DNA of 64,000 nt, from contig JAENWW010000001.1 in NCBI GenBank assembly GCA_016649875.1, positions 124,001 to 188,000 of the forward strand, read 5' to 3'. This stretch comes from Coriobacteriia bacterium (GTDB taxonomy: Bacteria > Actinomycetota > Coriobacteriia > WRKU01 > JAENWW01). This document shows positions 1 through 64,000 of this stretch, one piece after another (within the stretch, counting starts at the first letter, position 1; every line of letters begins with the position of its first letter). Both the position numbers and the translations under genes were made by a program. The notes beneath the pieces were generated by a model. That model did not search any database. It had not been told where the DNA came from and saw only the letters and a program-made list of their open reading frames with translations.

Positions 1-1459
1 CGGTAAAGAACCCACGTTCGGTGGCGATTTTTTCGAAGAGCGGATTGACCTCGACGAGGCGATCTTTGTCCATGACGGTGCGCACATAGGAGACGGCGAA
101 CAACGGCTCGACTCCGGATGAACACGAAGCGATTATAGAGAGTGTGCCGGTCGGAGCTATGGTGGTGACGGTCGCGTTGCGAATGGGCTCGGCGCCTTTT
201 TTGTCATAAATCGAACCCTTGAAGTTGGGGAACGCTCCGCGCGCTTGTCCCAAAATACGCGACTCGGCTTTCGCCTCGTCATCAATGAATTTCATGAGCT
301 TTTCGCCGAGAGCGACCGCCTCTTCGGTGTTATAGCCGATGCCGAGGCGGATGAGCATATCGGCCCATGCCATGACACCGAGACCGACCTTACGGTTGCC
401 GCGAACGAGCTTGTCGATTTCGGGCAACGGATAGTTGTTGACCTCGATGACGTCGTCGAGAAAATGGATCGCTCTGTGCGTGACATCTTTGAGCTTGTCC
501 CAATCGACTTCGAGACCTTTCTTGCCCTCTTTAAGCATGCGTGACAGATTGATGGAGCCCAGGTTGCACGCTTCATACGGGAGCAACGGCTGCTCGCCGC
601 AGGGGTTGGTCGCTTCGAATTCTCCGAGTTTAGGCGTCGGGTTTGCGCGATTCATGCGATCGATGAAAATGATGCCGGGGTCGCCTGTCGCCCACGCGAG
701 ATTTATGATGAGGTCATAGACCTCGGCGGCGTTCAACGTGCCGGCCGGCTTTTTATCGCGAGGATCGTAGAGTGTGTAATCGGTTCCCGCTTTGACGGCG
801 CGTATGAATTCCTCAGTGATTGCAACGGATATGTTGAAGTTGGCGAAATCACCGTTTTCCTTGCAGGTGATGAACTCCATGACATCGGGATGGTCGATAC
901 GCAGTACGCCCATGTTGGCGCCGCGACGAGTGCCACCCTGCTTGACCGCTTCGGTCGCCTGATTGAACACACGCATGAAGGACACGGGACCGCTTGAAAC
1001 ACCTTGGGTGGTGCGAACCGAGGCTCCCGATCCGCGAAGACGCGAGAATGAGAAGCCCGTGCCTCCACCCGACTTGTGGATGAGCGCGGTGTCACGGACG
1101 GCACCGAAGATTTCTTCCATCGAGTCGCCGATGGGAAGCACGAAGCAAGCGGAAAGCTGTTGAAGATCGCGACCTGCGTTCATGAGCGTCGGCGAATTGG
1201 GGAGGAATTCGAGATTCGACATGAGACGGTAGAAATCCGCGGCGGTTCTCTGGGCGGTTTCCTCATCGGCTCCGAAAAGAATCTCTGCAGAAGCGATATT
1301 TTCCGCAACGCGATCGAACATATCGCTCGGTTTTTCCACCGCGTTGCCCTCCTCATCTTTTTTGAGATAGCGGCGTTTTAGAACCGTCAACGCATTCGGA
1401 GTGAGCAGCGTATCGACCTCACGTGTGAAGCCGTTTTTCGTTGTTGCTTTTTTAGCCAT
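1..1459 (-). CDS. nrdJ: Vitamin B12-dependent (class II) ribonucleotide reductase, C-terminus cut off by window edge
   Basis: Reduces ribonucleotides to deoxyribonucleotides in the cytoplasm with an adenosylcobalamin radical. About 486 residues from the N-terminus are visible, and the frame is still open at base 1. The sequence has the class II signatures [16 protein letters not shown], the segment [14 protein letters not shown], and the active-site motif [18 protein letters not shown] with the catalytic Cys at about residue 287. [18 protein letters not shown] segment follows nearer the window edge. The ATG at 1457-1459 is preceded by GGAAGG at good spacing. Its upstream region carries two NrdR-like boxes. 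A B12-independent class III enzyme is encoded at 54052, so the two are probably alternatives. The family call is confident. The tail with the redox-active Cys pair cannot be seen. Confidence 0.93.
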
Positions 1460-1552
1460 GTTTCTACCTTCCGCCCTTATCCCGATTCCGTTTCAAGTAT
1501 AAAAAAGGTCTTTTATCTGTAAAAAAGACTTTTTGAGACGTAGCCGCAAGAA

Positions 1553-1599
1553 CCACTACATCTATTGGTTTCTCCATGGTACTCCACAAGATATTGTGG
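1553..1599 (-). promoter_or_regulatory. Pair of NrdR-box-like palindromes upstream of nrdJ
   Basis: Two 16-bp imperfect palindromes lie at 1553-1568 (CCACTACATCTATTGG) and 1584-1599 (CCACAAGATATTGTGG). Their starts are exactly 31 bp apart, about three helical turns. The known NrdR box is close to acaCwAtATaTwGtgt and usually occurs as a pair 31-32 bp apart before nrd operons. The second box matches 9 of the 10 core positions, the first 7 of 10. They sit 94-140 bp upstream of the nrdJ start codon, where the promoter should be. NrdR itself is not in the window. The assignment rests on motif and spacing only. Confidence 0.6.
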
Positions 1600-1641
1600 T
1601 GTCTATACCCTGTCTTGAGAAATATGGGATATTTGAAAAGA

Positions 1642-4290
1642 CTATTTCGCCTGAGCCCATGTGGGACCGACGGCATTCGAAACTTTGAGGGGAACGAGAA
1701 AATAGGCCACCTGCGCCATGCTGTCGGAGGCCATCGCCGACAGGGTTTCGATCTCTGATTTCGGTACTTCGAAAAGAAGTTCGTCGTGAACCTGCAAAAG
1801 GAGGCGAGCGTTGAATTTTTCATCCTTCAAGCGCTTATTCACCGCAATCATAGCCAATTTGATGAGGTCGGCGGCTGTTCCTTGCATGGGATGGTTCATC
1901 GCCGTCCGCTCACCGAACGCACGGACGTTGTGCGAAGGACTCGAAAGCTCGGGAATGTGCCGTTTGCGGTGAAACGACGTCTCAACCCATCCCTGCTCCT
2001 TGGCGCTCGTCTTCAAACTTTCCAGATAAGTTTTGACACGCGGATACGCATCGTAATAACGATCTATCATCGCCTGTGCTTCGCCGATCGGAATGCCCAG
2101 AGAAAGTCCGAGTGCGTGGGCCCCCTGGCCGTAGACGATGCCGAAGTTGACCGCTTTGGCGCGCGAACGCATTCTCGCATCGACGGCCGAAGCATCGATT
2201 CCGAAAATCTTGGCCGCAGTCGCCGCATGGAAATCGGCCCCGCTCGTAAACGCTTCGATGAGCCCTTCGTCATGACTCAAGTGGGCCAACACGCGCAACT
2301 CGATTTGAGAGTAATCGACGCTCATAATCGACCAGTCTTTTTCACCGGGAATGAACGCTTGTCGAATTCGGCGCCCGAGTTCGGTGCGGACGGGGATGTT
2401 TTGCAAGTTCGGATTCGACGAGGACAGCCGTCCTGTCGCCGCCACCGTTTGGTTGAAGCTCGTATGCAGCCGATGATCGGTCGCCAAAAGGCGCGGAAGA
2501 GCTTCGATGTAGGTCGATTGCAATTTGTTGTACTCGCGATAGGTTGCAATCTTTCCGACGATTGGGTGTTTGTCGACAAGCCCGTCCAAAACAGCTGAAT
2601 TCGTCGAGAAACCCGTTTTCGTCTTTTTCCCCGTCGGCAAGCCGAGATCGACGAACAACACTTCGCCGAGCTGCTTGGGCGAGTCGACGTTGAAGTCCCT
2701 GCCGGCCAGCTCGATGATTTCACCGCGCAGATCTTCGATGATTTCACGGCCCTCTTTTTGAAGCGTCGCCAAAAAATCGACATCGAGAGCGACTCCCGTA
2801 CGTTCGATATCGGCCAAAACGAGCGTCAACGGCATCTCGATGGATGTGAACAGTTCATAGCTGTCGTCGACCTTCAAGTCGCGTGTGAGCACGGCTGCGA
2901 GACGAGCGATGACATCGGCTTCATAGCAGACCGCCGAGACGCCACTCTCGGCGAGCGGAGCTTCATACTCCACGCCGAGGTAATCCATGCAAAGCGCAGA
3001 AAGTGAATAATCGGTGCGACTCGATTCAAGGAGATAGGCCGCCACCGACACATCGAAATAGCGCGACGAGTCGAGTTTATCGCGTTCAACCCGAGCGACA
3101 ATCGCCGAATCCGGAGGATAGATTTCTTGAAGCAGTGACTTGATATTGAGCGAGGCGATGGTATCCCGTTCAAAAAGTTCGCACAGACGCGTCAAGGCTT
3201 CTTCCCCGTTTACCCGGCTATCGCCGGAAACTCCTCCGGTACCGATGCCCAGTTTGATTTCATTGTCGAAAAGAGACTCCCCCGTCTTATCCAACGAGAC
3301 TCCGATGAAAGGACTCGCCTCGACGAGTTTATCCATTTCTTGTTGCATGTCCTCGGTCAGTTCGGCGACCTCATCTAAAGATCTGTCATCGCGACCGTAT
3401 GACAACAGTTTCGTCAAAGGTGCGCGCATTCTCAATTTCATAAAGGCATCGGTCATCTTCTGTACGTCCCACGCACCGAAATCGATATTCTTCAAGTCGA
3501 GGTCGATGGGTACGTCGCGCGCAATGGTGGCCACGATTCTCGAAGAATAGGCGGCTTGTTTATTTTCCACGAGCGACGCGCCGGCGCGACCCGAAATCTC
3601 TCCGGCCTGCGCGGCCTCTATGACCGCATCGAGCGTTTCATATTCCCTGAGTAAACGGGATGCCGTCTTCTCACCGATACCGGGAACACCGGGGATATTG
3701 TCGCTCGGATCGCCCTTGAGCCCCAGATAGTCGACCACTTGGCAGGGGTTGAGGCCATAGCGCTCGCACACCCCTTCAGGTGTGACGATATCCAAATCGC
3801 CCATCCCTTTTTTCGTGGTCACCACCGAAGTTTTCTCGGTTATCAATTGATACGCATCTCTGTCACCGGTACCGAGATAGACGCGATACTCGTCAAGTTC
3901 GCCTCGAAGGGAAAGCGTGCCGAGGATATCGTCGCCCTCCCAATTCTGCACTTTCACAACAGGCACGTTCATAGCGACGAGCAGTTCCTCCATAAGTGCG
4001 AACTGAGGTTTGAGAAGAGGATCGGTCGGAGGACGCTGCATCTTATATTGTGCGAGCGCCTCAAAACGAAAAGCCGGTTTTCCGGCGTCGAATGCCACCA
4101 CCACCGCATCGGGCTTAAGTTCACCGAGTGTTTTGGCCAATATGGACAAAAAGCCGAAGACGGCGTTCGTCGGTTGTCCGTCGGGAGCGCTCAGCGCAGA
4201 ATTAATCGCGTGAAACGCCCGATGCATCCACGAATTACCGTCCACTATCAGAAGCGAGCGGGATGCTGATTTCAGTCGCGAATCGGTCAT
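1642..4290 (-). CDS. polA: DNA polymerase I, proofreading site apparently lost
   Basis: Fills gaps and removes RNA primers during replication and repair. It has 882 residues, a normal family length. The N-terminal 5'-nuclease domain keeps its acidic residues (LLIVDGNSWMHRAFHA, VAFDAGKPAFR, WEGDDILG, GTGDRDAYQL, GDPSDNIPGVPGIGEKTA). The polymerase domain has motif A (SVDYSQIELRVLAHLS), motif B (RAKAVNFGIVYGQGAHALG) and motif C (LLLQVHDELLFEV). In the middle domain, the place of the Exo I DxE motif reads FIGVSLDKTGE and Exo II keeps only NIK without its aspartate, so 3'-5' exonuclease activity is probably absent, as in several Gram-positive Pol I enzymes. The start ATG overlaps the stop of the upstream membrane-protein gene (ATGA), so the two are translationally coupled. 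Confidence 0.97.
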   Translation of the reverse strand: MTDSRLKSASRSLLIVDGNSWMHRAFHAINSALSAPDGQPTNAVFGFLSILAKTLGELKPDAVVVAFDAGKPAFRFEALAQYKMQRPPTDPLLKPQFALMEELLVAMNVPVVKVQNWEGDDILGTLSLRGELDEYRVYLGTGDRDAYQLITEKTSVVTTKKGMGDLDIVTPEGVCERYGLNPCQVVDYLGLKGDPSDNIPGVPGIGEKTASRLLREYETLDAVIEAAQAGEISGRAGASLVENKQAAYSSRIVATIARDVPIDLDLKNIDFGAWDVQKMTDAFMKLRMRAPLTKLLSYGRDDRSLDEVAELTEDMQQEMDKLVEASPFIGVSLDKTGESLFDNEIKLGIGTGGVSGDSRVNGEEALTRLCELFERDTIASLNIKSLLQEIYPPDSAIVARVERDKLDSSRYFDVSVAAYLLESSRTDYSLSALCMDYLGVEYEAPLAESGVSAVCYEADVIARLAAVLTRDLKVDDSYELFTSIEMPLTLVLADIERTGVALDVDFLATLQKEGREIIEDLRGEIIELAGRDFNVDSPKQLGEVLFVDLGLPTGKKTKTGFSTNSAVLDGLVDKHPIVGKIATYREYNKLQSTYIEALPRLLATDHRLHTSFNQTVAATGRLSSSNPNLQNIPVRTELGRRIRQAFIPGEKDWSIMSVDYSQIELRVLAHLSHDEGLIEAFTSGADFHAATAAKIFGIDASAVDARMRSRAKAVNFGIVYGQGAHALGLSLGIPIGEAQAMIDRYYDAYPRVKTYLESLKTSAKEQGWVETSFHRKRHIPELSSPSHNVRAFGERTAMNHPMQGTAADLIKLAMIAVNKRLKDEKFNARLLLQVHDELLFEVPKSEIETLSAMASDSMAQVAYFLVPLKVSNAVGPTWAQAK

Positions 4291-4847
4291 TTGGTAAAAA
4301 TCATCTTTTCGGCTTTACGGGCTTTGACGCCGACGTAAATCGAAGCGATACCGCCGAAAAGTGTTATAAAAGCGAAGATGAGCACCATCGTGTTCAACAT
4401 GAAATAGACGTTACTTATGAGAAAACAAGCCAGCAGCACTTCTATGAATCCGACGAGCGCCTCTGAGTAATCCTTTACGTTGAGACCTCCGAAGATAGTG
4501 GTAACCCCGACGAATAGACCACCGAAAAGCCAGATATAGGCGAGTGTGCTCGTAAGTGCAGCGGTCTTGACGACCATTTCCGCGCCCGAGGCGGGAAAGA
4601 CTATCCAAGCACCGACAAAAACACCGGCCGCGCCACCGATGAGCTTCAAGCCCCACCGCGTGCGGTCGAAATATAATCCGATGAGTTTGATGATTCCGCC
4701 GACAAGCCAAAAGAGACCGATGGTCCAAACTGCCAGCGATATGAGAGGAAGCGGTCGTATGAACAACATGAGTGAGACCAAAACAAGGCACACACCATAA
4801 ACAACGGGCGCCATCCAAGCGTTTGAGAAAAGTGATGTATCCCTCAT
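4287..4847 (-). CDS. DUF308/HdeD-like small membrane protein
   Basis: A 186-residue protein that is almost entirely hydrophobic, with about six transmembrane segments in three helix pairs. The alternation of short loops (FDRTRWGLKLIGG, LNVKDYSEALVG) and the closing charged tail KARKAEKMIFTK resemble the DUF308 (HdeD-like) family. No catalytic motif is visible and the role is unknown. A GGAGGG ribosome-binding site precedes the ATG at 4845-4847. The stop codon shares bases with the polA start (ATGA), which puts both in one transcript. A functional link to DNA repair is not implied. The family call is moderately sure. Confidence 0.65.
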   Translation of the reverse strand: MRDTSLFSNAWMAPVVYGVCLVLVSLMLFIRPLPLISLAVWTIGLFWLVGGIIKLIGLYFDRTRWGLKLIGGAAGVFVGAWIVFPASGAEMVVKTAALTSTLAYIWLFGGLFVGVTTIFGGLNVKDYSEALVGFIEVLLACFLISNVYFMLNTMVLIFAFITLFGGIASIYVGVKARKAEKMIFTK

Positions 4848-4924
4848 CGTGCGCCCTCCATTTTCCTCTCAAAACCCGCCTTGACACGTCACGTCGTCCT
4901 TTTTCATATAGTAACACGAAAGGA

Positions 4925-5632
4925 TTAGTGGGAACGCCAGAGATATCCCATGCCACGCACCGTCTCGAGACGTGCAGCCGAGGCCGGATCGAGTTTGGCA
5001 CGCACACGGCGCACATGAACGTCGACCGTACGCGATCCACCGTAATATTGCCCACCCCACACCCGTCGTAAAAGCTCCTCGCGCGTATGGGCTCTGTCGG
5101 CATGGGTGACTAAAAATGCCAGGAGGGCATATTCGAGATAGGCAAAATCGAGAGGCTGTCCGTTCGCGCGGACTTGGTAGGTCGCCGTGTCGATCGTCAG
5201 GGAGCCGTCACTGACCATCTCATCGGCGGCGGGAGCCTCTTTCGGCCAGAGGAGAAAGCGCAATCTCGTTGCAACTTCGATTTCGAGTGCCCCTTCCAAA
5301 AAGAAGTCGCAACGGATTCGCTCCGGAAAATGCACCGCTTGCACACGCGATTCCGAAATACGTACAAGCGCACACAAACGTCGAGCCCCGGGGATGGCGC
5401 TCGCCTGAATACGCTCGATGGTTTCGAGTAGCACGGATGTCTGATCCCCTGCGTCCGATAGCACCGCATCGAATCCACCGAGCGATACTCGGCGTTGGGC
5501 ATCACTGAGGGAGGACCATGCGACAGTTACAGGCATGGTGCTTGCAACTGTCGCAATCTCGGCACGGAAGAATTCGTCGCTTGAAATCACCAGTACTGTT
5601 TTCGAGAGTGCTGCTTTCAAAAGACTTCCCAT
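4925..5632 (-). CDS. GlnR-like orphan response regulator with winged-helix DNA-binding domain
   Basis: About 235 residues. The N-terminal half (residues 1-120) has a degenerate receiver fold: an acidic SDE near the first strand and an aspartate in AVLSDAGD at the phosphorylation position, but an arginine (CALVRIS) where the conserved lysine should be. The C-terminal OmpR/PhoB winged helix contains ALLAFLVTHADRAHTREELL and YYGGSRTVDVHVRRVRAKLD. That segment is highly typical of actinobacterial GlnR, the global nitrogen regulator, which also has an atypical receiver and no partner kinase. The gene follows glnA by 60 bp on the same strand and no kinase gene adjoins it. The ATG at 5630-5632 is chosen because GGGAGG lies 8 nt upstream; an upstream GTG at 5641 overlaps that site. 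The GlnR call is an inference from the domain and the context. Confidence 0.7.
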   Translation of the reverse strand: MGSLLKAALSKTVLVISSDEFFRAEIATVASTMPVTVAWSSLSDAQRRVSLGGFDAVLSDAGDQTSVLLETIERIQASAIPGARRLCALVRISESRVQAVHFPERIRCDFFLEGALEIEVATRLRFLLWPKEAPAADEMVSDGSLTIDTATYQVRANGQPLDFAYLEYALLAFLVTHADRAHTREELLRRVWGGQYYGGSRTVDVHVRRVRAKLDPASAARLETVRGMGYLWRSH

Positions 5633-5692
5633 GCCGACCACCTCCCTATGCTCGTTCTTTACCCTAGAGCACTACCGTATTGCCGCGAAAAA

Positions 5693-7030
5693 CTAGATGA
5701 CGCTCAAGTATCTGTCGAGCTCCCAAGGAGTGACGCTCTTGATGTAGTCGGCCCACTCGGCTTTGCGGTTCTCGACATAGAACGAGTGGATGTGCTCACC
5801 GAGAATCTCTTTCATGGTCTCGGACTTCTCGAACAAATCGATTGCCTCGCCGAGGTCCTTCGGCAACGTCTTGATTCCCGCTGCATCGAGTTCTGCCGGG
5901 GTCATTTCGAAGATGTCGTTGGTCGCCTCGGGCATGAGCTCGAGCTCCTCTTCGATACCCTTGAGGCCGGCGCCGAGCATGACGGCGAATGAGAGGTAGG
6001 GGTTACACGCGGGATCCGGTGAGCGAAGCTCGATACGGGTTGCGAGTTCCTTGCCGGGCTTGTACATCGGAACGCGAACCATGGCGGAACGGTTACGACG
6101 CGCCCATGATACATATACCGGAGCTTCGTAGCCGGGAACGAGACGCTTGTAGCTGTTCACCAACGGGTTGGTGATTGCGCAGAACTCCGGAGCATACTTC
6201 AAGAGACCGGCGATGTAGTGCTTGGCGATCTTCGAAAGGTTGTAGCCCTGAGGATCGTTTGCATCGAAGAATGCGTTGCCGTCCTCGGTGAAGAGCGACT
6301 GGTGCGTGTGCATACCGGAACCGTTCTCGCCATCAAGCGGCTTAGGCATGAAGGTTGCATAAACTCCGTTGTGGAGGGCGACTTCTTTAACCGTCAAGCG
6401 ATAGGTCATGACGGCGTCTGCCATTGCGAGAGCCTCACAGTAACGAAGGTCGATCTCGTGCTGCGAAGGAGCAACCTCATGGTGGCTGTACTCGACCGGA
6501 ATACCGAGCTTCTCAAGAGTGAGCACGGTATCGCGACGAAGGTCGCTGGCTAAGTCGAGAGGAGTCAAATCGAAATAACCACCCTGGTCGAGAGGCTCAC
6601 ATGACTTGTCATCTTTGAAGTAGAAAAACTCGAGCTCGGGACCGACATACATGGTGTATCCCCTATCCGCGGCTTTTGCGAGCATGCGCTTGAGGGCGAA
6701 ACGAGGATCGCCGGCAAAGCTCGAACCGTCGGGGCGGACGATGTCGCAGAACATGCGTGCGACGCCGTGCTCATTGGGGCGCCAAGGGAGGATTTGGAAG
6801 GTATTCGCATCGGGATACGCAACCATGTCGGACTCTTCGATACGAGTGAAGCCATCGATCGATGAGCCGTCGAAGCCCATTCCCTCTTCAAACGCACCTT
6901 CGATTTCAGTCTCGGTCACGGCAAACGACTTCATGACACCGAGAACGTCGGTGAACCAAAATCGTACGAACTTCACCCCGCGCTCTTTGATGGTGGTCAG
7001 TACATAATCTTTATCTAATCCTGCTGCCAT
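5693..7030 (-). CDS. glnA: Glutamine synthetase type I (alpha-like subtype)
   Basis: Makes glutamine from glutamate, ammonia and ATP as a cytoplasmic dodecamer. The 445-residue length matches the short GSI-alpha subtype of Bacillus and relatives, which lacks the insertion and the adenylylated tyrosine of the beta subtype. Visible signatures are the N-terminal latch FDGSSIDGF, the metal-binding stretch YVGPELEFFYF, HHEVAPSQHEIDLRY, FMPKPLDGENGSGMHTHQSL with its substrate-binding Asn-Gly, and the arginine-rich NRSAMVRVPMYKPG. A TCCTCC complement (GGAGGA) precedes the start. It is the fifth gene of the leftward operon that begins with the Hdr-like gene, 66 bp after the glutamate synthase GXGXG gene. 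It therefore pairs directly with glutamate synthase for the GS/GOGAT cycle. Confidence 0.97.
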   Translation of the reverse strand: MAAGLDKDYVLTTIKERGVKFVRFWFTDVLGVMKSFAVTETEIEGAFEEGMGFDGSSIDGFTRIEESDMVAYPDANTFQILPWRPNEHGVARMFCDIVRPDGSSFAGDPRFALKRMLAKAADRGYTMYVGPELEFFYFKDDKSCEPLDQGGYFDLTPLDLASDLRRDTVLTLEKLGIPVEYSHHEVAPSQHEIDLRYCEALAMADAVMTYRLTVKEVALHNGVYATFMPKPLDGENGSGMHTHQSLFTEDGNAFFDANDPQGYNLSKIAKHYIAGLLKYAPEFCAITNPLVNSYKRLVPGYEAPVYVSWARRNRSAMVRVPMYKPGKELATRIELRSPDPACNPYLSFAVMLGAGLKGIEEELELMPEATNDIFEMTPAELDAAGIKTLPKDLGEAIDLFEKSETMKEILGEHIHSFYVENRKAEWADYIKSVTPWELDRYLSVI

Positions 7031-7096
7031 GTTTTCCTCCTAAACAAATTTCCAACTCTTTTGAATACGGATTTTTCTGTTCCGCAGGTAGAGCCG

Positions 7097-7945
7097 TTAT
7101 AGCGGTGCGTACAAATTGCCATACGGCCGCGAAGACGTCGGGGAAAGTTTCGTCCATTTCGACGACAAAAGTTCCTCGAGAAGCTCGGCGGGATCAGAGC
7201 CGAAATCGGTCGCAAACAACTCGACGTATTTTTCCAGATGCTTTTTGATAGAGGCGAGGTCTTTTTCCTCCGCCGCAAAGATTCCGACTTCTTTTCCGCA
7301 CTGAAAGGGCTGAATTTCTCCGCGAAGATAGATCACACCGCCGTGCATCCCCGTGCCGATATAATTGCCGACGAGCGGTTGATCGGAGCGTTGGCCTTGG
7401 CTGTCGAGGCCGAGCAAGATGAGCTCCCCTCCGGCCATGTACTCACCGAAGAAATCGCGCGCGCAACCGCCTGCGACGATGAGCGGCTTGTGCGATTTGA
7501 ACTCCTTCATGTGAATGCCGACGCGGTAACCCACATCGTCTCTGATGTATACAGCACCGCCGCGCATACCGTAACCGATGACATCGCCGGCGTGCCCATG
7601 AATATACACTTCACCGGAATCCATGGTGTTTCCGACACCGTCTTGTGCGTTCGCGAGCACTTCGACGGTGGCACCGCCCATAAACATCGCGAGATCTTGA
7701 CCGGCTACTCCCTCGACGATGATGGTGACGTCTTTGGCAACGATTCCGTCTCCGATATAGCGTTGTCCGTTGATACCTTGCAAGACGATGCGATGGGCGC
7801 CTTCTTCGATTGCAGCCCGTACCGTCTCGTTGACCTGCTTGTAATAGATGGACTTACATTGAACGATCGCTGTTTTCTCAGCGCCTTCACCGGAAAAAGC
7901 GATGCTGGGTTGTGTCTGATAATATCCTGTGATTACTTCTGACAT
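7097..7945 (-). CDS. Glutamate synthase, GXGXG (structural, C-terminal) domain subunit
   Basis: About 282 residues corresponding to the right-handed beta-helix GXGXG domain that closes bacterial GltB, here a separate polypeptide as in archaeal-type glutamate synthases. Repeated glycine turns are obvious: VEGVAGQDLAMFMGG, GEVYIHGHAGDVIGYGMRGG, AGGCARDFFGEYMAGG, and YIGTGMHGGVIYLRG. The start is taken at the ATG at 7943-7945 (MSEVITGYY) because GGGGAG precedes it and because the longer frame would run into the neighbouring subunit gene. It follows the FMN-domain gene by 13 bp. The domain has no catalytic residues of its own; it scaffolds the ammonia tunnel between the other two parts. Confidence 0.92.
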   Translation of the reverse strand: MSEVITGYYQTQPSIAFSGEGAEKTAIVQCKSIYYKQVNETVRAAIEEGAHRIVLQGINGQRYIGDGIVAKDVTIIVEGVAGQDLAMFMGGATVEVLANAQDGVGNTMDSGEVYIHGHAGDVIGYGMRGGAVYIRDDVGYRVGIHMKEFKSHKPLIVAGGCARDFFGEYMAGGELILLGLDSQGQRSDQPLVGNYIGTGMHGGVIYLRGEIQPFQCGKEVGIFAAEEKDLASIKKHLEKYVELFATDFGSDPAELLEELLSSKWTKLSPTSSRPYGNLYAPL

Positions 7946-7958
7946 AGTCTCTTCTCCC

Positions 7959-9407
7959 CTACATTCCGGCAGGCTTGACGCCGAGAATTTTACAGGTCTG
8001 CTCATCGAGGTCGACCGCACGAAGTCTCTCACGCGAACCGCGCAACGATTCGATGGCGTTCACGCCGAGGGCTCCCAATATCTCTTGAAGCTCGTGACTC
8101 CACGCATTGACGAGGTTCACCAGACGCTGCGCGCCCTCTTCCGGATCGAGGCGTCGCGTGAGCTCGGGCTTTTGCGTAGTCAAGCCCCAGCTGCAGCAAC
8201 CCGTATGACATCCTTGGCACAAGTGACAGCCGAGCGCGATGAGCGCCGCACTGCCGATTGCACACGAATCCGCGCCCAATGCGATGGCCTTTGCGAGATC
8301 TGCCGAGGAACGAATGGAGCCGGCGGCGATGATACTCGCCTGTTGGCGGATCCCCTCGTCGCGAAGCCTCTGGTCGACGACCGCGATGGCGATTTCAAGA
8401 GGAATACCGACGTTATCGCGAATGACGGCGGGAGCAGCTCCCGTGCCGCCTCTGAAACCGTCGAGATATACGTAGTCCGCACCGGCGCGAACGACGCCCG
8501 ATGCGATTGCACCGACATTGTTGACGCAGGCGATTTTAACGCCGACCGGCTTGTAGCCGCTCGCCTCTTTCAGCGAATAGATGAGCTGGCGCAAATCTTC
8601 AATCGAATAGATATCGTGGTGAGGAGCCGGGCTGATGGCATCGGTTCCCTGCGGAATCATGCGCGTCACCGACACTTCTTGGTTGATCTTCTCACCAGGG
8701 AGGTGCCCGCCGATTCCCGGCTTTGCACCTTGTCCCACTTTGATCTCGATGGCAGCACCGCGGTTGAGATACTCGGGGTCGACGCCGAAACGTCCCGACG
8801 CGACCTGTACGATGACGTTGTCTTGATAGGGATAGAGGTCGGCGTGCAATCCGCCCTCACCGGTGTTCATCAAAATACCCAAGCGCGAAGCTGCCATCGC
8901 CATGGACTTGTGGACGTTGAGGCTGACCGCGCCGTAGCTCATCGGCGCAAAGGTCAACGGAGTCTCGATCTTGATGGCCGGGCCCTTTTCCGCGTTGCCC
9001 AGATAGGTACGCAATTCCATCGGCTCACGGAGCGGATCGATGGAAGGGTTGGTGACTTGGCAGGCGTCGAGCACAAGGTGATCGAAAATCGACTGCTGCG
9101 GACGCGAAGCACCCATCGACGTCAGGAGGACGCCGCCGGTTGCCGCCTGCCTCCATATGTTTTTACGCGTCTGAGGCTCCCAGTTCGCGTTCTCGCGATA
9201 GGCGAGCTCGCTCTTTTTGATGGTGATGCAGTGCGCGGGGCAAAACGTCACGCAGCGGTGGCATGCGCGGCACTTCGAGTCATCGGGAATCGGGCGTTCA
9301 TTGAACTTGTAGACGCCCCACCCGCACTGACCGACGCAGCGACCGCACTTATGACACTTGCTGTAATCGATATCGACATGAAATTCCGGCTGTGTGTAGT
9401 CCTTCAT
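7959..9407 (-). CDS. Glutamate synthase, FMN/iron-sulfur central domain subunit with N-terminal ferredoxin domain
   Basis: 482 residues. The first 60 residues carry two 4Fe-4S motifs, CHKCGRCVGQCGWG and CRACHRCVTFCPAH. The rest is the FMN-binding TIM barrel of glutamate synthase (PMSYGAVS, NTGEGG, QVASGRFGV, KVGQGAKPGIGGHLPG, DGFRGGTGAAP). Near the end lies a cysteine cluster, CHLCQGCHTGCC, which binds the 3Fe-4S centre in relatives. It aminates 2-oxoglutarate with ammonia delivered by the amidotransferase subunit. The ferredoxin-fused form is the archaeal-type arrangement. No NAD(P)H-oxidising GltD lies nearby, so the electron donor may be ferredoxin or the Hdr-like protein upstream. Its ATG directly follows the TAA of the amidotransferase gene. 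Confidence 0.94.
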   Translation of the reverse strand: MKDYTQPEFHVDIDYSKCHKCGRCVGQCGWGVYKFNERPIPDDSKCRACHRCVTFCPAHCITIKKSELAYRENANWEPQTRKNIWRQAATGGVLLTSMGASRPQQSIFDHLVLDACQVTNPSIDPLREPMELRTYLGNAEKGPAIKIETPLTFAPMSYGAVSLNVHKSMAMAASRLGILMNTGEGGLHADLYPYQDNVIVQVASGRFGVDPEYLNRGAAIEIKVGQGAKPGIGGHLPGEKINQEVSVTRMIPQGTDAISPAPHHDIYSIEDLRQLIYSLKEASGYKPVGVKIACVNNVGAIASGVVRAGADYVYLDGFRGGTGAAPAVIRDNVGIPLEIAIAVVDQRLRDEGIRQQASIIAAGSIRSSADLAKAIALGADSCAIGSAALIALGCHLCQGCHTGCCSWGLTTQKPELTRRLDPEEGAQRLVNLVNAWSHELQEILGALGVNAIESLRGSRERLRAVDLDEQTCKILGVKPAGM

Positions 9408-10481
9408 TTATGCCACCTCCGCCTTTCTCGAAACCCTGTCGAGACGAACGACGACCGCCTCGCCTGCACGCGGAGTCCAGACGCGATCGGGGTCCGGGCA
9501 GACCTCGCGAATGGACGATTCTTCACTGGCGACATACACGATGCTGCCTGATTCGGCGGCAACGAGCGGACGCAGTTTGATGCGATCGCTGAGAGCGATC
9601 ATGCCTTCGCTGGTGCCGAGCACGATGGCGAAGGGGCCGTTGAGCATAGCCGAACCGTACTTACGACGAAGTGCCGTGTAATACGCCTTGTCGGCCTCAT
9701 CCATGCGGTCGATTTCACTCCAAAGCGGCGCCGCCAAAGCGCGACACGCCTGCTCGACGGTCAAACCGTCTTTACGCATGAGCTTGTCGAACAGATAGGC
9801 GACGACTTCGGTGTCGGTACCCATGGTGCAGTGATAGCCGAACTGCTCGACATAGCGCGAGTTGATGCCGTAGCTGGAAAGCTCACCGTTGTGCACGATG
9901 GAAAAATCGAGCAATGCGAACGGGTGCGCACCGCCCCACCAGCCCGGCGTGTTGGTCGGAAAGCGGTTATGCGCGGTCCACGTGTGGCCTTCGTACTCGT
10001 CGAGGCGATAGAAGTGGCCGATTTCTTCGGGGAATCCGACGCCCTTGAAGACGCCCATGTTCTTGCCCGATGAAGCGACGAACGCTCCGTCTATCGCCGT
10101 GTTGATGTGCATGACGGCATCGACGACGTAGTCTTGCTCGGTCGTATCTTTTTGCTTGATGATGCGGTCGTCCACGGTGACGAAATAGCGCCACAGAATC
10201 GGACCGGCATCGATACCGACGGTCTTTTGCGTGGGCAAAGGCTCGTTTCTGTCGACTCGGAAGTTGCGCTCGAAATAGATATCGCACGCTTCCTTGGCCT
10301 CGGTCGAGTCATACATCATATGAAAACAATAATGATCGGCGAACTCGGGATAAATTCCGTATCCCGCGTATCCGGCACCGAGGCCGTTTCCGCGATCGCG
10401 CTGGACGGCCATCATCTTCATGATGACTTCTCCGGGAATCAGAGCTCCGCTCTTATCGCAAATTCCTGCTAAACCGCACAT
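9408..10481 (-). CDS. Glutamate synthase, class II glutamine amidotransferase subunit
   Basis: 357 residues. It begins MCGLAGICD, giving an N-terminal nucleophilic cysteine after Met removal, the hallmark of Ntn-type class II amidotransferases. Further signatures are TWTAHNRFPTNTPG, HPFALLDFSIVHNGELSSYG and TMGTDTEVVAYLFD, which bind glutamine, and NGPFAIVLG with ALSDRIKLRPL near the end. The protein hydrolyses glutamine and channels ammonia to the FMN subunit encoded immediately downstream. It corresponds to the first domain of large bacterial GltB made as a separate chain. Only two bases separate its ATG (10479-10481) from the stop of the Hdr-like gene, so it is co-translated with it. Confidence 0.94.
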   Translation of the reverse strand: MCGLAGICDKSGALIPGEVIMKMMAVQRDRGNGLGAGYAGYGIYPEFADHYCFHMMYDSTEAKEACDIYFERNFRVDRNEPLPTQKTVGIDAGPILWRYFVTVDDRIIKQKDTTEQDYVVDAVMHINTAIDGAFVASSGKNMGVFKGVGFPEEIGHFYRLDEYEGHTWTAHNRFPTNTPGWWGGAHPFALLDFSIVHNGELSSYGINSRYVEQFGYHCTMGTDTEVVAYLFDKLMRKDGLTVEQACRALAAPLWSEIDRMDEADKAYYTALRRKYGSAMLNGPFAIVLGTSEGMIALSDRIKLRPLVAAESGSIVYVASEESSIREVCPDPDRVWTPRAGEAVVVRLDRVSRKAEVA

Positions 10482-10483
10482 GA

Positions 10484-11881
10484 TTATTCCTCACTCTCGG
10501 CGTTGGTTTCGACTTTATTTTCAAATTCTGCGTCGAGTGCAGCCAGCACGTCGCGCAAAGCGTGTCCACCGGATTTCGGGACATCGGCCAGACCGAGCTT
10601 TTTTCGTGCCGAGGCACGCGGCGCTCCGAGCACTCCTTGATCGAGAATCATCTCGAAGCCCGTCTTGACCGCCTCGGGCCCGATTCCGCGCGCAACACCG
10701 AGTTCTTTGAGTGTACGCATGGTGTCGGCCATACCGATTCGCGAATGACAAAGCTCTTGGCAGTTGTAACACTCGACGCACTTGAATGCCTCGGCGCTCT
10801 CGATCGCCTCGTCCATGCGTCCTTCGACGAGTGCTTGAATCAAGTCGTTGGGGCGGAAGGTCGGATCGATTTTGCCGACCGGGCAGTCATCTTTGCAGGC
10901 GCGGCATCCGTTGCACTTGTTGAGAAGCGACACATCGAAATGACGTGCGAGATGCTCGTTATAATCTTTTGTGGCATCCCACTTCTCAAAAAAGCTGTCG
11001 GTCGACACTTTGTGTCCGTCAAGTCCGAGTTCCTCTTTATCGACGCCGAACGAAAGAGCCAAAATCTCGCTCAAGAAAAAGACCGGAATATCGAACTGCT
11101 CCTTGGCGCGCTGCATCGCCGCTTGATTCAAATCGAACTGCAAGAAGCATGATGGGCACGCGACGATCAGGGCATCGACATCGTTGATTTTGAGGTCGTC
11201 GAGCTTGCGACGTGCAAACGCAAGGGAGGAGTCACGGGCACCCACGCGGTCGAGTGCGCCTCCGCAACATTGCATCTTGCTCGGATAGTCGACGACGGTC
11301 GCGCCGAGAGCGGTGATCAAGCTCTCGAACTTAGTCGGGTGCAACGCATCGTCCCACCGAATCGCAGGTTGCGGGCGCAACATGTGGCAGCCGTAGTGCA
11401 CGGCGATGCGCATGTTGTTCAAAGGACGTTTCACATGTGAGGCTACCGCCCCGATGCCGACTTCGTCGCAGAGGTACTCCGCCATGTGGTAGACGCGCGC
11501 ACTCCCGGTGTACTTCATCGGGTTTTCCGCGTACTCAGGATTGCTTTCCCCGGCCGCCTCGAGAGCGGTGTTGATGCGATCGCGGTCGCGCCACGAGGTG
11601 GTCAAATGGCTCTGCGTTTCTTTGAACGTCGAATAGCACCCGTTACACGGCGTGATGACATCGCGACCCTGGCGCTCACAAAGTGCCAAGTTACGCGCGG
11701 CGCCGGCGTAGAATGCATCCTCCGAGTTAGCTTTTGCAAGCACACCTTCGGGGCAACACGTAAAGCCGTCGACATCGTGGATTTTAGTCGAAAGCACATC
11801 GAACACGATGCGCGTCGACTTCTCGATGTAGGGCAAACGCAAAGGAATCGTGCATCCCCAAAATACGGTATATTCGCTCAC
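10484..11881 (-). CDS. Heterodisulfide reductase-like (HdrB-HdrC order) iron-sulfur protein
   Basis: About 465 residues. Residues 1-300 hold two cysteine-rich CCG domains, the HdrB/GlpC type: FWGCTIP, FTCCPEG and PCNGCYSTF, then HYGCHML, MQCCGGALD and ACPSCFLQF. These bind the non-cubane 4Fe-4S clusters of heterodisulfide reductases. The C-terminal third has two cysteine sets, CNGCRACKDDCPVG and CVECYNCQELCHS, as in HdrC. In methanogen HdrD the HdrC part comes first, so the order here is reversed. The GTG at 11879-11881 is chosen because AAGGAGG precedes it; a longer frame starts upstream without such a site. It is the first gene of the glutamate synthase operon. An electron-transfer role to that enzyme is inferred from context, not proven. 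Confidence 0.85.
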   Translation of the reverse strand: MSEYTVFWGCTIPLRLPYIEKSTRIVFDVLSTKIHDVDGFTCCPEGVLAKANSEDAFYAGAARNLALCERQGRDVITPCNGCYSTFKETQSHLTTSWRDRDRINTALEAAGESNPEYAENPMKYTGSARVYHMAEYLCDEVGIGAVASHVKRPLNNMRIAVHYGCHMLRPQPAIRWDDALHPTKFESLITALGATVVDYPSKMQCCGGALDRVGARDSSLAFARRKLDDLKINDVDALIVACPSCFLQFDLNQAAMQRAKEQFDIPVFFLSEILALSFGVDKEELGLDGHKVSTDSFFEKWDATKDYNEHLARHFDVSLLNKCNGCRACKDDCPVGKIDPTFRPNDLIQALVEGRMDEAIESAEAFKCVECYNCQELCHSRIGMADTMRTLKELGVARGIGPEAVKTGFEMILDQGVLGAPRASARKKLGLADVPKSGGHALRDVLAALDAEFENKVETNAESEE

Positions 11882-11991
11882 AGCAACCTCCTTTTTCTCA
11901 TTAAAAAACGCCCACGCGCTTTCCCTTACGGGAGAGTAGGTGAGCGCCGTTGCTCGATATAGATTTTCGCACAACACCGTGCGATGGGTAA

Positions 11992-12020
11992 ACTATACAT
12001 CATTTACAAAGTCGTTACAA
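11992..12020 (-). promoter_or_regulatory. Sigma-70 promoter of the hdr-glt-glnA-glnR operon, with a GlnR-box-like element
   Basis: On the minus strand, a -35 element TTGTAA (12015-12020) and a -10 element TATAGT (11992-11997) are separated by 17 nt, giving a leader of about 100 nt before the GTG start. The -35 region also reads GTAAC-N6-GTAAA (12003-12018). This resembles the actinobacterial GlnR half-site pair gTnAc-N6-GaAAc. Since the operon ends with a GlnR-like gene, autoregulation is plausible. The promoter is well supported by consensus and spacing; the operator is tentative. Confidence 0.6.
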
Positions 12021-12142
12021 TACAATTTTTTACGCTGATTCGTCTCAAAACGAACTGCACGCATCTCGAAGAGTCGTCCGAACAAACGTTCAGGTCCATG
12101 TCCTCCTTCTTCGTATACTGACTATATTAAAGGAGGAACGAA

Positions 12143-12607
12143 ATGTCTGAAATGAAAAAGATCTCGAGAGTCGACGGCTTTCAATTCGTCAACGATCGAA
12201 AGCGCAACCTTCAAACGCCGCATGAGCTATGCGCCGAAGGGACAACAATTGTAAGCGGACATTTTGCACTGCAAACCGCCGACAAGGGACAGGCGGAAGT
12301 CTGCCACAAGCTGAAAAACGGTGCCCTATTGTCAATCCATCGTGAAAGCGGGCTCCTCATCCCCCCTTCGATGGAGGACATCGCTTCAAAGCACGGGATT
12401 GATGTCGAAAATCTCCGTCAAAAAACTGCTTTGATACGCCTTAAAGATGCAGAAGGTAACATTCTCGATATTCTTGGACAGGAAGCAAGCTCTGCTGTCG
12501 TCGATTCATTGAGTGCCGGAATGCATGTGGAAGCGCGTGTTTGTAGCTCCGAGGATATGTTCGACGGGTGGAGAATCATTCGATACCGCATTATTCAGGT
12601 GGAATAG
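12143..12607 (+). CDS. Uncharacterised 154-residue cytoplasmic protein
   Basis: I do not recognise this protein. It is 154 residues long with no signal peptide, membrane segment or cysteine pair pattern. It looks soluble and mixed alpha/beta, with a central SMEDIASKHGIDVENLRQKTALIRLKDAEGN-type stretch (shown in part) and a C-terminal segment ending in IIRYRIIQVE that suggests a small beta barrel. AAAGGAGG at 12130-12137 is a strong ribosome-binding site, and a -10-like TATACT lies at 12114-12119. It is transcribed divergently from the Hdr/glutamate synthase operon and ends at a strong bidirectional terminator, so it is probably a single-gene unit. Codon use fits its neighbours. Confidence 0.7.
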   Translation: MSEMKKISRVDGFQFVNDRKRNLQTPHELCAEGTTIVSGHFALQTADKGQAEVCHKLKNGALLSIHRESGLLIPPSMEDIASKHGIDVENLRQKTALIRLKDAEGNILDILGQEASSAVVDSLSAGMHVEARVCSSEDMFDGWRIIRYRIIQVE

Positions 12608-12656
12608 GACTCCCACACAATGCGTCCAATACGAATGAGACCGTGCATTTTCGACA

Positions 12657-12695
12657 ACATATGCTCCGAGACCGAACTGACCTCGGAGCATATGT
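12657..12695. terminator. Bidirectional intrinsic terminator
   Basis: A perfect 14-bp inverted repeat (12657-12670, ACATATGCTCCGAG, and 12682-12695) encloses an 11-nt loop. AT-rich sequence follows on the right (TTTAAAGAAATTT). It lies between two converging genes, the 154-residue protein on the plus strand and the NapH-like gene on the minus strand, and can serve both. Confidence 0.75.
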
Positions 12696-12710
12696 TTAAA
12701 GAAATTTACC

Positions 12711-13922
12711 CTATTTCCCTTTAACTCCCGTGAGCGCGGCTTTCACCGCATCAAATTCATAACCCGGAACATATTCCGAAATAAGCTTCAACTGTGTATC
12801 TGATGGAACATCTTGCGAAATGCCCATTTTGGAATAGAACTCATTTAGTTCAAAACCGGTATAGGAAGCGCCCTCTTCGATAGTCATAGAACCTCGAAGC
12901 GTGTCTATCGTAATATATTCGTTTGATTTCTGAACCTGTTCGACGCTCGGAATAGACACCTTGTACACTCCTGTTGCATCCATCACAAAGAGCACACCGA
13001 AGAATATCACCACGCCGGCAGTGACCAGAAGCAAGGGGGAAATCGACTTCTTGAAGAAGGACACTGAAACAGAGCTCTTCTTCGTCGGACAGACTGTCAC
13101 ACATTTCCCGCACATGATGCACTCGGGGCTCGTCACCACGTTACGCTCGACGACTCGATCAGTCGATGCACCGATGTTTTCCCTATCGCCCTCGGAAGAT
13201 GGTGTATCGCAAAGCCCGCCTCCGCTCTCTTTCTTGTTTACTCCATATACATCGATATTCATCGGACACGCTTTGTTGCACTTGCCGCACTCGACGCAAG
13301 TTGAAGAAACACGCACTTTAGTCGGACTCAGAAATCCCAGAAGCCCATACATCGCCCCTGCCGGACAGAGATACTTACAAAAGAACCTATCGTAGAGAAT
13401 CGAACCGACCAACGACACGAACAAAACTATATAACCGACCAGGTACTGAGATCTTTCGGGAGAAGCTAAGTGCGAATAGGCGGTCCAAGGGTCATACGGT
13501 GCGATGAAAAGCGACGCTGTTTTCCATGCCATGTATGTAATGAAAATAAGAACTACATATTTCCCATACCTCAGGAACACATCAACTTTTTGAGGAATGA
13601 CCAGTTTATTCTTTCGATTCAATTTCCCAAAAAACTCTTGCAGTGCACCGAATGGGCAGATACTTCCACAAAACGATCGATTCAAAAAAAGTGCGAATAT
13701 CAGCGTGAACCAAAACAGGATGATCGTTCCGGTGAATATCTTTTGTATCGTAGAGTGTGCGGTGAGAAATGACCAAAAGCTCTCCAGCCCCCCGACCGGA
13801 CAAATGGCATGCACAGACGGTAATGCATTCCCTCCTTGCGTATGCATTACAAAAAGCCACGTCACCCATACGAGAATGCCCGCCAAAACCCCATATCTCA
13901 CAATGCTATACCACTTTTTCAT
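12711..13922 (-). CDS. NapH/YccM-like 4Fe-4S membrane electron-transfer protein
   Basis: About 403 residues from the ATG at 13920-13922, which has AAAGGA upstream. The N-terminal part has about five membrane helices interrupted by cysteine motifs typical of the NapH/polyferredoxin family: AICPVGGLES, CGSICPFGALQEF and CKYLCPAGAMYG. Two ferredoxin motifs follow, CVECGKCNKACP and CIMCGKCVTVCP, then one more helix and an extracytoplasmic tail of about 85 residues (VPSVEQV- to VKGK), which is unusual for NapH itself. Such proteins pass electrons between the quinone pool or ferredoxin and periplasmic reductases. No partner reductase adjoins; the two-component system directly upstream on the same strand may control it. 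The exact redox partner is unknown. Confidence 0.85.
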   Translation of the reverse strand: MKKWYSIVRYGVLAGILVWVTWLFVMHTQGGNALPSVHAICPVGGLESFWSFLTAHSTIQKIFTGTIILFWFTLIFALFLNRSFCGSICPFGALQEFFGKLNRKNKLVIPQKVDVFLRYGKYVVLIFITYMAWKTASLFIAPYDPWTAYSHLASPERSQYLVGYIVLFVSLVGSILYDRFFCKYLCPAGAMYGLLGFLSPTKVRVSSTCVECGKCNKACPMNIDVYGVNKKESGGGLCDTPSSEGDRENIGASTDRVVERNVVTSPECIMCGKCVTVCPTKKSSVSVSFFKKSISPLLLVTAGVVIFFGVLFVMDATGVYKVSIPSVEQVQKSNEYITIDTLRGSMTIEEGASYTGFELNEFYSKMGISQDVPSDTQLKLISEYVPGYEFDAVKAALTGVKGK

Positions 13923-14012
13923 GCGTATCCTTTCCCTTTTGTATAAAGAACGTCCTACAAAAGTACTACGCACAAAAGAGCAATGAGTGACATTTTCGTG
14001 TCATATTACGCA

Positions 14013-15539
14013 CTATTCCATGTGTTCAGGATAACCAAGGATCTCGGGCTTTGAATTCTCTTTTTGGCGGACGCTGAACGTTATCGAATCCTTCTGTGCG
14101 CTATGCACCGATATGTCCATATCATGCCTATGGGCAATCTCTTGGGCAATCGGTAAGCCGAGCCCGGTTCCTCCACCCGTGCTTACTGCACTGGAAGTGT
14201 AAAATCTGGTAAACATGTGCTCGGCATCTTCAAAAGATACCCCCTCCGCATGGTTTGATACATGGATTTCATCGCGAGCAAACTCGACATCGACCGTATC
14301 GCCGGGCTCGGAAAATTTAACGGCGTTGTCCAATAGGACCATCAGCATCTGTCGCAGGCGGCCATAATCTCCCGTGACGGCATAGTGGTCATAGGCGCAT
14401 TCGGACGCGAGTATGACTCCCTTTTTTTGGGCTACATATTCAAATGAGGTTACCGCATCACGGAACACTTCACACAAATCGACCGTTGATTTCTCTATGG
14501 AAAAATTCACGTTTTGAAGCGTCGAAAGATCCAACAGATCTCCGACCAGGCGCTGAAGGACAAGCACCTCCTGAAGCATTTTTTCATACACCTCACGCAC
14601 AGCGTCGGGCTCGGTCACAACGCCGTCTCGCAGCAACTCTATCGATCCACGCAAAACGGTTATCGGCGTCCGCAACTCATGTGAAACGTTCGATATAAAA
14701 TCACGACGCATTTTTTCGAAGTTTGCGTGTTCCTCCTCGGCATCTTGAAGATGCACTGCAAGTGTGTCCATCGCCCGTGCAACATCGCCGATTTCATCTT
14801 CTTGCGCTATCGTCGCAACACACTCATACTCGCCGGAAGCCATATGCAATGCACGCTTCTGCAAAGCTGTAAGAGGTTTTGTGAATTTAACAGAAAGGCT
14901 CTTTGATGCAAGAAACGCTACAAATAAAGCCACGATTACGCACAACAAAAGAAGGAACAGATTTTGGTTGATGCTTTCGGCATATCCCCTCACGGGCGCA
15001 TGTAGCAAAACGACGCCGACGACCACGCCCGAGCTGTCTTTTACAGGGGCGCCCACGGTAAGTGTCGGCGCATGCAAAAGCCCACTGAATTCTTCGCTGA
15101 ATGCGGTTTCTCCTTTGAATACTTTCGCGACGAGCTCATCGGCACCTGCCGGAATATCTTGATACGTATAAGAGACCCCCGCCCCGACTGTCGAAGCGGC
15201 ATTCATGCCCATGGATCCTGAGGCATGCGTAGGAGTTATCAAATCGAGATTTTTGTCTACAATCCAAACATCTGCAAGCGATATGGCATTTACCAAATCG
15301 ATGTAGTTGGCATAATTCCCCTTACCCATGCCTTGACGCATGTCACCTTGTGCCGAGGAAATATAGCTTGCTGCCGTCTGAGCAATCGCTTGCGCTTTCG
15401 ACACCATGTCATCACGATAGGCACGCTTCATATGCAGGTCGAAGAGTACGGAGAACAGCCCGCCGACGATGAGGGCGAAGAGAACCAACACCACAACGAA
15501 GTAGACGCTTAGGCGTCGTTCAATTTTACTCTTCGCCAT
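14013..15539 (-). CDS. Membrane sensor histidine kinase
   Basis: About 508 residues. Residues 10-35 form a first membrane helix, about 36-185 an external sensor region, and about 190-212 a second helix, followed by a HAMP linker. The HisKA dimerisation helix has the phosphorylated His in FISNVSHELRTPITV (about residue 287). The ATPase domain has LLDNAVKF, EPGDTV and GTGLGLPIAQEIAHRH. The ATG at 15537-15539 is preferred because GAAGG lies 8 nt before it; an ATG five codons earlier is possible. It overlaps the response-regulator gene by 14 bp, so they form a cognate pair. The ligand is unknown. Confidence 0.93.
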   Translation of the reverse strand: MAKSKIERRLSVYFVVVLVLFALIVGGLFSVLFDLHMKRAYRDDMVSKAQAIAQTAASYISSAQGDMRQGMGKGNYANYIDLVNAISLADVWIVDKNLDLITPTHASGSMGMNAASTVGAGVSYTYQDIPAGADELVAKVFKGETAFSEEFSGLLHAPTLTVGAPVKDSSGVVVGVVLLHAPVRGYAESINQNLFLLLLCVIVALFVAFLASKSLSVKFTKPLTALQKRALHMASGEYECVATIAQEDEIGDVARAMDTLAVHLQDAEEEHANFEKMRRDFISNVSHELRTPITVLRGSIELLRDGVVTEPDAVREVYEKMLQEVLVLQRLVGDLLDLSTLQNVNFSIEKSTVDLCEVFRDAVTSFEYVAQKKGVILASECAYDHYAVTGDYGRLRQMLMVLLDNAVKFSEPGDTVDVEFARDEIHVSNHAEGVSFEDAEHMFTRFYTSSAVSTGGGTGLGLPIAQEIAHRHDMDISVHSAQKDSITFSVRQKENSKPEILGYPEHME

Positions 15540-16242
15540 TTTGAAAACCTTCAAACTTATACCCTACGCCCCACACCGTTTTTATCTCCCAGTCTTCATG
15601 TTTTACAACATCGGTCTTCGCTCTGAGACGTTTGACGTGCGAATCGACGGTGCGCGTGTCACCAAAATAGTCATATCCCCAAAGCCGTTGCAGAAGATCT
15701 ACGCGCGAAAAAACTTTCCCCCTGTTAGTCATCAAAAGCCACAGGAGTTCGATTTCTTTTTTTGTAAGCATCATAGGTTGCTCGACGATTTTCGTCGTAT
15801 AGGTTGTGAGGTTAACGGTAAGTGAACCGTATGTCGCTTCCTCACCGTTTTCTTCATTCTCAGGTTCGAGTCTACGCAATACCGCCCGTACCCGTGCCAT
15901 TACCTCGGAAGGAGAAAATGGCTTGACAATATAGTCGTCGGCACCGATATCAAGCCCCATAATCCTCTCGAAGTCCTCTCCCCGTGCCGTAATCATGATT
16001 ACGGGGGTCGAGGATATCCGCCGTATCTCTTTGCACACCGCAAACCCGTCCATCTTCGGCATCATGACATCGAGAAGCACTATGCTGGGCTGATGGGCCT
16101 TCAAAAGAGCAAGAGCTTCTTCGCCGTCTTTCGCTCGATAGGTCCGATATCCGTCACGATGCGCATATTGTTCCAAAATCTCTGCTATTTGTATATTGTC
16201 ATCGGCAATGAGTATCGATTGCATCGATTGATCGGGCCGCAT
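15526..16242 (-). CDS. OmpR/PhoB-family response regulator
   Basis: 238 residues. The receiver domain has the acidic pair in LIADDN, the phospho-acceptor Asp58 in IVLLDVMMPKMDG, Thr in MITARG and Lys in IVKPF, so it is fully competent. The C-terminal winged helix reads YGSLTVNLTTYTT, ELLWLLMTNRGKVFSRVDLL and YDYFGDTRTVDSHVKRLRAK. AAAGG precedes the ATG. It is cotranscribed with the overlapping kinase gene and divergent from the secreted Gly-rich protein. The shared intergenic region is rich in TGACA/TGTCA elements and is the likely binding target. Confidence 0.95.
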   Translation of the reverse strand: MRPDQSMQSILIADDNIQIAEILEQYAHRDGYRTYRAKDGEEALALLKAHQPSIVLLDVMMPKMDGFAVCKEIRRISSTPVIMITARGEDFERIMGLDIGADDYIVKPFSPSEVMARVRAVLRRLEPENEENGEEATYGSLTVNLTTYTTKIVEQPMMLTKKEIELLWLLMTNRGKVFSRVDLLQRLWGYDYFGDTRTVDSHVKRLRAKTDVVKHEDWEIKTVWGVGYKFEGFQNGEE

Positions 16243-16289
16243 ATGAATGCCTTTCTCTTATATGTATGACTGAATTACACCACAGATTG

Positions 16290-16362
16290 CAGACATGTCA
16301 CACCTTTTCTGACAACTTGTCATGTAAAGACACACGAAAAGACATAGTTATGACACAGACAC
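16290..16362. promoter_or_regulatory. Cluster of TGACA/TGTCA repeats between divergent genes
   Basis: The space between the response regulator and the DUF2680-like gene contains a perfect palindrome TGACAACTTGTCA (16310-16322), a TGTCA at 16296-16300, and TGACAC and AGACA copies further right. A similar TGACA-N6-TGTCA palindrome lies at 13988-14003, upstream of the NapH-like gene. A shared operator for the response regulator is a reasonable guess; no consensus is known for it. Confidence 0.4.
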
Positions 16363-16429
16363 TGAGTACTATTGCACCATACCCACCAGACAGGTGGGGG
16401 TCTCGCACAAACGACAGAAAGGACTACTC

Positions 16430-16915
16430 ATGAAAAAGAAACGTATTACCATCATTGCAACGGCTTTAGCCGCCACTTTGATCTTCGCATCGGTCGCCTA
16501 TGCGGCAACTGCTCCGCAAAGCATGGCTGAAATCGCAGCCTCAGTGATGGGAAAATCAGTCGATGAAATGACCCAACAAAGGACAAATGGGAATGTTACG
16601 TACGGTTCGCTTGCAAAAGATGCAGGCAAGCTTGAGGAATTCCAAGCTGCAAAGCTGGAAAATACAAAGGCTATTCTCGACCAGCGAGTCGAGGCCGGAA
16701 CAATCACACGTGCTCAAGCAGACACAACCTTGTCAGCCATTGAGGATAATCAGAGTGCATGCGACGGCACCGGATCGGCAGCTATGGGAAGAAATAATGG
16801 CGGCGGATTCGGCGGCGGCACAGGCCTTGGCTCAGGTAATGGAGCCGGCCGTGGCTCAGGTAATGGCGGTGGCCTAGGTCAAGGTGCCGGCACAGGAGAG
16901 TGTCTCAACCAGTAA
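16430..16915 (+). CDS. Secreted DUF2680-like protein with glycine-rich tail
   Basis: About 161 residues. It starts with a clear signal peptide (MKKKRITIIATALAATLIF, cleavage after VAYA). The mature part has YGSLAKDAGKLEEFQAAKL, ILDQRVEAGTITRAQAD and AIEDNQSACDGTG, closely resembling the DUF2680 family found mainly in Gram-positive secreted proteins. Residues from about 120 on are a low-complexity Gly/Asn/Ser/Ala region with GNGAGRGSGNGGG-type repeats. The ATG at 16430 follows AGAAAGGA; a longer frame exists but has no site. It is divergent from the response regulator and ends at a strong terminator. The function of DUF2680 is unknown to me. Confidence 0.82.
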   Translation: MKKKRITIIATALAATLIFASVAYAATAPQSMAEIAASVMGKSVDEMTQQRTNGNVTYGSLAKDAGKLEEFQAAKLENTKAILDQRVEAGTITRAQADTTLSAIEDNQSACDGTGSAAMGRNNGGGFGGGTGLGSGNGAGRGSGNGGGLGQGAGTGECLNQ

Positions 16916-16935
16916 TATCAGAAAAATAAAGGTAC

Positions 16936-16972
16936 AAAAAAGCACCCCTTTTTAAAAAAAGGGGTGCTTTTT
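16936..16972 (+). terminator. Intrinsic terminator after the DUF2680-like gene
   Basis: A GC-rich stem formed by AGCACCCC and GGGGTGCT is extended by A/T pairs on both sides, with a run of T after it. It lies 20 nt past the stop codon. The A/T arms on both sides let it also work for rpmE on the other strand. Confidence 0.9.
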
Positions 16973-17010
16973 ATATCCGTAAGGATCGTTGTTCACCGGA
17001 GCCAAGAAAA

Positions 17011-17442
17011 CTACTCTGCAGCAGGTGCCTCTTCGGCAACCGGAGCTTCTGCGGGAGCGACAGCTTCCTCGGCAGGTGCCTCGGGAGCAGGAGCCGGTGC
17101 AGCAGCTTCGTACTCGGCAGCCTTCTTCGCCTTCTCGGCGGCCTTGACTTCACGCGCGACCTTCTTCTCGGCCTCGGCAGCCTCGGTAGCGATACGGTTT
17201 GCCTCTGCAACCTTCTTCTCACGCTCGAGTGTAGTCGCGGCAGCTGCGCCGAACTTATCTGAGAAGCGCTGTACGCGTCCACCGGTATCAATCAGTTTTT
17301 GCTGACCGGTGAAGAACGGGTGGCATTCGTTGCAAAGTTCGATGCGAACATCGCCACCGTGAGTTGACTTAGTCTCGAAACGATTACCACATGAACAGAT
17401 ATATGTGGTCGTCTCGTATGTAGGGTGAAGACCCTCTTTCAT
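17011..17442 (-). CDS. rpmE: 50S ribosomal protein L31 with long Ala/Glu/Pro tail
   Basis: Part of the large ribosomal subunit. The first 70 residues are a normal zinc-binding L31: [19 protein letters not shown] with Cys16 and Cys18, then [14 protein letters not shown] with the second Cys pair, so it is the zinc-containing form. After [10 protein letters not shown] comes an extra tail of about 70 residues rich in Ala, Glu, Lys and Pro, first helical and charged ([12 protein letters not shown]), then [12 protein letters not shown]-like. Usual L31 is 65-85 residues, so the protein is nearly double length. GGAGG precedes the start. It has its own promoter between it and rho. Confidence 0.95.
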
Positions 17443-17500
17443 AGTTGAACACCTCCGATAGTGCCTTGGTTTCCGACCAAAGCGAGGACATAGACATTAG

Positions 17501-17529
17501 ATAATACCAGCGTGTATACGTTTAGGCAA
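17501..17529 (-). promoter_or_regulatory. Promoter of rpmE
   Basis: On the minus strand, -35 TTGCCT (17524-17529) and -10 TATTAT (17501-17506) are separated by 17 nt. The predicted start lies about 50 nt before the rpmE start codon. A small hairpin (TTGGT / ACCAA around 17466-17480) lies in the leader. Confidence 0.65.
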
Positions 17530-17533
17530 GCAA

Positions 17534-18883
17534 TCAGCGGCTCGCCCTCAAGCTGCCTCCACTTTGCTCGGCCTTCTTGGCCATCTTGATGAGGAGCTCT
17601 TCGTTGGTCTCCGATTGATTGAATCCTCGAATGAGTTGTTGCATGGCAAGCTCGGGGTCGACGTTATGGAAGATACGGCGAACGCCCCAGATGAACGGTG
17701 CCCACTGTTTATCGAGCAGGAGTTCTTCTTTGCGAGTTCCCGAAGCAACGACATTGATTGCCGGGAAAATACGCTTGTCCGCCAAGGAACGATCCAACAC
17801 GAGTTCCATGTTGCCGGTACCCTTGAACTCCTCGAATATGACGTCGTCCATTTTCGAACCGGTATCAACGAGAGCCGTCGCAAGGATGGTGAGAGAGCCG
17901 CCGAATTCGATGTTTCGAGCCGCACCAAAGAACTTTTTGGGCGGATAAAGCGCGCCTGAGTCGACGCCACCGGAAAGAATACGTCCCGATGCGGGTGTCG
18001 CCAAGTTATAGGCGCGTGCAAGGCGCGTGACGGAATCGAGCAGAATAACGACATCGGCGCCGGTTTCGACGAGGCGTTTCGCGCGCTCAATGACGAGCTC
18101 GGAGACTGCGATGTGATTTTCACTGGGCATGTCGAATGTCGAAGAAATGACTTCGCCGTGAACAGAACGCTCCATATCGGTGACTTCTTCGGGGCGTTCG
18201 TCGACGAGCAGACACATCAAATGCACTTCGGGATTATTCTCAGAAATCGATGCGGCGATATCTTTGAGGATGGTGGTTTTTCCGGCTTTCGGAGGAGATA
18301 CTATCAAACCTCGCTGTCCCTTACCGATGGGAGCCATCAAGTCGATGGTGCGGGCGGTGAATTCTTTTTGGCCGCGCTCCATCACAAGGTGCTCTTCGGG
18401 ATAAATCGGTGTGAGCGCAGAAAACTTAGGACGATCGCGCGCCTCTTCGGGTGATTGCCCGTTCACCGCATCGAGACGATGGAGCGCACCGTACTTTTCG
18501 GTTTCACGAGCCGGACGAACCTGGCCCTCGATAAAGTCTCCGCGACGAAGACGATTGCGTCTGATGGTCGACATCGATACATACACATCGTCGGGACCAG
18601 GGAGATAACCGCAGGTTCGCAAGAACCCGTATCCTTCGGGCAGGAGGTCGAGAACTCCCTTTACTTCGACAAACCCCTCGGATTTTACTTTCGCCTCGAG
18701 AACGGCATCGATGATTTCATCTTTCTTTTTGAGAGCTTTGACATCTATCTCGAGTTCGGCGGCCATTTCGCGGAGCTCGGCGACTTTGAGCTTGGTTAAC
18801 TCTTCGCGCGTCACCGAAGGCTTGACTTCGGCTTGTTGGGCTGTACGCGGACGCGTTTTCCGATTGCGGGGACGAGCACTCAT
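17534..18883 (-). CDS. rho: Transcription termination factor Rho
   Basis: Hexameric RNA-dependent ATPase that ends transcription. The 449-residue protein has a short basic N-terminus, a Rho_N helix bundle (KLKVAELREMAAELEI), the RNA-binding cold-shock domain (LDLLPEGYGFLRTCGYLPG, DDVYVS), the P-loop SPPKAGKTT (196-204), Walker B (LLVDERPEEVTDM) and the Q/R loop region (DSVTRLARAYN, SGGVDSGALYPPKKFFGAARN). It lacks the long Arg/Asp-rich insertion seen in many high-GC actinobacteria. Its start codon overlaps the transaldolase stop (ATGA), so both share a transcript. Confidence 0.97.
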   Translation of the reverse strand: MSARPRNRKTRPRTAQQAEVKPSVTREELTKLKVAELREMAAELEIDVKALKKKDEIIDAVLEAKVKSEGFVEVKGVLDLLPEGYGFLRTCGYLPGPDDVYVSMSTIRRNRLRRGDFIEGQVRPARETEKYGALHRLDAVNGQSPEEARDRPKFSALTPIYPEEHLVMERGQKEFTARTIDLMAPIGKGQRGLIVSPPKAGKTTILKDIAASISENNPEVHLMCLLVDERPEEVTDMERSVHGEVISSTFDMPSENHIAVSELVIERAKRLVETGADVVILLDSVTRLARAYNLATPASGRILSGGVDSGALYPPKKFFGAARNIEFGGSLTILATALVDTGSKMDDVIFEEFKGTGNMELVLDRSLADKRIFPAINVVASGTRKEELLLDKQWAPFIWGVRRIFHNVDPELAMQQLIRGFNQSETNEELLIKMAKKAEQSGGSLRASR

Positions 18884-19542
18884 GCGTTGACTACCTTCTC
18901 CCAGTCCTTGGCAAATGAAGCGAGCCCACGGTCGGTCAAAGGATGACTGGCCAGACCCTTGAGCACCTTGAAGGGCACCGTTGCGATATCTGCGCCCATC
19001 AACGCCGACTGGGTCACGTGGTTGGCCGAGCGAATCGAAGCGGCGATGATTTCAACCTCATGTCCGAAATCATAGTTACCGACTGCGGCGATGATATCTC
19101 CGAGTTGCGTCAGTCCGTCTTCACCGATGTCATCGAATCGTCCGACAAACGGAGAAATGTAAGCAGCTCCGGAACGAGCTGCCAAGATTGCTTGCGGAAC
19201 ACTGAAGCACAGTGTCATGTTCACCTTTATGTTCTCACCGGCAAGCGCTTTTGTTGCGGCAAGACCCTCGATTGTCGTCGGAACTTTGACGACGACGTTG
19301 GGAGCGATACGCGAAAGCTCACGGCCTTCGGCGATAATCTGATCTCGGGTCGAACCGACGGCTTCTGCCGAAACCGGCCCGTCGGTCAGCGCACAAATAC
19401 GCCCGATGTGCTTTTGAAAATCACCGAGTTTGCCACCGATACGTGAATACAGTGTCGGATTGGTGGTGACGCCGGCAACGACTCCCCAACTCGTCGCTTC
19501 CTCAATTTCTGCCAAATCAGCAGTGTCTAGGAAAAACTTCAC
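18880..19542 (-). CDS. tal: Transaldolase / fructose-6-phosphate aldolase (small type)
   Basis: 220 residues, the size of the short TalC/FSA class. It is a TIM-barrel aldolase using a Schiff-base lysine. Signatures are MKFFLDTADLAEIEEA, GVTTNPTL, VVVKVPTTIEGLAA with the catalytic lysine in VKVPTT, INVTL-like IKVNMTLCFS, and ISPFVGRFDDIG. It exchanges three-carbon units in the pentose phosphate pathway. Whether it acts as transaldolase or as fructose-6-phosphate aldolase cannot be told from sequence by eye. It is first in the transcript with rho. A GAAAGGAAC-like site precedes the start. Confidence 0.93.
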   Translation of the reverse strand: MKFFLDTADLAEIEEATSWGVVAGVTTNPTLYSRIGGKLGDFQKHIGRICALTDGPVSAEAVGSTRDQIIAEGRELSRIAPNVVVKVPTTIEGLAATKALAGENIKVNMTLCFSVPQAILAARSGAAYISPFVGRFDDIGEDGLTQLGDIIAAVGNYDFGHEVEIIAASIRSANHVTQSALMGADIATVPFKVLKGLASHPLTDRGLASFAKDWEKVVNA

Positions 19543-19591
19543 TTTTACTTTGTTCCTTTCTCTAAAAACACCCCCCTTTAGGGATGTTTAC

Positions 19592-19620
19592 TCTTAAAAA
19601 ATACGGAAAAATGCGCTCAA
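19592..19620 (-). promoter_or_regulatory. Candidate promoter of tal-rho
   Basis: On the minus strand, TTGAGC (19615-19620) and TTAAGA (19592-19597) are 17 nt apart, placing a start about 45 nt before the tal ATG. The -10 match is modest. The rest of the 220-bp gap up to thrB is AT-rich and shows nothing else I can name. Confidence 0.4.
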
Positions 19621-19762
19621 GACCGAAAATATCGCATACTTATGTCATTAAATGTGAATTTCTACGTGGGATTTTTTAGATTAGTTTCTCTCAAGAAAAT
19701 GAAAATGTTGCACACCTAATATACCACTGCAAACTACCGGATGCACAAAAAGATGGGGACGA

Positions 19763-20692
19763 CTACAAGCGAATGCTCCCGACACGTGAAAACTCGAGAG
19801 GCAACGGAGGTCTGCGTGTTCCGAGCTCTCGCACCTCGTCTGCGGCCGCGGCGGCCACCCGAACAGCCCGCTCGTAGGCCTCATCGTCGGTGTCGGCGGC
19901 GAGCAGTCCGATAATCGTCGGGCCGGAACCGGACAGCGCAACCCCGTCGCATCCGGCCTTCCGCACTATCGCTTGAATTTCCTCGATATCTCCGATGACT
20001 TGCGCACGATACGGCTGGTGCAAACGATCCCGCAAAGCATCACCGAGTAAATCAGGTTGACCGCTCACGATGGCTGCGGCCAAAAGGCCGGCGTGGGCGA
20101 CGTTGAACGCTGCATCCTTATGAGTCACATCGCGAGGAAGCAAGTCTCGTGATTCCGCCGTGGAAAGTTCTCCGTTTGCCGGGACTACGACCGCCGCCAA
20201 GCCACGTTGCGGCTCGAAGCGCGCATAGCAAGGCACACCTTCGCGAGAATAGCACACGGTAAAACCACCGAAAAGCGCCGAGGCGACGTTGTCGCTGTGA
20301 CCCTCCAGCTTCGTCGTGATTTGGAATATTTCTCCGTCGGACGGGGCCTGGAATCCTTCTTGGATGAGCAGCGCGCGCGCGAGGAGCGCCCCGCCCACGA
20401 TTGCCGTGCTCGAAGAACCGAGCCCGTTTCCGGTGGGAACGCGATTTTGACACCAAATATGGGCGCGCAGCTCGGGATGTCCGGCGATTTCAAGCACCGT
20501 CGCCATGGCCACGGCAACTTGGTTGTCCCCTCCAGTCGAAAGGTAACCTTCACCTTCACCTTCGACTTCGACAAGCCAATCCGCGGCGAGTTCGGCCTCG
20601 AACTTATTGTAAAGTTTGAGCGCGATGCCGAAGCTGTCGAAGCCGGGTCCAAGGTTTGCCGAGGTGGCGGGAATGCTGAAACCGACGCACAT
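19763..20692 (-). CDS. thrB: Homoserine kinase
   Basis: Phosphorylates homoserine on the way to threonine. 309 residues of the GHMP kinase family. It has SIPATSANLGPGFDSFG at the N-terminus, the ATP loop VPTGNGLGSSSTAIVGGALLA, GHSDNVASALFGGF, and the C-terminal glycine motif GVALSGSGPTIIGLL. It is the last gene of argS-lysA-hom-thrB, 9 bp after hom. This groups threonine and lysine branch enzymes of the aspartate family. It is of normal length with no oddities. Confidence 0.96.
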   Translation of the reverse strand: MCVGFSIPATSANLGPGFDSFGIALKLYNKFEAELAADWLVEVEGEGEGYLSTGGDNQVAVAMATVLEIAGHPELRAHIWCQNRVPTGNGLGSSSTAIVGGALLARALLIQEGFQAPSDGEIFQITTKLEGHSDNVASALFGGFTVCYSREGVPCYARFEPQRGLAAVVVPANGELSTAESRDLLPRDVTHKDAAFNVAHAGLLAAAIVSGQPDLLGDALRDRLHQPYRAQVIGDIEEIQAIVRKAGCDGVALSGSGPTIIGLLAADTDDEAYERAVRVAAAAADEVRELGTRRPPLPLEFSRVGSIRL

Positions 20693-20701
20693 ATGCGCTC
20701 C

Positions 20702-21988
20702 TTAAATATCTTCTACGCGGATGAGTGCGGCGATTTCAATGACGGAATCGAGCGCACGGATTTCTTCGAATGCCGCACGAATCGAAGCCTCGCCCGCTTT
20801 ATGCGTCACATACACGAGTTCGGCCAAGTCAGCCTCGCCCGGAGCACGTTGAATCAGCGACTCGACGGAAACGCCGTGCTTTGCGAATGTCGCTGCGGTC
20901 GCAGCCAATACGCCCGGCTTGTCGTGGACGACCATGCGAACATAATAGCGATCTTGGAGTTCGTCGATCGGACGAATGCGGAGGTTGTCGACGCACGTGC
21001 AGCCTATGACGCTGTTTCCGGCGTCGATTGCACGGGCCGCCTCGATGACATCTCCCATGACCGCGCTTGCGGCAGCTCCGGCTCCCGCTCCCTCGCCGAA
21101 AAACATCGTCTCTCCGACAAAATCACCGACAACGTAAATGGCATTGAATACGCCGTTGACCGAAGCCAACGGATGTCCCGAGGGAATCATCGTGGGATGG
21201 ACGCGTATGTCGATGCCTTCATCGGTACGACGCGCGATGGCGAGCAATTTGACGGTGTAGCCGATTTCTTTGGCGTAGTCGATGTCGCTGGGCGCCAATG
21301 AACGAATGCCCTCAGTGTAAACCTGGTCGATGGTCACGCGAGAATTGAAGGCGATGGAGGCGAGGATGGCGATTTTCGCCGCCGCGTCAAACCCGTCGAC
21401 GTCAGCGGTTGGGTCCGCCTCGGCAAAACCTTTCTCCTGCGCTTCCTTCAATGCGGTGTCGTAATCGAGACCGTTTTCGGTCATGCGGGTGAGCATGTAG
21501 TTCGTCGTACCGTTGACGATACCCATGACGCTTGAAATCTCATTTGAGATAAGGGAGTGCTTCAACGGCTCGATGATGGGAATGCCACCGCCGACGCTCG
21601 CCTCGAAACGGATGTCGAGACCCTTGGCCTCGGCAAGCCCCAAAACTTCTTGCCCCGCCGACGCCATGAGCGCTTTGTTGGCCGTCACGACGACATTGCC
21701 CGCCTCAAGCGCGGCGATGACGATGTCGTGAGCCACACCGGTTCCGCCGATGAGCTCGATGACGATATCGAGATTCGGGTCGGTGGCAACGGCGAACGCG
21801 TCCGTCGTGCAGATTGCAGGATCGAGTCCGAGTTGCTCGAAGCGAGCGGTGTTTCTATCGGCGGCGGCGGCCAGCGCGATATCGACTCCGGCACGTCGCT
21901 TGAAGTCTTCACGATGATTCTTGAAGATTTCGACGACGCCACCTCCGACGGTGCCCAGACCTATGAGTCCGACTTTGATTGTACGCAT
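20702..21988 (-). CDS. hom: Homoserine dehydrogenase with C-terminal ACT domain
   Basis: Reduces aspartate semialdehyde to homoserine. 428 residues. The Rossmann start is VGLIGLGTVGGGVVEIF. Catalytic and substrate segments are VVTANKALMA, FEASVGGGIPIIEPLKHSL, GIVNGTTNYMLTRM, and AEADPTADVDGFDAAAKIAILA. The last 80 residues (YYVRMVVHDKPGVLAATAATF) form an ACT domain, which in relatives mediates threonine feedback. It lies 12 bp after lysA and 9 bp before thrB on the minus strand. Confidence 0.97.
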   Translation of the reverse strand: MRTIKVGLIGLGTVGGGVVEIFKNHREDFKRRAGVDIALAAAADRNTARFEQLGLDPAICTTDAFAVATDPNLDIVIELIGGTGVAHDIVIAALEAGNVVVTANKALMASAGQEVLGLAEAKGLDIRFEASVGGGIPIIEPLKHSLISNEISSVMGIVNGTTNYMLTRMTENGLDYDTALKEAQEKGFAEADPTADVDGFDAAAKIAILASIAFNSRVTIDQVYTEGIRSLAPSDIDYAKEIGYTVKLLAIARRTDEGIDIRVHPTMIPSGHPLASVNGVFNAIYVVGDFVGETMFFGEGAGAGAAASAVMGDVIEAARAIDAGNSVIGCTCVDNLRIRPIDELQDRYYVRMVVHDKPGVLAATAATFAKHGVSVESLIQRAPGEADLAELVYVTHKAGEASIRAAFEEIRALDSVIEIAALIRVEDI

Positions 21989-22000
21989 GGGTTTACTCCT

Positions 22001-23362
22001 CTATTCCACTTCGCAACGCATGAGATCGTCATAGGTTTCTCGCCTGACGACCCACCGCCACGTACCGTTATCGACAAAAATGACTCCCGGGCGCACTTGC
22101 TTGTTGTAATTGTTCGACATCGACTGACAATATGCCCCGGTAGCAGCCACGCAGAGGATATCCCCCACCTCAGTCTCTTGAATCGGACCGTCGGTGACGA
22201 CGATGTCTCCGCTTTCACAATGCTTCCCGGCGACCGTACCGACCATTGTACGCGGTTGATCGGCCTTATTGGCTATGAGTGCTTCATAATGCGCATCGTA
22301 AAGTGACGTACGGATGTTATCGGTCATTCCCCCGTCGACGGCGATATATGTTCGAATACCCGGAATCTTTTTGATCGTACCGACCGTATACAGTGTCACT
22401 CCTGCGTTGGCCACAATCGAGCGTCCCGGCTCGACGGCCATGCGCGGAACCGTGAGTCCGTAGCGCTCGCACTCTTCCTTGATGCCGTCGATGACCACTT
22501 TGCCGTAGTCTTGAATGGTGGAAGGCTCGTCGGGCACACCGTAGGCGACTCCGAGTCCGCCACCGGTATCAAGCACGCGGACCTCGACGCCCGTTTCCTC
22601 TTTGATGGAGGCAATGAACTTGACGATGACATCGATTGCCGCACGAAAACTCCGCAGGGCGAAAATTTGGCTTCCGATGTGGATGTGCACACCTTTGAAA
22701 TCTATCCCGGGTGCCGCAATGGCTTTCTTGATGGCGTGCATCGCAAGCCCTTGGTTGAGGCCGAAACCGAACTTGGAGTCTTCTGCACCGGTTTTAATGA
22801 AATCGTGCGTATCGGCTTCGACACCGGGCGTCACACGAACCAAGGCGCCTTGCACCTTTCCCAGTTCGGTCGCGATGCGAGAAATACGCTCTATCTCCTC
22901 GAAGCTGTCGATCACGATTTGACCGACTCCGGCTGAAATCGCCTCACGCAGTTCGACTTCCGTCTTATTGTTGCCGTGAGCATAGACGCGCTCCATCGGT
23001 AGGCCGGCTCGAATGGCATAGGCCAACTCGCCACCACTCGATACGTCGAGGCAACATCCCTCTTGATTGACGATGTCGACCATGGCAAGCGACATGAACG
23101 CTTTTCCGGCATACACGACATCGACGGCATCCCAATGAAAATGCGTCCATTTGACATAGTCTCGCAGTTGTCGACGTATATGGTTTTCGTCCATGACGTA
23201 GAGGGCGGTTCCCGCCTCACGGGCGAGCTTTACCATATCGACTCCTCCGATATGGAGGTTCCCGTCGATGAACTCGGTCGAATACGGCAAAATGGCGGCC
23301 AAGTCACGACCGGTTTTATAGTCCGCCTCGCGACGAACATCAAGAGCTGAAGAATGTCCCAC
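22001..23362 (-). CDS. lysA: Diaminopimelate decarboxylase
   Basis: Makes L-lysine from meso-diaminopimelate using pyridoxal phosphate. 453 residues of the alanine-racemase-fold group IV decarboxylases. The PLP lysine is in DVVYAGKAFMSLAM, and HGNNKTEVELREA, GVHIHIGSQI, VLDTGGGLGVAY, VEPGRSIVANAG and GKHCESGDIV follow as in the family. The ATG is 3 bp after the argS stop, so translation is probably coupled. Confidence 0.96.
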   Translation of the reverse strand: MGHSSALDVRREADYKTGRDLAAILPYSTEFIDGNLHIGGVDMVKLAREAGTALYVMDENHIRRQLRDYVKWTHFHWDAVDVVYAGKAFMSLAMVDIVNQEGCCLDVSSGGELAYAIRAGLPMERVYAHGNNKTEVELREAISAGVGQIVIDSFEEIERISRIATELGKVQGALVRVTPGVEADTHDFIKTGAEDSKFGFGLNQGLAMHAIKKAIAAPGIDFKGVHIHIGSQIFALRSFRAAIDVIVKFIASIKEETGVEVRVLDTGGGLGVAYGVPDEPSTIQDYGKVVIDGIKEECERYGLTVPRMAVEPGRSIVANAGVTLYTVGTIKKIPGIRTYIAVDGGMTDNIRTSLYDAHYEALIANKADQPRTMVGTVAGKHCESGDIVVTDGPIQETEVGDILCVAATGAYCQSMSNNYNKQVRPGVIFVDNGTWRWVVRRETYDDLMRCEVE

Positions 23363-23365
23363 AGC

Positions 23366-25060
23366 TTACATCCTTTCCGGGGCCTGGATACCGAGAAGTG
23401 AAAAGACGTTGCGGAGCGTACGGCGCGTGGCATCCACCAAGAACAAGCGCGCGTCGGCAATGGACGTATCATCGTGCATCACGCGACACTGCGAATAGAA
23501 ATGGTGGAATGTGGCCGCGAGATCTTCCGCATAACGGGTGAGCTTACTCGGTGCGAGTTGTGCAGAGGCCGCCTCGACGACTTCGGGAAACTCGGTGAGT
23601 TTGCGAATGAGGTCGAGCTCAGCTGCCTCGGTGATGAACGACAGGTCGGTATCGGGCGCGATTTTTTGTGAGAGAACATCGACGGCCGCATCGCCGGGAG
23701 CGTTAAACGCCTTGCGGATTATAGAGCAAATACGTGCGTGCGCGTATTGAACGTAATATATCGGGTTGTCGCTTGACTGCTCGCGCGCCAAATCGATATC
23801 GAAATCGACCTGCTGGTCGGTGGAGCGGCGTAAAAACCAATAGCGGGAGGCATCGGCGCCGGTTTCCTCGACGAGTTCCTCGAACGTGACCATTTCGCCG
23901 GTACGTTTCGACATGCGCACAAGCTTGCCCGAACGGAACAAATTGACGAGCTGACCGATGACGACATCGAGCTTTCCCTCATGTCCGAGAGCTGCACAAG
24001 CTCCCTTCATGCGTGCGACATACCCGTGATGATCGGCACCCCATATATCTATGACGCGGTCGAAGCCGCGGTCGAATTTATTTTGATGGTAGGCGATGTC
24101 CGCGGCGAAATACGTATAATCCCCGTCGGCCTTGACCAGTACGCGGTCTTTATCATCTTTGAAATCGGTCGAGCGAAACCAAAGCGCTCCATCCTTTTCA
24201 TAGATGAAGCCGGCCGCGGTCAACGCGGCGATGGCCTTCTCGATCGCAGTGGCGCCGTCGGCCTGTTTTGCGCGCAGCGTGCGCTCGCTGAACCACACAT
24301 CGAAATCCACGCCGAAATCGTGAAGCACCTTTTGCAGGTGAGCGAGAACCTGTTTGTAAGCGAGTTCCTTGAAGTGATGTTGACGCTCTTGCGGGGTCGC
24401 CTCAGCCCACGAGGCGCCCTCTTCATTAAAAATTTCTTGCGCGATGTCTTTGATGTAAGCGCCTTGATAGCCCTCTTCGGGAAACTCGACCTCGATGCCG
24501 CAAAGTTCGAGATAGCGTGCTGAAACGGACCGGCCGAACGTATCCATCTGGACACCGGCATCATTGATATAAAACTCTCGCTGAACTTCATGTCCGGTAA
24601 AAGACAAGACACGAGCCATGGAATCGCCGAGCGCCGCCCACCGACCGTGCCCTACGTGCATGGGCCCCACCGGGTTTGCGGAAACGAACTCGACTTGGAC
24701 TTTTTGTCCTCGACCGTTTTGAGACGAACCATAGGCCGTGTCAGCGAGACGAATCGCTTTGAGTTGCTTAGCAAGCGCAGCCTGTGAGAGATGCACGTTG
24801 ATGAAACCGGGACCGGCGATGTCTACACTTTCGATATCGTCCGTGTCGGTCAGGTGCGCGGCGATGATTTCTGCAACGGCGCGCGGTGTCATGTTCGCTT
24901 CTTTCGCACAACGCAGGGCAACCATCGTCGCCCAGTCGCCGTGGGACACATCGCGCGGACGCTCGATTGCCGGGTCCGGAACGGAGCCGAGTGTGAGTTC
25001 GCCTTTATCGATTGCGGCTGTCAATGCATCATAGACAAGCCCGGAAACAGTGCTTTTCAC
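23366..25060 (-). CDS. argS: Arginyl-tRNA synthetase
   Basis: Charges tRNA-Arg. About 564 residues, class I. The N-terminal Add-1 domain precedes the HIGH-type motif SANPVGPMHVGHGR. The KMSKS-like loop reads VRMSKRTGEMVTF, and the C-terminal DALR anticodon-binding domain ends LRNVFSLLGIQAPERM. I place the start at the GTG at 25058-25060, preceded by AAAGG at 7 nt. An ATG at 25073-25075 and another at 25121-25123 are in frame but have weaker sites. It heads the aspartate-family operon with lysA, hom and thrB. Confidence 0.94.
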   Translation of the reverse strand: MKSTVSGLVYDALTAAIDKGELTLGSVPDPAIERPRDVSHGDWATMVALRCAKEANMTPRAVAEIIAAHLTDTDDIESVDIAGPGFINVHLSQAALAKQLKAIRLADTAYGSSQNGRGQKVQVEFVSANPVGPMHVGHGRWAALGDSMARVLSFTGHEVQREFYINDAGVQMDTFGRSVSARYLELCGIEVEFPEEGYQGAYIKDIAQEIFNEEGASWAEATPQERQHHFKELAYKQVLAHLQKVLHDFGVDFDVWFSERTLRAKQADGATAIEKAIAALTAAGFIYEKDGALWFRSTDFKDDKDRVLVKADGDYTYFAADIAYHQNKFDRGFDRVIDIWGADHHGYVARMKGACAALGHEGKLDVVIGQLVNLFRSGKLVRMSKRTGEMVTFEELVEETGADASRYWFLRRSTDQQVDFDIDLAREQSSDNPIYYVQYAHARICSIIRKAFNAPGDAAVDVLSQKIAPDTDLSFITEAAELDLIRKLTEFPEVVEAASAQLAPSKLTRYAEDLAATFHHFYSQCRVMHDDTSIADARLFLVDATRRTLRNVFSLLGIQAPERM

Positions 25061-25160
25061 GAAGTAGCCTTTCATTTGTGTACTCTTTGAATACCTTTTA
25101 GGATACCGAATATTGAACGGCAATTAAACAGCAATACCGATAAAGGGAGCCCATTTTAAG

Positions 25161-25628
25161 CTATTTGTGGTATGGTTCGCCTCTGTTAATTCGAAATGCA
25201 CGGTAAACCTGTTCGACGAGCACCACGCGTGCGAGATTGTGTGGGAGCGTAATGGCACCGAATGACACACTCTCTTGTACCGCCGATCGTACCGCCGAAC
25301 AAACACCGAGCGACCCGCCGACGATAAACGTCACAGAAGATGTCCCGTGCAATCCGAGCTCCGCGATTCTCTCGGCCAAACCGGGGCTCGACAAAAGTTT
25401 GCCTTCGATAGCGAGTAACACCACATGCGAGCCTGAGGGAATCGCTCTTATGATATCCGCACCTTCTTGCTCCAGCACACGATCATCGGACAGCTTATCG
25501 GAATCTCGATCGGCGATCTCGATGATACGGACATCGGCATAGGACTGCAGACGTTTCATGTACTCGGCGACGGCCTCACGCCAAAAACGTTCTTTCAGCT
25601 TGCCGACCGCGATGATGGTGATCTTCAT
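25161..25628 (-). CDS. rlmH: 23S rRNA pseudouridine-1915 N3-methyltransferase
   Basis: 155 residues, the SPOUT-class RlmH family (formerly YbeA). It has MKITIIAVGKLKERFW at the start, a VTFIVGGSLG knot segment, and LPHNLARVVLVEQVYRAFRINRGEPYHK at the end (shown to illustrate the family's conserved H-L-A-R...E-Q-Y-R-A and PYHK elements). It methylates m3-pseudouridine in helix 69. It lies between argS and the nuo terminator. Confidence 0.95.
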   Translation of the reverse strand: MKITIIAVGKLKERFWREAVAEYMKRLQSYADVRIIEIADRDSDKLSDDRVLEQEGADIIRAIPSGSHVVLLAIEGKLLSSPGLAERIAELGLHGTSSVTFIVGGSLGVCSAVRSAVQESVSFGAITLPHNLARVVLVEQVYRAFRINRGEPYHK

Positions 25629-25683
25629 GTCGTTCCCGTCTCAGTAGCCGGTTTTTCGTTTTCCTCCTTCATCAGAATAACAA

Positions 25684-25710
25684 ACGCCGCCCGAAAAACT
25701 CGAGCGGCGT
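25684..25710 (-). terminator. Terminator downstream of the nuo operon
   Basis: A 7-bp GC stem ACGCCGC / GCGGCGT (25684-25690 and 25704-25710) with a further CGA/TCG inner pairing is followed on the minus strand by TTTGTTATT. It sits between nuoN and rlmH. Confidence 0.65.
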
Positions 25711-25751
25711 CATTAAAAACAGCTACCGAAGTCATTGTCACACGCGTTCGA

Positions 25752-27215
25752 TTACCACGAAGGACTGTTCAAAACCGCCATGAGCAGTCCCGACAGGGGA
25801 CCAAACACCACCGTCAGCACCACACACGTGGCTATCGCAACACTCGCAAAGACCGTGGAGGCGCCCGACTGCCCGGCGACTGCCGATTTCTCGGCCGTAC
25901 CCGTGCCGACATCGAACGCAGACTCGCCTTCGATCGTCACGTTGATATCGCTTGCCGTCTCCTCATCGAAGAATGCGGCTTTGACGAAGCGCAGATAGTA
26001 AAATGCCGAGACCACGGAGGCGATCGTCGCTATGATGACAAGCCACACGTGGCCGCCGCGCACGGTTGCGGTAAACATATAAAACTTGCCGAAGAACCCG
26101 GCCATCGGGGGTACACCGATGAGAGAGAGCGCGAAAATCGCAAGCCCCCACGCCGCCGCCGGCCGCCGCTTCGAAAGTCCGGCGAGATCTGAAATCTTTC
26201 CGCCTTCACTTGCCGTGACGAGCAAGATACCCATTGTGGCGGTGGCATAAAAGAGCGCATAGAGCACAATCGAAGTGACCGAAGAATCCGACATACTCAC
26301 AAGTGGAATGAGCATGTAGCCGGCGTTCACCACGCCGGAATATGCCATGACGCGACGGGTGTCTTTCTGAGTAAGCGCCGCGAATGAACCTAAAATCATC
26401 GATGCGACTGCGGCGATAGCCAGCACGGTGCCAAGCGAAGATGTCGCCGCGGTTTTTGCCGAAAAGGTATTGATGACGGCGACCAAACGAACCGCCAAAA
26501 CGATACCGGCGATTTTCGGCACGCTTGCGACGAAAGCGACTATCCAGGACTCGGCACCTTCATAGGCATCGGGCGCCCAGTAGTGAAACGGCGCAGCCGA
26601 GAGTTTGGCGAAAATACCGACGAACAGTAAAAGCACGCCGACGAGACCGATCGTTCCGGCCTTCGCCAGATTGAAACCGGAAAAACTCGAAGTACCCATG
26701 ATGCCGTAAAGAAAGGTTACGCCGTATATCATCACGAGAGACGAAAGAACCGAGAGCAAGAAATACTTTATCGCTCCTTCAAGTCCGTTGAGATGATCCT
26801 TGCGATAGCCTATCAAAACATAAGCAGGCATAGTTGCGAGTTCGATGGCAAGTACCATGACGACCAAGTCGAATGCTCCGACCATCAGACAACTGCCCAT
26901 CGCCGAGAGCATCCCGAGCGCCGTCGCCTCGCGAACACGCCCTGTTGCACGGCTCGCAACCCAGAACAACCACAGTGCGGTAAGCAGGCAGATGCCCATG
27001 CTCGCCACGCGGGAATCATACGTGAACCAAATTTTCATTCCGAAGACTTTCTGCCCGGCACTACTCCACAGGAACAACGCACCTGCGGCAAGCGTCAGTA
27101 TTCCACCGACCAGCGCCGCCCCCCTATCACCTCCGGGAAGCTTCTCTGCAAACAAAGCCCACGCAACTCCGACGAGAAGCAATGCATAGGGCAGAAATGT
27201 CATATATCCCGTCAT
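25752..27215 (-). CDS. nuoN: Complex I subunit N
   Basis: Antiporter-like membrane subunit of respiratory complex I, about 487 residues with some 14 helices. Family features include the conserved glutamate in VVMVLAIELATMPAYVLIGYRK, the lysine-containing GIFAKLSAAPFHYWAPDAYEGAES, RVMAYSGVVNAGYMLIP and GVPPMAGFFGKFYMF. Before the last helix there is a soluble insertion of about 40 residues (DEETASDINVTIEGESAFDV onward) not usual in NuoN. The ATG at 27213-27215 is used; a TTG at 27228-27230 inside nuoM is possible. It is the last gene of the nuo operon. Confidence 0.95.
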   Translation of the reverse strand: MTGYMTFLPYALLLVGVAWALFAEKLPGGDRGAALVGGILTLAAGALFLWSSAGQKVFGMKIWFTYDSRVASMGICLLTALWLFWVASRATGRVREATALGMLSAMGSCLMVGAFDLVVMVLAIELATMPAYVLIGYRKDHLNGLEGAIKYFLLSVLSSLVMIYGVTFLYGIMGTSSFSGFNLAKAGTIGLVGVLLLFVGIFAKLSAAPFHYWAPDAYEGAESWIVAFVASVPKIAGIVLAVRLVAVINTFSAKTAATSSLGTVLAIAAVASMILGSFAALTQKDTRRVMAYSGVVNAGYMLIPLVSMSDSSVTSIVLYALFYATATMGILLVTASEGGKISDLAGLSKRRPAAAWGLAIFALSLIGVPPMAGFFGKFYMFTATVRGGHVWLVIIATIASVVSAFYYLRFVKAAFFDEETASDINVTIEGESAFDVGTGTAEKSAVAGQSGASTVFASVAIATCVVLTVVFGPLSGLLMAVLNSPSW

Positions 27216-27219
27216 CGGA

Positions 27220-28683
27220 CTAGCCACCAATCAGCTTTCCGATGGCGTTTGCGACCGGATCGGTAAAGTTTAAGAGCAAGAACCACGCAACTCCTATCGC
27301 AAGCGTCAGCGCCGCCAAAGGCACGACGGTTATAACTTCACGCACGGAGATATCGGATTGTGCCTCGACAGCCGGGCTCGGCGTCCCGAAAATGACGCGT
27401 TGTATGAGCCACAACATGTACGTCGCCCCGATCAGAATTCCGATGCCGGCGATGACCACGAGCCAATGAGGGATGGCCGGGCTCGTCCATGCTCCAACAA
27501 TCGAGAGGAACTCTCCTATAAATCCGGAAAGCAACGGAATCCCCATACCGGCAAATCCGGCGAAGCAAAAGATTCCCGCATAGACCGGCATTTTGGAGGC
27601 TATTCCCGACAACTCGGAAATCTGACGCGTATGCGTACGATCGTAGATCATACCGACGAGGAAGAAGAGCATACCGGTATTGAGCCCGTGAGCGATGTTG
27701 ACCGCCATAGCGGCGTTAAGCCCCACCACCGTTCCCGAAGCGATACCGAGCATTGCAAAACCCATGTGTGCGACCGACGAATAGGCGACGAGCCGCTTCA
27801 TGTCGGTCTGCGCGAAGGCGACGAGTCCTCCGTAGACTATCGAAATGACACCGAGGATGGCGATCGCGTACTGCCAATGGTGAAACGTCTGAGGCAAAAT
27901 CGGCAGGGCGATACGCAAGAATCCGTACGTTCCCATCTTCAGCATGACGCCGGCGAGGAGCACCGATGCGGCGGTCGGAGCTTCGGTATGGGCATCGGAC
28001 AGCCACGTGTGCAACGGCCATATAGGCACCTTGACCGCAAATCCGATGAAGAACGCGGCAAACACCCACCATTGGAAGCCGAACACCGCTCCGGAGCCCA
28101 GATGCGCCGACTGCATTGCAATCATATCAAACGTGCCGGTCTTCAAGTACAGGGCGATGATTCCGACGAGCATGAAAACCGATCCGAAAAACGTATAGAG
28201 GAAGAACTTGATGGCAGCATATTGACGACGTTGGCCGCCCCACTGCGAAATGATGAAATACATGGGGACGAGAACGATTTCCCAAAATACATAGAAGAGT
28301 ACGAAATCGAGCGCAGAGAAAACGCCGTTCATTCCTGTCTCGAGCAGCAAAATCATCGCGAAATAAAATTTCGGCTTCACGTCGATTTTCCAGCTTCCAA
28401 TCACCGCCAAGAAACACAGAAGCGATGAAAGCGCGACGATGGGCAATGAGAGACCGTCGACACCGACATAATATTGAATGCCAAGTTGATGAATCCAGTC
28501 GAACTGAACGACATATTGCATGCCGGCGCCCGTTTTGAACTGAACCAGCGCGATGGCGGCCAAAATGAGATCGATGCCCGTTATGACCAAGGCAATCCAT
28601 TTCGCAGCGCCTTCGCGTCTTTTAGGCAGAATTGCACAAAGCAAAACGCCTACCAGTGGAAGTAACATGATGAGCGTGAGCAC
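27220..28683 (-). CDS. nuoM: Complex I subunit M
   Basis: Antiporter-like proton-pumping subunit, 487 residues with about 14 helices. Typical features are YYVGVDGLSLPIVALSSLL, FYVFWEIVLVPMYFIISQWGG with the essential Glu, FAVKVPIWPLHTWLSDAHTEAPT with the essential Lys, RLVAYSSVAHMGFAMLG, and GIPLLSGFIGEF. The start is a GTG at 28681-28683, with GGGGG just upstream inside nuoL. The gap to the nuoL stop is one base. Confidence 0.97.
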   Translation of the reverse strand: MLTLIMLLPLVGVLLCAILPKRREGAAKWIALVITGIDLILAAIALVQFKTGAGMQYVVQFDWIHQLGIQYYVGVDGLSLPIVALSSLLCFLAVIGSWKIDVKPKFYFAMILLLETGMNGVFSALDFVLFYVFWEIVLVPMYFIISQWGGQRRQYAAIKFFLYTFFGSVFMLVGIIALYLKTGTFDMIAMQSAHLGSGAVFGFQWWVFAAFFIGFAVKVPIWPLHTWLSDAHTEAPTAASVLLAGVMLKMGTYGFLRIALPILPQTFHHWQYAIAILGVISIVYGGLVAFAQTDMKRLVAYSSVAHMGFAMLGIASGTVVGLNAAMAVNIAHGLNTGMLFFLVGMIYDRTHTRQISELSGIASKMPVYAGIFCFAGFAGMGIPLLSGFIGEFLSIVGAWTSPAIPHWLVVIAGIGILIGATYMLWLIQRVIFGTPSPAVEAQSDISVREVITVVPLAALTLAIGVAWFLLLNFTDPVANAIGKLIGG

Positions 28684-28684
28684 G

Positions 28685-30586
28685 TTATGCCCCCTTCATA
28701 ATAACAACGACGAACAATAACAAGACGACAGCACCGATAACCAGACGCTGATAATTGAGAACACGACCGCTTTGAATCTTACGCAATCCGTCGCCCAACT
28801 TTTTCGAGCCGGCCGCGGCGGCGTTTACCGCCCCGTCGATGACGGAATCGTCGAACTTCCAACTCATCGCCGAGAGAGCCGTGAATCCCGATGCGACTCC
28901 GTTGACGATTCCGTCAATGACGTGCGCGTCAAAATACCAAAGCGCATCCGCGAGTCTCATATAGGGGGTGATGATGAGAAGTTCGTAGGCGTAATCGAAA
29001 TAGAGTTTCTGCTCGAGCGCCGTCGAAAGCCCCTTGAAACGATTGGTGAGTTTAACCGTATCGATGGCACCGGAATACATGAGGAAACCGATGAGACCGC
29101 CGGCAAGCGTGACAATCGTTGAAACAGTCGCGAGGGAAACTTCGGGCCATTTGCCCACCTCGCCCAAATACCGGGCGAAGGTCGGACTCAAAAACCCGAG
29201 CACGAGTGTGATGACCGCAAGAATGCCGACCGGAACGAGCTCGAGTGCGGTGCCTTCATGAACACCTTTCGTGCGCGGCTTGCCGAAAAAAACGGTGAGC
29301 CACGATTTGGCGACGTAAATCGCCGTGAGCATGCCCATGAGCAGAGCAAGCACGAACACCGTCCAGTTCCCGTTCCGAAACACGGCAGCGAAAATCTCGT
29401 CTTTTGAGAAGAAGCCCGACAGGGGCACCAAACCGGCCAGTGAAAACGCACCTATCGAAAACACAATCATCGTGGCGGGCATTTTACGTGCCAGTCCGCC
29501 CATTTTGCGCATATCTTGCGTATGCGTCGCATGGATGATGATACCTGCCGCCAAGAACAGCAGCGATTTGAAAAACGCGTGCGTCGTCAAATGGAACAAT
29601 GTCGCCACCTGCGCGTTCGCTCCGAGCCCGACGAACATCAGACCGAGCTGACTGATCGTCGAATAGGCGAGCATCTTCTTGATGTCAGTCTGAAAACATG
29701 CCAGCAATCCGCCGATGAGGGCGGTGATGATACCCACCCATGTCAAAACACCGAGCGCGAATGCGGACAGCGCGATGACGGGGAGCATGCGAGCGAGCAC
29801 GAAAACGCCGGCGGCGACCATGGTAGCCGCATGGATGAGGGCCGATGCCGGAGTCGGACCGGCCATGGCATCAGGCAGCCACACCATCAAAGGCCATTGC
29901 GCCGATTTGCCCATTGCCGCCCATATCAAGCCGAGCGACACCACGAGAAGCGTCGCCGGGGTCCAGCTGCCCGCGCTTCCCAAAATCGTATCGATGTTAA
30001 ATGTGCCGCAGGTCATATACACCGCAGCCAAAGCGATGATGAAACCGATGTCTGCCGCGCGCGTCACCAGGAACGCTTTTTGCGATGCCTTTCGCGGTGC
30101 CTCGTCTTGGTACCAAAAGCCGATGAGCAAATAGGAACACAAGCCCATGATTTCCCACATTGCGAACGTGAAGAGCAAGTCTCCCGAAATAACCAAAAAC
30201 AACATCGCCGCGGTGAAGAGCGATAATACGCTGAAGTACCACCCGCGACGGTCGTCATCTTTCATATAAAACAGTGAAAACACCTGTACACACGCGCCCA
30301 CGATACTGACCATTGCAAGTATCAGAACTCCGAGCGAATCAAGCGAAAGCGTCAACGTCAGGGGCTTGCCGGCCAAAGGCGCCAGCGCCCACGTTGTCGA
30401 CCACAGGACACGTCCCATCTCACTTCCGGGGAAGACGCGTACCACGGCGACGACTGCAAGTATCGCCGAGACCAACATGCCGATCACCGGGATGAAGCGC
30501 ACCTTATTGCGAAGCGAACGCGGCAGACACACCGTGAGGATAAACGCGATGATCGGAAGACTCGGTATTGCTATAATCCAGCCCAT
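28685..30586 (-). CDS. nuoL: Complex I subunit L
   Basis: Largest antiporter-like subunit, 633 residues. It has about 16 helices and the C-terminal lateral helix that runs along the membrane arm. Signatures are LLFTFAMWEIMGLCSYLLIGFWY, MGKSAQWPLMVWLPDAMAGPTPASALIHAATMV (a hallmark segment, given in part), MLAYSTISQLGLMFVGLG, and GLVPLSGFFSKDEIFAA. The C-terminal region (KLYFDYAYELLI to the end) is typical of bacterial NuoL. It lies 3 bp after nuoK and 1 bp before nuoM. Confidence 0.97.
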   Translation of the reverse strand: MGWIIAIPSLPIIAFILTVCLPRSLRNKVRFIPVIGMLVSAILAVVAVVRVFPGSEMGRVLWSTTWALAPLAGKPLTLTLSLDSLGVLILAMVSIVGACVQVFSLFYMKDDDRRGWYFSVLSLFTAAMLFLVISGDLLFTFAMWEIMGLCSYLLIGFWYQDEAPRKASQKAFLVTRAADIGFIIALAAVYMTCGTFNIDTILGSAGSWTPATLLVVSLGLIWAAMGKSAQWPLMVWLPDAMAGPTPASALIHAATMVAAGVFVLARMLPVIALSAFALGVLTWVGIITALIGGLLACFQTDIKKMLAYSTISQLGLMFVGLGANAQVATLFHLTTHAFFKSLLFLAAGIIIHATHTQDMRKMGGLARKMPATMIVFSIGAFSLAGLVPLSGFFSKDEIFAAVFRNGNWTVFVLALLMGMLTAIYVAKSWLTVFFGKPRTKGVHEGTALELVPVGILAVITLVLGFLSPTFARYLGEVGKWPEVSLATVSTIVTLAGGLIGFLMYSGAIDTVKLTNRFKGLSTALEQKLYFDYAYELLIITPYMRLADALWYFDAHVIDGIVNGVASGFTALSAMSWKFDDSVIDGAVNAAAAGSKKLGDGLRKIQSGRVLNYQRLVIGAVVLLLFVVVIMKGA

Positions 30587-30589
30587 TGC

Positions 30590-30901
30590 CTATCCCTTCA
30601 ACTCGGTGAGATCGCTGACTTCGCTTGTTTTCCCCGCACGGAATATCGCAATGACGAGGGCGAGACCTATGCCGATTTCGGCGGCGGAGGTAACCATCAT
30701 GAACAACGCGAAAAACCAGCCGGTCATTGCGGCGGGTGTGACGAACCGATCGATTGCGACAAGATTGAGCGTAATCGCAATCGACATGATTTCCAGAGAC
30801 ATCAAAATGCCGATGGTCGATTTTTTCGATATCGCACCGTATATGCCGATGGAAAAAAGCGCCGCCGAGAGGAGAAGAAATGCATCCAGTCCGACTCTCA
30901 T
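30590..30901 (-). CDS. nuoK: Complex I subunit K
   Basis: 103 residues, three membrane helices (MrpC-like). The two family glutamates appear in GILMSLEIMSIAITLNLVA and MMVTSAAEIGIGLALVIAIF. The start overlaps the nuoJ stop by 4 bp. It links the pumping subunits to the NuoH side of the membrane arm. Confidence 0.96.
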   Translation of the reverse strand: MRVGLDAFLLLSAALFSIGIYGAISKKSTIGILMSLEIMSIAITLNLVAIDRFVTPAAMTGWFFALFMMVTSAAEIGIGLALVIAIFRAGKTSEVSDLTELKG

Positions 30902-31410
30902 TCGGTATCACCGTCCCTCGTCCACCAAACCGCCGCTATCAAGGCGACGGTGAGCACGAGTGAGGCGATTTCGAAAGGCAGCGCATAGCCGTTCATGCTG
31001 AACATGGCTTTCCCCAGTTCCACAACCGACGGCATGGATGTCGGCAAAGCAGCTCGGACGAGCGACGGGCTGGTGAGAATCGCATATGCCATCAAGGCGA
31101 AAAACAGTAGGGCTCCGATGAGGGCAGCCGGTGAAAAATCGAGTGAGCGGACGGCGTCTTGTCGCGACCGCGTGGTTATCATGATGGTGAATACGACCAA
31201 AATTCCCACGGCGCCGGCATACACCATCAGTTGCATGACCGCAATGTAGTCCGCACTCAAGAAATAGAACAACCCGGCCGAGGCCAATGCCGCCTCAAGG
31301 AGCCAGTAGGCAGCATGCATGACATTTCGTGAGGTCATTACCGAAAAAGCTCCCAATAACAACGCAAAAGCCAGCACGACGAATGCAATGCCGTTAACTG
31401 TTGTCGCCAT
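30898..31410 (-). CDS. nuoJ: Complex I subunit J
   Basis: 170 residues, five helices. It has the family segment AAYWLLEAALASAGLFYFLSADYIAVMQLMVYAGAVGILVVFTIM (cited in part), with the Tyr/Gly-rich helix that shows a pi-bulge in solved complexes. It overlaps nuoI by 17 bp at its start and nuoK by 4 bp at its end. Confidence 0.95.
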   Translation of the reverse strand: MATTVNGIAFVVLAFALLLGAFSVMTSRNVMHAAYWLLEAALASAGLFYFLSADYIAVMQLMVYAGAVGILVVFTIMITTRSRQDAVRSLDFSPAALIGALLFFALMAYAILTSPSLVRAALPTSMPSVVELGKAMFSMNGYALPFEIASLVLTVALIAAVWWTRDGDTE

Positions 31411-31942
31411 CTGCTCCTCCTTCCTCTTTCGTCGATTTCCCCGTTTTTCCCGCTCCGTCGTGTGCCGCTTCCTGTGAAACGGGCTCCGATTTTGCAGTCG
31501 GCGCCGGACGTTCCTTGCGAGGAGGCTTTACCGCATCGGTGTCGGTCAGCAAGTCGTCGGTGAGATCTTCTTTATCGAAATACGCAAGCTCGATGTTTTT
31601 GCCCATATGTATCGCACCGAACGGGCACGCTTCGACGCAAAGCCCGCACATCATGCACGCACCGCGCTGATACAGCCAGTGGTTGATGTGCTTATTGCGC
31701 TCCTCGTCGACCGATACATCTATATTGATGATGTAATCCGCGCACGTGTTTTCACATATCTTGCACCCGGTGCATGTGTGATGCCCGTTTTCATCGAGCG
31801 TCATTTCAACGGACCAACGTGCACGCTCGGGGAGCTCATAACGCTCATGGGGATATTGGATGACGATATTCTTGCGCCACAGGTTTATCCACGCAATGCG
31901 CATGGCTTTGAATATGCCGACGGGAAACTTCCAGCGAGCCAT
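31394..31942 (-). CDS. nuoI: Complex I subunit I (two 4Fe-4S ferredoxin subunit)
   Basis: 182 residues. The two cluster motifs are CTGCKICENTC with a downstream Asp-containing loop, and CMMCGLCVEACPFGAI. One oddity is that the first motif ends CADYI rather than the usual CP. After the conserved core, a charged Pro/Lys/Glu tail of about 50 residues (PPRKERPAPTAKSEPVSQ and beyond) is extra. The ATG at 31940-31942 overlaps the nuoH TAA by one base, so the longer frame upstream is not used. It carries electrons towards NuoB. With nuoEFG absent, it may be the ferredoxin-docking side. Confidence 0.95.
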   Translation of the reverse strand: MARWKFPVGIFKAMRIAWINLWRKNIVIQYPHERYELPERARWSVEMTLDENGHHTCTGCKICENTCADYIINIDVSVDEERNKHINHWLYQRGACMMCGLCVEACPFGAIHMGKNIELAYFDKEDLTDDLLTDTDAVKPPRKERPAPTAKSEPVSQEAAHDGAGKTGKSTKEEGGADGDNS

Positions 31943-32940
31943 TACAGACCACCCCCCGTCTTCATCGAAATAAGTTTGACGAAGAAGGCGACGACGACGG
32001 TGTACACAAGCGCGATCGGCATGAGTTTTTTCCACCCGAATGCCAACATCTGGTCGACTCGATAACGTGAGAACGTTCCGCGTATGAACATGAACGCGAA
32101 AATCACCAGATAGGTTTTGATGATGAAGACGATCGGAGCAAACGCCCCCATCGTGTTCGGGTTGATGAACGGCAAGGACCAGCCTCCGAAGAACAGGCTC
32201 ACCATGATTGCCGCCATGATGAAGTTATTGGAAAATTCGGCGAGATACATGAATCCGAAACGCATCGCGGAATACTCCGTATTGAAGCCGGAAACGAGTT
32301 CGCTTTCCGCCTCCGACATATCGAACGGCGACTGGTTCGTCTCCATAATCGAGCAAATGAAAAATATAATCATGGCAGGAAACGCGGGAAGCCAATACCA
32401 CACCGATGTCGTCTGAGCCATCGTGATCGCCTTGAGACTGAAACTACCGGTGAGCATTATAGGAATGAGCGCCGACAGCAACAAAGGTATTTCATAGCTG
32501 ATGGCCCCACCGACTGCACGCGTCGCTCCGATGAGCGCATATTTGTTATGGCTTCCCCATCCTGCCGCAAATATCCCGAGCGGAATGACGGTGAGGAATC
32601 CGAACAGCATCAAAACGCCGAGGTTGACGTCGAAACCGATTAATTTATCGGAAAACGGAATGGCGATATAGGCCATCAGCGCAGGAACGAACACGATGAC
32701 CGGTGCGATGATGTAGAGCCAGCGATCGGTCTTTCCCGGATGACGATCCTCTTTGACGAGGAGCTTCACGATATCGGGGACCAACTGCAAAATGCCGCCC
32801 GGCCCAAGCTCGGTCGGTCCGAGACGCAAATGCAAGTGACCCAATACTTTACGAAGCATATAGATAATCAGGGAACCGTTGAGCAACATGACTACGATGA
32901 GCAACAACGTGTGAAGAATTCCGGTAGCCCAAGGATTCAT
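31942..32940 (-). CDS. nuoH: Complex I subunit H
   Basis: 332 residues, eight membrane helices forming the quinone channel. It has LRLGPTELGPGGILQLVPD with the conserved Gly-Pro-rich loop, GWGSHNKYALIGATRAVGGAISYEIPLLL, and QSPFDMSEAESELVSGFNTEYSAMRF, all diagnostic. It overlaps nuoD by 4 bp and nuoI by 1 bp. Confidence 0.97.
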   Translation of the reverse strand: MNPWATGILHTLLLIVVMLLNGSLIIYMLRKVLGHLHLRLGPTELGPGGILQLVPDIVKLLVKEDRHPGKTDRWLYIIAPVIVFVPALMAYIAIPFSDKLIGFDVNLGVLMLFGFLTVIPLGIFAAGWGSHNKYALIGATRAVGGAISYEIPLLLSALIPIMLTGSFSLKAITMAQTTSVWYWLPAFPAMIIFFICSIMETNQSPFDMSEAESELVSGFNTEYSAMRFGFMYLAEFSNNFIMAAIMVSLFFGGWSLPFINPNTMGAFAPIVFIIKTYLVIFAFMFIRGTFSRYRVDQMLAFGWKKLMPIALVYTVVVAFFVKLISMKTGGGL

Positions 32941-34181
32941 CGGTCAACCTCCCCGAAGCAGAAGTCGAACGATGCCATCGTCACGATGGCGTCGGCGATC
33001 ATACCGCCGGGCAGGAGCGTGTCGGCCATGGCCAAATGGTACAAAATAGGCGGACGATAGCGAACGCGGTAAGGCTTGGTGCCGCCGTCTGAATAGATAT
33101 GGATACCGATTTCTCCTCGGCAGCCTTCGACGCAACCGTAGCTCTCGCCCTTCGGAACGTGAAGCACGCGCGGGAGTTTGGCCATATAGGGTCCTTCGGG
33201 CAGACCATCGAGAAGCTGGCGAAGCATCCTTATGGATTGGCGAAATTCGTCATAACGCACGACGACGCGCGACCAAATGTCGCCATCTTGTGCGATTTTC
33301 ACATCGAAGTCGAGCTTTGAATACGGGCCGTAAGGACGGTCGCGACGCAAATCCCAATCGATTCCGGATGCGCGTGCCACAAAGCCCGTGGCGCCCATCG
33401 AAAGAGCCATCTCTTTTGAGACCACACCGATTCCCTTGACACGTTGCTGGAACAACTCGGATGCGGCCAAAATATCCCAGTGCTCGTCCATACGTTGATC
33501 GGCCTCTTTGAGCCATTTACGCAACTTCGCCTCGGCATCCGGTGTCATATCACCGAAAACACCGCCCGGACGCACATAGTTGAACATTACGCGTTGTCCG
33601 GTGAGCGATTCGAGTATTTCTTGCAGGGTTTCACGATCGCGAACCATATAAAGGAACGGACCCATGGCACCCGAATCCAAACCGAGTGGTCCCAACCACA
33701 AAAAGTGGCTGGCAATCCGATTGACCTCGGCGGCGATGGCGCGCAGCCACTGCGCGCGCTCCGGCACCTCTATTTCGGCGAGGTTTTCAACCGCATGCGC
33801 AAGCGCGGTCTCAGGTAAAATACCGCCCGCATAATCCGCACGATCCATCAAAGGAGCAAGATGGGTATACGGTCTGCTCTCACAAAGTTTTTCGATACCG
33901 CGATGGAGGTAGCCGACATGGGCCTCACTCGACATGACGGACTCGCCGTTGAGCTCGAGAATTTCACGCAACGCCCCGTGAGTCGAAGGGTGCGAAGGCC
34001 CGACGTTGAGCAAAAAGTGCTCGGTGCTCATCTTGTTCGGGTCATCGGCGATACGACGAAGGTTTCGCGGTACGGGAATACCGGCGGGAGGCTCTTTGGA
34101 AAGCCAGCCCTGGTTGTCATAGCCGACGAACTGATCGTTCGTCATGCCGTCGAGATCGAAATCTCTCAGTACCGGCTCCAT
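32937..34181 (-). CDS. nuoD: Complex I subunit D (49-kDa)
   Basis: 414 residues, forming the quinone-reducing site with NuoB. It has LLNVGPSHPSTHGALREILELNGE with the quinone-site His, EAHVGYLHRGIEKL, and PYTHLAPLMDRADYAG. Its ancestral nickel ligands are lost, as in all complex I. The end reads MASFDFCFGEVDR, as usual. AAGGAGGAG precedes the ATG. It overlaps nuoC by 16 bp. Confidence 0.97.
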   Translation of the reverse strand: MEPVLRDFDLDGMTNDQFVGYDNQGWLSKEPPAGIPVPRNLRRIADDPNKMSTEHFLLNVGPSHPSTHGALREILELNGESVMSSEAHVGYLHRGIEKLCESRPYTHLAPLMDRADYAGGILPETALAHAVENLAEIEVPERAQWLRAIAAEVNRIASHFLWLGPLGLDSGAMGPFLYMVRDRETLQEILESLTGQRVMFNYVRPGGVFGDMTPDAEAKLRKWLKEADQRMDEHWDILAASELFQQRVKGIGVVSKEMALSMGATGFVARASGIDWDLRRDRPYGPYSKLDFDVKIAQDGDIWSRVVVRYDEFRQSIRMLRQLLDGLPEGPYMAKLPRVLHVPKGESYGCVEGCRGEIGIHIYSDGGTKPYRVRYRPPILYHLAMADTLLPGGMIADAIVTMASFDFCFGEVDR

Positions 34182-34645
34182 ATCTCCTCCTTTCCGCGAA
34201 GTTGAACGGATTTGCGCAACGGTGTCGTAAGCTCCGGATTGGTCAGGAGTCGCTTGGGATTCGGATGATCTTCAAGGAAAAGACCGAACATCTCGCAAAG
34301 CTCACGCTCAGGTAGGTAGACACTTTGAAATATATCGATGACCGAGTGATACTCACCGTCATAGGGCAAACATATCTTCACGCGAATATCGATATCGTTG
34401 GTAAGCGAACGCAAATGATAGGTGACCTCGATAGGCAGTTCTGCTTCGGCGCCCAAGTCGGCTCCGAACGTATCGAGGAGCATCTCGAAGGAAAGGTCCC
34501 CGTCGCGCAACGCAAGCAATGTCGGATGGACCTGCTCGGGCATGACACGAACGACCATGCCGATTTTCGATTCCTCTTCCACCGACAGCGTTTCGACTCC
34601 GGCCGCCTCAAGGAGGCTATTTACGTGCGTCTGCTCGAGCTTCAA
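34166..34645 (-). CDS. nuoC: Complex I subunit C (30-kDa)
   Basis: About 159 residues. The diagnostic end is SVYLPERELCEMFGLFLEDHPNPKRLL followed by LRKSVQLR. I place the start at a TTG (34643-34645) because GGAGG lies 7 nt upstream inside nuoB; the frame upstream is antisense-like Arg-rich sequence without homology. It overlaps nuoB by 29 bp. NuoC is a separate chain rather than the NuoCD fusion of enterobacteria. Confidence 0.92.
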   Translation of the reverse strand: MKLEQTHVNSLLEAAGVETLSVEEESKIGMVVRVMPEQVHPTLLALRDGDLSFEMLLDTFGADLGAEAELPIEVTYHLRSLTNDIDIRVKICLPYDGEYHSVIDIFQSVYLPERELCEMFGLFLEDHPNPKRLLTNPELTTPLRKSVQLRGKEEIWSRY

Positions 34646-35123
34646 GGCGCGCCTCCGTATTCTTATATATCTTCTCGCGAAGTTGCAAGAAAGCGTATTG
34701 GACTGATTCCGGCCGCGGCGGGCAACCGGGAATATACACATCGACCGGGATGATTTCATCGACCCCTAAAACCACGTTGGGGTATTCGCGAAACGTTCCG
34801 CCCGAATTGGAGCAGGCGCCCATGGATACGACGTATTTCGGATCGGGCATCTGGTCGTAGAGAGTTTTGACGACCTTGGCCATCTTGAGGTTGACGGTGC
34901 CTGCCACGATCATGACGTCGGACTGACGAGGGACTCCGCGAAAAAAGATACCGTGACGGTCAAAATCGAAGCGAGGGCCCGACGCGGCGATCATACCCTC
35001 GAGCGAACAGCACGCGATACCGAACGCCATATACCAAAGACTGCGCGCACGTGACCAATCGAAAAACTGTTCGCTTTTAATGAAAATCAATGAGTTTTCA
35101 CCGAAAATTTTATCTAGTGCCAC
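34617..35123 (-). CDS. nuoB: Complex I subunit B (cluster N2)
   Basis: About 168 residues. Cluster N2 ligands are visible: GIACCSLEGM with the paired Cys, MGACSNSGG, and PGCPPRPESVQ. Other conserved stretches are ASGPRFDFDR and RQSDVMIVAGTV. The start is a GTG at 35121-35123, inside the end of nuoA, with GGAAGGAAGGGG upstream. The longer open frame to the right reads through nuoA out of frame and is not protein-like. Confidence 0.94.
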   Translation of the reverse strand: MALDKIFGENSLIFIKSEQFFDWSRARSLWYMAFGIACCSLEGMIAASGPRFDFDRHGIFFRGVPRQSDVMIVAGTVNLKMAKVVKTLYDQMPDPKYVVSMGACSNSGGTFREYPNVVLGVDEIIPVDVYIPGCPPRPESVQYAFLQLREKIYKNTEARLEARADARK

Positions 35124-35473
35124 TCGAGCGCCCCTTCCTTCCATGCATACGCGAGACCGCCCAGTAAAATGGCGACGAAGAGAAGCATCTCGATGAAAAT
35201 GAACCAACCCGTGCCCTCGGCACCGAAAGATACGGCCCACGGATACAAAAACACCGTCTCGATGTCGAATATGACATAAAGAATCGCGAACACGTAGTAA
35301 CCGGCGCGAAACCGGACCCACGGCTCCCCGATGGGGGCGACACCGCTTTCAAAGGTTACCTTTTTCCCCTCGGTCGGATTGGTCGGCGACAGTAGCCATG
35401 ATGCCCCCATGCCGATGCATGCGAATACAACACCAAGAATGAGAAAGGCAGCAACAACAATCTGCTCTGTCAA
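35114..35473 (-). CDS. nuoA: Complex I subunit A, first gene of the nuo operon
   Basis: 119 residues, three helices. It has KKVTFESGVAPIGEPWVRFRAGYYVFAILYVIFDIETVFLYPWAV (in part), the signature loop of NuoA. The start codon is TTG (35471-35473) with TAGGAGG 6-7 nt upstream. The 5' region has a small palindrome GTCTGGCGCAGAC at 35503-35515. The operon continues as nuoBCDHIJKLMN. Confidence 0.95.
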   Translation of the reverse strand: MTEQIVVAAFLILGVVFACIGMGASWLLSPTNPTEGKKVTFESGVAPIGEPWVRFRAGYYVFAILYVIFDIETVFLYPWAVSFGAEGTGWFIFIEMLLFVAILLGGLAYAWKEGALEWH

Positions 35474-35738
35474 GATTACCTCCTAATATAAAAGAACACG
35501 ACGTCTGGCGCAGACATCTATATTACCAATTTATCGGAGGTTACCCCCCAAATACGAAGACATAGGGCGAAAGGGAATCGTCATTCCTGTGAATGGCAAA
35601 TAGAGGCTGAAATTACGGTTTAGACGATCTTGCTCCCGATAAACCGCAGTGCATCTGAGATTGATATGTTCACACTTCCCGCACATTTACTCTATAAACT
35701 CTTTACGCGCCTTTCATTATGACTCCACAGCCCATCTG

Positions 35739-35744
35739 TATAGT
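35739..35744 (+). promoter_or_regulatory. Possible -10 element for the small RNA
   Basis: TATAGT lies about 40 nt before the first hairpin. A -35 at usual spacing is weak (TTATGA, 16 nt). An alternative TTCACA-18-TATAAA pair lies about 50 bp further left. The exact 5' end is therefore uncertain. Confidence 0.3.
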
Positions 35745-35750
35745 AAACAG

Positions 35751-35930
35751 TGTAGAAATGGAAATCAATCCAGCTCCCGACCAAGCAGGTGGTGCTGCCT
35801 GGAAAAGAGATCGAGCAGGTGGTGCTGCTCGAAAGCCCCTTGCCTGAGGCGAATGTGGTGATTCACCTCAGGACATTTTCTTCATAGTATTGCCGGAAAA
35901 ACGCTGCCAAGAGACGGGCGGCGTTTTTCT
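35751..35930 (+). ncRNA. Putative small RNA: three hairpins with an identical GTGGTG loop plus terminator
   Basis: In the 530-bp gap between nuoA and tRNA-Thr, three consecutive inverted repeats each present the same six-base loop GTGGTG. Hairpin 1 is 35781-35802 (CCA, one mismatch, GCAG, loop, CTGC, mismatch, TGG). Hairpin 2 is 35811-35832 with a perfect 8-bp stem TCGAGCAG / CTGCTCGA. Hairpin 3 is 35843-35872 (CCTGAGG, one mismatch, GAAT, loop, ATTC, mismatch, CCTCAGG). The stem of hairpin 3 is unrelated to the others, yet the loop is unchanged. A strong intrinsic terminator follows. I know no named family with this layout. A short open frame crosses it but lacks a start and homology. Direction plus is favoured by the terminator T-run; the 5' end is a guess. 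Confidence 0.55.
35897..35928 (+). terminator. Intrinsic terminator of the three-hairpin RNA
   Basis: A 12-bp stem AAAAACGCTGCC / GGCGGCGTTTTT (one T-G pair) with an 8-nt loop is followed by CTTTG. The A-run on the left means it could also work leftward, but no gene ends there from the right. Confidence 0.85.
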
Positions 35931-36007
35931 TTGTCTGTGAAGTTAACTTTTCAAAAAGGTTACAGCGCTAGCGCGTATGGCGCTTCTTTGCTAGAATACT
36001 CCTTCGT

Positions 36008-36083
36008 GCCGATGTAGCTCAGTTGGTAGAGCACTTCACTCGTAATGAAGGGGTCAGGAGTTCGAGTCTCCTCATCGGCTCCA
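36008..36083 (+). tRNA. tRNA-Thr (anticodon CGU)
   Basis: A complete cloverleaf. The acceptor arms are GCCGATG and CATCGGC, the D-arm has GCTCAGTTGGTAGAGC, and the anticodon arm CTTCA-CTCGTAA-TGAAG puts CGT at positions 34-36, reading ACG threonine codons. The T-arm is AGGAG-TTCGAGT-CTCCT, with T as discriminator and CCA encoded. A -10-like TAGAAT lies at 35992-35997. Confidence 0.97.
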
Positions 36084-36107
36084 TGTTCTTTCTCAAGCAC
36101 GCGGCTG

Positions 36108-36476
36108 CCGCCTAGTCGTGATATAGGCGAGGATTATCAGACAATCTTAAGCAAGAAATGGCGAGGAGAGGTCCGACGACAGCTGAAAGCCCAGCATGTT
36201 TGGACCAAGAGTCGGGAAAACACCGTGCTTCGCATTATCACTCGTGAAAGCGGTGGAAACCAGACGGCACGCAACGGAAGCTGCGTGGGGCTCCTCCAGT
36301 TCAACAACGGCTGGAAACATACCTATTCGAAAGCGTATTTCAAGAAGAAACATATCAAAGGTGCGTACCGCAAAGACGCACGACTCAGTGGCTCTTGGAG
36401 CATCCGCAGAGTGGCGCTCGTGTATAAAGTGGGCGGCAACGCGGCGGTTCGCAGGCACTGGATAGCAACCATTTAG
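36108..36476 (+). pseudogene. Remnant of a secreted lysozyme/transglycosylase-like protein
   Basis: An open frame encodes about 120 residues whose middle reads VLRIITRESGGNQTARNGSCVGLLQF, with the Glu-Ser-Gly-Gly and Gly-Leu-Leu-Gln-Phe pattern of lysozyme-fold lytic transglycosylases (catalytic Glu in RESGGN). A weakly conserved C-terminal region with WSIRRVALVYKVGGNAAVRRHW follows. There is no signal peptide, no ribosome-binding site and no sensible start codon; the open frame runs backwards into the tRNA gene. The N-terminal half is therefore missing and the gene is probably dead. A non-canonical start cannot be excluded. Confidence 0.5.
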
Positions 36477-36495
36477 CACGACGCGGCGAATGGAA

Positions 36496-38709
36496 TCAGA
36501 ATCCGATTGCGTCCAGCACTAAACGGGCGATATTTCGTTCCTCGCCGACTGCAGGAAAGCTGTGAATATGAATCGCCGGATTGAAGTTGGCTTCGATGAT
36601 CGCATAGGCGGATTCAGAGTTCGTGCAATCTGCGATTATCATATCGATTCCGCAGAAAACGGCATCGAAAACACGGGACGCCGAAACGGCGATATCTTTG
36701 AAAATCGGTGAGACGGCATCGGTCATGTCGATACTGTCCCCACCCGTACTGATATTCGAGTTCGACCGTAAAAATACCGTGTCCCCGGCAAAGGGGACAC
36801 TCGCGGGAGTCAAACCGCGACGTGCCAAGAATTCAATCTCCACCGAGCTCAAAGTGATATTTATCAAAGGCGTTTTATAGCCGGTGCTTCGATACGGATG
36901 CTCGTTCTTTCTCTCGACAAGTTCGGCAATCGTCGATTTCCCATCGCCCTCCACTTGCGCCGGGCTCCTCTGCAAAACTCCCGCCACGGCACCGTCGATG
37001 ACTAAAAACCGATACTCCGGCCCCTCGATAAACTCCTCCACCAGCACGGTTCGGTCATACCCGAATGCCGAACCGGCCGCTTCGAGCAAATGCACGAGTG
37101 AAGTTCCCTTCGGAAACATGATGACTCCGAGCCCGAAGTTCGTCGACTTCGGTTTGACGACGCAGGGTAATCCCACATAATTCCGCAACGCCGCGCGAGC
37201 GTGCTCCTCGTCGAATTCGGCACCTGCCGGTACCCTGATACCGGCTTCGGATAACATTATTTTCGTAACCGATTTATTGTTCATGAGAAGCGGCGTGATG
37301 TAGGAATCGGCGCTCGTCTTCGTACATTGCTCGACATACTCCGTACGGTTCGAGGTGGACAGCCGAATTATATTGTCGTCTTTGTCGAGCGACTCGACTC
37401 TGATACCGCGCGTCAGGGCTTCCTTTATCAAAAGTTGCGTCGACATTTCCCACTCTTCAAATCCCGAAGTCAACCAGCGCTCATCGAAAGCAGCCTGCCT
37501 GTGCTCGAACGCGAGTTGCATGCCGGCTTCGATACATGAAGATTCCTCGGCGAGTTTTTTATACTGATAGGCGTACGTGAGGCGTGGCTCCAAAACACGG
37601 GCGATTGCCATTTCGATTGCGGAATAAACATCATAGCCGAGCGAGAGTCCCTGCGCCATCGTGCGCATATCGGAAAGAATATCTTGCGCCCAAATACGCA
37701 TCGAAACCTCTTGCCCGTCACGCGACAAGGCCAAGTGAGGAGCCAATCCCCGCCCCGCCACGGTGGAAATGTTGTCATCGCCTGTAACCTGATACTCATC
37801 CGAAGAAAAATCTTCGTCCGCGAGAAGCAGATATAAAACAAACGCATGCAAGAAATCGAGATCGTACTCGGCGATGCCCGCCTCATCGAACGGGTTGAGG
37901 TCGAGCGCCCGAATTTCAAGATACGATACGCCGTCTTTGCGCAAAGAGTCCAAAAGGTTTTCGACATCGTGCGGTTTGATGCGTATCTTCGAGTAAAGTT
38001 CCTTCGCCTCGGCGATATCTCCTCGATCGATGAACCGTTCTATACTTTCGATGTAGTTCTCAAGCGTTGAATAATCGGGGCAGAGCGTAATCGGGTTACA
38101 GTACCCGCAATCGCTGTTACGGACGGAAATTACCTCGTTGCGAGGAGTGGCGCCGGTCAAATAGACGAGGAGCCATCCGTATCGCAAAAAATTCCGTGCA
38201 ACCTTCATGTATGCCACCGACGAACCGCCGAACGCATCGAGAAGGCGATTGTCGAATGAGAAATTATAATGAACGCCGGACAGCATCTGACGCGCCTTGC
38301 CGTACTTGACCCCGAGCGCCTCGCGATATGCGTGTGCCGCCCTACCCTTCTTTGTGTCGGAGTAGCGTGCCACCTCGATATCTTCGGGATTGCCCGGGAG
38401 ACCGCAGGGAAGCGACTGCGGCCAGAGAAGTTCATCATTTTTTTTGCATTCGAGATTGACGATGCGTCGCAGGGCTCGGGCGAACATATACGTCTCATGA
38501 GCCGAGCTCGACGGAGGCGTGATAATCTCGGTCTGCTGCTCAGCATAGTCGACGGTGATATAGGGGTTTTCGAGTTTATCGCCGAATACGCTCGGATGGG
38601 GTGTTTTGGCGATTTCTCCTCGCGTCGTCACGCGAATGCCTTCACACTCAATGCCAGTTTTAATTTCGAGGAAACTCAAAAGTTCTGAGGGTAATTTTTT
38701 CGTAGTCAT
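36496..38709 (-). CDS. gshF: Bifunctional glutamate-cysteine ligase / glutathione synthetase
   Basis: 737 residues in two parts. Residues 1-450 resemble gamma-glutamylcysteine ligase (TGIECEGIRVTTRGEIAKTPHP, LLWPQSLPCGLP, MLSGVHYNFSF, YLEIRALDLNPF). Residues 470-737 are an ATP-grasp domain (PCVVKPKSTNFGLGV, VEEFIEGPEYRFLVIDG, AIIEANFNPAIHIHSFP). This is the layout of GshF of streptococci and some anaerobes, which makes glutathione in one enzyme. It is the last gene of the KOR operon, 15 bp after the acyl-CoA synthetase. Actinobacteria usually make mycothiol, so horizontal origin is possible. The domain call is confident, the product less so. Confidence 0.87.
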   Translation of the reverse strand: MTTKKLPSELLSFLEIKTGIECEGIRVTTRGEIAKTPHPSVFGDKLENPYITVDYAEQQTEIITPPSSSAHETYMFARALRRIVNLECKKNDELLWPQSLPCGLPGNPEDIEVARYSDTKKGRAAHAYREALGVKYGKARQMLSGVHYNFSFDNRLLDAFGGSSVAYMKVARNFLRYGWLLVYLTGATPRNEVISVRNSDCGYCNPITLCPDYSTLENYIESIERFIDRGDIAEAKELYSKIRIKPHDVENLLDSLRKDGVSYLEIRALDLNPFDEAGIAEYDLDFLHAFVLYLLLADEDFSSDEYQVTGDDNISTVAGRGLAPHLALSRDGQEVSMRIWAQDILSDMRTMAQGLSLGYDVYSAIEMAIARVLEPRLTYAYQYKKLAEESSCIEAGMQLAFEHRQAAFDERWLTSGFEEWEMSTQLLIKEALTRGIRVESLDKDDNIIRLSTSNRTEYVEQCTKTSADSYITPLLMNNKSVTKIMLSEAGIRVPAGAEFDEEHARAALRNYVGLPCVVKPKSTNFGLGVIMFPKGTSLVHLLEAAGSAFGYDRTVLVEEFIEGPEYRFLVIDGAVAGVLQRSPAQVEGDGKSTIAELVERKNEHPYRSTGYKTPLINITLSSVEIEFLARRGLTPASVPFAGDTVFLRSNSNISTGGDSIDMTDAVSPIFKDIAVSASRVFDAVFCGIDMIIADCTNSESAYAIIEANFNPAIHIHSFPAVGEERNIARLVLDAIGF

Positions 38710-38724
38710 ACGAGTATTATAATC

Positions 38725-40416
38725 CTATTTTCTTGCTTCGTTTTCCGCCTGCTCAATGTTTTTCGCACGAATTTCGGCACGTTTTATCTTGCCGCCGACG
38801 GTTTTAGGCAATTCCTCGACGAACTCGACGATGCGGGGATATTTGTAGGGCGCCGTGGTGTGCTTGACGTGATCCTGCAGTTCTTTGACAAGCGCGTCGC
38901 TCGGTTCATATCCCTTCGCAAGAACGATCGTCGCTTTAACGACAAGGCCGCGTACCGAATCGGGAGCGGCGGTAACCGCACACTCGACGACCGCATCATG
39001 AACGACGAGCGCACTCTCCACCTCGAAGGGTCCGATACGATAGCCGGAACACTTGATGACATCGTCGTTTCGACCGATGAAGGAGTAATAGCCGTCGCTG
39101 TCGCGCCACGCCATGTCGCCGAGGTTGTAGACATCCCCGCCGACCGCCTCTTTCGTGCGCTCGGTATCGTGGTAATAACCGGTGAACAAGCCGGGAGGAT
39201 ATGCCTCCTTGAGCTTCGTGACGCAGATGGCGCCTTCCTCACCGTCTTCTGCGACGGAGCCGTCTTCGGTGAGAAGCGCGATGTTTTGCAAAGGTGAGGG
39301 CTTGCCCAAGGATCCGGGGCGAGGCTCGACCCATGGAAATGTCGCAATCAAGACGATTGACTCACTTTGGCCGAACCCTTCACGAATTTTCTTTCCCGTC
39401 AGCACTTCCCATTTCTTGGTCACCTCGGCGTTGAGGGGCTCGCCGGCCGCGACGAAATTCTCCACGGAGGAAAGATCATATGCGGCGACATCTTCTTGCA
39501 GCATGAAGCGATACATGGTCGGAGGAGCACAAAACGTCGTGAGTTTGTAATCTTGAATCATTTGCAACAGCTTGGCGGGAATAAACTTATCCATGTCATA
39601 GCCGAAAACGACCGCCCCGCAAATCCACTGACCGAAGATTTTTCCCCAACCGAACTTCGCCCAACCGGAATCGCTGACGCTCAGATGCAGCTTGTCCTCT
39701 TGCACTTGTTGCCAATAACGGGCGGTGATGATATGCCCGAGCGGATGAAGGTGGTTGTGGCGGACCATCTTCGCCAGACCGGTCGTTCCCGACGTGAAGT
39801 AAATCATCAAAGCATCATCATTGGTCGTGGCACCCTCGCCCGTGGGGCGATTCCATGCCGGCGAGCCCTGTTCGATGAGATCGGCGATATCGATCCAACC
39901 CTCGCGCTTCCCGCCTGCGATGATTTTCGTGATCGGCGTACCGATTTCTTCTACGGCTTGTGAGGCTTGGCCGATGACATAATCGTCATCGACGCAAATG
40001 ACCGTCTGAATCTCCGCACTTTTCATACGATAGACGATATCTTTGGTGGTGAGTTGAATGCTCCCCGGAATGACGACGGCGCCGATTTTCCAAAGTGCGC
40101 ACGCAGCAATCCAATACTCCCACCGACGACGCAGAATAAGCAGGATGACATCGCCCTTTTTGACGCCGCGTTCGGCAAGAGAACTTGCGAGACGATTCGA
40201 ATACTCCGAGATTTCCCCGAATGAAAACGTGCGTTCACTGCCATGATCGTCACACCAGACCAGTGCCCGTTTATCGGGCTCGACGCGCGCCCATTCATCG
40301 ACGACATCGTAAGAGAAGTTGAAGTTTTTCGGCATCTCGATTTTAAAGTTTTCAAAATAGTCCTCGTAAGAGTCGAACTCAGTACGTGGACAGTATTTAT
40401 TCAATATGTGATCCAT
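38725..40416 (-). CDS. AMP-forming acyl-CoA synthetase (copy 1)
   Basis: 563 residues, ANL superfamily. The nucleotide motif is IYFTSGTTGLAKMVRH, the A5 motif GFGQSESIV, A7 NLGDMAWRDSDGYYSFIGRNDDVIKCSGYRIGPFEVE (in part), and A10 PKTVGGKIKRAEIR with the catalytic lysine. The overall pattern is that of medium-chain or aromatic acyl-CoA synthetases (MACS). It lies 12 bp after the XRE-cupin gene and 15 bp before gshF. A closely similar paralogue lies at 45115. With the 2-oxoacid oxidoreductase in the same operon, it probably converts acids to the CoA esters that the oxidoreductase makes or consumes. The substrate is unknown. Confidence 0.9.
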   Translation of the reverse strand: MDHILNKYCPRTEFDSYEDYFENFKIEMPKNFNFSYDVVDEWARVEPDKRALVWCDDHGSERTFSFGEISEYSNRLASSLAERGVKKGDVILLILRRRWEYWIAACALWKIGAVVIPGSIQLTTKDIVYRMKSAEIQTVICVDDDYVIGQASQAVEEIGTPITKIIAGGKREGWIDIADLIEQGSPAWNRPTGEGATTNDDALMIYFTSGTTGLAKMVRHNHLHPLGHIITARYWQQVQEDKLHLSVSDSGWAKFGWGKIFGQWICGAVVFGYDMDKFIPAKLLQMIQDYKLTTFCAPPTMYRFMLQEDVAAYDLSSVENFVAAGEPLNAEVTKKWEVLTGKKIREGFGQSESIVLIATFPWVEPRPGSLGKPSPLQNIALLTEDGSVAEDGEEGAICVTKLKEAYPPGLFTGYYHDTERTKEAVGGDVYNLGDMAWRDSDGYYSFIGRNDDVIKCSGYRIGPFEVESALVVHDAVVECAVTAAPDSVRGLVVKATIVLAKGYEPSDALVKELQDHVKHTTAPYKYPRIVEFVEELPKTVGGKIKRAEIRAKNIEQAENEARK

Positions 40417-40428
40417 GGCGTTATACCC

Positions 40429-40980
40429 CTACTCTGCGATGACGGTGACGAATTTGGCGGGTGCCGTACTTGCGCATGCTTGCCCATGCGGATGCATGGG
40501 GTTGAAGTACGCGCTGTCTCCCGTCTCCAGCACAATCTCCTTGCCATCGAATGTGAGCGTTATCGCCCCTTCGAGCACGAGATTGAACTCTTGACCGCGG
40601 TGAGTCACAAGCTTTGCTTGGTCATCGCTGGGATCGAGTGTCACGAGTAGCGGTTGCATGATTTTTTTGTTATAGCGCCATGCGAGATCTTGGAAGTGGT
40701 ACCCCGGATAACGGTCCACCACAAGACCGGCACCTTGCCTGACCACTTGAAACGTATCGAGCTTCGCATTCGAGCCCGTGAGAATCTCCGTCAGGTCCAC
40801 ACCGAATTTATGGGCCACATGGTAAAGCACGGAAATCGGCACATCGGCGCCGCTCTCCTCGTATGATGCATACTTTTCCACAGTGACGTCAAGATCGCTT
40901 GCCATCTCCTGCACCGATACGTCGCAGGCTTCGCGAAGGCCTTTCAAACGTAATCCCAACTGCTCGAATTCGAGTGTCAT
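40429..40980 (-). CDS. XRE-family regulator with cupin domain (copy 1)
   Basis: About 183 residues. Residues 1-65 are a helix-turn-helix (LGLRLKGLREACDVSVQEMA, then VTVEKYASYEESGADVPISV). Residues 110-183 are a cupin with the metal-binding-like HRGQEFNLVLEGAITL and GDSAYFNPMHPHGQA. Such regulators sense small molecules, often related to the neighbouring enzyme. The ATG at 40978-40980 (MTLEFEQ) is used since AGGA precedes it. It lies between korC and the acyl-CoA synthetase with gaps of 10 and 12 bp. A paralogue is at 44516. Confidence 0.9.
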   Translation of the reverse strand: MTLEFEQLGLRLKGLREACDVSVQEMASDLDVTVEKYASYEESGADVPISVLYHVAHKFGVDLTEILTGSNAKLDTFQVVRQGAGLVVDRYPGYHFQDLAWRYNKKIMQPLLVTLDPSDDQAKLVTHRGQEFNLVLEGAITLTFDGKEIVLETGDSAYFNPMHPHGQACASTAPAKFVTVIAE

Positions 40981-40990
40981 AATCGTTATC

Positions 40991-41527
40991 CTAACTGTTG
41001 TAGCCGATGTTGAAAGCTTTTCGGTTCGGTTCAAGCAAATGTACGCGCTTGGGCGGAATGGACTTCACGATGGCGGCATCGAGTGCCTCGACGCTTACAC
41101 ACTCCGTCTCTTTGAGCACCTTTCCCACGAGCAACACGTTCGCCAAGCCTTTGAGGCCGGCTTCATCGCACGTTTCAGTCGCAGGCAACGAGAACACGGT
41201 CACGTCATCACGCTTCGGAACATCGGGCACCAGCATGCTATCGACAAACACTTTCCCCCCGGGAGCGACCTTATCGAAGAACATATCGAGGGAAGGCTGA
41301 TTGAGGGCGACAAAAATATCGGGCTCGAGCACGAGTGGAGAGCCGATCGGAACATCGGAAAGACAAACACTGCAGTTGGCGGTGCCTCCGCGCATTTCCG
41401 GCCCGTAGCTGGGGAGCCACGTCACTTGGTCTTCTTCAATGAGACCCGCATATGCCAAAAGCTTGCCGGCGAACAGTACACCTTGGCCACCGAAACCGGC
41501 AAGAAGAATATTATATGATTTCGCCAT
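40991..41527 (-). CDS. korC: 2-oxoacid:ferredoxin oxidoreductase, gamma subunit
   Basis: About 178 residues. It has NILLAGFGGQGVLFAGKLLA at the start and YGPEMRGGTANCSVCLSD, the typical gamma signature, plus GGKVFVDSMLVP. The gamma chain completes the four-subunit KOR/VOR-type enzyme that oxidatively decarboxylates 2-oxoacids to acyl-CoA and reduces ferredoxin. Its ATG overlaps the korB TGA. Symbol by analogy; whether the substrate is 2-oxoglutarate or a branched or aromatic 2-oxoacid is not resolved. Confidence 0.92.
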   Translation of the reverse strand: MAKSYNILLAGFGGQGVLFAGKLLAYAGLIEEDQVTWLPSYGPEMRGGTANCSVCLSDVPIGSPLVLEPDIFVALNQPSLDMFFDKVAPGGKVFVDSMLVPDVPKRDDVTVFSLPATETCDEAGLKGLANVLLVGKVLKETECVSVEALDAAIVKSIPPKRVHLLEPNRKAFNIGYNS

Positions 41528-42342
41528 CACTTCTCATCCTTTCCGCAGCTCAGACGCTCGCGCTTATCTGCAGCGCGGTCGTGAATGTTGTCGAACCCTT
41601 CAGCTTTGACATCGCGATACACTCCCAGCGGATAGTACGGAAGCATATTATCCCGCATCCACTGAAATGCATCTTGGGGGGATAGCCCCCAGTTCGTCGG
41701 ACACGTCGACACGATTTCGACGATGCTGTAGCCGACACCGGCGATTTGGTACTCGAACGCTTTCTTGATGGCGCGCTTGGCTTCATGGACGTGTTTGGGC
41801 GTATCGAGCGTGACGCGTTGCGCCAAGGCGACACCGTCGAGTTCGGAAAGCAGTTCGACGACACGGATGGGATAGCCCGCCTGCATGACATCTCGCCCGA
41901 ACGGAGAAGTCTGCGTGACTTGACCGGGAAGCGACGTCGGCGCCATTTGCCCGCCGGTCATACCGTAAATCGCGTTATTTATGAAGATGACGGTGATATT
42001 CTCACCGCGTGTAGCCGCATGAACCGTCTCGGCCATTCCGATTGACGCGAGGTCGCCGTCGCCCTGATAAGCGAAAACGACGTTGTCGGGATTGACGCGC
42101 TTGATACCGGTCGCCACCGCGGGAGCACGCCCGTGGGCCGCCTCGAACATATCGCAGGTAAAGAAGTCACAGGCCATGACCGAACAACCGACGGGAGCGA
42201 CTCCGATGGTAGTGCCCTCTATACCGAGCTCGTCGATGATTTCGGCAATGAGCCTATGGGAAATACCATGTGTACACCCCGGACAATAAGAAAATACCGT
42301 GTCTTCGAGCGCATCGGGGCGCTTGAAAATAATTTCACTCAT
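41527..42342 (-). CDS. korB: 2-oxoacid:ferredoxin oxidoreductase, beta subunit (TPP-binding)
   Basis: 271 residues. The thiamine pyrophosphate site is GDGDLASIG with a downstream NNAIYGMTGGQMAPTS, and an N-terminal YCPGCTHGISHRL is typical of KorB, which binds a cluster near the cofactor. It is transcribed between korA and korC. Confidence 0.94.
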   Translation of the reverse strand: MSEIIFKRPDALEDTVFSYCPGCTHGISHRLIAEIIDELGIEGTTIGVAPVGCSVMACDFFTCDMFEAAHGRAPAVATGIKRVNPDNVVFAYQGDGDLASIGMAETVHAATRGENITVIFINNAIYGMTGGQMAPTSLPGQVTQTSPFGRDVMQAGYPIRVVELLSELDGVALAQRVTLDTPKHVHEAKRAIKKAFEYQIAGVGYSIVEIVSTCPTNWGLSPQDAFQWMRDNMLPYYPLGVYRDVKAEGFDNIHDRAADKRERLSCGKDEK

Positions 42343-42344
42343 GG

Positions 42345-43412
42345 TTACTCATCTCCCTTCTCGACTGCAATTCTTTCAATCTGCTCGAATACCTCGGTCG
42401 GTGTCGGAATGATCCCGCCCGTGTGTCCGAAGAAGTCGACGGCTTTTCTGCCGGCGACGGACAGGCGCACATCATCTACCATCTGCCCCATGTTCATCTC
42501 GACCACGAGGAACTTTTTCGCCCGGTCGACGACACTCTCGATGGCTTTAGTCGGATACGGCCACAAGGTAATCGGACGAATCAAGCCGACCTTGATTCCG
42601 ACAGAACGCGCACGATCGACGGCACTCCGAGCCACACGTGCGCTCGCACCGAAGGCGACGATGATGATTTCGGCATCGTCGGTTACATACATTTCCGCCC
42701 TCTGCTCATTTTCCTTAATGATTTCATAACGCTCGAAACGTTCGATGTTTTTGTCTTCAAGCTCCTGAGTCTTGAGGAACAAAGAGTTGATTACATTCTT
42801 TTTACGCTTGTTCCGGTGTCCGTCGGCAGCCCAAGGCTTATCGGTCTTCTCCGTTTTTTCTTGCGGTAGCGAAACGGGCTCCATCATCTGCCCGAGCATG
42901 CCGTCACCCAAAATCATGACGGGCGTACGATAGCGATCGGCGATCTCGAAAGCGTTGTAGACTTCGTCGGCCATTTCTTGCACGGTCGAGGGAGCCAAAA
43001 CGATCATGTGGAAGTCGCCGTGACCGGCCGCGCGGGTCGCCTGCCAGTAATCTGACTGGGCGGGCTGAATGCCGCCGAGACCGGGACCTCCGCGTGTGAT
43101 GTTGACGATGACTCCCGGCAAATCGGCACCGGCCATATAGGAAATGCCCTCCGACTTGAGTGAAATTCCCGGAGATGACGAAGAAGTCATGGCACGTGCG
43201 CCTGTGCCGGCCGCGCCGTAGACCATATTGATAGCCGCGATTTCACTCTCGGCTTGAAGATACACACGCCCCAGCTTGGGCATCCGCTTGGACATGTAAG
43301 CCGCGAGTTCGGTCTGGGGGGTGATGGGATACCCGAAGAAACACTGACAGCCCGCACGAAGTGCGGCTTCGGCGATGGCTTCGTTACCTTTCATTAATAC
43401 TTTCTCGGACAT
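42345..43412 (-). CDS. korA: 2-oxoacid:ferredoxin oxidoreductase, alpha subunit
   Basis: 355 residues. It has KGNEAIAEAALRAGCQCFFGYPITPQTEL (in part), MTSSSSPGISLKSEGISYM, and NITRGGPGLGGIQPAQSDYWQATRAAGHG (in part), all typical of the alpha chain that binds the pyrimidine part of TPP and CoA. The C-terminal domain has VAFGASARVARSAVD and VEMNMGQMVDDVRL. A strong AAGGAG precedes the ATG. It follows korD by 2 bp. Confidence 0.95.
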   Translation of the reverse strand: MSEKVLMKGNEAIAEAALRAGCQCFFGYPITPQTELAAYMSKRMPKLGRVYLQAESEIAAINMVYGAAGTGARAMTSSSSPGISLKSEGISYMAGADLPGVIVNITRGGPGLGGIQPAQSDYWQATRAAGHGDFHMIVLAPSTVQEMADEVYNAFEIADRYRTPVMILGDGMLGQMMEPVSLPQEKTEKTDKPWAADGHRNKRKKNVINSLFLKTQELEDKNIERFERYEIIKENEQRAEMYVTDDAEIIIVAFGASARVARSAVDRARSVGIKVGLIRPITLWPYPTKAIESVVDRAKKFLVVEMNMGQMVDDVRLSVAGRKAVDFFGHTGGIIPTPTEVFEQIERIAVEKGDE

Positions 43413-43414
43413 GA

Positions 43415-43624
43415 CTACTCCTTAACTACCGTAATCGCCACGTCGGGACACATGGTCGCGCACATTGCGCACGCGGTGCATTTCGACGCATCATCGAGTT
43501 TTGCAGGACGATACCCTTTGGGGGTAAGTTTTTCCGCATCGAGAGAAATCAACGAACGAGGGCATACGTCGACGCACAGTCCGCATCCCTTGCAATAGGT
43601 TTCATCGATAATGATTTTTGACAT
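43415..43624 (-). CDS. korD: 2-oxoacid:ferredoxin oxidoreductase, delta (ferredoxin) subunit
   Basis: 69 residues with two 4Fe-4S motifs, CKGCGLCVDVCP and CTACAMCATMCPD. It is the small electron-carrying subunit of four-chain KOR/VOR enzymes. AAAGGAGG precedes the ATG at 43622-43624. It lies 2 bp before korA and 15 bp after the ATPase gene. Confidence 0.95.
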   Translation of the reverse strand: MSKIIIDETYCKGCGLCVDVCPRSLISLDAEKLTPKGYRPAKLDDASKCTACAMCATMCPDVAITVVKE

Positions 43625-43639
43625 CGAATGGTTCCTCCT

Positions 43640-44371
43640 TTATCCACCGAGGACGGATTCGTCTTCGTCCCACGGGGTCCGAACGTATATCTTTACAGGA
43701 TACAAAGCCCCGCCCGGCGGCGCAATCGATTCTTGCAAACTCGCCTCTTCGAAAAGGTCGGTCGGCACAGTAGCGCAGACAAGTGGCAAATCGAGCATCT
43801 CCGCCGTGCCGACGGCGAAGTCGAAGGCATCGAGAAGAGTCTTGAGATTCGTCAGTTCTTGCAAATGGGAATTATGTATCACTCCGGTTGCTTTCAGATG
43901 CGACGCCTCTTCGATTTCATGGAGGATTTCAGCCGCCTCCTGCGCCGTAGTCGTTAAGTTCCGGTATTTGTTGATGACATAGACAAGGTCGTATTCGTGC
44001 TCGGTGAAGTTGTGCGCATAGCGGCCGAGCGCAGTCGCACCGGCGTCGTCCCCGCCCACGTCGAAAATCACATATCCCGTCTTTTGTTCGAAGGCCGAAT
44101 ACACTTCGGCGGGAAGCGAGGGCGATTCGAGTGTCGAGCGTGCAAATGTCGGTCCGATGACACGGATACCGCGTTCTTCGAGCAGCTCGATATAATCGGA
44201 GCTTCGAAAATACGGATTGACGATATCGAGGTCGACAAGTGTCACCGCCTCGTCCGCATCGGCCAAGTCGATTGCCATGTTCAGGGACAAATTCGTCTTA
44301 CCGCTTCCGTAATGACCGGTCACAATCACCATATGCTTTAGCGTCTCAGGGCTCCATTTTGTATAGTTCAC
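43640..44371 (-). CDS. P-loop ATPase of the MinD/ParA-like type, first gene of the KOR operon
   Basis: About 243 residues. It has a Walker A of deviant type, VTGHYGSGKTNLSLNMAI, a VTLVDLDIVNPYFRSSD Walker A' region with the aspartate typical of SIMIBI NTPases, and DVGGDDAGATALGRY. I do not know its role; such proteins are seen next to 2-oxoacid:ferredoxin oxidoreductase genes and may help insert clusters or assemble the complex. The GTG at 44369-44371 is chosen because GGAGG is upstream, although 12 nt away; a TTG at 44396-44398 is an alternative. Confidence 0.8.
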   Translation of the reverse strand: MNYTKWSPETLKHMVIVTGHYGSGKTNLSLNMAIDLADADEAVTLVDLDIVNPYFRSSDYIELLEERGIRVIGPTFARSTLESPSLPAEVYSAFEQKTGYVIFDVGGDDAGATALGRYAHNFTEHEYDLVYVINKYRNLTTTAQEAAEILHEIEEASHLKATGVIHNSHLQELTNLKTLLDAFDFAVGTAEMLDLPLVCATVPTDLFEEASLQESIAPPGGALYPVKIYVRTPWDEDESVLGG

Positions 44372-44515
44372 GAGCTTTTTTCGCCTCCACTTTTGCAATT
44401 CGTATTCAATGTTGTACCCTATACCATACTAAAGCATAAGAAGGCGTGGGGAAATTCACCCACATTTCTTATACACTGAAGTGGTAATGTCCCTCGTTTA
44501 CACAGAAAGGCCCCC

Positions 44516-45094
44516 ATGGAACTCGACATGAAAGAGATTTCAAATCGCATCAAGTCTCTGCGCGAGGATTCCGATTTATCGGCCGCTGAGTTGGCTGAAG
44601 CCATCGGTGTAAGTGAGCAAGATTACATTATCCACGAGGATGGGGCGAAAGATTTTTCGTTCACCTTCCTGTATCGCGCAGCTGAAAAGCTCGGCGTCGA
44701 CATGATCGACCTTTTGACGGGCGAAGAGCCCCACCTCCAAAGCTATTCGCTCGTGCGCGCCGGCGAAGGCCTCGATATCAAGCGTCGTGAAAGCTTCGAG
44801 TATCTTCACCTCGCGCCGACCTTCCGTCACAAACTGTGTGAGCCGTTCTTGGTGACGGCACCCTATATCGAAAAAGAGCAAAACACGCCTATCGCGACAT
44901 CACAGCATGTCGGGCAGGAGTTGGATTACATAATTAGCGGTCGTCTGCGCTTTGTCTATGAGGACCACACTGAGGAACTCGGCGCAGGCGATGTATTGCT
45001 TTACGATTCTTCGCACGACCATGGCATGATCGCCATCGGAGGAGAACCGTGCAAGTTCCTCGCAGTGGTGTTAAAAGGAAACCACGACTCATAG
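44516..45094 (+). CDS. XRE-family regulator with cupin domain (copy 2)
   Basis: 192 residues. The helix-turn-helix is IKSLREDSDLSAAELAEAIG and the cupin part has GQELDYIISGRLRFVYEDH and DVLLYDSSHDHGMIAIGG. It is the divergent paralogue of the regulator at 40429. AGAAAGG precedes the ATG. The 117-bp space between it and the ATPase gene contains a GTGGG/CCCAC hairpin-like repeat (44446-44463) that may be an operator serving both directions. It is 20 bp upstream of the second acyl-CoA synthetase. Confidence 0.9.
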   Translation: MELDMKEISNRIKSLREDSDLSAAELAEAIGVSEQDYIIHEDGAKDFSFTFLYRAAEKLGVDMIDLLTGEEPHLQSYSLVRAGEGLDIKRRESFEYLHLAPTFRHKLCEPFLVTAPYIEKEQNTPIATSQHVGQELDYIISGRLRFVYEDHTEELGAGDVLLYDSSHDHGMIAIGGEPCKFLAVVLKGNHDS

Positions 45095-45114
45095 ACGTTA
45101 GGAACATAACCACC

Positions 45115-46857
45115 ATGCAGAATCTCAACTTGAAGTACATGCGCGAGACATATGACGATAACGGTATACTATCCGACTTGAAGCTCGAGTATCCCGACGA
45201 CTTCAACTTCGCCTACGATTGCGTCGATGCGCTCGCAACAAGTGACCCCGACCGCCCAGCGATGGTGTGGTGCAATCCCGAGGGCGAAGAACATCGCTTC
45301 AGTTTCGCCGATATGAAAGAGTGGTCGGATAAGACCGCTCACTACTTAAGCGACCTCGGCATCGGCAACGGAGATGCGGTGCTCGTCATCGTGCGTCGTC
45401 ATTACCAATTCTGGTTCATCGCCACGGCGCTTCACAAACTCGGTGCGCTTTTGGTCCCGGCCACGTTCATGCTCAAAGAGCATGACCTCGAGTACCGGCT
45501 CAAAGGAGCGAGCGCCAAGGCGGTCATCGCCACGAGCTTAGGCGACATCGCGCAAGTCGTCGACAATGTCGCGCCTTCTTGTCCCGAACTCGAAATGAAA
45601 ATCTTGGTCAACGGCGGCGGAGGCGGGCTCCTTAACGGCGAGGATGGATCGTTGGGCGAAAAGCTCTCGGGACCCGAGAATGTCTGCATTCTTCCGGGCG
45701 TACGAGAGGGCTGGCACGACTTCAACTCACAAGTCCGCGCAACCGATGCCGAATTCGCACGACGTGACACTTCGGTGCACGATCCGGCAATCTTGTATTT
45801 CTCTTCGGGCACGACCGGGGATCCGAAGATGGCCTTGCACGATATGACCTATGCACTCGCACATATCGCCACTGCGAAGCATTGGCACAACGTCGTAAGC
45901 GACGGCGGGCTCCATTTCACCATCGCCGACACCGGATGGGGCAAGGCCGTATGGGGAAAATACTACGGACAATGGCTCATGGAGGCCTGCGTGTTCACCT
46001 ATGACTTCGACCGCTATGCGCCCCATGATATCCTCGAACTCATCAAAAAGTATGACATCACAAGCCTTTGTTGCCCACCGACCATGTATCGTCTCATGAT
46101 GCTGGATGGTATCGAAAAATACGATCTCTCATCACTTACATACTGCACGACCGCCGGCGAGGCGCTCAATCCCGATCTCTATGCCAAGTGGCTCGACCAA
46201 ACCGGCTTGCCCCTGGTCGAAGGATTCGGGCAGACCGAGACCGTTCTCAGCATTTTCAACAGCGTCGGCATGAAATGCAAGCCGGGTTCGATGGGCAAGC
46301 CCTCCCCGCTTTTCACCTTGAGCCTGTTCGACGGAGAAAAGTTCCATGTGACTCCCGGACAGAGAGGCGAAATCTGCATCAAGTTGGACCCCTATCCCGA
46401 AGGAATCATGGTCGAGTATTATCGCGATGCGGAAAAGACCGCCGAGGCCGTCGAGGGTGGCTGGTATCATACGGGTGATACGGCGTGGGTCGATGAGGAC
46501 GGTTACTACTGGTATGTCGGCAGAAACGACGACGTCATCAAGTCATCGGGCTATCGAATCGGACCTTTCGAGGTCGAAAGCGTTCTGCTCGAACACGAGG
46601 CGGTCGCCGAATGCGCCGTCACCGGAATACCCGATCCCGTGCGCGGCTTTGCCGTCAAAGCGACACTTGTTTTGGCAAAAGGGTACGAAAGAAGCAACGA
46701 GTTGACAGTGGAACTGCAGTCGTGGGTAAAGACGCACACGGCTCCTTATAAGTTCCCGCGTGTCATCGACTACGTGGATGCACTACCGAAAACCGTCAAC
46801 GGCAAAGTGCAACGTAAGCTCATTCGCACCGCCGATAGGGAAAAAGCATCCGAATAG
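45115..46857 (+). CDS. AMP-forming acyl-CoA synthetase (copy 2)
   Basis: About 580 residues, a paralogue of the enzyme at 38725. Motifs are ILYFSSGTTGDPKMALHD, EGFGQTETV, YHTGDTAWVDEDGYYWYVGRNDDVIKSSGYRIGPFEVE (in part) and PKTVNGKVQRKLIR with the catalytic lysine. The ATG at 45115 (MQNLNLKYM) is used; an upstream in-frame start overlaps the regulator gene. With the preceding XRE-cupin gene it forms a two-gene unit mirroring the one in the KOR operon. The substrate is unknown. Confidence 0.9.
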   Translation: MQNLNLKYMRETYDDNGILSDLKLEYPDDFNFAYDCVDALATSDPDRPAMVWCNPEGEEHRFSFADMKEWSDKTAHYLSDLGIGNGDAVLVIVRRHYQFWFIATALHKLGALLVPATFMLKEHDLEYRLKGASAKAVIATSLGDIAQVVDNVAPSCPELEMKILVNGGGGGLLNGEDGSLGEKLSGPENVCILPGVREGWHDFNSQVRATDAEFARRDTSVHDPAILYFSSGTTGDPKMALHDMTYALAHIATAKHWHNVVSDGGLHFTIADTGWGKAVWGKYYGQWLMEACVFTYDFDRYAPHDILELIKKYDITSLCCPPTMYRLMMLDGIEKYDLSSLTYCTTAGEALNPDLYAKWLDQTGLPLVEGFGQTETVLSIFNSVGMKCKPGSMGKPSPLFTLSLFDGEKFHVTPGQRGEICIKLDPYPEGIMVEYYRDAEKTAEAVEGGWYHTGDTAWVDEDGYYWYVGRNDDVIKSSGYRIGPFEVESVLLEHEAVAECAVTGIPDPVRGFAVKATLVLAKGYERSNELTVELQSWVKTHTAPYKFPRVIDYVDALPKTVNGKVQRKLIRTADREKASE

Positions 46858-46870
46858 ACCGAGGTCGCTC

Positions 46871-47623
46871 TTAACTTTTCGGATGCTTGGATTCGATGAT
46901 TGAATAAAACGTAAAACCCTGCTTTTTCAGCTTGTCTATGACCCACTGTAGGGCTTTCACGGTCTGGCTTCTGCTTCCTCCACCGTCATGCATCAAAATT
47001 ATCTGTCCGTTTCTGACTTTATGTGTTGCACGGCCGATGATTTTTTTGACACCCGATCGCGACCAATCCCGTGGATCTTTATCCCAGTAGATGCGAATCA
47101 ATTTCATCGCTCTTACTTTTTTGCGCACCCGCTTGTTCGCATTGCCGTAAGGAAGACGTACATAGCGTGTATCGATGCCGGTAACTCGGCAAATCTCTTT
47201 ACGGGTAGTCTCGAGATCTTTCTCGATATTCTTATTCTTGGCCTTATTCATGTTTTTGTGATTCCATGAATGATTTGCGACTTGGTTTCCTTGCACCGCC
47301 TCGGCTTTTACGATATCGCTGTGCCGTTCGGTTTGATTTCCCAAAACGAAAAAGGTCGCCGGAACGTGCTCCCTCTTGAGAATGGCAAGTATTCGATGTG
47401 TGTACACGGGACTCGGGCCATCGTCAAACGTCAGTGCAACATATTTGGCAGGCTTGTTATAGGGGAGTGGCTTACGCGCCTGAGATATTTTTCCTGTCGT
47501 GGCTGAGGGGCGCGATGCCGACTGTTTCGAACTGTTTGACGAAGCCTCACTCCTCCACGATACAGAACAAAATAGAATGCCGGACACGATGAGCACCCAA
47601 TTGATCCGTGGTAATCGGACCAC
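46871..47623 (-). CDS. Secreted polysaccharide deacetylase (NodB family)
   Basis: 250 residues. An N-terminal hydrophobic segment (INWVLIVSGILFCSV) acts as signal or anchor. A Ser/Lys-rich linker follows, and then the NodB domain: VALTFDDGPSPVYTHR (metal Asp and general base), NHSWNHKNM (metal His), RYVRLPYGNAN, DPRDWSRSG, and ILMHDGGGSRSQTVKAL. It probably removes acetyl groups from peptidoglycan or another surface polysaccharide outside the cell. The start is a GTG at 47621-47623; its ribosome-binding site is poor, so the true start could differ. It converges with the acyl-CoA synthetase. Confidence 0.88.
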   Translation of the reverse strand: MVRLPRINWVLIVSGILFCSVSWRSEASSNSSKQSASRPSATTGKISQARKPLPYNKPAKYVALTFDDGPSPVYTHRILAILKREHVPATFFVLGNQTERHSDIVKAEAVQGNQVANHSWNHKNMNKAKNKNIEKDLETTRKEICRVTGIDTRYVRLPYGNANKRVRKKVRAMKLIRIYWDKDPRDWSRSGVKKIIGRATHKVRNGQIILMHDGGGSRSQTVKALQWVIDKLKKQGFTFYSIIESKHPKS

Positions 47624-47695
47624 CTTGCGCGGTATGGCACGAAGTATCGGTAAGCATCAGCTTGGATGTAATCAGTATTGCTCGGCGCATAAGAA

Positions 47696-49510
47696 TTATA
47701 AGCCGGGCGCAATGTCGAGCGGTCCGAGCGAGGGACTTATCTTCGTGGAATACGTCGAAATCAAGTGCAGTGTACTGGCGCTCGGCACCGATAGAGTCGC
47801 TTCGGTGCTACCCTGTACTACGGGCGAGGAGGCTGCTGCGGACGTGTATTCACCGGAAGCAACGGGATCGTGGGCGCTTCCGTGACAAGCCGAACAGGTC
47901 TGAGTGCTGTCTTCGGAATGTCCGAGGTTGTTATCGGGGAGAATGGGGAGCTTCATTCCGTTCGTCGTATCGTTACGATCGAGACCGAGTATCGTCTGTT
48001 TCGAAGCGGGCAAATCGGCGTAAAGGACATATTTTGTGGCACCGTCGACGCATGCTGTTCCGCTACTTGTGAGATGGCACGTAAAACAGATGTCATTCTT
48101 CCCATTCTTATCCATTAAATTCACACCGCGCGTATCGGCAAAGTTATGATCGTTGGTCGAAGAACCGTGGGCGTTATGGCATTCATAACAAGGGATCGCC
48201 GAATTTTGGGGAATCGTTGCACCGGCCGCGGTCACCTTGTGCCCGGCATTCGACTGCAAGAAGGCGGTGCGACTCGCTTCGGTCGAACCGAGCGGCAACG
48301 AAACGGTATCGGCGATGTTGGCCGCTGCACTCCAGGGCTGCCCGGAATTACTCCCGTTATGGCATGAAAGACAAAATGATGCATATGCTCCACTTGTTTT
48401 TTCCTCCTGCGTCACGGTTCCTTCCATGCTGATCATGGCGCGGAGTTCACCACGGTCGGACAAAAGACCGCTGTACGGTGAAGTGCTTCCGTGTGAGCTA
48501 TGGCAATATCGACAGTCGCCTTTGTCGTAGCCGTTACTTGCGGAAATATTCGCATGAACGTTTTTCGTAGTTGAATTGGCAACCGTGGAGCCGGGATAGG
48601 TCCCTGCTTTCGGATAGCCCGCATAGCCCGTCGTTGTTGCCTCGGTGACGAGCGTGGGGTTCGAAGTTGACGGATATGTTTTTCCGAAAGCTGTGACCCA
48701 CGTATCATCGTCATCGTGACAGGCTACGCAACGAGCATTTGCTTTGTTTGTGTCAACCACGATGCCTGCGGTTAAATTCCCGAATTTCTTGATGGTCGAA
48801 GGTTGCAGTGCCGAATCGGTCGAAGAGTTATTATGCGGGTCATGACACATCGTGCACTCTAATTTGCCATCTTCTGTCGACGCACTGTTCACTACATGGC
48901 CGGACTTTGATCCCGAGAGCACGGACTTGGTGAAGGTGCGCTCCGCGGCCGAACCCTTCGCGTGGCAATCGAGACAAACGGCAACCGCCTGGTTCTTCTG
49001 AGTTTGAGCACCGGAGGTCACGATGAATTTATCGTTGTTCGCACCATATGCAAGGTGACACTTTTGACAGGTCTGTGCATTACCGTCCGCAATTTTATGA
49101 GGTGAGACGCCCTCGTTGACGATGGAGGGCACCTGCTGCACGGAACTCCAATGCAAAGTCGAGGTGTCGACGGTATCGATGCCGTCACGGGTCGCACCCG
49201 ACTGGATTGCATATGAATGGTTGCTTCCCAGTTCGAGAAAAATATCTTTAAAATTCGTATCTTCAGTCTCGCCCACACGTTGCGCATTCTTACCCGTGGC
49301 GTCATCAGCGCGATAAATCACATACACGTGAGCGCTGCTGACGGCAGGCCAAGAAATGGTCATGTTTCGGTAACCGGGAGTGAATACGAGTGCGCTGGTT
49401 GCGGTATTATCAAACGCAAAAACAGAGGTTGTAAAAAGACCACAAGCCACCACAGACACTACAGCAGCGACAACTCCGATATTCCGTATAACCTTTTTGC
49501 TCAGCCGCAT
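47696..49510 (-). CDS. Secreted nine-heme c-type cytochrome with N-terminal fibronectin-like domain
   Basis: About 604 residues. A signal peptide (VIRNIGVVAAVVSVVACG onward) precedes a fibronectin type III-like domain (TPGYRNMTISWPAVSSAHVYV). Nine CxxCH heme sites follow, in order: CQKCH, CLDCH, CTMCH, CVACH, CRYCH, CLSCH, CYECH, CFTCH, CSACH. Most are followed by extra histidines or HG repeats, typical of NapC/doubled-motif exported multiheme proteins. There is no C-terminal anchor. It probably carries electrons outside the membrane. The ATG at 49508-49510 has GAGGG at 8 nt; a GTG two codons earlier is possible. Heme maturation genes are not in the window. Confidence 0.92.
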   Translation of the reverse strand: MRLSKKVIRNIGVVAAVVSVVACGLFTTSVFAFDNTATSALVFTPGYRNMTISWPAVSSAHVYVIYRADDATGKNAQRVGETEDTNFKDIFLELGSNHSYAIQSGATRDGIDTVDTSTLHWSSVQQVPSIVNEGVSPHKIADGNAQTCQKCHLAYGANNDKFIVTSGAQTQKNQAVAVCLDCHAKGSAAERTFTKSVLSGSKSGHVVNSASTEDGKLECTMCHDPHNNSSTDSALQPSTIKKFGNLTAGIVVDTNKANARCVACHDDDDTWVTAFGKTYPSTSNPTLVTEATTTGYAGYPKAGTYPGSTVANSTTKNVHANISASNGYDKGDCRYCHSSHGSTSPYSGLLSDRGELRAMISMEGTVTQEEKTSGAYASFCLSCHNGSNSGQPWSAAANIADTVSLPLGSTEASRTAFLQSNAGHKVTAAGATIPQNSAIPCYECHNAHGSSTNDHNFADTRGVNLMDKNGKNDICFTCHLTSSGTACVDGATKYVLYADLPASKQTILGLDRNDTTNGMKLPILPDNNLGHSEDSTQTCSACHGSAHDPVASGEYTSAAASSPVVQGSTEATLSVPSASTLHLISTYSTKISPSLGPLDIAPGL

Positions 49511-49698
49511 ACGCACACCCTCAATTTATAGAATTCTACGAGTAATTCTACCACATACATTGCCCGAGCAAACAGCACGTTTTTTTCGCTGACACCGTCA
49601 AAAGCTTACGAGTAATTATAACCTCTCGGACAGAGTTTTGCATCAATTCGTTACAGTGAATGTTATACCCGAAAACGTGTATTCACAACACACTCGAA

Positions 49699-51204
49699 TT
49701 ATTTTCCCGCCTCGTTTTGCTCTTTGAGCATGACATCGTGTGCGCCGCCCTCGACGATACTCGTCTCGGAAACCAACGTGAGGCGAGCTTTCTCTTGGAG
49801 TTGCGGAATGCTGATGGCGCCACAGTTGCACATGGTCGACTTCACCTTCGAAAGCGTGGTCATCAAGTTATCGTGCAGCGAGCCAGCGTAAGGAACGTAA
49901 GAATCGACTCCCTCGACGAAGGATAACTTCGCATCGCCGCCATTATCATAGCGCTGCCAATTACGTGCCCGCGCCGATCCTTCGCCCCAATACTCCTTCA
50001 TGTAGTGGCCGTTGACCATGACTTTGTTGGTCGGGCTTTCGTCGAACCGCGAGAAGTACCGACCCAGCATGCAAAAGTCCGCTCCCATGGCCAGTGCGAT
50101 TGAGAGATGGTAATCGTAGACGATTCCACCGTCCGAGCAAACCGGAACGTACACCCCGGTTTCCTTGAAATATTCGTCGCGTGCCGCGACGACTTCGATA
50201 AGTGATGTCCCTTGGCCGCGCCCGATACCTTTCGTCTCACGCGTTATGCAAATCGAGCCGCCGCCGATACCGACTTTGACGAAATCGGCGCCGCTTTCTG
50301 CGAGGAATCTGAAGCCCTCGCGATCGACGACATTGCCGGCTCCCACCTTGACGGAATCGCCATATGTCGCGCGAATCCACGAAAGAGTCTTTTCCTGCCA
50401 CACCGAAAAGCCCTCGGATGAGTCGATACACAAAATATCTGCACCGGCCTCGACGAGCTCGGGTACACGCTGCGCATAGTCACGTGTGTTGATTCCGGCT
50501 CCGACGACGAAACGCTTGTGCGAATCGAGCAGTTCGAGGGGATTTTCCTTATGTGCATCGTAATCCTTGCGAAATACGAAAGCGATTAAACGGCCGACCA
50601 TGCTTAGAATGGGAAGGGCATTGAGCTTGTTATCCCAAATGATGTCGTTTGCCTCCGAAAGTGTCACTCCTTCGGGCGCCGTGATAAGACGATCGATCGG
50701 CGTCATGAACTCGGAAACGTGTGTTCCGCCGTTCAAACGGGAAACGCGGTAGTCTTTGCTGGTGACCATGCCGAGGAGTTTGCCGTTCGAGGAGCCGTCG
50801 TCGGTGACTGCAACGGTCGAGTGTCCGCTCGCCTCTTTGAGCGCGAGGATATCAGCCAATGCCTGGTCGGGACGGATGTTTGACTCGCTCGGTACGAAGC
50901 CGGCTTTGTGCGCCTTGACCCGACGAACCATGTCCGTTTGATCTTGTATCGGCTGTGAACCGAATATGAAAGAAATACCTCCTTCTTTCGCCAACGCAAC
51001 GGCCATTCCGTCATCGGAAACCGCTTGCATCACGGCTGAGACGAGAGGTATATTCGCAGAAATCGCAGGCTGCTCACCTTTTTTGAACTTGACTATAGGC
51101 GTCTTGAGGCTTGTATTGGTCGGAACGCATTGGTCCGAAGAATATCCCGGAACTAAAAGATATTCACTGAAAGTGTGCGAAGGTTCCTCGTAATAAAAAG
51201 CCAT
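49699..51204 (-). CDS. guaB: IMP dehydrogenase, divergent type
   Basis: Oxidises IMP to XMP, the first step to GMP. 501 residues with tandem CBS domains inserted (residues 100-220) in the TIM barrel. The catalytic loop reads [22 protein letters not shown] with the active Cys in SICITR, where common bacterial enzymes have GPGSICTTR and G(V/I)GVPQ. The remaining signatures are [19 protein letters not shown] and the Gly-rich flap region [15 protein letters not shown], also unlike the usual YRGMGS. So it belongs to a divergent subgroup. A good promoter precedes it. Confidence 0.9.
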
Positions 51205-51248
51205 CGGTTAGCATCCTCCCATAGGTTTATACATTTTTGAGTGTTTCT

Positions 51249-51277
51249 ATACTATAAGCAATTCTACCCCATCGCAA
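51249..51277 (-). promoter_or_regulatory. Candidate promoter of guaB
   Basis: On the minus strand, TTGCGA (51272-51277) and TAGTAT (51249-51254) are separated by 17 nt. The start would fall about 40 nt before the guaB ATG. Confidence 0.5.
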
Positions 51278-51399
51278 GCAAGGCGAAACTCAGGCGGAAA
51301 AACACACATCTTTCGGGAAAATTCGGAGAGAAGACATAGTCCGGGTATTACTGTACATTGATATCGACGGACGCAGGAGAAACGCAATCGGGAGGCATC

Positions 51400-53031
51400 A
51401 TGAAATTCATTAGGGATATGTTCGACGATCTTCGTAGGGGCATTTCCCACTACACACTCTCCTTCCTCTTCACGCTCATCCTCTTCTTCGGGTCGACGAT
51501 TATGATCTTCTCCGATTCATCGGCGGAATGGGCCAAAAACCTCATATACGCAGGCGGTCTCGGTTTTCTCGTTGCGACCTACCTCGAGACTGTCAGCCAC
51601 AAGGAGAACTTCACCCGTATTTCCGATGTCGTCCAAAAAATGACGAGCATCGCCGTCTCGGTCGCCTGTTATTTCATCATCGATTCGAAAAGCATTCACA
51701 GCACCACGGGTTTTGCCGGCATCGCCGTCGCGTTCTTCCTCGCCGGGCTTTTCGCCTTTTCGACCGAGGAAAATAAAGAGAAACTCGGCTCGCATATACT
51801 CAAGAGTACGTTACTTGCGGGAGTCATCACCGGCATCATCGAAGGCGGAGTGATCTTGAGCGTGTCGGCGTTCAACTACCTGTTGGTCGAGATACCCGAC
51901 TTTACCAAATGCATCGGCGTGATATCCGCGTTCGCCTTCGAGGTGATCTTCTTAAACCTCGCACTCTCCTTCATGCCGAAGCCGAAAGAGGAAATCAAGG
52001 TCCCCAAGACCATAAAAGTGATTTTTTACTACGTCGCCTTCCCCGTCTACCTGCTTCTCATCGTCGTACTGTACGCCTATCTCGTCAAGATTCTCATCAC
52101 GTGGATCCTCCCGTCCGGGCAGGTCAACTGGTACGCTTCATTCGCATCGCTCGTCTTCATAGTCTTGTCGTTCATTTTGCCGCAGTATTCCGGCAAAATC
52201 GTTGATGTGTTCAAACGATTCGGAGGCATCGTCTTACTTCCGATTATCGCGATACAGGCTTACATGGTCTGGGTGCGTTTCGACGCATACGGTCTGACGA
52301 CGGTCCGGTGGGTTTCAGCAATCTGTACACTGCTCGCCGTAATCTTTATGGTCATCTCACTCTTCAAAGGGATGCGCTACATCCGATACATGGTCTTGAT
52401 CGCCGCCATAGCGGCGCTCGTCTTGACCATCGGACCGCTCAATGCAATCGACTTCCCCGCGTGGGAGCAAGGCAGGCGCCTCGAATCTGTACTCGTGGCA
52501 GACGGCATGCTCACCGGAGGAAAGATTACCCCGAACCCCGCGATCTCGAAGGCCGACCGTATCAAGATAACCAGCTGCTATAACGCCCTCGATATGTACA
52601 GTAGAACCAAAGAGGCATCGAACTATCCGGAATGGCTCGATCCGAAAGTTAAATTCAAAGATGCCTTCGGCTTCAAGGTCACTTATGCCGACTCGAGCGA
52701 GCAAGATCGGGAAGCCCCGGACAGAAACGTCTCTCTGCAACATTCTTGGAATTCGATTTCACTCGCCGGTTACATGAGATACACATCCGTCGATATCGGC
52801 TACGACAAAGGACCGGATCAAAATGCTCTTGCCGGAAAAATCATCGTCGGCGATAAAACATACGATATAAAGAAGTCCCTGTTAAAGCTGAACGACGACA
52901 GCACGGCAGCCGAGATGATTATCCCGCTCGATGCAACGAAGAAACTCTACCTTGAAAACTTCGAATACTCAATCACCGGCACCGGCGATTTCGACTACCT
53001 ATCGATGCGAGCCTTCGTTCTTTGGAAGTAG
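51400..53031 (+). CDS. DUF4153-like polytopic membrane protein
   Basis: About 543 residues. Residues 1-365 form about 11 membrane helices (SFLFTLILFFGSTIMIF, GFLVATYLETVSH, VSVACYFIIDS, and so on), and the last 175 residues are a soluble, probably external beta-rich domain (KADRIKITSCYNALDMYSRT to DFDYLSMRAFVLWK). The layout and the arrangement of conserved aromatic and charged residues resemble DUF4153 proteins of Gram-positive bacteria, whose role is unknown. GGGAGG is 4 nt before the ATG at 51400. It stands alone, divergent from guaB. Confidence 0.65.
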   Translation: MKFIRDMFDDLRRGISHYTLSFLFTLILFFGSTIMIFSDSSAEWAKNLIYAGGLGFLVATYLETVSHKENFTRISDVVQKMTSIAVSVACYFIIDSKSIHSTTGFAGIAVAFFLAGLFAFSTEENKEKLGSHILKSTLLAGVITGIIEGGVILSVSAFNYLLVEIPDFTKCIGVISAFAFEVIFLNLALSFMPKPKEEIKVPKTIKVIFYYVAFPVYLLLIVVLYAYLVKILITWILPSGQVNWYASFASLVFIVLSFILPQYSGKIVDVFKRFGGIVLLPIIAIQAYMVWVRFDAYGLTTVRWVSAICTLLAVIFMVISLFKGMRYIRYMVLIAAIAALVLTIGPLNAIDFPAWEQGRRLESVLVADGMLTGGKITPNPAISKADRIKITSCYNALDMYSRTKEASNYPEWLDPKVKFKDAFGFKVTYADSSEQDREAPDRNVSLQHSWNSISLAGYMRYTSVDIGYDKGPDQNALAGKIIVGDKTYDIKKSLLKLNDDSTAAEMIIPLDATKKLYLENFEYSITGTGDFDYLSMRAFVLWK

Positions 53032-53153
53032 TTTCTTTGGAAAACCTATGTCGACGTTTCTCGCGACTGCATTTTCTCGTATACTGGCTACCGTATAAAA
53101 AGCCGCCGACGGTAATGCGCCGCGACGGGACAACGATGTCATCGGAGGCTCCT

Positions 53154-53639
53154 TTGTCTAGAAAGCTCATCGCACTGGTCGCAACAATTTCGCTCATCGC
53201 AACGCTCGGTCTTTTGGGTGGCTGTTCGGCGAAAACATCGGGGAACACCACCGATGCATCGGGCAATCCTTCAAGCATGAAAACTCTTCCTGAAACGAAA
53301 GCGAAAACCTACACCGTCAAAAAGCTCAAAATCGAGGATCTCCGAATAGGTGAGGGTCGTAAAGTCAAAAACGGCGATAAAATATCGGTTATCTACACGG
53401 GTACATTGACCGATGGGACCCAATTCGATCAAAACACAGTGACCAACTTGTTCACTTTCACGGTCGGGCACGGTGAGGTAATCAAGGGATTCGACGAAGG
53501 AGTCGTCGGAATGAAAGTCGGCGGCGGCCGCAAGGTCACCATTCCGGCCAACATGGGATACGGCAGCGAAGGATCGGGCAAAATTCCCGGCGGAGCAACG
53601 ATTATCTTCACCATCGATTTTGTCCGTTTCGCAAACTAG
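53154..53639 (+). CDS. FKBP-type peptidyl-prolyl isomerase lipoprotein
   Basis: About 161 residues. The start is a TTG at 53154-53156 with GGAGG 5 nt upstream, giving a lipoprotein signal LIALVATISLIATLGLLGGCS with the lipidated Cys in LGGC. A Ser/Thr/Asn linker follows, and then a single FKBP domain: VKNGDKISVIYTGTLTDGTQFDQN, FTVGHGEVIKGFDEGVVGMKVGG, and IPANMGYGSEG with IPGGATIIFTIDFV. It accelerates folding of exported proteins at the cell surface. Upstream in-frame starts exist but would bury the signal peptide. Confidence 0.9.
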   Translation: MSRKLIALVATISLIATLGLLGGCSAKTSGNTTDASGNPSSMKTLPETKAKTYTVKKLKIEDLRIGEGRKVKNGDKISVIYTGTLTDGTQFDQNTVTNLFTFTVGHGEVIKGFDEGVVGMKVGGGRKVTIPANMGYGSEGSGKIPGGATIIFTIDFVRFAN

Positions 53640-53681
53640 CTAATCTCAATAAAAATGAATCAAACAAAAAACAAATAGTCA

Positions 53682-53720
53682 TTGACAGCCCAAAACCCAT
53701 GCGCGTACTATATAGGGTAC
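53682..53720 (+). promoter_or_regulatory. Promoter of nrdDG with NrdR-box-like sequence over the -10
   Basis: A consensus -35 TTGACA (53682-53687) and a -10 TACTAT (53706-53711) are 18 nt apart. The -10 is embedded in GTACTATATAGGGTAC (53705-53720), which matches the NrdR core CwAtATaTwG at 8 of 10 positions. A second palindrome, CAACATGTTG, matching 8 of 10, begins its box at 53737, 32 bp away, as in paired NrdR sites. That second element also forms stem P2 of the riboswitch, so its match may be accidental. The promoter is firm; the NrdR sites are tentative. Confidence 0.6.
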
Positions 53721-53940
53721 TTACGGTTCCCAACTACCACAACATGTTGGGTTAAAAGGGAAGTTTGTCAGGGATTTCACCCAATTCAAACGCTGTCCCC
53801 GCATCTGTAGGTGCTTGTTTTGTCCGATCAAGCTGCTCATAGAGTTGAGCGCGGTCACTGGATTGTATTCCGGGAAGGCTACCTGGACAAAACGCTAAGC
53901 ACAAGCCAGAAGACCTGCCGGATAAGTAACCATAGTATGC
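53718..53940 (+). promoter_or_regulatory. Cobalamin (B12) riboswitch in the nrdDG leader
   Basis: The aptamer landmarks appear in order: P1 GGTT (53725-53728) pairing with AACC (53928-53931), P2 CCCAAC / GTTGGG (53729-53734 and 53746-53751), AAAAGGGAA, the GCTGTCCCCGCATCTGTAG segment (close to the consensus GCUGcCCCCGCAACUGUA), GGTCACTGG, and the B12 box AAGCCAGAAGACCTGCC (53903-53919, consensus AAGYCAGGAGACCUGCC). Binding of cobalamin should repress the gene downstream. Here that is a B12-independent reductase, matching the known logic in Streptomyces, where such a riboswitch controls the class I enzyme. Confidence 0.93.
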
Positions 53941-54019
53941 GGGCGGGGTGTCCCGAGTTACAATGACGACGAATTTGCTGCTCGCACACGCGGTGCCGCG
54001 CTTTATCTTCATTCTCTCT

Positions 54020-54046
54020 CCCGCCTCCATGATCGTTTTCAGGAGG
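54020..54046 (+). promoter_or_regulatory. Possible expression platform: hairpin sequestering the nrdD ribosome-binding site
   Basis: CCTCC (54024-54028) can pair with GGAGG (54042-54046), the nrdD Shine-Dalgarno sequence, across 13 nt. Alternatively CCCGCC (54020-54025) can pair with GGCGGG (53942-53947) immediately after the aptamer, which would free the site. This suggests translational control. No U-tract terminator lies in the leader. Confidence 0.5.
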
Positions 54047-54051
54047 TCTAC

Positions 54052-56214
54052 ATGCACGAAAAACAAGAACGAATCGCGCCACAGATCGACACACCGAGCG
54101 AGATTATCACGCGTCACGGCGAATCGGTGGCTTTCGATGCACAACGCATCACATCCGCAATCGAGAAGGCGGGCTTTGTGACCGCCGAAGTCGACTCACA
54201 AGAAGCACAGCTCCTCACCGCGCAAGTTTTGAAGGTGCTCAAGCATCGTCATATGTCACAAAATGCGGAGGAATCGGCGGCACAGGCATTGCCGAGTATC
54301 GAGGAAATCCAAGACATCGTCGAACAAGTGCTCATCTCGGCCGACCACTTCGAAACCGCGCGAACCTACATCGTTTATCGTGAGCAGCGCGCTCGGGCTC
54401 GCCAAGACGCGAAAACCTACGTCGACGTAGAGGCATCGGTCAACGAATACCTCGACCAGGTCGATTGGCGCGTCAACGCCAATGCGAACCAAGGCTACTC
54501 CTTGGGCGGCTTGAACCTCAACGTCTCGGGCAAAGTCATCGCCAACTATTGGCTCAGCCACGTCTACCCTCCCGAAGTCGGCGCCGCGCACCGCAACGGC
54601 GACATGCATATCCATGATCTCGACATGCTCACCGGCTACTGCGCCGGTTGGTCGCTTCGCATCTTGATAACCGAGGGCTTCAACGGCGTACCCGGCAAAG
54701 TCGAATCGGCTCCCCCGAAACATCTGGGAAGCGCCGTCGGACAAATCGTCAACTTTTTGGGTACGCTTCAAAACGAATGGGCAGGCGCTCAAGCATTCAG
54801 CTCGTTCGACACCTATATGGCGCCCTTCGTTCGCCTCGACAACCTCGCGTACAAAGAGGTCAAACAAAATATCCAAGAACTCATCTATAACCTCAATGTT
54901 CCTTCGCGCTGGGGCACACAAACGCCCTTCACCAATCTGACGTTTGATTGGACCTGCCCCGACGATCTTAAAAATGACCGACCCGTCATCGGAGGAGTCG
55001 CCTGCGACTTCACCTACGGTGAACTCGATGCGGAAATGAACATGATCAACCGCGCCTACATCGAAGTCATGACGGAAGGCGATATGAAGGGACGCGTGTT
55101 CACGTTCCCCATTCCGACCTATAACATCACACCGGAATTTCCCTGGGAATCCGACAATGCAAAGCTTTTGTTCGGTATGACCGCGAAATACGGTCTCCCT
55201 TATTTCCAAAACTTTCTCAACTCGGACCTCAAGCCGAACATGGTTCGCTCCATGTGTTGCCGCCTCCAACTCGATTTGACCGAGTTGCTCAAACGCGGTA
55301 ACGGATTGTTCGGCTCCGCAGAGCAAACGGGCTCCGTGGGCGTCGTCACCGTCAACTGCGCGCGACTCGGACACCTCTATAAAAACGACGAAGCGCGCCT
55401 GCTTGCCGAACTCGACAAGCTTTTGACGTATGCGCGCACCTCTCTCGAGCTGAAGCGCAAACTCATATCACGCCTCATCGACAACGGACTTTTCCCCTAT
55501 ACCAAGCGTTATTTGGGAACGTTGCGCAACCATTTTTCAACTATCGGCGTAAACGGCGTCAACGAGATGATTGCAAACTTCACCGAGGGAACAGACGACA
55601 TCACAACCGCGACCGGAAATGCGTTCGCCGTGACCGTGCTCGACCATATCCGAGCGCGTATGGTCGAATTCCAAGAAGAAACCGGACATCTCTACAACCT
55701 CGAGGCGACACCGGCGGAAGGCACAACCTATCGTTTCGCCCGTGAAGATCAGAAACGCTACCCCGATATCATCCAAGCGGGCACGCATGAAAGTCCCTAC
55801 TATACCAATTCGAGCCAACTGCCCGTCGGCTACACCGACGACCCGTTCAAGGCGCTCGGTATGCAAGAAAACCTCCAGAAAAAGTACACGGGAGGCACCG
55901 TATTGCACCTCTATATGGGCGAACGCATGGACAGCGCGGACGCTTGCCGCGATCTCGTGAAACGATCGCTGGAAAACTTCCGTCTTCCCTACATCACCAT
56001 CTCACCGACGTTTTCGATCTGTCCCAACCACGGCTATCTCGACGGCGAACAAATAACCTGCCCGCAATGCGAGGCGCAAGGCATTGAGCAAGGCTGCGAG
56101 GTCTGGACACGCGTCATGGGATACCACCGACCCGTCAACTTGTTCAACATCGGCAAGAAACAAGAATATGCAGACCGCAAGAACTTCGTGGCGCCGCTCA
56201 GTCTGTCGGACTGA
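54052..56214 (+). CDS. nrdD: Anaerobic (class III) ribonucleoside-triphosphate reductase
   Basis: Makes deoxynucleotides with a glycyl radical under anoxic conditions. 720 residues. Residues 10-100 are an ATP-cone (IITRHGESVAFDAQRITSAI). The catalytic part has NGDMHIHDLDMLTGYCAGWSL with an active-site Cys, and VRSMCCRLQLDL. The zinc site is ICPNHGYL plus ITCPQC, a common Cys-His-Cys-Cys variant. The radical glycine lies in the C-terminal RVMGYHRPVNLFN. GGAGG is 5 nt before the ATG. The cobalamin riboswitch and nrdG next door make its role a stand-in for NrdJ when B12 is short. Confidence 0.96.
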   Translation: MHEKQERIAPQIDTPSEIITRHGESVAFDAQRITSAIEKAGFVTAEVDSQEAQLLTAQVLKVLKHRHMSQNAEESAAQALPSIEEIQDIVEQVLISADHFETARTYIVYREQRARARQDAKTYVDVEASVNEYLDQVDWRVNANANQGYSLGGLNLNVSGKVIANYWLSHVYPPEVGAAHRNGDMHIHDLDMLTGYCAGWSLRILITEGFNGVPGKVESAPPKHLGSAVGQIVNFLGTLQNEWAGAQAFSSFDTYMAPFVRLDNLAYKEVKQNIQELIYNLNVPSRWGTQTPFTNLTFDWTCPDDLKNDRPVIGGVACDFTYGELDAEMNMINRAYIEVMTEGDMKGRVFTFPIPTYNITPEFPWESDNAKLLFGMTAKYGLPYFQNFLNSDLKPNMVRSMCCRLQLDLTELLKRGNGLFGSAEQTGSVGVVTVNCARLGHLYKNDEARLLAELDKLLTYARTSLELKRKLISRLIDNGLFPYTKRYLGTLRNHFSTIGVNGVNEMIANFTEGTDDITTATGNAFAVTVLDHIRARMVEFQEETGHLYNLEATPAEGTTYRFAREDQKRYPDIIQAGTHESPYYTNSSQLPVGYTDDPFKALGMQENLQKKYTGGTVLHLYMGERMDSADACRDLVKRSLENFRLPYITISPTFSICPNHGYLDGEQITCPQCEAQGIEQGCEVWTRVMGYHRPVNLFNIGKKQEYADRKNFVAPLSLSD

Positions 56215-56924
56215 TGGCCGAAAACGCGCACACGATATGCATGCCGCCCGTCTCAGATGTCGCTTGGTTTTCAAGCATCGACTGGCCGGGACGACTGTGT
56301 GCGACGGTGTTTTTGCAAGGTTGTCTTTGGCGATGCGTATACTGTCATAATCCCGATTTGCAGCCGATGCACGCGAACAAAGATGAGAGCTTCAGCATCG
56401 CAAGGATTTTCGAAACGCTGCAGCAGAGGGTAAAACTCCTCGACGGAGTCGTACTTTCCGGAGGAGAGCCCCTCTACCATGAGGGAAGCATCGAACTGGC
56501 TCGCTCGATTGCCGCGTACGGCTTCGATGTCGGGTTGCACACGGGCGGATCCCACCCACGACGTTTGCGCGAAATGCTCGGCGATGTCGATTGGGTCGGA
56601 TTCGATTTCAAAGCACCGTTCGAATTGTATGAACGTATCACCCGTATACCGGAATCGGGCGAACACGCACAGGAATCATTCAATCTGCTTCGCGAGTCGG
56701 CCGTAGCTTTCGAAGTTCGGACCACCGTCGACGCACGTGTACTCACACTTCATGATCTTGAGACCATGGAAACACACCTCAAAACCCATGGCATCGATTC
56801 ATGGGTCCTTCAAACCTGCAACATACCATCAGGGCTCGGAGCAATCGCTCCAAGCCCTGAATCGCTTACGTTGATACATACCTATTATGAATTACACGAG
56901 GACACAATCGCCCGGGTTCGCTAG
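56214..56924 (+). CDS. nrdG: Class III ribonucleotide reductase activating enzyme
   Basis: 236 residues, radical-SAM protein that installs the glycyl radical on NrdD. The cluster motif is CLWRCVYCHNPD, and the SAM-binding GGE motif is in VVLSGGEPLYHEG. The length is somewhat greater than classical NrdG (about 155-175) and closer to the pyruvate-formate-lyase-activase-like NrdG2 group. The TGATG overlap couples it to nrdD. The C-terminus converges with ricT after 31 bp. Confidence 0.93.
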   Translation: MAENAHTICMPPVSDVAWFSSIDWPGRLCATVFLQGCLWRCVYCHNPDLQPMHANKDESFSIARIFETLQQRVKLLDGVVLSGGEPLYHEGSIELARSIAAYGFDVGLHTGGSHPRRLREMLGDVDWVGFDFKAPFELYERITRIPESGEHAQESFNLLRESAVAFEVRTTVDARVLTLHDLETMETHLKTHGIDSWVLQTCNIPSGLGAIAPSPESLTLIHTYYELHEDTIARVR

Positions 56925-56955
56925 AGCATAAAGCACCGCATACGAGCTTTGCGAA

Positions 56956-58272
56956 TCACTCGGACCTTTGCGAAGCATCGGTTCCCCGGTTGCGGCGACG
57001 AGGGATTCTCGCCCCCGGCTCGACCTTATGTGCGCTGTTTGCCTCTTGCGTGTTGTGTTCCGGCTGACGATTGTTGTTCCGCCCGTTCGAAACGGAACGC
57101 CTCGGCCTTTGGGCGGGCCTCTCCGCGGCACTGTTTTTCTTCTGTTCTCCCGACGGCTTGCTTTCGCCGGACTTATTCTCAGTGGAAGCACCGTCAGCAT
57201 TGACCGCCGCGCTGTTTTTTGCTCCGCCGTTATTTCGATTCCGCCCACCGCGATTTCTGCGAGGACGCTTCTTCTCATTTTTCGGCACATCCGCATTCGG
57301 CACATCCGCATTCGACGCGTCCTGCGAAGGCTCGGCTTTACCGTCGCTATCCTTAAACGTCAGCTTCGGCAGCAAAAAGTCATCGACCTCGGTATCGGGC
57401 TTCTCCATGATTTCTGCAAGGGCCTCCTTGGAAATCGAACAAGGACACTTGCAGTCGCCGCCTTTGCCGCACGACATTTTCGAGAGAGGAACTTTCAACT
57501 CTTCGGAAGAGTTATCCTCTTCATTTCTGAAACGCACGGTCACTATCTCACGAAGTGCATCGAGAGCGGTGACTTTCCCCTCTCCTAGCGGAGAGTCGAT
57601 GGTCGCATTTTTGCGAGGAGAGCGTGCATTGAAGTCCTTGTAAGCCTCGACTTCGTAGCGCAAACAGCACATCAAGCGCCCGCACAGACCCGATATCTTC
57701 AACGGGTTGAGCGGCAAGCCTTGCTCCTTGGCCATCTTGATGGAGACGGGAGCGAACTCGCCGCCGAGACGCGCGCAGCACAAAACCTCACCGCAGTGGC
57801 CGATTCCGCCTACCATGCGCGCTTCATCGCGCACGCCGACTTGGCGCATATCTATGCGCATGTGGAAGTGCGCAGCAAGGTCTTTGACCAGACTACGAAA
57901 GTCGATGCGCTCTTCGGCGGAAAAATAAAAGATTATTTTATCTCCACCGAAAATATATTCGATATCGACCGGTTTCATGTCAAGATTGCATCTCTTGATA
58001 GACTCGCGAAAAACGACGAGAGCCGCTTTCTCTTTCTCTCCGAGCCCAATGGCCTTTTCAAGGTCCTCCTCGGTGGCGATGCGAATAATCGGCTTGAGTT
58101 CGGCCTTAAGTGCCGAAACTTCGGCATCGTGGGGAGCGTGCTGCACCAAACCGAGTTCTTGTCCGCGGTCGGTTTGCACGATGACTATGTCACCTTCGAG
58201 TGGATTGGTATCGGCCTGGTCGAACCAGAGCGTCTTTGTGTAGCGTAAACGTACTCCTGTTACTTTGGGCAT
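56956..58272 (-). CDS. ricT: PSP1-domain protein (RicT-like) with long basic tail
   Basis: 438 residues. The N-terminal 280 residues are the PSP1 domain: KPVDIEYIFGGDKIIFYFSAEERIDFRSLV (in part), GGIGHCGEVLCCARLGG, and SGLCGRLMCCLRYE with the Cys pairs that bind a 4Fe-4S cluster in Bacillus RicT (YaaT). A further Cys-rich SCGKGGDCKCPC follows. From about 320 on is a disordered, Arg/Asn-rich tail with a tandem repeat NADVPNADVP and several RPRR/NRGGRNRNN-like runs, suggesting RNA binding. The holB-ricT order is the same in Bacillus, supporting the call. It overlaps holB by 13 bp. Confidence 0.88.
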   Translation of the reverse strand: MPKVTGVRLRYTKTLWFDQADTNPLEGDIVIVQTDRGQELGLVQHAPHDAEVSALKAELKPIIRIATEEDLEKAIGLGEKEKAALVVFRESIKRCNLDMKPVDIEYIFGGDKIIFYFSAEERIDFRSLVKDLAAHFHMRIDMRQVGVRDEARMVGGIGHCGEVLCCARLGGEFAPVSIKMAKEQGLPLNPLKISGLCGRLMCCLRYEVEAYKDFNARSPRKNATIDSPLGEGKVTALDALREIVTVRFRNEEDNSSEELKVPLSKMSCGKGGDCKCPCSISKEALAEIMEKPDTEVDDFLLPKLTFKDSDGKAEPSQDASNADVPNADVPKNEKKRPRRNRGGRNRNNGGAKNSAAVNADGASTENKSGESKPSGEQKKNSAAERPAQRPRRSVSNGRNNNRQPEHNTQEANSAHKVEPGARIPRRRNRGTDASQRSE

Positions 58273-59381
58273 TGCAAAACCTCTCGTATTTCAAACAACA
58301 CCGTCTCAATGACGAGCTGTGTACTGATATTTAACTGCACTCTTTTGCGCGCGTGGGCGATTTGCTCGAACACCTGCGCGATTTGAACGGGACGAAACGT
58401 ATGACAAATACCGCTGATATCGTCGGTGATGTCGACATTCAGAACAAGTTCGTTGGTTCCCTGTGAAATACATAGTGTATCACGGAGGAGGCTTTGAAGC
58501 GTACTCAGCACCTCATTCACATTCTGCTTTTCGTACGCAGAACGCTTCCGGTCATTGTATTTCTTCAATTTTGCAATCGCCGAAGAGTCCAGCAGTTCGG
58601 CTTGAGCCGCCAAATCGATTTCCTGTTTTTGCGCCATTTCCTCAACGGGCCCTTTGACGTTTCGCATCAGCTCTTGGGCCATTTTCAAAACATCGAGGTC
58701 ATCGGCATCGACCAAATCCCGAAAAACACGTACCACTGCGGCGCGAGAGGCCCGACGGGCCGGAGATTGCAAGAACTGGGCCGCTTCCGATATCACCGAA
58801 CTGCAGGAGGCGAGCGCGATAAGCGCCTCGTTACGATCGCACCCCGTCTTTTCGATGAGACGTGCAACCATTTCTTCTTGGGGCAATGTCTTGAATCGCA
58901 TGACGATGCAACGCGACAGAATGGTCGGCAAAATCGGTTCCGGCGAATGCGCCAACAAAATCACCGTGATGTGCGCAGGCGGCTCCTCCAATGTCTTGAG
59001 AAAAGCATTCGCCGAGGAATCGTTGAAAAGATCGGCGTCTTTGACGATGTAAAACTTATGCGTGGCTTCCATGGGCGCAAGCGTCGCATCGTGTATCAAC
59101 GTGCGGATCTGGTCGACGAGATAGGTCGACCCTTCCGGTTCGATGATACGAAAATCCGGATGGGTATCCCTTTTGAGGCGCTGGCACACATTGCACGTGC
59201 CGCATCCTCCCTTTTCGCAGAGCACACCGGCGGCAAGCGCGCGGGCGGCGTTAATCTTTCCCAGCCCCTGCGGTCCGACGAAAAGATACGCGTGGCTGAG
59301 GTGATCTGTCGCGATGGCATTCTTCAGCGACTGCACGATATCGTCTTGTCCGATGACGGAATCCCACATCGAATGAGTCAT
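58260..59381 (-). CDS. holB: DNA polymerase III clamp-loader delta-prime subunit
   Basis: 373 residues, an AAA+ protein of the clamp loader. It has SHAYLFVGPQGLGKINAARALA, where the Walker A Lys is followed by Ile rather than Thr/Ser, then a four-Cys zinc finger (CEKGGCGTCNVC), and NAFLKTLEEPPAHI with the sensor-like LLAHSPEPILPTILSRC. Loss of the hydroxyl in the P-loop suggests it does not hydrolyse ATP, as in E. coli delta-prime. The ATG overlaps the stop of the fumB-tmk gene (ATGA). Confidence 0.9.
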   Translation of the reverse strand: MTHSMWDSVIGQDDIVQSLKNAIATDHLSHAYLFVGPQGLGKINAARALAAGVLCEKGGCGTCNVCQRLKRDTHPDFRIIEPEGSTYLVDQIRTLIHDATLAPMEATHKFYIVKDADLFNDSSANAFLKTLEEPPAHITVILLAHSPEPILPTILSRCIVMRFKTLPQEEMVARLIEKTGCDRNEALIALASCSSVISEAAQFLQSPARRASRAAVVRVFRDLVDADDLDVLKMAQELMRNVKGPVEEMAQKQEIDLAAQAELLDSSAIAKLKKYNDRKRSAYEKQNVNEVLSTLQSLLRDTLCISQGTNELVLNVDITDDISGICHTFRPVQIAQVFEQIAHARKRVQLNISTQLVIETVLFEIREVLQCPK

Positions 59382-60700
59382 CGGACGTCACCGGAAGATG
59401 ACGGTCCGCCCTCTACCGATCCGCTCTCTGCATGATGCAATTCCGGGAAAATATCTTTCAGTTGCTCGACAACCTCGGCAAAAACATTGACGACCCCGCC
59501 ATCGGCCTTGATGACGCGAACCCTCTGCGGGTCGGCTGCGGCGATGGCCAAAAATCCTTTTCTCACGCGCTCATGAAATTCTCGATTTTCGTTTTCGAGG
59601 CGATCTTGCGCTCCAGAGGCGCGACGGGCGCGCTCCAGGCCGGTTTCGACATCGATGTCGAGCATCAAGGTGCGGTCGGGAATCACCTCACCACAGGCAG
59701 CCGAATTGAGTCTCTCTATCATCTCGAGATCGAGCCCGCGCCCGAACCCTTGATAGGCAGTCGTGGAGTCGAAGAATCGATCGCACAGAACGGTCACTCC
59801 CCGACTGAGCGCCGGTTCGATTATTTCTTCAACGACTTGGGCGCGCGCAGCCTCATATAAAAACAGTTCCGTTTTATCAGCGAGATCGGTATTGTCCGGG
59901 TTGAGCAATATGTCGCGAATCGCTTCGGAAACCTTCGAACCGCCCGGCTCTCGCACGACCTCGCACTCTATGCCGCGCATTTCGAAATGTCGTTTGAGCG
60001 CATAGATTTGCGATGATTTACCGACGCCATCCCCTCCCTCGAAGGTGATAAAGCGACCCCTGCGAGAATTCGACTTCGCAGAAAGGGGAGTTTTCGCGGC
60101 GGAAGCGACATCGCCTTGTTCGTCGACACTTGAAAACGCAGCGGAGGGAGACTGCATCCGAGCACGCCATGCGGCGGGTGCTGTTTCGTAGAAGTCGTTT
60201 CCCAAACTGTCTATCGCCACGAATGCCGGAAAATCCTTCAGCTCCAAGCGCATGAGCGCCTCGGTCCCCAGCTCGGGATAAGCAACCGTCTCCGCTCTCA
60301 CGATATGGCAGGCGAGAAGTGCCGCAGCCCCGCCGATTGTACCGAAGTATACCGTCTTGTGCATCCGGCATGCCTGTTTGACGACATCGCCGCGCGCGCC
60401 CTTTCCCAAAGTGGCCACAATACCCGCTCGGTAAAGTGCGGAGGTCGCCTCGTCCATGCGTCGCGCCGTCGTCGGACCGACGGCACCTATCGGGCGGCCG
60501 GCACGCGCCGGTGTCGGACCCGCATAAAACAAAAGCTGCCCTTCGAGATCGAACGGCAGTTTGTCATGAAGATCCAAATACTCGAGAAAACGCACATGCG
60601 TCGCATCCCGGGCGGTGTAAACCGGCCCGCTCAAAAGCACGTCATCTCCTGCGCGCAATATTGCGGCGGTATCTTTATCGAGAGGTAAATCTATTCTCAT
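59378..60700 (-). CDS. Fusion of class I fumarase beta subunit with thymidylate kinase
   Basis: 440 residues read without interruption. Residues 1-182 are the fumarase C-terminal (beta) domain: LLSGPVYTARDATH, FYAGPTPARAGRPIGAVGPTTARRMDEAT (in part), LGKGARGD, YFGTIGGAAALLA. A Ser/Ala-rich linker (183-213) follows. Residues 214-440 are dTMP kinase: P-loop FEGGDGVGKSS (220-230), DRF at 307-309, and the LID-like ASGAQDRLENENREF. There is no in-frame start with a ribosome-binding site at the join, so the fusion looks genuine. It overlaps the MFS gene and holB by 4 bp each. The alpha subunit of fumarase is at 62301. Each domain has normal length and motifs. Confidence 0.9.
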   Translation of the reverse strand: MRIDLPLDKDTAAILRAGDDVLLSGPVYTARDATHVRFLEYLDLHDKLPFDLEGQLLFYAGPTPARAGRPIGAVGPTTARRMDEATSALYRAGIVATLGKGARGDVVKQACRMHKTVYFGTIGGAAALLACHIVRAETVAYPELGTEALMRLELKDFPAFVAIDSLGNDFYETAPAAWRARMQSPSAAFSSVDEQGDVASAAKTPLSAKSNSRRGRFITFEGGDGVGKSSQIYALKRHFEMRGIECEVVREPGGSKVSEAIRDILLNPDNTDLADKTELFLYEAARAQVVEEIIEPALSRGVTVLCDRFFDSTTAYQGFGRGLDLEMIERLNSAACGEVIPDRTLMLDIDVETGLERARRASGAQDRLENENREFHERVRKGFLAIAAADPQRVRVIKADGGVVNVFAEVVEQLKDIFPELHHAESGSVEGGPSSSGDVR

Positions 60701-62286
60701 GCCGACTCAGCACTCTTTCCAAACGGTCGCCCGTCGTCGCCATCCGAATCTTTTCCGACCTTTTTGACGAAATAGAGTTTTTTAAATCCGTAAACCGCCG
60801 CACAAGCGATGATGAGTCCTGAAAACATGAGCGTTATCCGCGATCCGCCCAAAGCGATACCGAAGAAAGAAGTGATTCCTTCTTGTACGAGAAAACGCTC
60901 GATGACTTTGGACAAAATATCGGAAAGCGGAGAAATGACGATCATAGAAATCAACAGGGCGACACGTATGACCGCTTCGAGGGCGGTGAACACTCTGCCC
61001 CGAATCGAATCATCGACCTCGGCCACGATATAGTTGTTACCGGCCACTGTGAGCGCCGAAATGCACAAGCCGGCGCCGATTGCATACAGGCAGGCGACAA
61101 AATAACTCGATGCCATCGCAAACCCGAACATGCCTGCCGCAAAAACCGCGACGCTCAAAGGGAACAGCAGTTTGACCGGCACGACTTTCTCGATGCGTGG
61201 AATGGCAAGTGCTCCCACCACCATGCCTATGGCGAGAAAGACCAGTATGAACGTCTGCCGCGACCCGGAGAATTTCGCCAGCCACTGCGCGTGATTGGCA
61301 AACGGAATCACACCGCCGAGCGTGTTGATGTAATCGAGACCGACGGTCACCAACGCACCGCCGCCGATGAGGGCGAAAAACATCGTCACGAGCAAACCGC
61401 GCAACTCTTTGTGTGTACCCATGAACTTGAACGATTCGACGGCGCCTTGCCCGACCAAACTCGCATCGAGTTTCTTTTTGCCATCGTGCGCGGGCTTTGC
61501 CACGATGTTATGCATGGATAGTATGAGGAGCAGCGAGACGATGAAGGTGAACGAGTCGAGAACATAGCCCGCCTTCGATCCGACGAGAATCGGCGTGATG
61601 AACACTTTTGCCGGTTCAAGCCATGTCAGAAAGTCCATGCGAAGAACAACCGCGACTATCTTTTCAAAACCGGCCAAAATCGCACCTGAAGCGGCGAGGC
61701 CGACGACCATGGCTGCCTGTTGTGTCGTGTACATGATACCGTTGGCGATCGGTACGTCGTTTTCACCCACTATAGCGGGAATGAACGCATTTCGTGCAGG
61801 CCAGAAAAAGAGCGCCGCCGCTTCCATCAAGAGCACGACGAGATAAATCGCCGCAAGTGAGTTCGTCGTCAACAATATGAGCACTAGCACGAACCGAACG
61901 ATATCGGCCCACATCATGATTTTTCGGCGGTCGAAATAGTCGACGAACACGCCGACGAACGACGAGAGGAACAGCGAAGGAATGATTTTAGCGATGAGAA
62001 TTCCGGCCACCGCCGAAGCCGAACCGTTCGAAAGCGCCATAACGGTCGGGATCAGAATTCCGATGATCAGCCAATCGCCGATTCCGGAGACGAACTGTGC
62101 AAACCAGAGCTTCTGAAACCAGCTGCTCGAGAACAGGCGTTTGTAGCCGCCTTTGTCAAAGCCGCGATTCACCTGCTCGGCGGGAGTCTCCGCGCAATCG
62201 GGTGCCCCGGACAAGTCCTCACCGGTCAGCACTCCTTCAATGACTTGAAGCTCTTCGAATTTATTTTCCGATTGATTATTTTCCAT
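60697..62286 (-). CDS. Major facilitator superfamily transporter
   Basis: 529 residues. A soluble N-terminal region of about 55 residues precedes 12 helices. The MFS loop 2-3 motif is degenerate (GVFVDYFDRRKIMMWAD), as in the MFS_3/enterobactin-exporter-like group. No substrate can be named. It overlaps fumB-tmk by 4 bp and follows fumA by 14 bp, so it lies inside the fumarase operon. In some actinobacteria MFS and dTMP kinase are fused in one chain, as I recall, which may explain its position next to the kinase domain. Confidence 0.88.
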   Translation of the reverse strand: MENNQSENKFEELQVIEGVLTGEDLSGAPDCAETPAEQVNRGFDKGGYKRLFSSSWFQKLWFAQFVSGIGDWLIIGILIPTVMALSNGSASAVAGILIAKIIPSLFLSSFVGVFVDYFDRRKIMMWADIVRFVLVLILLTTNSLAAIYLVVLLMEAAALFFWPARNAFIPAIVGENDVPIANGIMYTTQQAAMVVGLAASGAILAGFEKIVAVVLRMDFLTWLEPAKVFITPILVGSKAGYVLDSFTFIVSLLLILSMHNIVAKPAHDGKKKLDASLVGQGAVESFKFMGTHKELRGLLVTMFFALIGGGALVTVGLDYINTLGGVIPFANHAQWLAKFSGSRQTFILVFLAIGMVVGALAIPRIEKVVPVKLLFPLSVAVFAAGMFGFAMASSYFVACLYAIGAGLCISALTVAGNNYIVAEVDDSIRGRVFTALEAVIRVALLISMIVISPLSDILSKVIERFLVQEGITSFFGIALGGSRITLMFSGLIIACAAVYGFKKLYFVKKVGKDSDGDDGRPFGKSAESA

Positions 62287-62300
62287 AGATTGATTTTACA

Positions 62301-63143
62301 CTACAAGAGACGGCGAGTACGGGAGCGCATGGCCGAGCATCCCATATTGACGGCCACGGGAAGAGCGGCTATATGACACGGCGCCGTCTGAATGTGAATG
62401 GCGAGCGCGGTCGTGTCTCCCCCGAGACCTCCCGGGCCGATCCCTGTACGATTTACCTCCTGTAAAAGGTCATCCTCGAATGAAGCGACGGTGGTATTCT
62501 CATGCCGAGAACCGACCGCGCGCAACAGTGCTTTTTTCGCCAGCCCGCCGACTTTATCGAAGGTCGAACCGACACCGATACCGATTATAAGCGGCGGACA
62601 CGCCATGGATGCTTTTTTATGAACCAATTCCACGAGGAGCGCTTTGATGTCTTCCATCGTTTGGTTCGGGTTGAGCATCTCGAGGCGGGAGGCGTTGTCC
62701 GATCCCGCACCCTTCAGCATGACGCTGACGACGATTCCGGGGTGCGCGACGGGGATGATTTCGATGAAAGCCGGCGTATTCGTATTCGTATTCACGCGCG
62801 CTATGAGGGCGTCTTCCACAACCGACATACGCAGGCCTTTTTCTCGATACGCCCGCTCGACGCTTGAATGTATCTCCGCAACCAACGAACCGGAGATTTC
62901 GGTATCTTCCCCCAGTTCGATGCGGACCCATACCGTGCCCGTATCCTGGCAGATCGGAACATCGTCTCGTTCGGCAATTTCAGCATTTTTTATAAGTTGT
63001 TCGATGATATGGCGCCCGCGCGCGTTTCGCTCATTTTGCAAAGATCGATGCAACGCCTCGAGGATATCGGGCCGCAAAATCGAAGCGGACTCAGCCACCA
63101 TCTCAAAAACAGCTTGTCCGATATCTTCGGCCGCGATGCGCAC
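62301..63143 (-). CDS. Class I (4Fe-4S) fumarase, alpha subunit
   Basis: 280 residues. It has CQDTGTVWV, ACPPLIIGIGVGST and MGCSAMRSRT, the three cysteine positions that bind the catalytic 4Fe-4S cluster. Other family segments are NTNTPAFIEIIPV, KGAGSDNASRLEMLNP and NRTGIGPGGLGGDTTALAIHI (in part). It interconverts fumarate and malate with the beta part encoded at 59378. It follows mdh by 5 bp. Oxygen-sensitive fumarase fits an anaerobe. Confidence 0.94.
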   Translation of the reverse strand: MRIAAEDIGQAVFEMVAESASILRPDILEALHRSLQNERNARGRHIIEQLIKNAEIAERDDVPICQDTGTVWVRIELGEDTEISGSLVAEIHSSVERAYREKGLRMSVVEDALIARVNTNTNTPAFIEIIPVAHPGIVVSVMLKGAGSDNASRLEMLNPNQTMEDIKALLVELVHKKASMACPPLIIGIGVGSTFDKVGGLAKKALLRAVGSRHENTTVASFEDDLLQEVNRTGIGPGGLGGDTTALAIHIQTAPCHIAALPVAVNMGCSAMRSRTRRLL

Positions 63144-63148
63144 GACGA

Positions 63149-64000
63149 CTATCCTCTGAGCCCGAGCGCGTCAAGCGATGCCGCGACCGTCGCAGCTGAA
63201 CCGCGCAGCGCTTCGAGTTCCGCTTCGTTGAAATCGAACTCGACGACTTCCTCGATTCCTGATGCACCGAGACGTGCCGGCACACTGATGAACACATCCG
63301 ATATACCGTACTCTCCCGTAAGATACGTGCAGCACGGCATGATTTCTTTCGTATCGAGAATGATTGCCGACACCATGCGGGCGATGGACGCGGCAGGCGC
63401 ATAGAACGCCGATCCGGTTTTAAGATGGGCGACGACTTCTGCGCCACCGAACACCGTCCTTTGCACAAGTTCGTCGACTTCCTCGCGCGATAAAATCTCG
63501 GTTATCGGCGTTCCTTTAACCGTTGTGAAACGAGGCATGGGAGTCATCGCATCTCCATGCGCGCCCATGGCCCACGACGTTATATCGGCCACATCGGCGC
63601 CGGTCTTCTCGGCGACCGCGAACGTGAACCGCGCCGAGTCGAGCACGCCTCCCATTCCGAAAATTCTGGACTTATCCAATCCTGATTTCTTATAAGCGAG
63701 ATAAGCCATGATGTCGAGCGGATTCGTCACGCACACAACGATTGCCTCAGGAGACACGGCCATGACGTTCTCGATGACATCGGCCATGATTTTCGCGTTG
63801 ATTCCGAGGAGATCGTCACGCGTCATACCCGGTTTACGGGCGATACCCGCGGTAATCACCACGACGTCGCTGTCGGCGGTATCTTTGTAGTCGTTGGTTC
63901 CCGTCACGCGGGATTCGAACTGCTCGACCGAACGCATGTGCATCATATCGAGCGCTTTTCCTTGAGGCACGCCTTCGACCACATCGATGAGACATACATC
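63149..64000 (-). CDS. mdh: Malate dehydrogenase, N-terminus cut off by window edge
   Basis: About 284 residues are visible; the beginning lies past base 64000. It is the LDH-like MDH class: DVCLIDVVEGVPQGKALDMMH, VVITAGIARKPGMTRDDLLGIN, VVCVTNPLDIMAYLAYKKSG, DSARF with the substrate Arg, and the catalytic His in SWAMGAHGDAMTPMP. One substitution is GMGGVLDSAR where most have GMAGVLDSAR. It shares an operon with fumarase, giving the oxaloacetate-malate-fumarate steps together. Confidence 0.94.
   Translation of the reverse strand, partial: DVCLIDVVEGVPQGKALDMMHMRSVEQFESRVTGTNDYKDTADSDVVVITAGIARKPGMTRDDLLGINAKIMADVIENVMAVSPEAIVVCVTNPLDIMAYLAYKKSGLDKSRIFGMGGVLDSARFTFAVAEKTGADVADITSWAMGAHGDAMTPMPRFTTVKGTPITEILSREEVDELVQRTVFGGAEVVAHLKTGSAFYAPAASIARMVSAIILDTKEIMPCCTYLTGEYGISDVFISVPARLGASGIEEVVEFDFNEAELEALRGSAATVAASLDALGLRG

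Follow-up and report, generated by a model that had tools for sequence, protein, structure and literature searches.

In an uncultured gut-type actinobacterium, a gap of 534 bases separates nuoA (minus strand, start 35473) from tRNA-Thr(CGT) (36008-36083, + strand). One six-base sequence recurs there as the loop of three neighbouring hairpins, which raises the question of whether the locus encodes a functional RNA and what its repeated loop might bind. It was analysed as part of the window, the whole 64 kb stretch of DNA under study. A sequence-only reading had proposed a small RNA (sRNA) here, with three hairpins sharing an identical GTGGTG loop and a 12-bp terminator. All three hairpins were found exactly where it had placed them, while the terminator turned out to have 14 pairs. 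The elements are as follows, with counterparts in L002, the nearest relative (see below):

35781-35802, + strand: hairpin 1 (H1), CCA-A-GCAG[GTGGTG]CTGC-C-TGG, loop GUGGUG at 35789-35794; absent from L002
35811-35832, + strand: hairpin 2 (H2), TCGAGCAG[GTGGTG]CTGCTCGA, loop at 35819-35824; counterpart of L002 hairpin A
35843-35872, + strand: hairpin 3 (H3), CCTGAGG-C-GAAT[GTGGTG]ATTC-A-CCTCAGG, loop at 35855-35860; counterpart of L002 hairpin B
35895-35930, + strand: intrinsic terminator, 14 pairs including G-U, then UUUUUCUUU

On the plus strand, 35751-35930 folds far better than its dinucleotide shuffles (z = -4.96). Counting hexaloop hairpins with stems of at least 4 bp, none of 20,000 such shuffles contained even two hairpins with one loop, where three are observed, and H1-H3 form the sole shared-loop hexaloop cluster of this kind within the 64 kb window; on these two grounds, chance is excluded for H1-H3. 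A 15-base direct repeat (AGCAGGTGGTGCTGC) is common to H1 and H2, so that their stems are not independent within the window genome, and with this partial duplication the within-genome argument from different stems rests mainly on H3. The layout that the sequence-only reading had described for H1 and H3, with one mismatch between a 4-bp top stem and a lower stem, is present in both, the mismatch being A-C on the plus strand and a would-be G-U pair on the minus strand.

Relatives were found via NuoA. The nearest, L002, belongs to an uncultured Coriobacteriales MAG (genome G001; NuoA 85% identical) from the same family as the window genome (G000) but another genus, the family being sampled by two genomes altogether. 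A homologue of the sRNA lies between nuoA and tRNA-Thr(CGT) of L002, so that the layout nuoA / sRNA / tRNA-Thr(CGT) is common to both genomes. The single-sequence model R1, built from the window, matched this homologue with E = 1.6e-11 among 15 loci, and with E = 1.8e-10 when the whole G001 genome was searched. Its hairpins are:

L002 hairpin A: GAGCAGAU-GUGGUG-AUCUGCUC, 6-base loop
L002 hairpin B: AAGCGGA-GUGGUGA-UCCGCUU, 7-base loop

All five hairpins of the two genera carry GUGGUG unchanged, and the loop is six bases long in four of them, while the closing pairs differ among the GUGGUG hairpins (G-C, U-A, A-U). Comparing the stems of H1, H2 and H3 (W1-W3) with that of L002 hairpin A (LA), 93% of cells pair and 6/7 stem pairs have changed on both sides; slid controls for this four-hairpin comparison all collapse. 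The two-species alignment (A5) shows 11 pairs changed on both sides. A5 was fitted to the model and has helix 1 out of register, so the four-hairpin comparison and the raw sequences were given more weight. The sequence-only reading had staked its case on a relative with GUGGUG loops and covarying stems, and the L002 homologue has both: GUGGUG is kept and the stems differ, as expected of a changed stem with a fixed loop.

Conservation between the window and L002 extends to several elements outside the stems:

35681..35699, strand not given: upstream block GCACATTTACTCTATAAAC, 18/19 bases identical with L002
35711..35729, + strand: block CTTTCATTATGACTCCACA over the -35 region, conserved in the L002 alignment
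35739..35744, + strand: candidate -10 box TATAGT, identical in L002 and at equal spacing
35749..35759, + strand: AGUGUAGAAAU, presumed sRNA 5' end with a putative start site, 11/11 identical with L002
35836..35842, + strand: linker CCCCUUG, candidate base-pairing seed, identical in L002
35875..35887, + strand: AUUUUCUUCAUAG 5' of the terminator, 12/13 bases identical with L002

The stretches conserved outside the stems are GCACATTTACTCTAYAAAC, CTTTCATTATGRCTYCACA, TATAGTA, AGTGTAGAAAT, CCCCTTGC, ATYTTCTTCATAG and the terminator; the L002 RNA keeps the -10 box, the 5' end, the CCCCUUGC linker, the UUCUUCAUAG stretch and the terminator. Within the linker, CCCCU is predicted to be largely unpaired in both species, and the last two bases often pair in the window RNA. 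As regards an independent gene, a strong terminator and a conserved -10-like box stand beside a poor -35: the -35 candidate ATTATG (35716-35721), 17 bp 5' of the -10, matches poorly, and a consensus promoter scan returned no sigma-70 site at 35711..35729. Block GCACATTTACTCTATAAAC may belong to the promoter of the sRNA or to that of the divergently oriented nuoA. No long reading frame is common to both species, and the longest frames over the hairpins are short and unrelated by eye.

At the nucleotide level, searching first 60 and later 200 relatives returned the window itself only, the rest being short chance matches. R1 gave nothing convincing outside the family over 150 Coriobacteriia genomes, where weaker matches (E >= 0.02) lacked the repeated loop, and the two-sequence model R2 likewise gave no convincing homologue outside the family in 38 and 400 Coriobacteriia genomes. 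With both models negative there, the RNA is family-restricted among the genomes searched; the model search that had been proposed to check the candidate thus succeeded in one family only and failed across the Coriobacteriia genomes scanned. R2 matches at E ~0.0007 or higher were rejected as resting on generic terminators or long stems, and none of the ten R2 loci checked had a GUGGUG hairpin of at least 4 bp. The single-hairpin model R3, run on both genomes, recovered the five known hairpins and weak others, with no further significant GUGGUG hairpin. Other tandem GTGGTG copies in these genomes fell mostly within long open frames and never formed two hairpins of at least 4 bp. Rfam gave nothing near threshold in the sRNA region or the L002 homologue, its matches in the window being tRNA and a distant cobalamin riboswitch only, which agrees with the earlier statement that no described family fits. 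Viral contigs had no match to the sRNA, and a literature search found no bacterial GUGGUG-loop sRNA. The region looks like a genuine small RNA that is restricted to the family and has not been described before; that it is a small RNA, as first proposed, is supported by the L002 homologue with the same loop and changed stems.

The sRNA is very probably encoded on the plus strand, where the order of -10-like box, conserved 5' block, hairpins and terminator fits a gene. A functional RNA on the minus strand, which would carry CACCAC-loop hairpins in a long nuo operon leader or act as an antisense RNA, is improbable. In its favour, the mismatch in H1, that in H3 and another directly beside the stem of L002 hairpin B, each A-C on the plus strand, would become G-U pairs, and the minus strand folds with slightly lower z (-5.58 and -5.14 vs -4.96 and -4.32 on the plus strand). 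That all three mismatches are A-C on the plus strand has a chance of 0.008 if ten mismatch types are equally likely, but nearer one in eight if they arise as single transitions from paired bases. Against the minus strand, the conserved -10-like box and 5' block stand at the 5' side of the plus-strand RNA and the terminator at its 3' end, a terminator U-G pair kept in both species would become an A-C mismatch, no conserved promoter-like sequence was seen on the right side in the L002 alignment, and a minus-strand transcript would need to read through the terminator right at its start. The direct repeat in H1 and H2, which implies that duplication produced one hairpin or more, might instead hint that there is no functional RNA at all and that the hairpins are DNA-binding-site inverted repeats or a decaying repeat element. 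This is hard to credit: the loop centre is non-palindromic and stays fixed between species whose arms covary, the hairpins are flanked by conserved elements (promoter-like sequence and terminator), and the other strong genome copy of GCAGGTGGTGCTGC falls inside an open reading frame.

As to what the RNA does, the reading that I favour is that it titrates a protein, to which I assign a probability of roughly 0.45. The main rival, which I regard as a tentative but serious candidate, is a trans-acting base-pairing sRNA whose CCCCUUG pairs with AAGGGG ribosome-binding sites and/or whose loops pair with CACCAC-type mRNA sites. In its detailed form, held just as tentatively, the G/U-rich loops would act like the G/U-rich region of GcvB, with the hairpins giving stability and presenting seeds. 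C-rich seeds acting against Shine-Dalgarno sites are a common mode of Hfq-independent Gram-positive sRNAs (RsaE/RoxS, FsrA), and the conserved linker, unchanged between diverged stems and exposed in CCCCU, is left unexplained by titration. An AAGGGG ribosome-binding site is moreover kept in both genomes at three gene pairs, one of them like ribosomal protein S1. A linker seed, however, has no need of a fixed loop length, total loop identity and free stems, G-rich loops are unusual in mRNA pairing, and the AAGGGG matches span just six bases that are themselves ribosome-binding sites. A scan of both genomes for AAGGGG-N(3-10)-ATG gave these three orthologous pairs and no conserved extended complementarity, and neither supports nor excludes base pairing. 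It is scarcely probable that the loops bind a structured RNA, either tRNA ACCA 3' ends (complement UGGU) or the 16S rRNA 3' end (AUCACC): UGGU occurs in five hairpins and GGUGAU, the complement of AUCACC, in three, readable from the loops, but complements of 4-6 bases are common by chance, and neither covariation nor neighbouring evidence accompanies them.

As a separate observation, the rpsA-like gene (ribosomal protein S1; G000:C6:45753 = L257, G001:C69:5747 = L179) keeps AAGGGGTCCACATG exactly. The CCACAU within it complements AUGUGG atop H3 and L002 hairpin A, possibly by chance.

Returning to protein titration, 35750-35930 would be transcribed as an independent plus-strand small RNA of ~180 nt, its hairpins would be binding modules in which the stem serves only to display GUGGUG, and with two or three such loops of six bases a single RNA could sequester several molecules of an RNA-binding regulator away from its mRNA targets. 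A loop that is fixed in sequence, and nearly always in length, on drifting stems is what hairpins recognised by proteins show (ANGGAN in the case of CsrA). It suggests that the loops bind one and the same partner repeatedly, a regulatory protein being the likeliest, possibly in a CsrB-like mode. A Pfam search found no CsrA (PF02599) in G000 and G001, control genomes being positive, and no Hfq (PF17209) in either. No further significant GUGGUG hairpin was found in the two genomes. Titration would lead one to expect mRNA targets that carry this motif, and that none was seen speaks against it.

Exactly one ANTAR protein is encoded in each of G000 and G001, the response regulator PdtaR, whose gene adjoins that of a PdtaS-like sensor histidine kinase (G000:C10 = L077; G001:C60 = L076). 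Proteins with an ANTAR domain recognise hexaloop hairpins, and sRNAs titrate them in Mycobacterium, Listeria and Enterococcus. For these reasons PdtaR would be the most plausible partner in the window genome; that the titrated protein is PdtaR specifically is nonetheless doubtful. It resembles M. tuberculosis Rv1626/1s8n (E = 1e-48) and EutV (E = 1e-40) and keeps the EutV RNA-contact residues K143, R168, M172 and R175 and an aromatic (Y/F) at 164. Most other genomes of the order have no ANTAR domain (4/14 have one). ANTAR genes do occur, however, in relatives without the sRNA (G002, G012), which speaks against the link.

ANTAR hexaloops follow the pattern AxxGxx (PMC3369931, PMC8934654). In the EutV-RNA structure the sole base-specific contact is with G4 of the hexaloop, and the minimal motif is one hexaloop (PMC8934654); M. 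tuberculosis PdtaR is titrated by a small RNA in which three hairpins have been described (PMC8131098). Loop A1 is conserved and needed in the eut ANTAR-target RNAs (PMC3369931), and in actinobacterial ANTAR-target predictions it is found in over 50%, not 100% (PMC8164766). Set against the features of an ANTAR target, H1-H3 provide the two hexaloop hairpins required (6 bases each; in L002, A has 6 and B has 7), G4 is present in 5/5 GUGGUG hairpins, both genomes encode an ANTAR protein with most RNA-contact residues kept, and position 1 is G in 5/5 hairpins. With G4 but G, not A, at position 1, GUGGUG falls outside the ANTAR-target definition; an ANTAR-like way of working may nonetheless apply. 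It is rather unlikely that the sRNA and an RNA-binding protein, another one or a re-specialised ANTAR, work as a global titration pair in place of CsrB/CsrA. GUGGUG would then be, equally speculatively, a recognition loop used by no described sRNA-protein pair, in a lineage without CsrA and Hfq.

Among known systems, ANTAR-titrating sRNAs (EutX, Rli55, M. tuberculosis PPE1-5') share with this RNA several hairpins, hexaloops with G4 and a PdtaR-type ANTAR response regulator, here the sole ANTAR in the genome. They differ in that the loops here begin with G1 rather than A1 and are all identical, that binding is here only presumed, and that no riboswitch or mRNA leader is attached to the sRNA. 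CsrB/RsmZ likewise have repeated hairpins with the same short loop, an intrinsic terminator and an intergenic gene, and GG at loop positions 3-4 recalls ANGGAN; the loop here is GUGGUG rather than ANGGAN/GGA, and CsrA is absent from both genomes. RsaE/RoxS and FsrA offer a conserved unpaired C-rich stretch (CCCCUUG here) able to pair with ribosome-binding sites, in keeping with genomes that lack Hfq, but have no sequence homology by Rfam, and are not known to have a counterpart of the repeated G-rich hexaloops. The 6C RNA motif of Actinobacteria is similar in its tandem hairpins, fixed loop and actinobacterial intergenic location, whereas its loops are C runs, which occur on neither strand here, and Rfam gave no match.

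Descriptions of regulatory small RNAs in Coriobacteriia are few, and a brief paper search listed none that names the class. With a fixed recognition loop on covarying stems, such an RNA is a direct bait that can be tagged to pull out its partner. Should that partner be PdtaR, a third deep lineage would join those in which sRNAs titrate ANTAR regulators, and the case would reveal how much drift the A1/G4 loop rule tolerates.

Some observations concern the wider locus. In termite-gut relatives (e.g. L003, L007, L009, L010, L011), tRNA-Thr adjoins nuoA and GTGGTG hairpins are missing, so the neighbourhood predates the sRNA or lost it. Cobalamin riboswitches were identified by Rfam at 53707-53938 (+ strand) of the window and 977-1179 (minus strand) of L002, with 88 and 93 bits; the L002 copy lies ~1 kb from the sRNA and <1 kb from tRNA-Thr and the window copy ~18 kb off, so gene order differs there. 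At 36100-36476 of the window, 3' of tRNA-Thr, a reading frame matches a lytic-transglycosylase-like protein. In L002 this protein begins with an ATG of its own plus a signal-peptide-like segment, while the window copy seems to be without that start. A hairpin-like element, GCCGCCTA..TAGGCGAGGATT, which has no Rfam match, is conserved 5' of this frame in both the window and L002.
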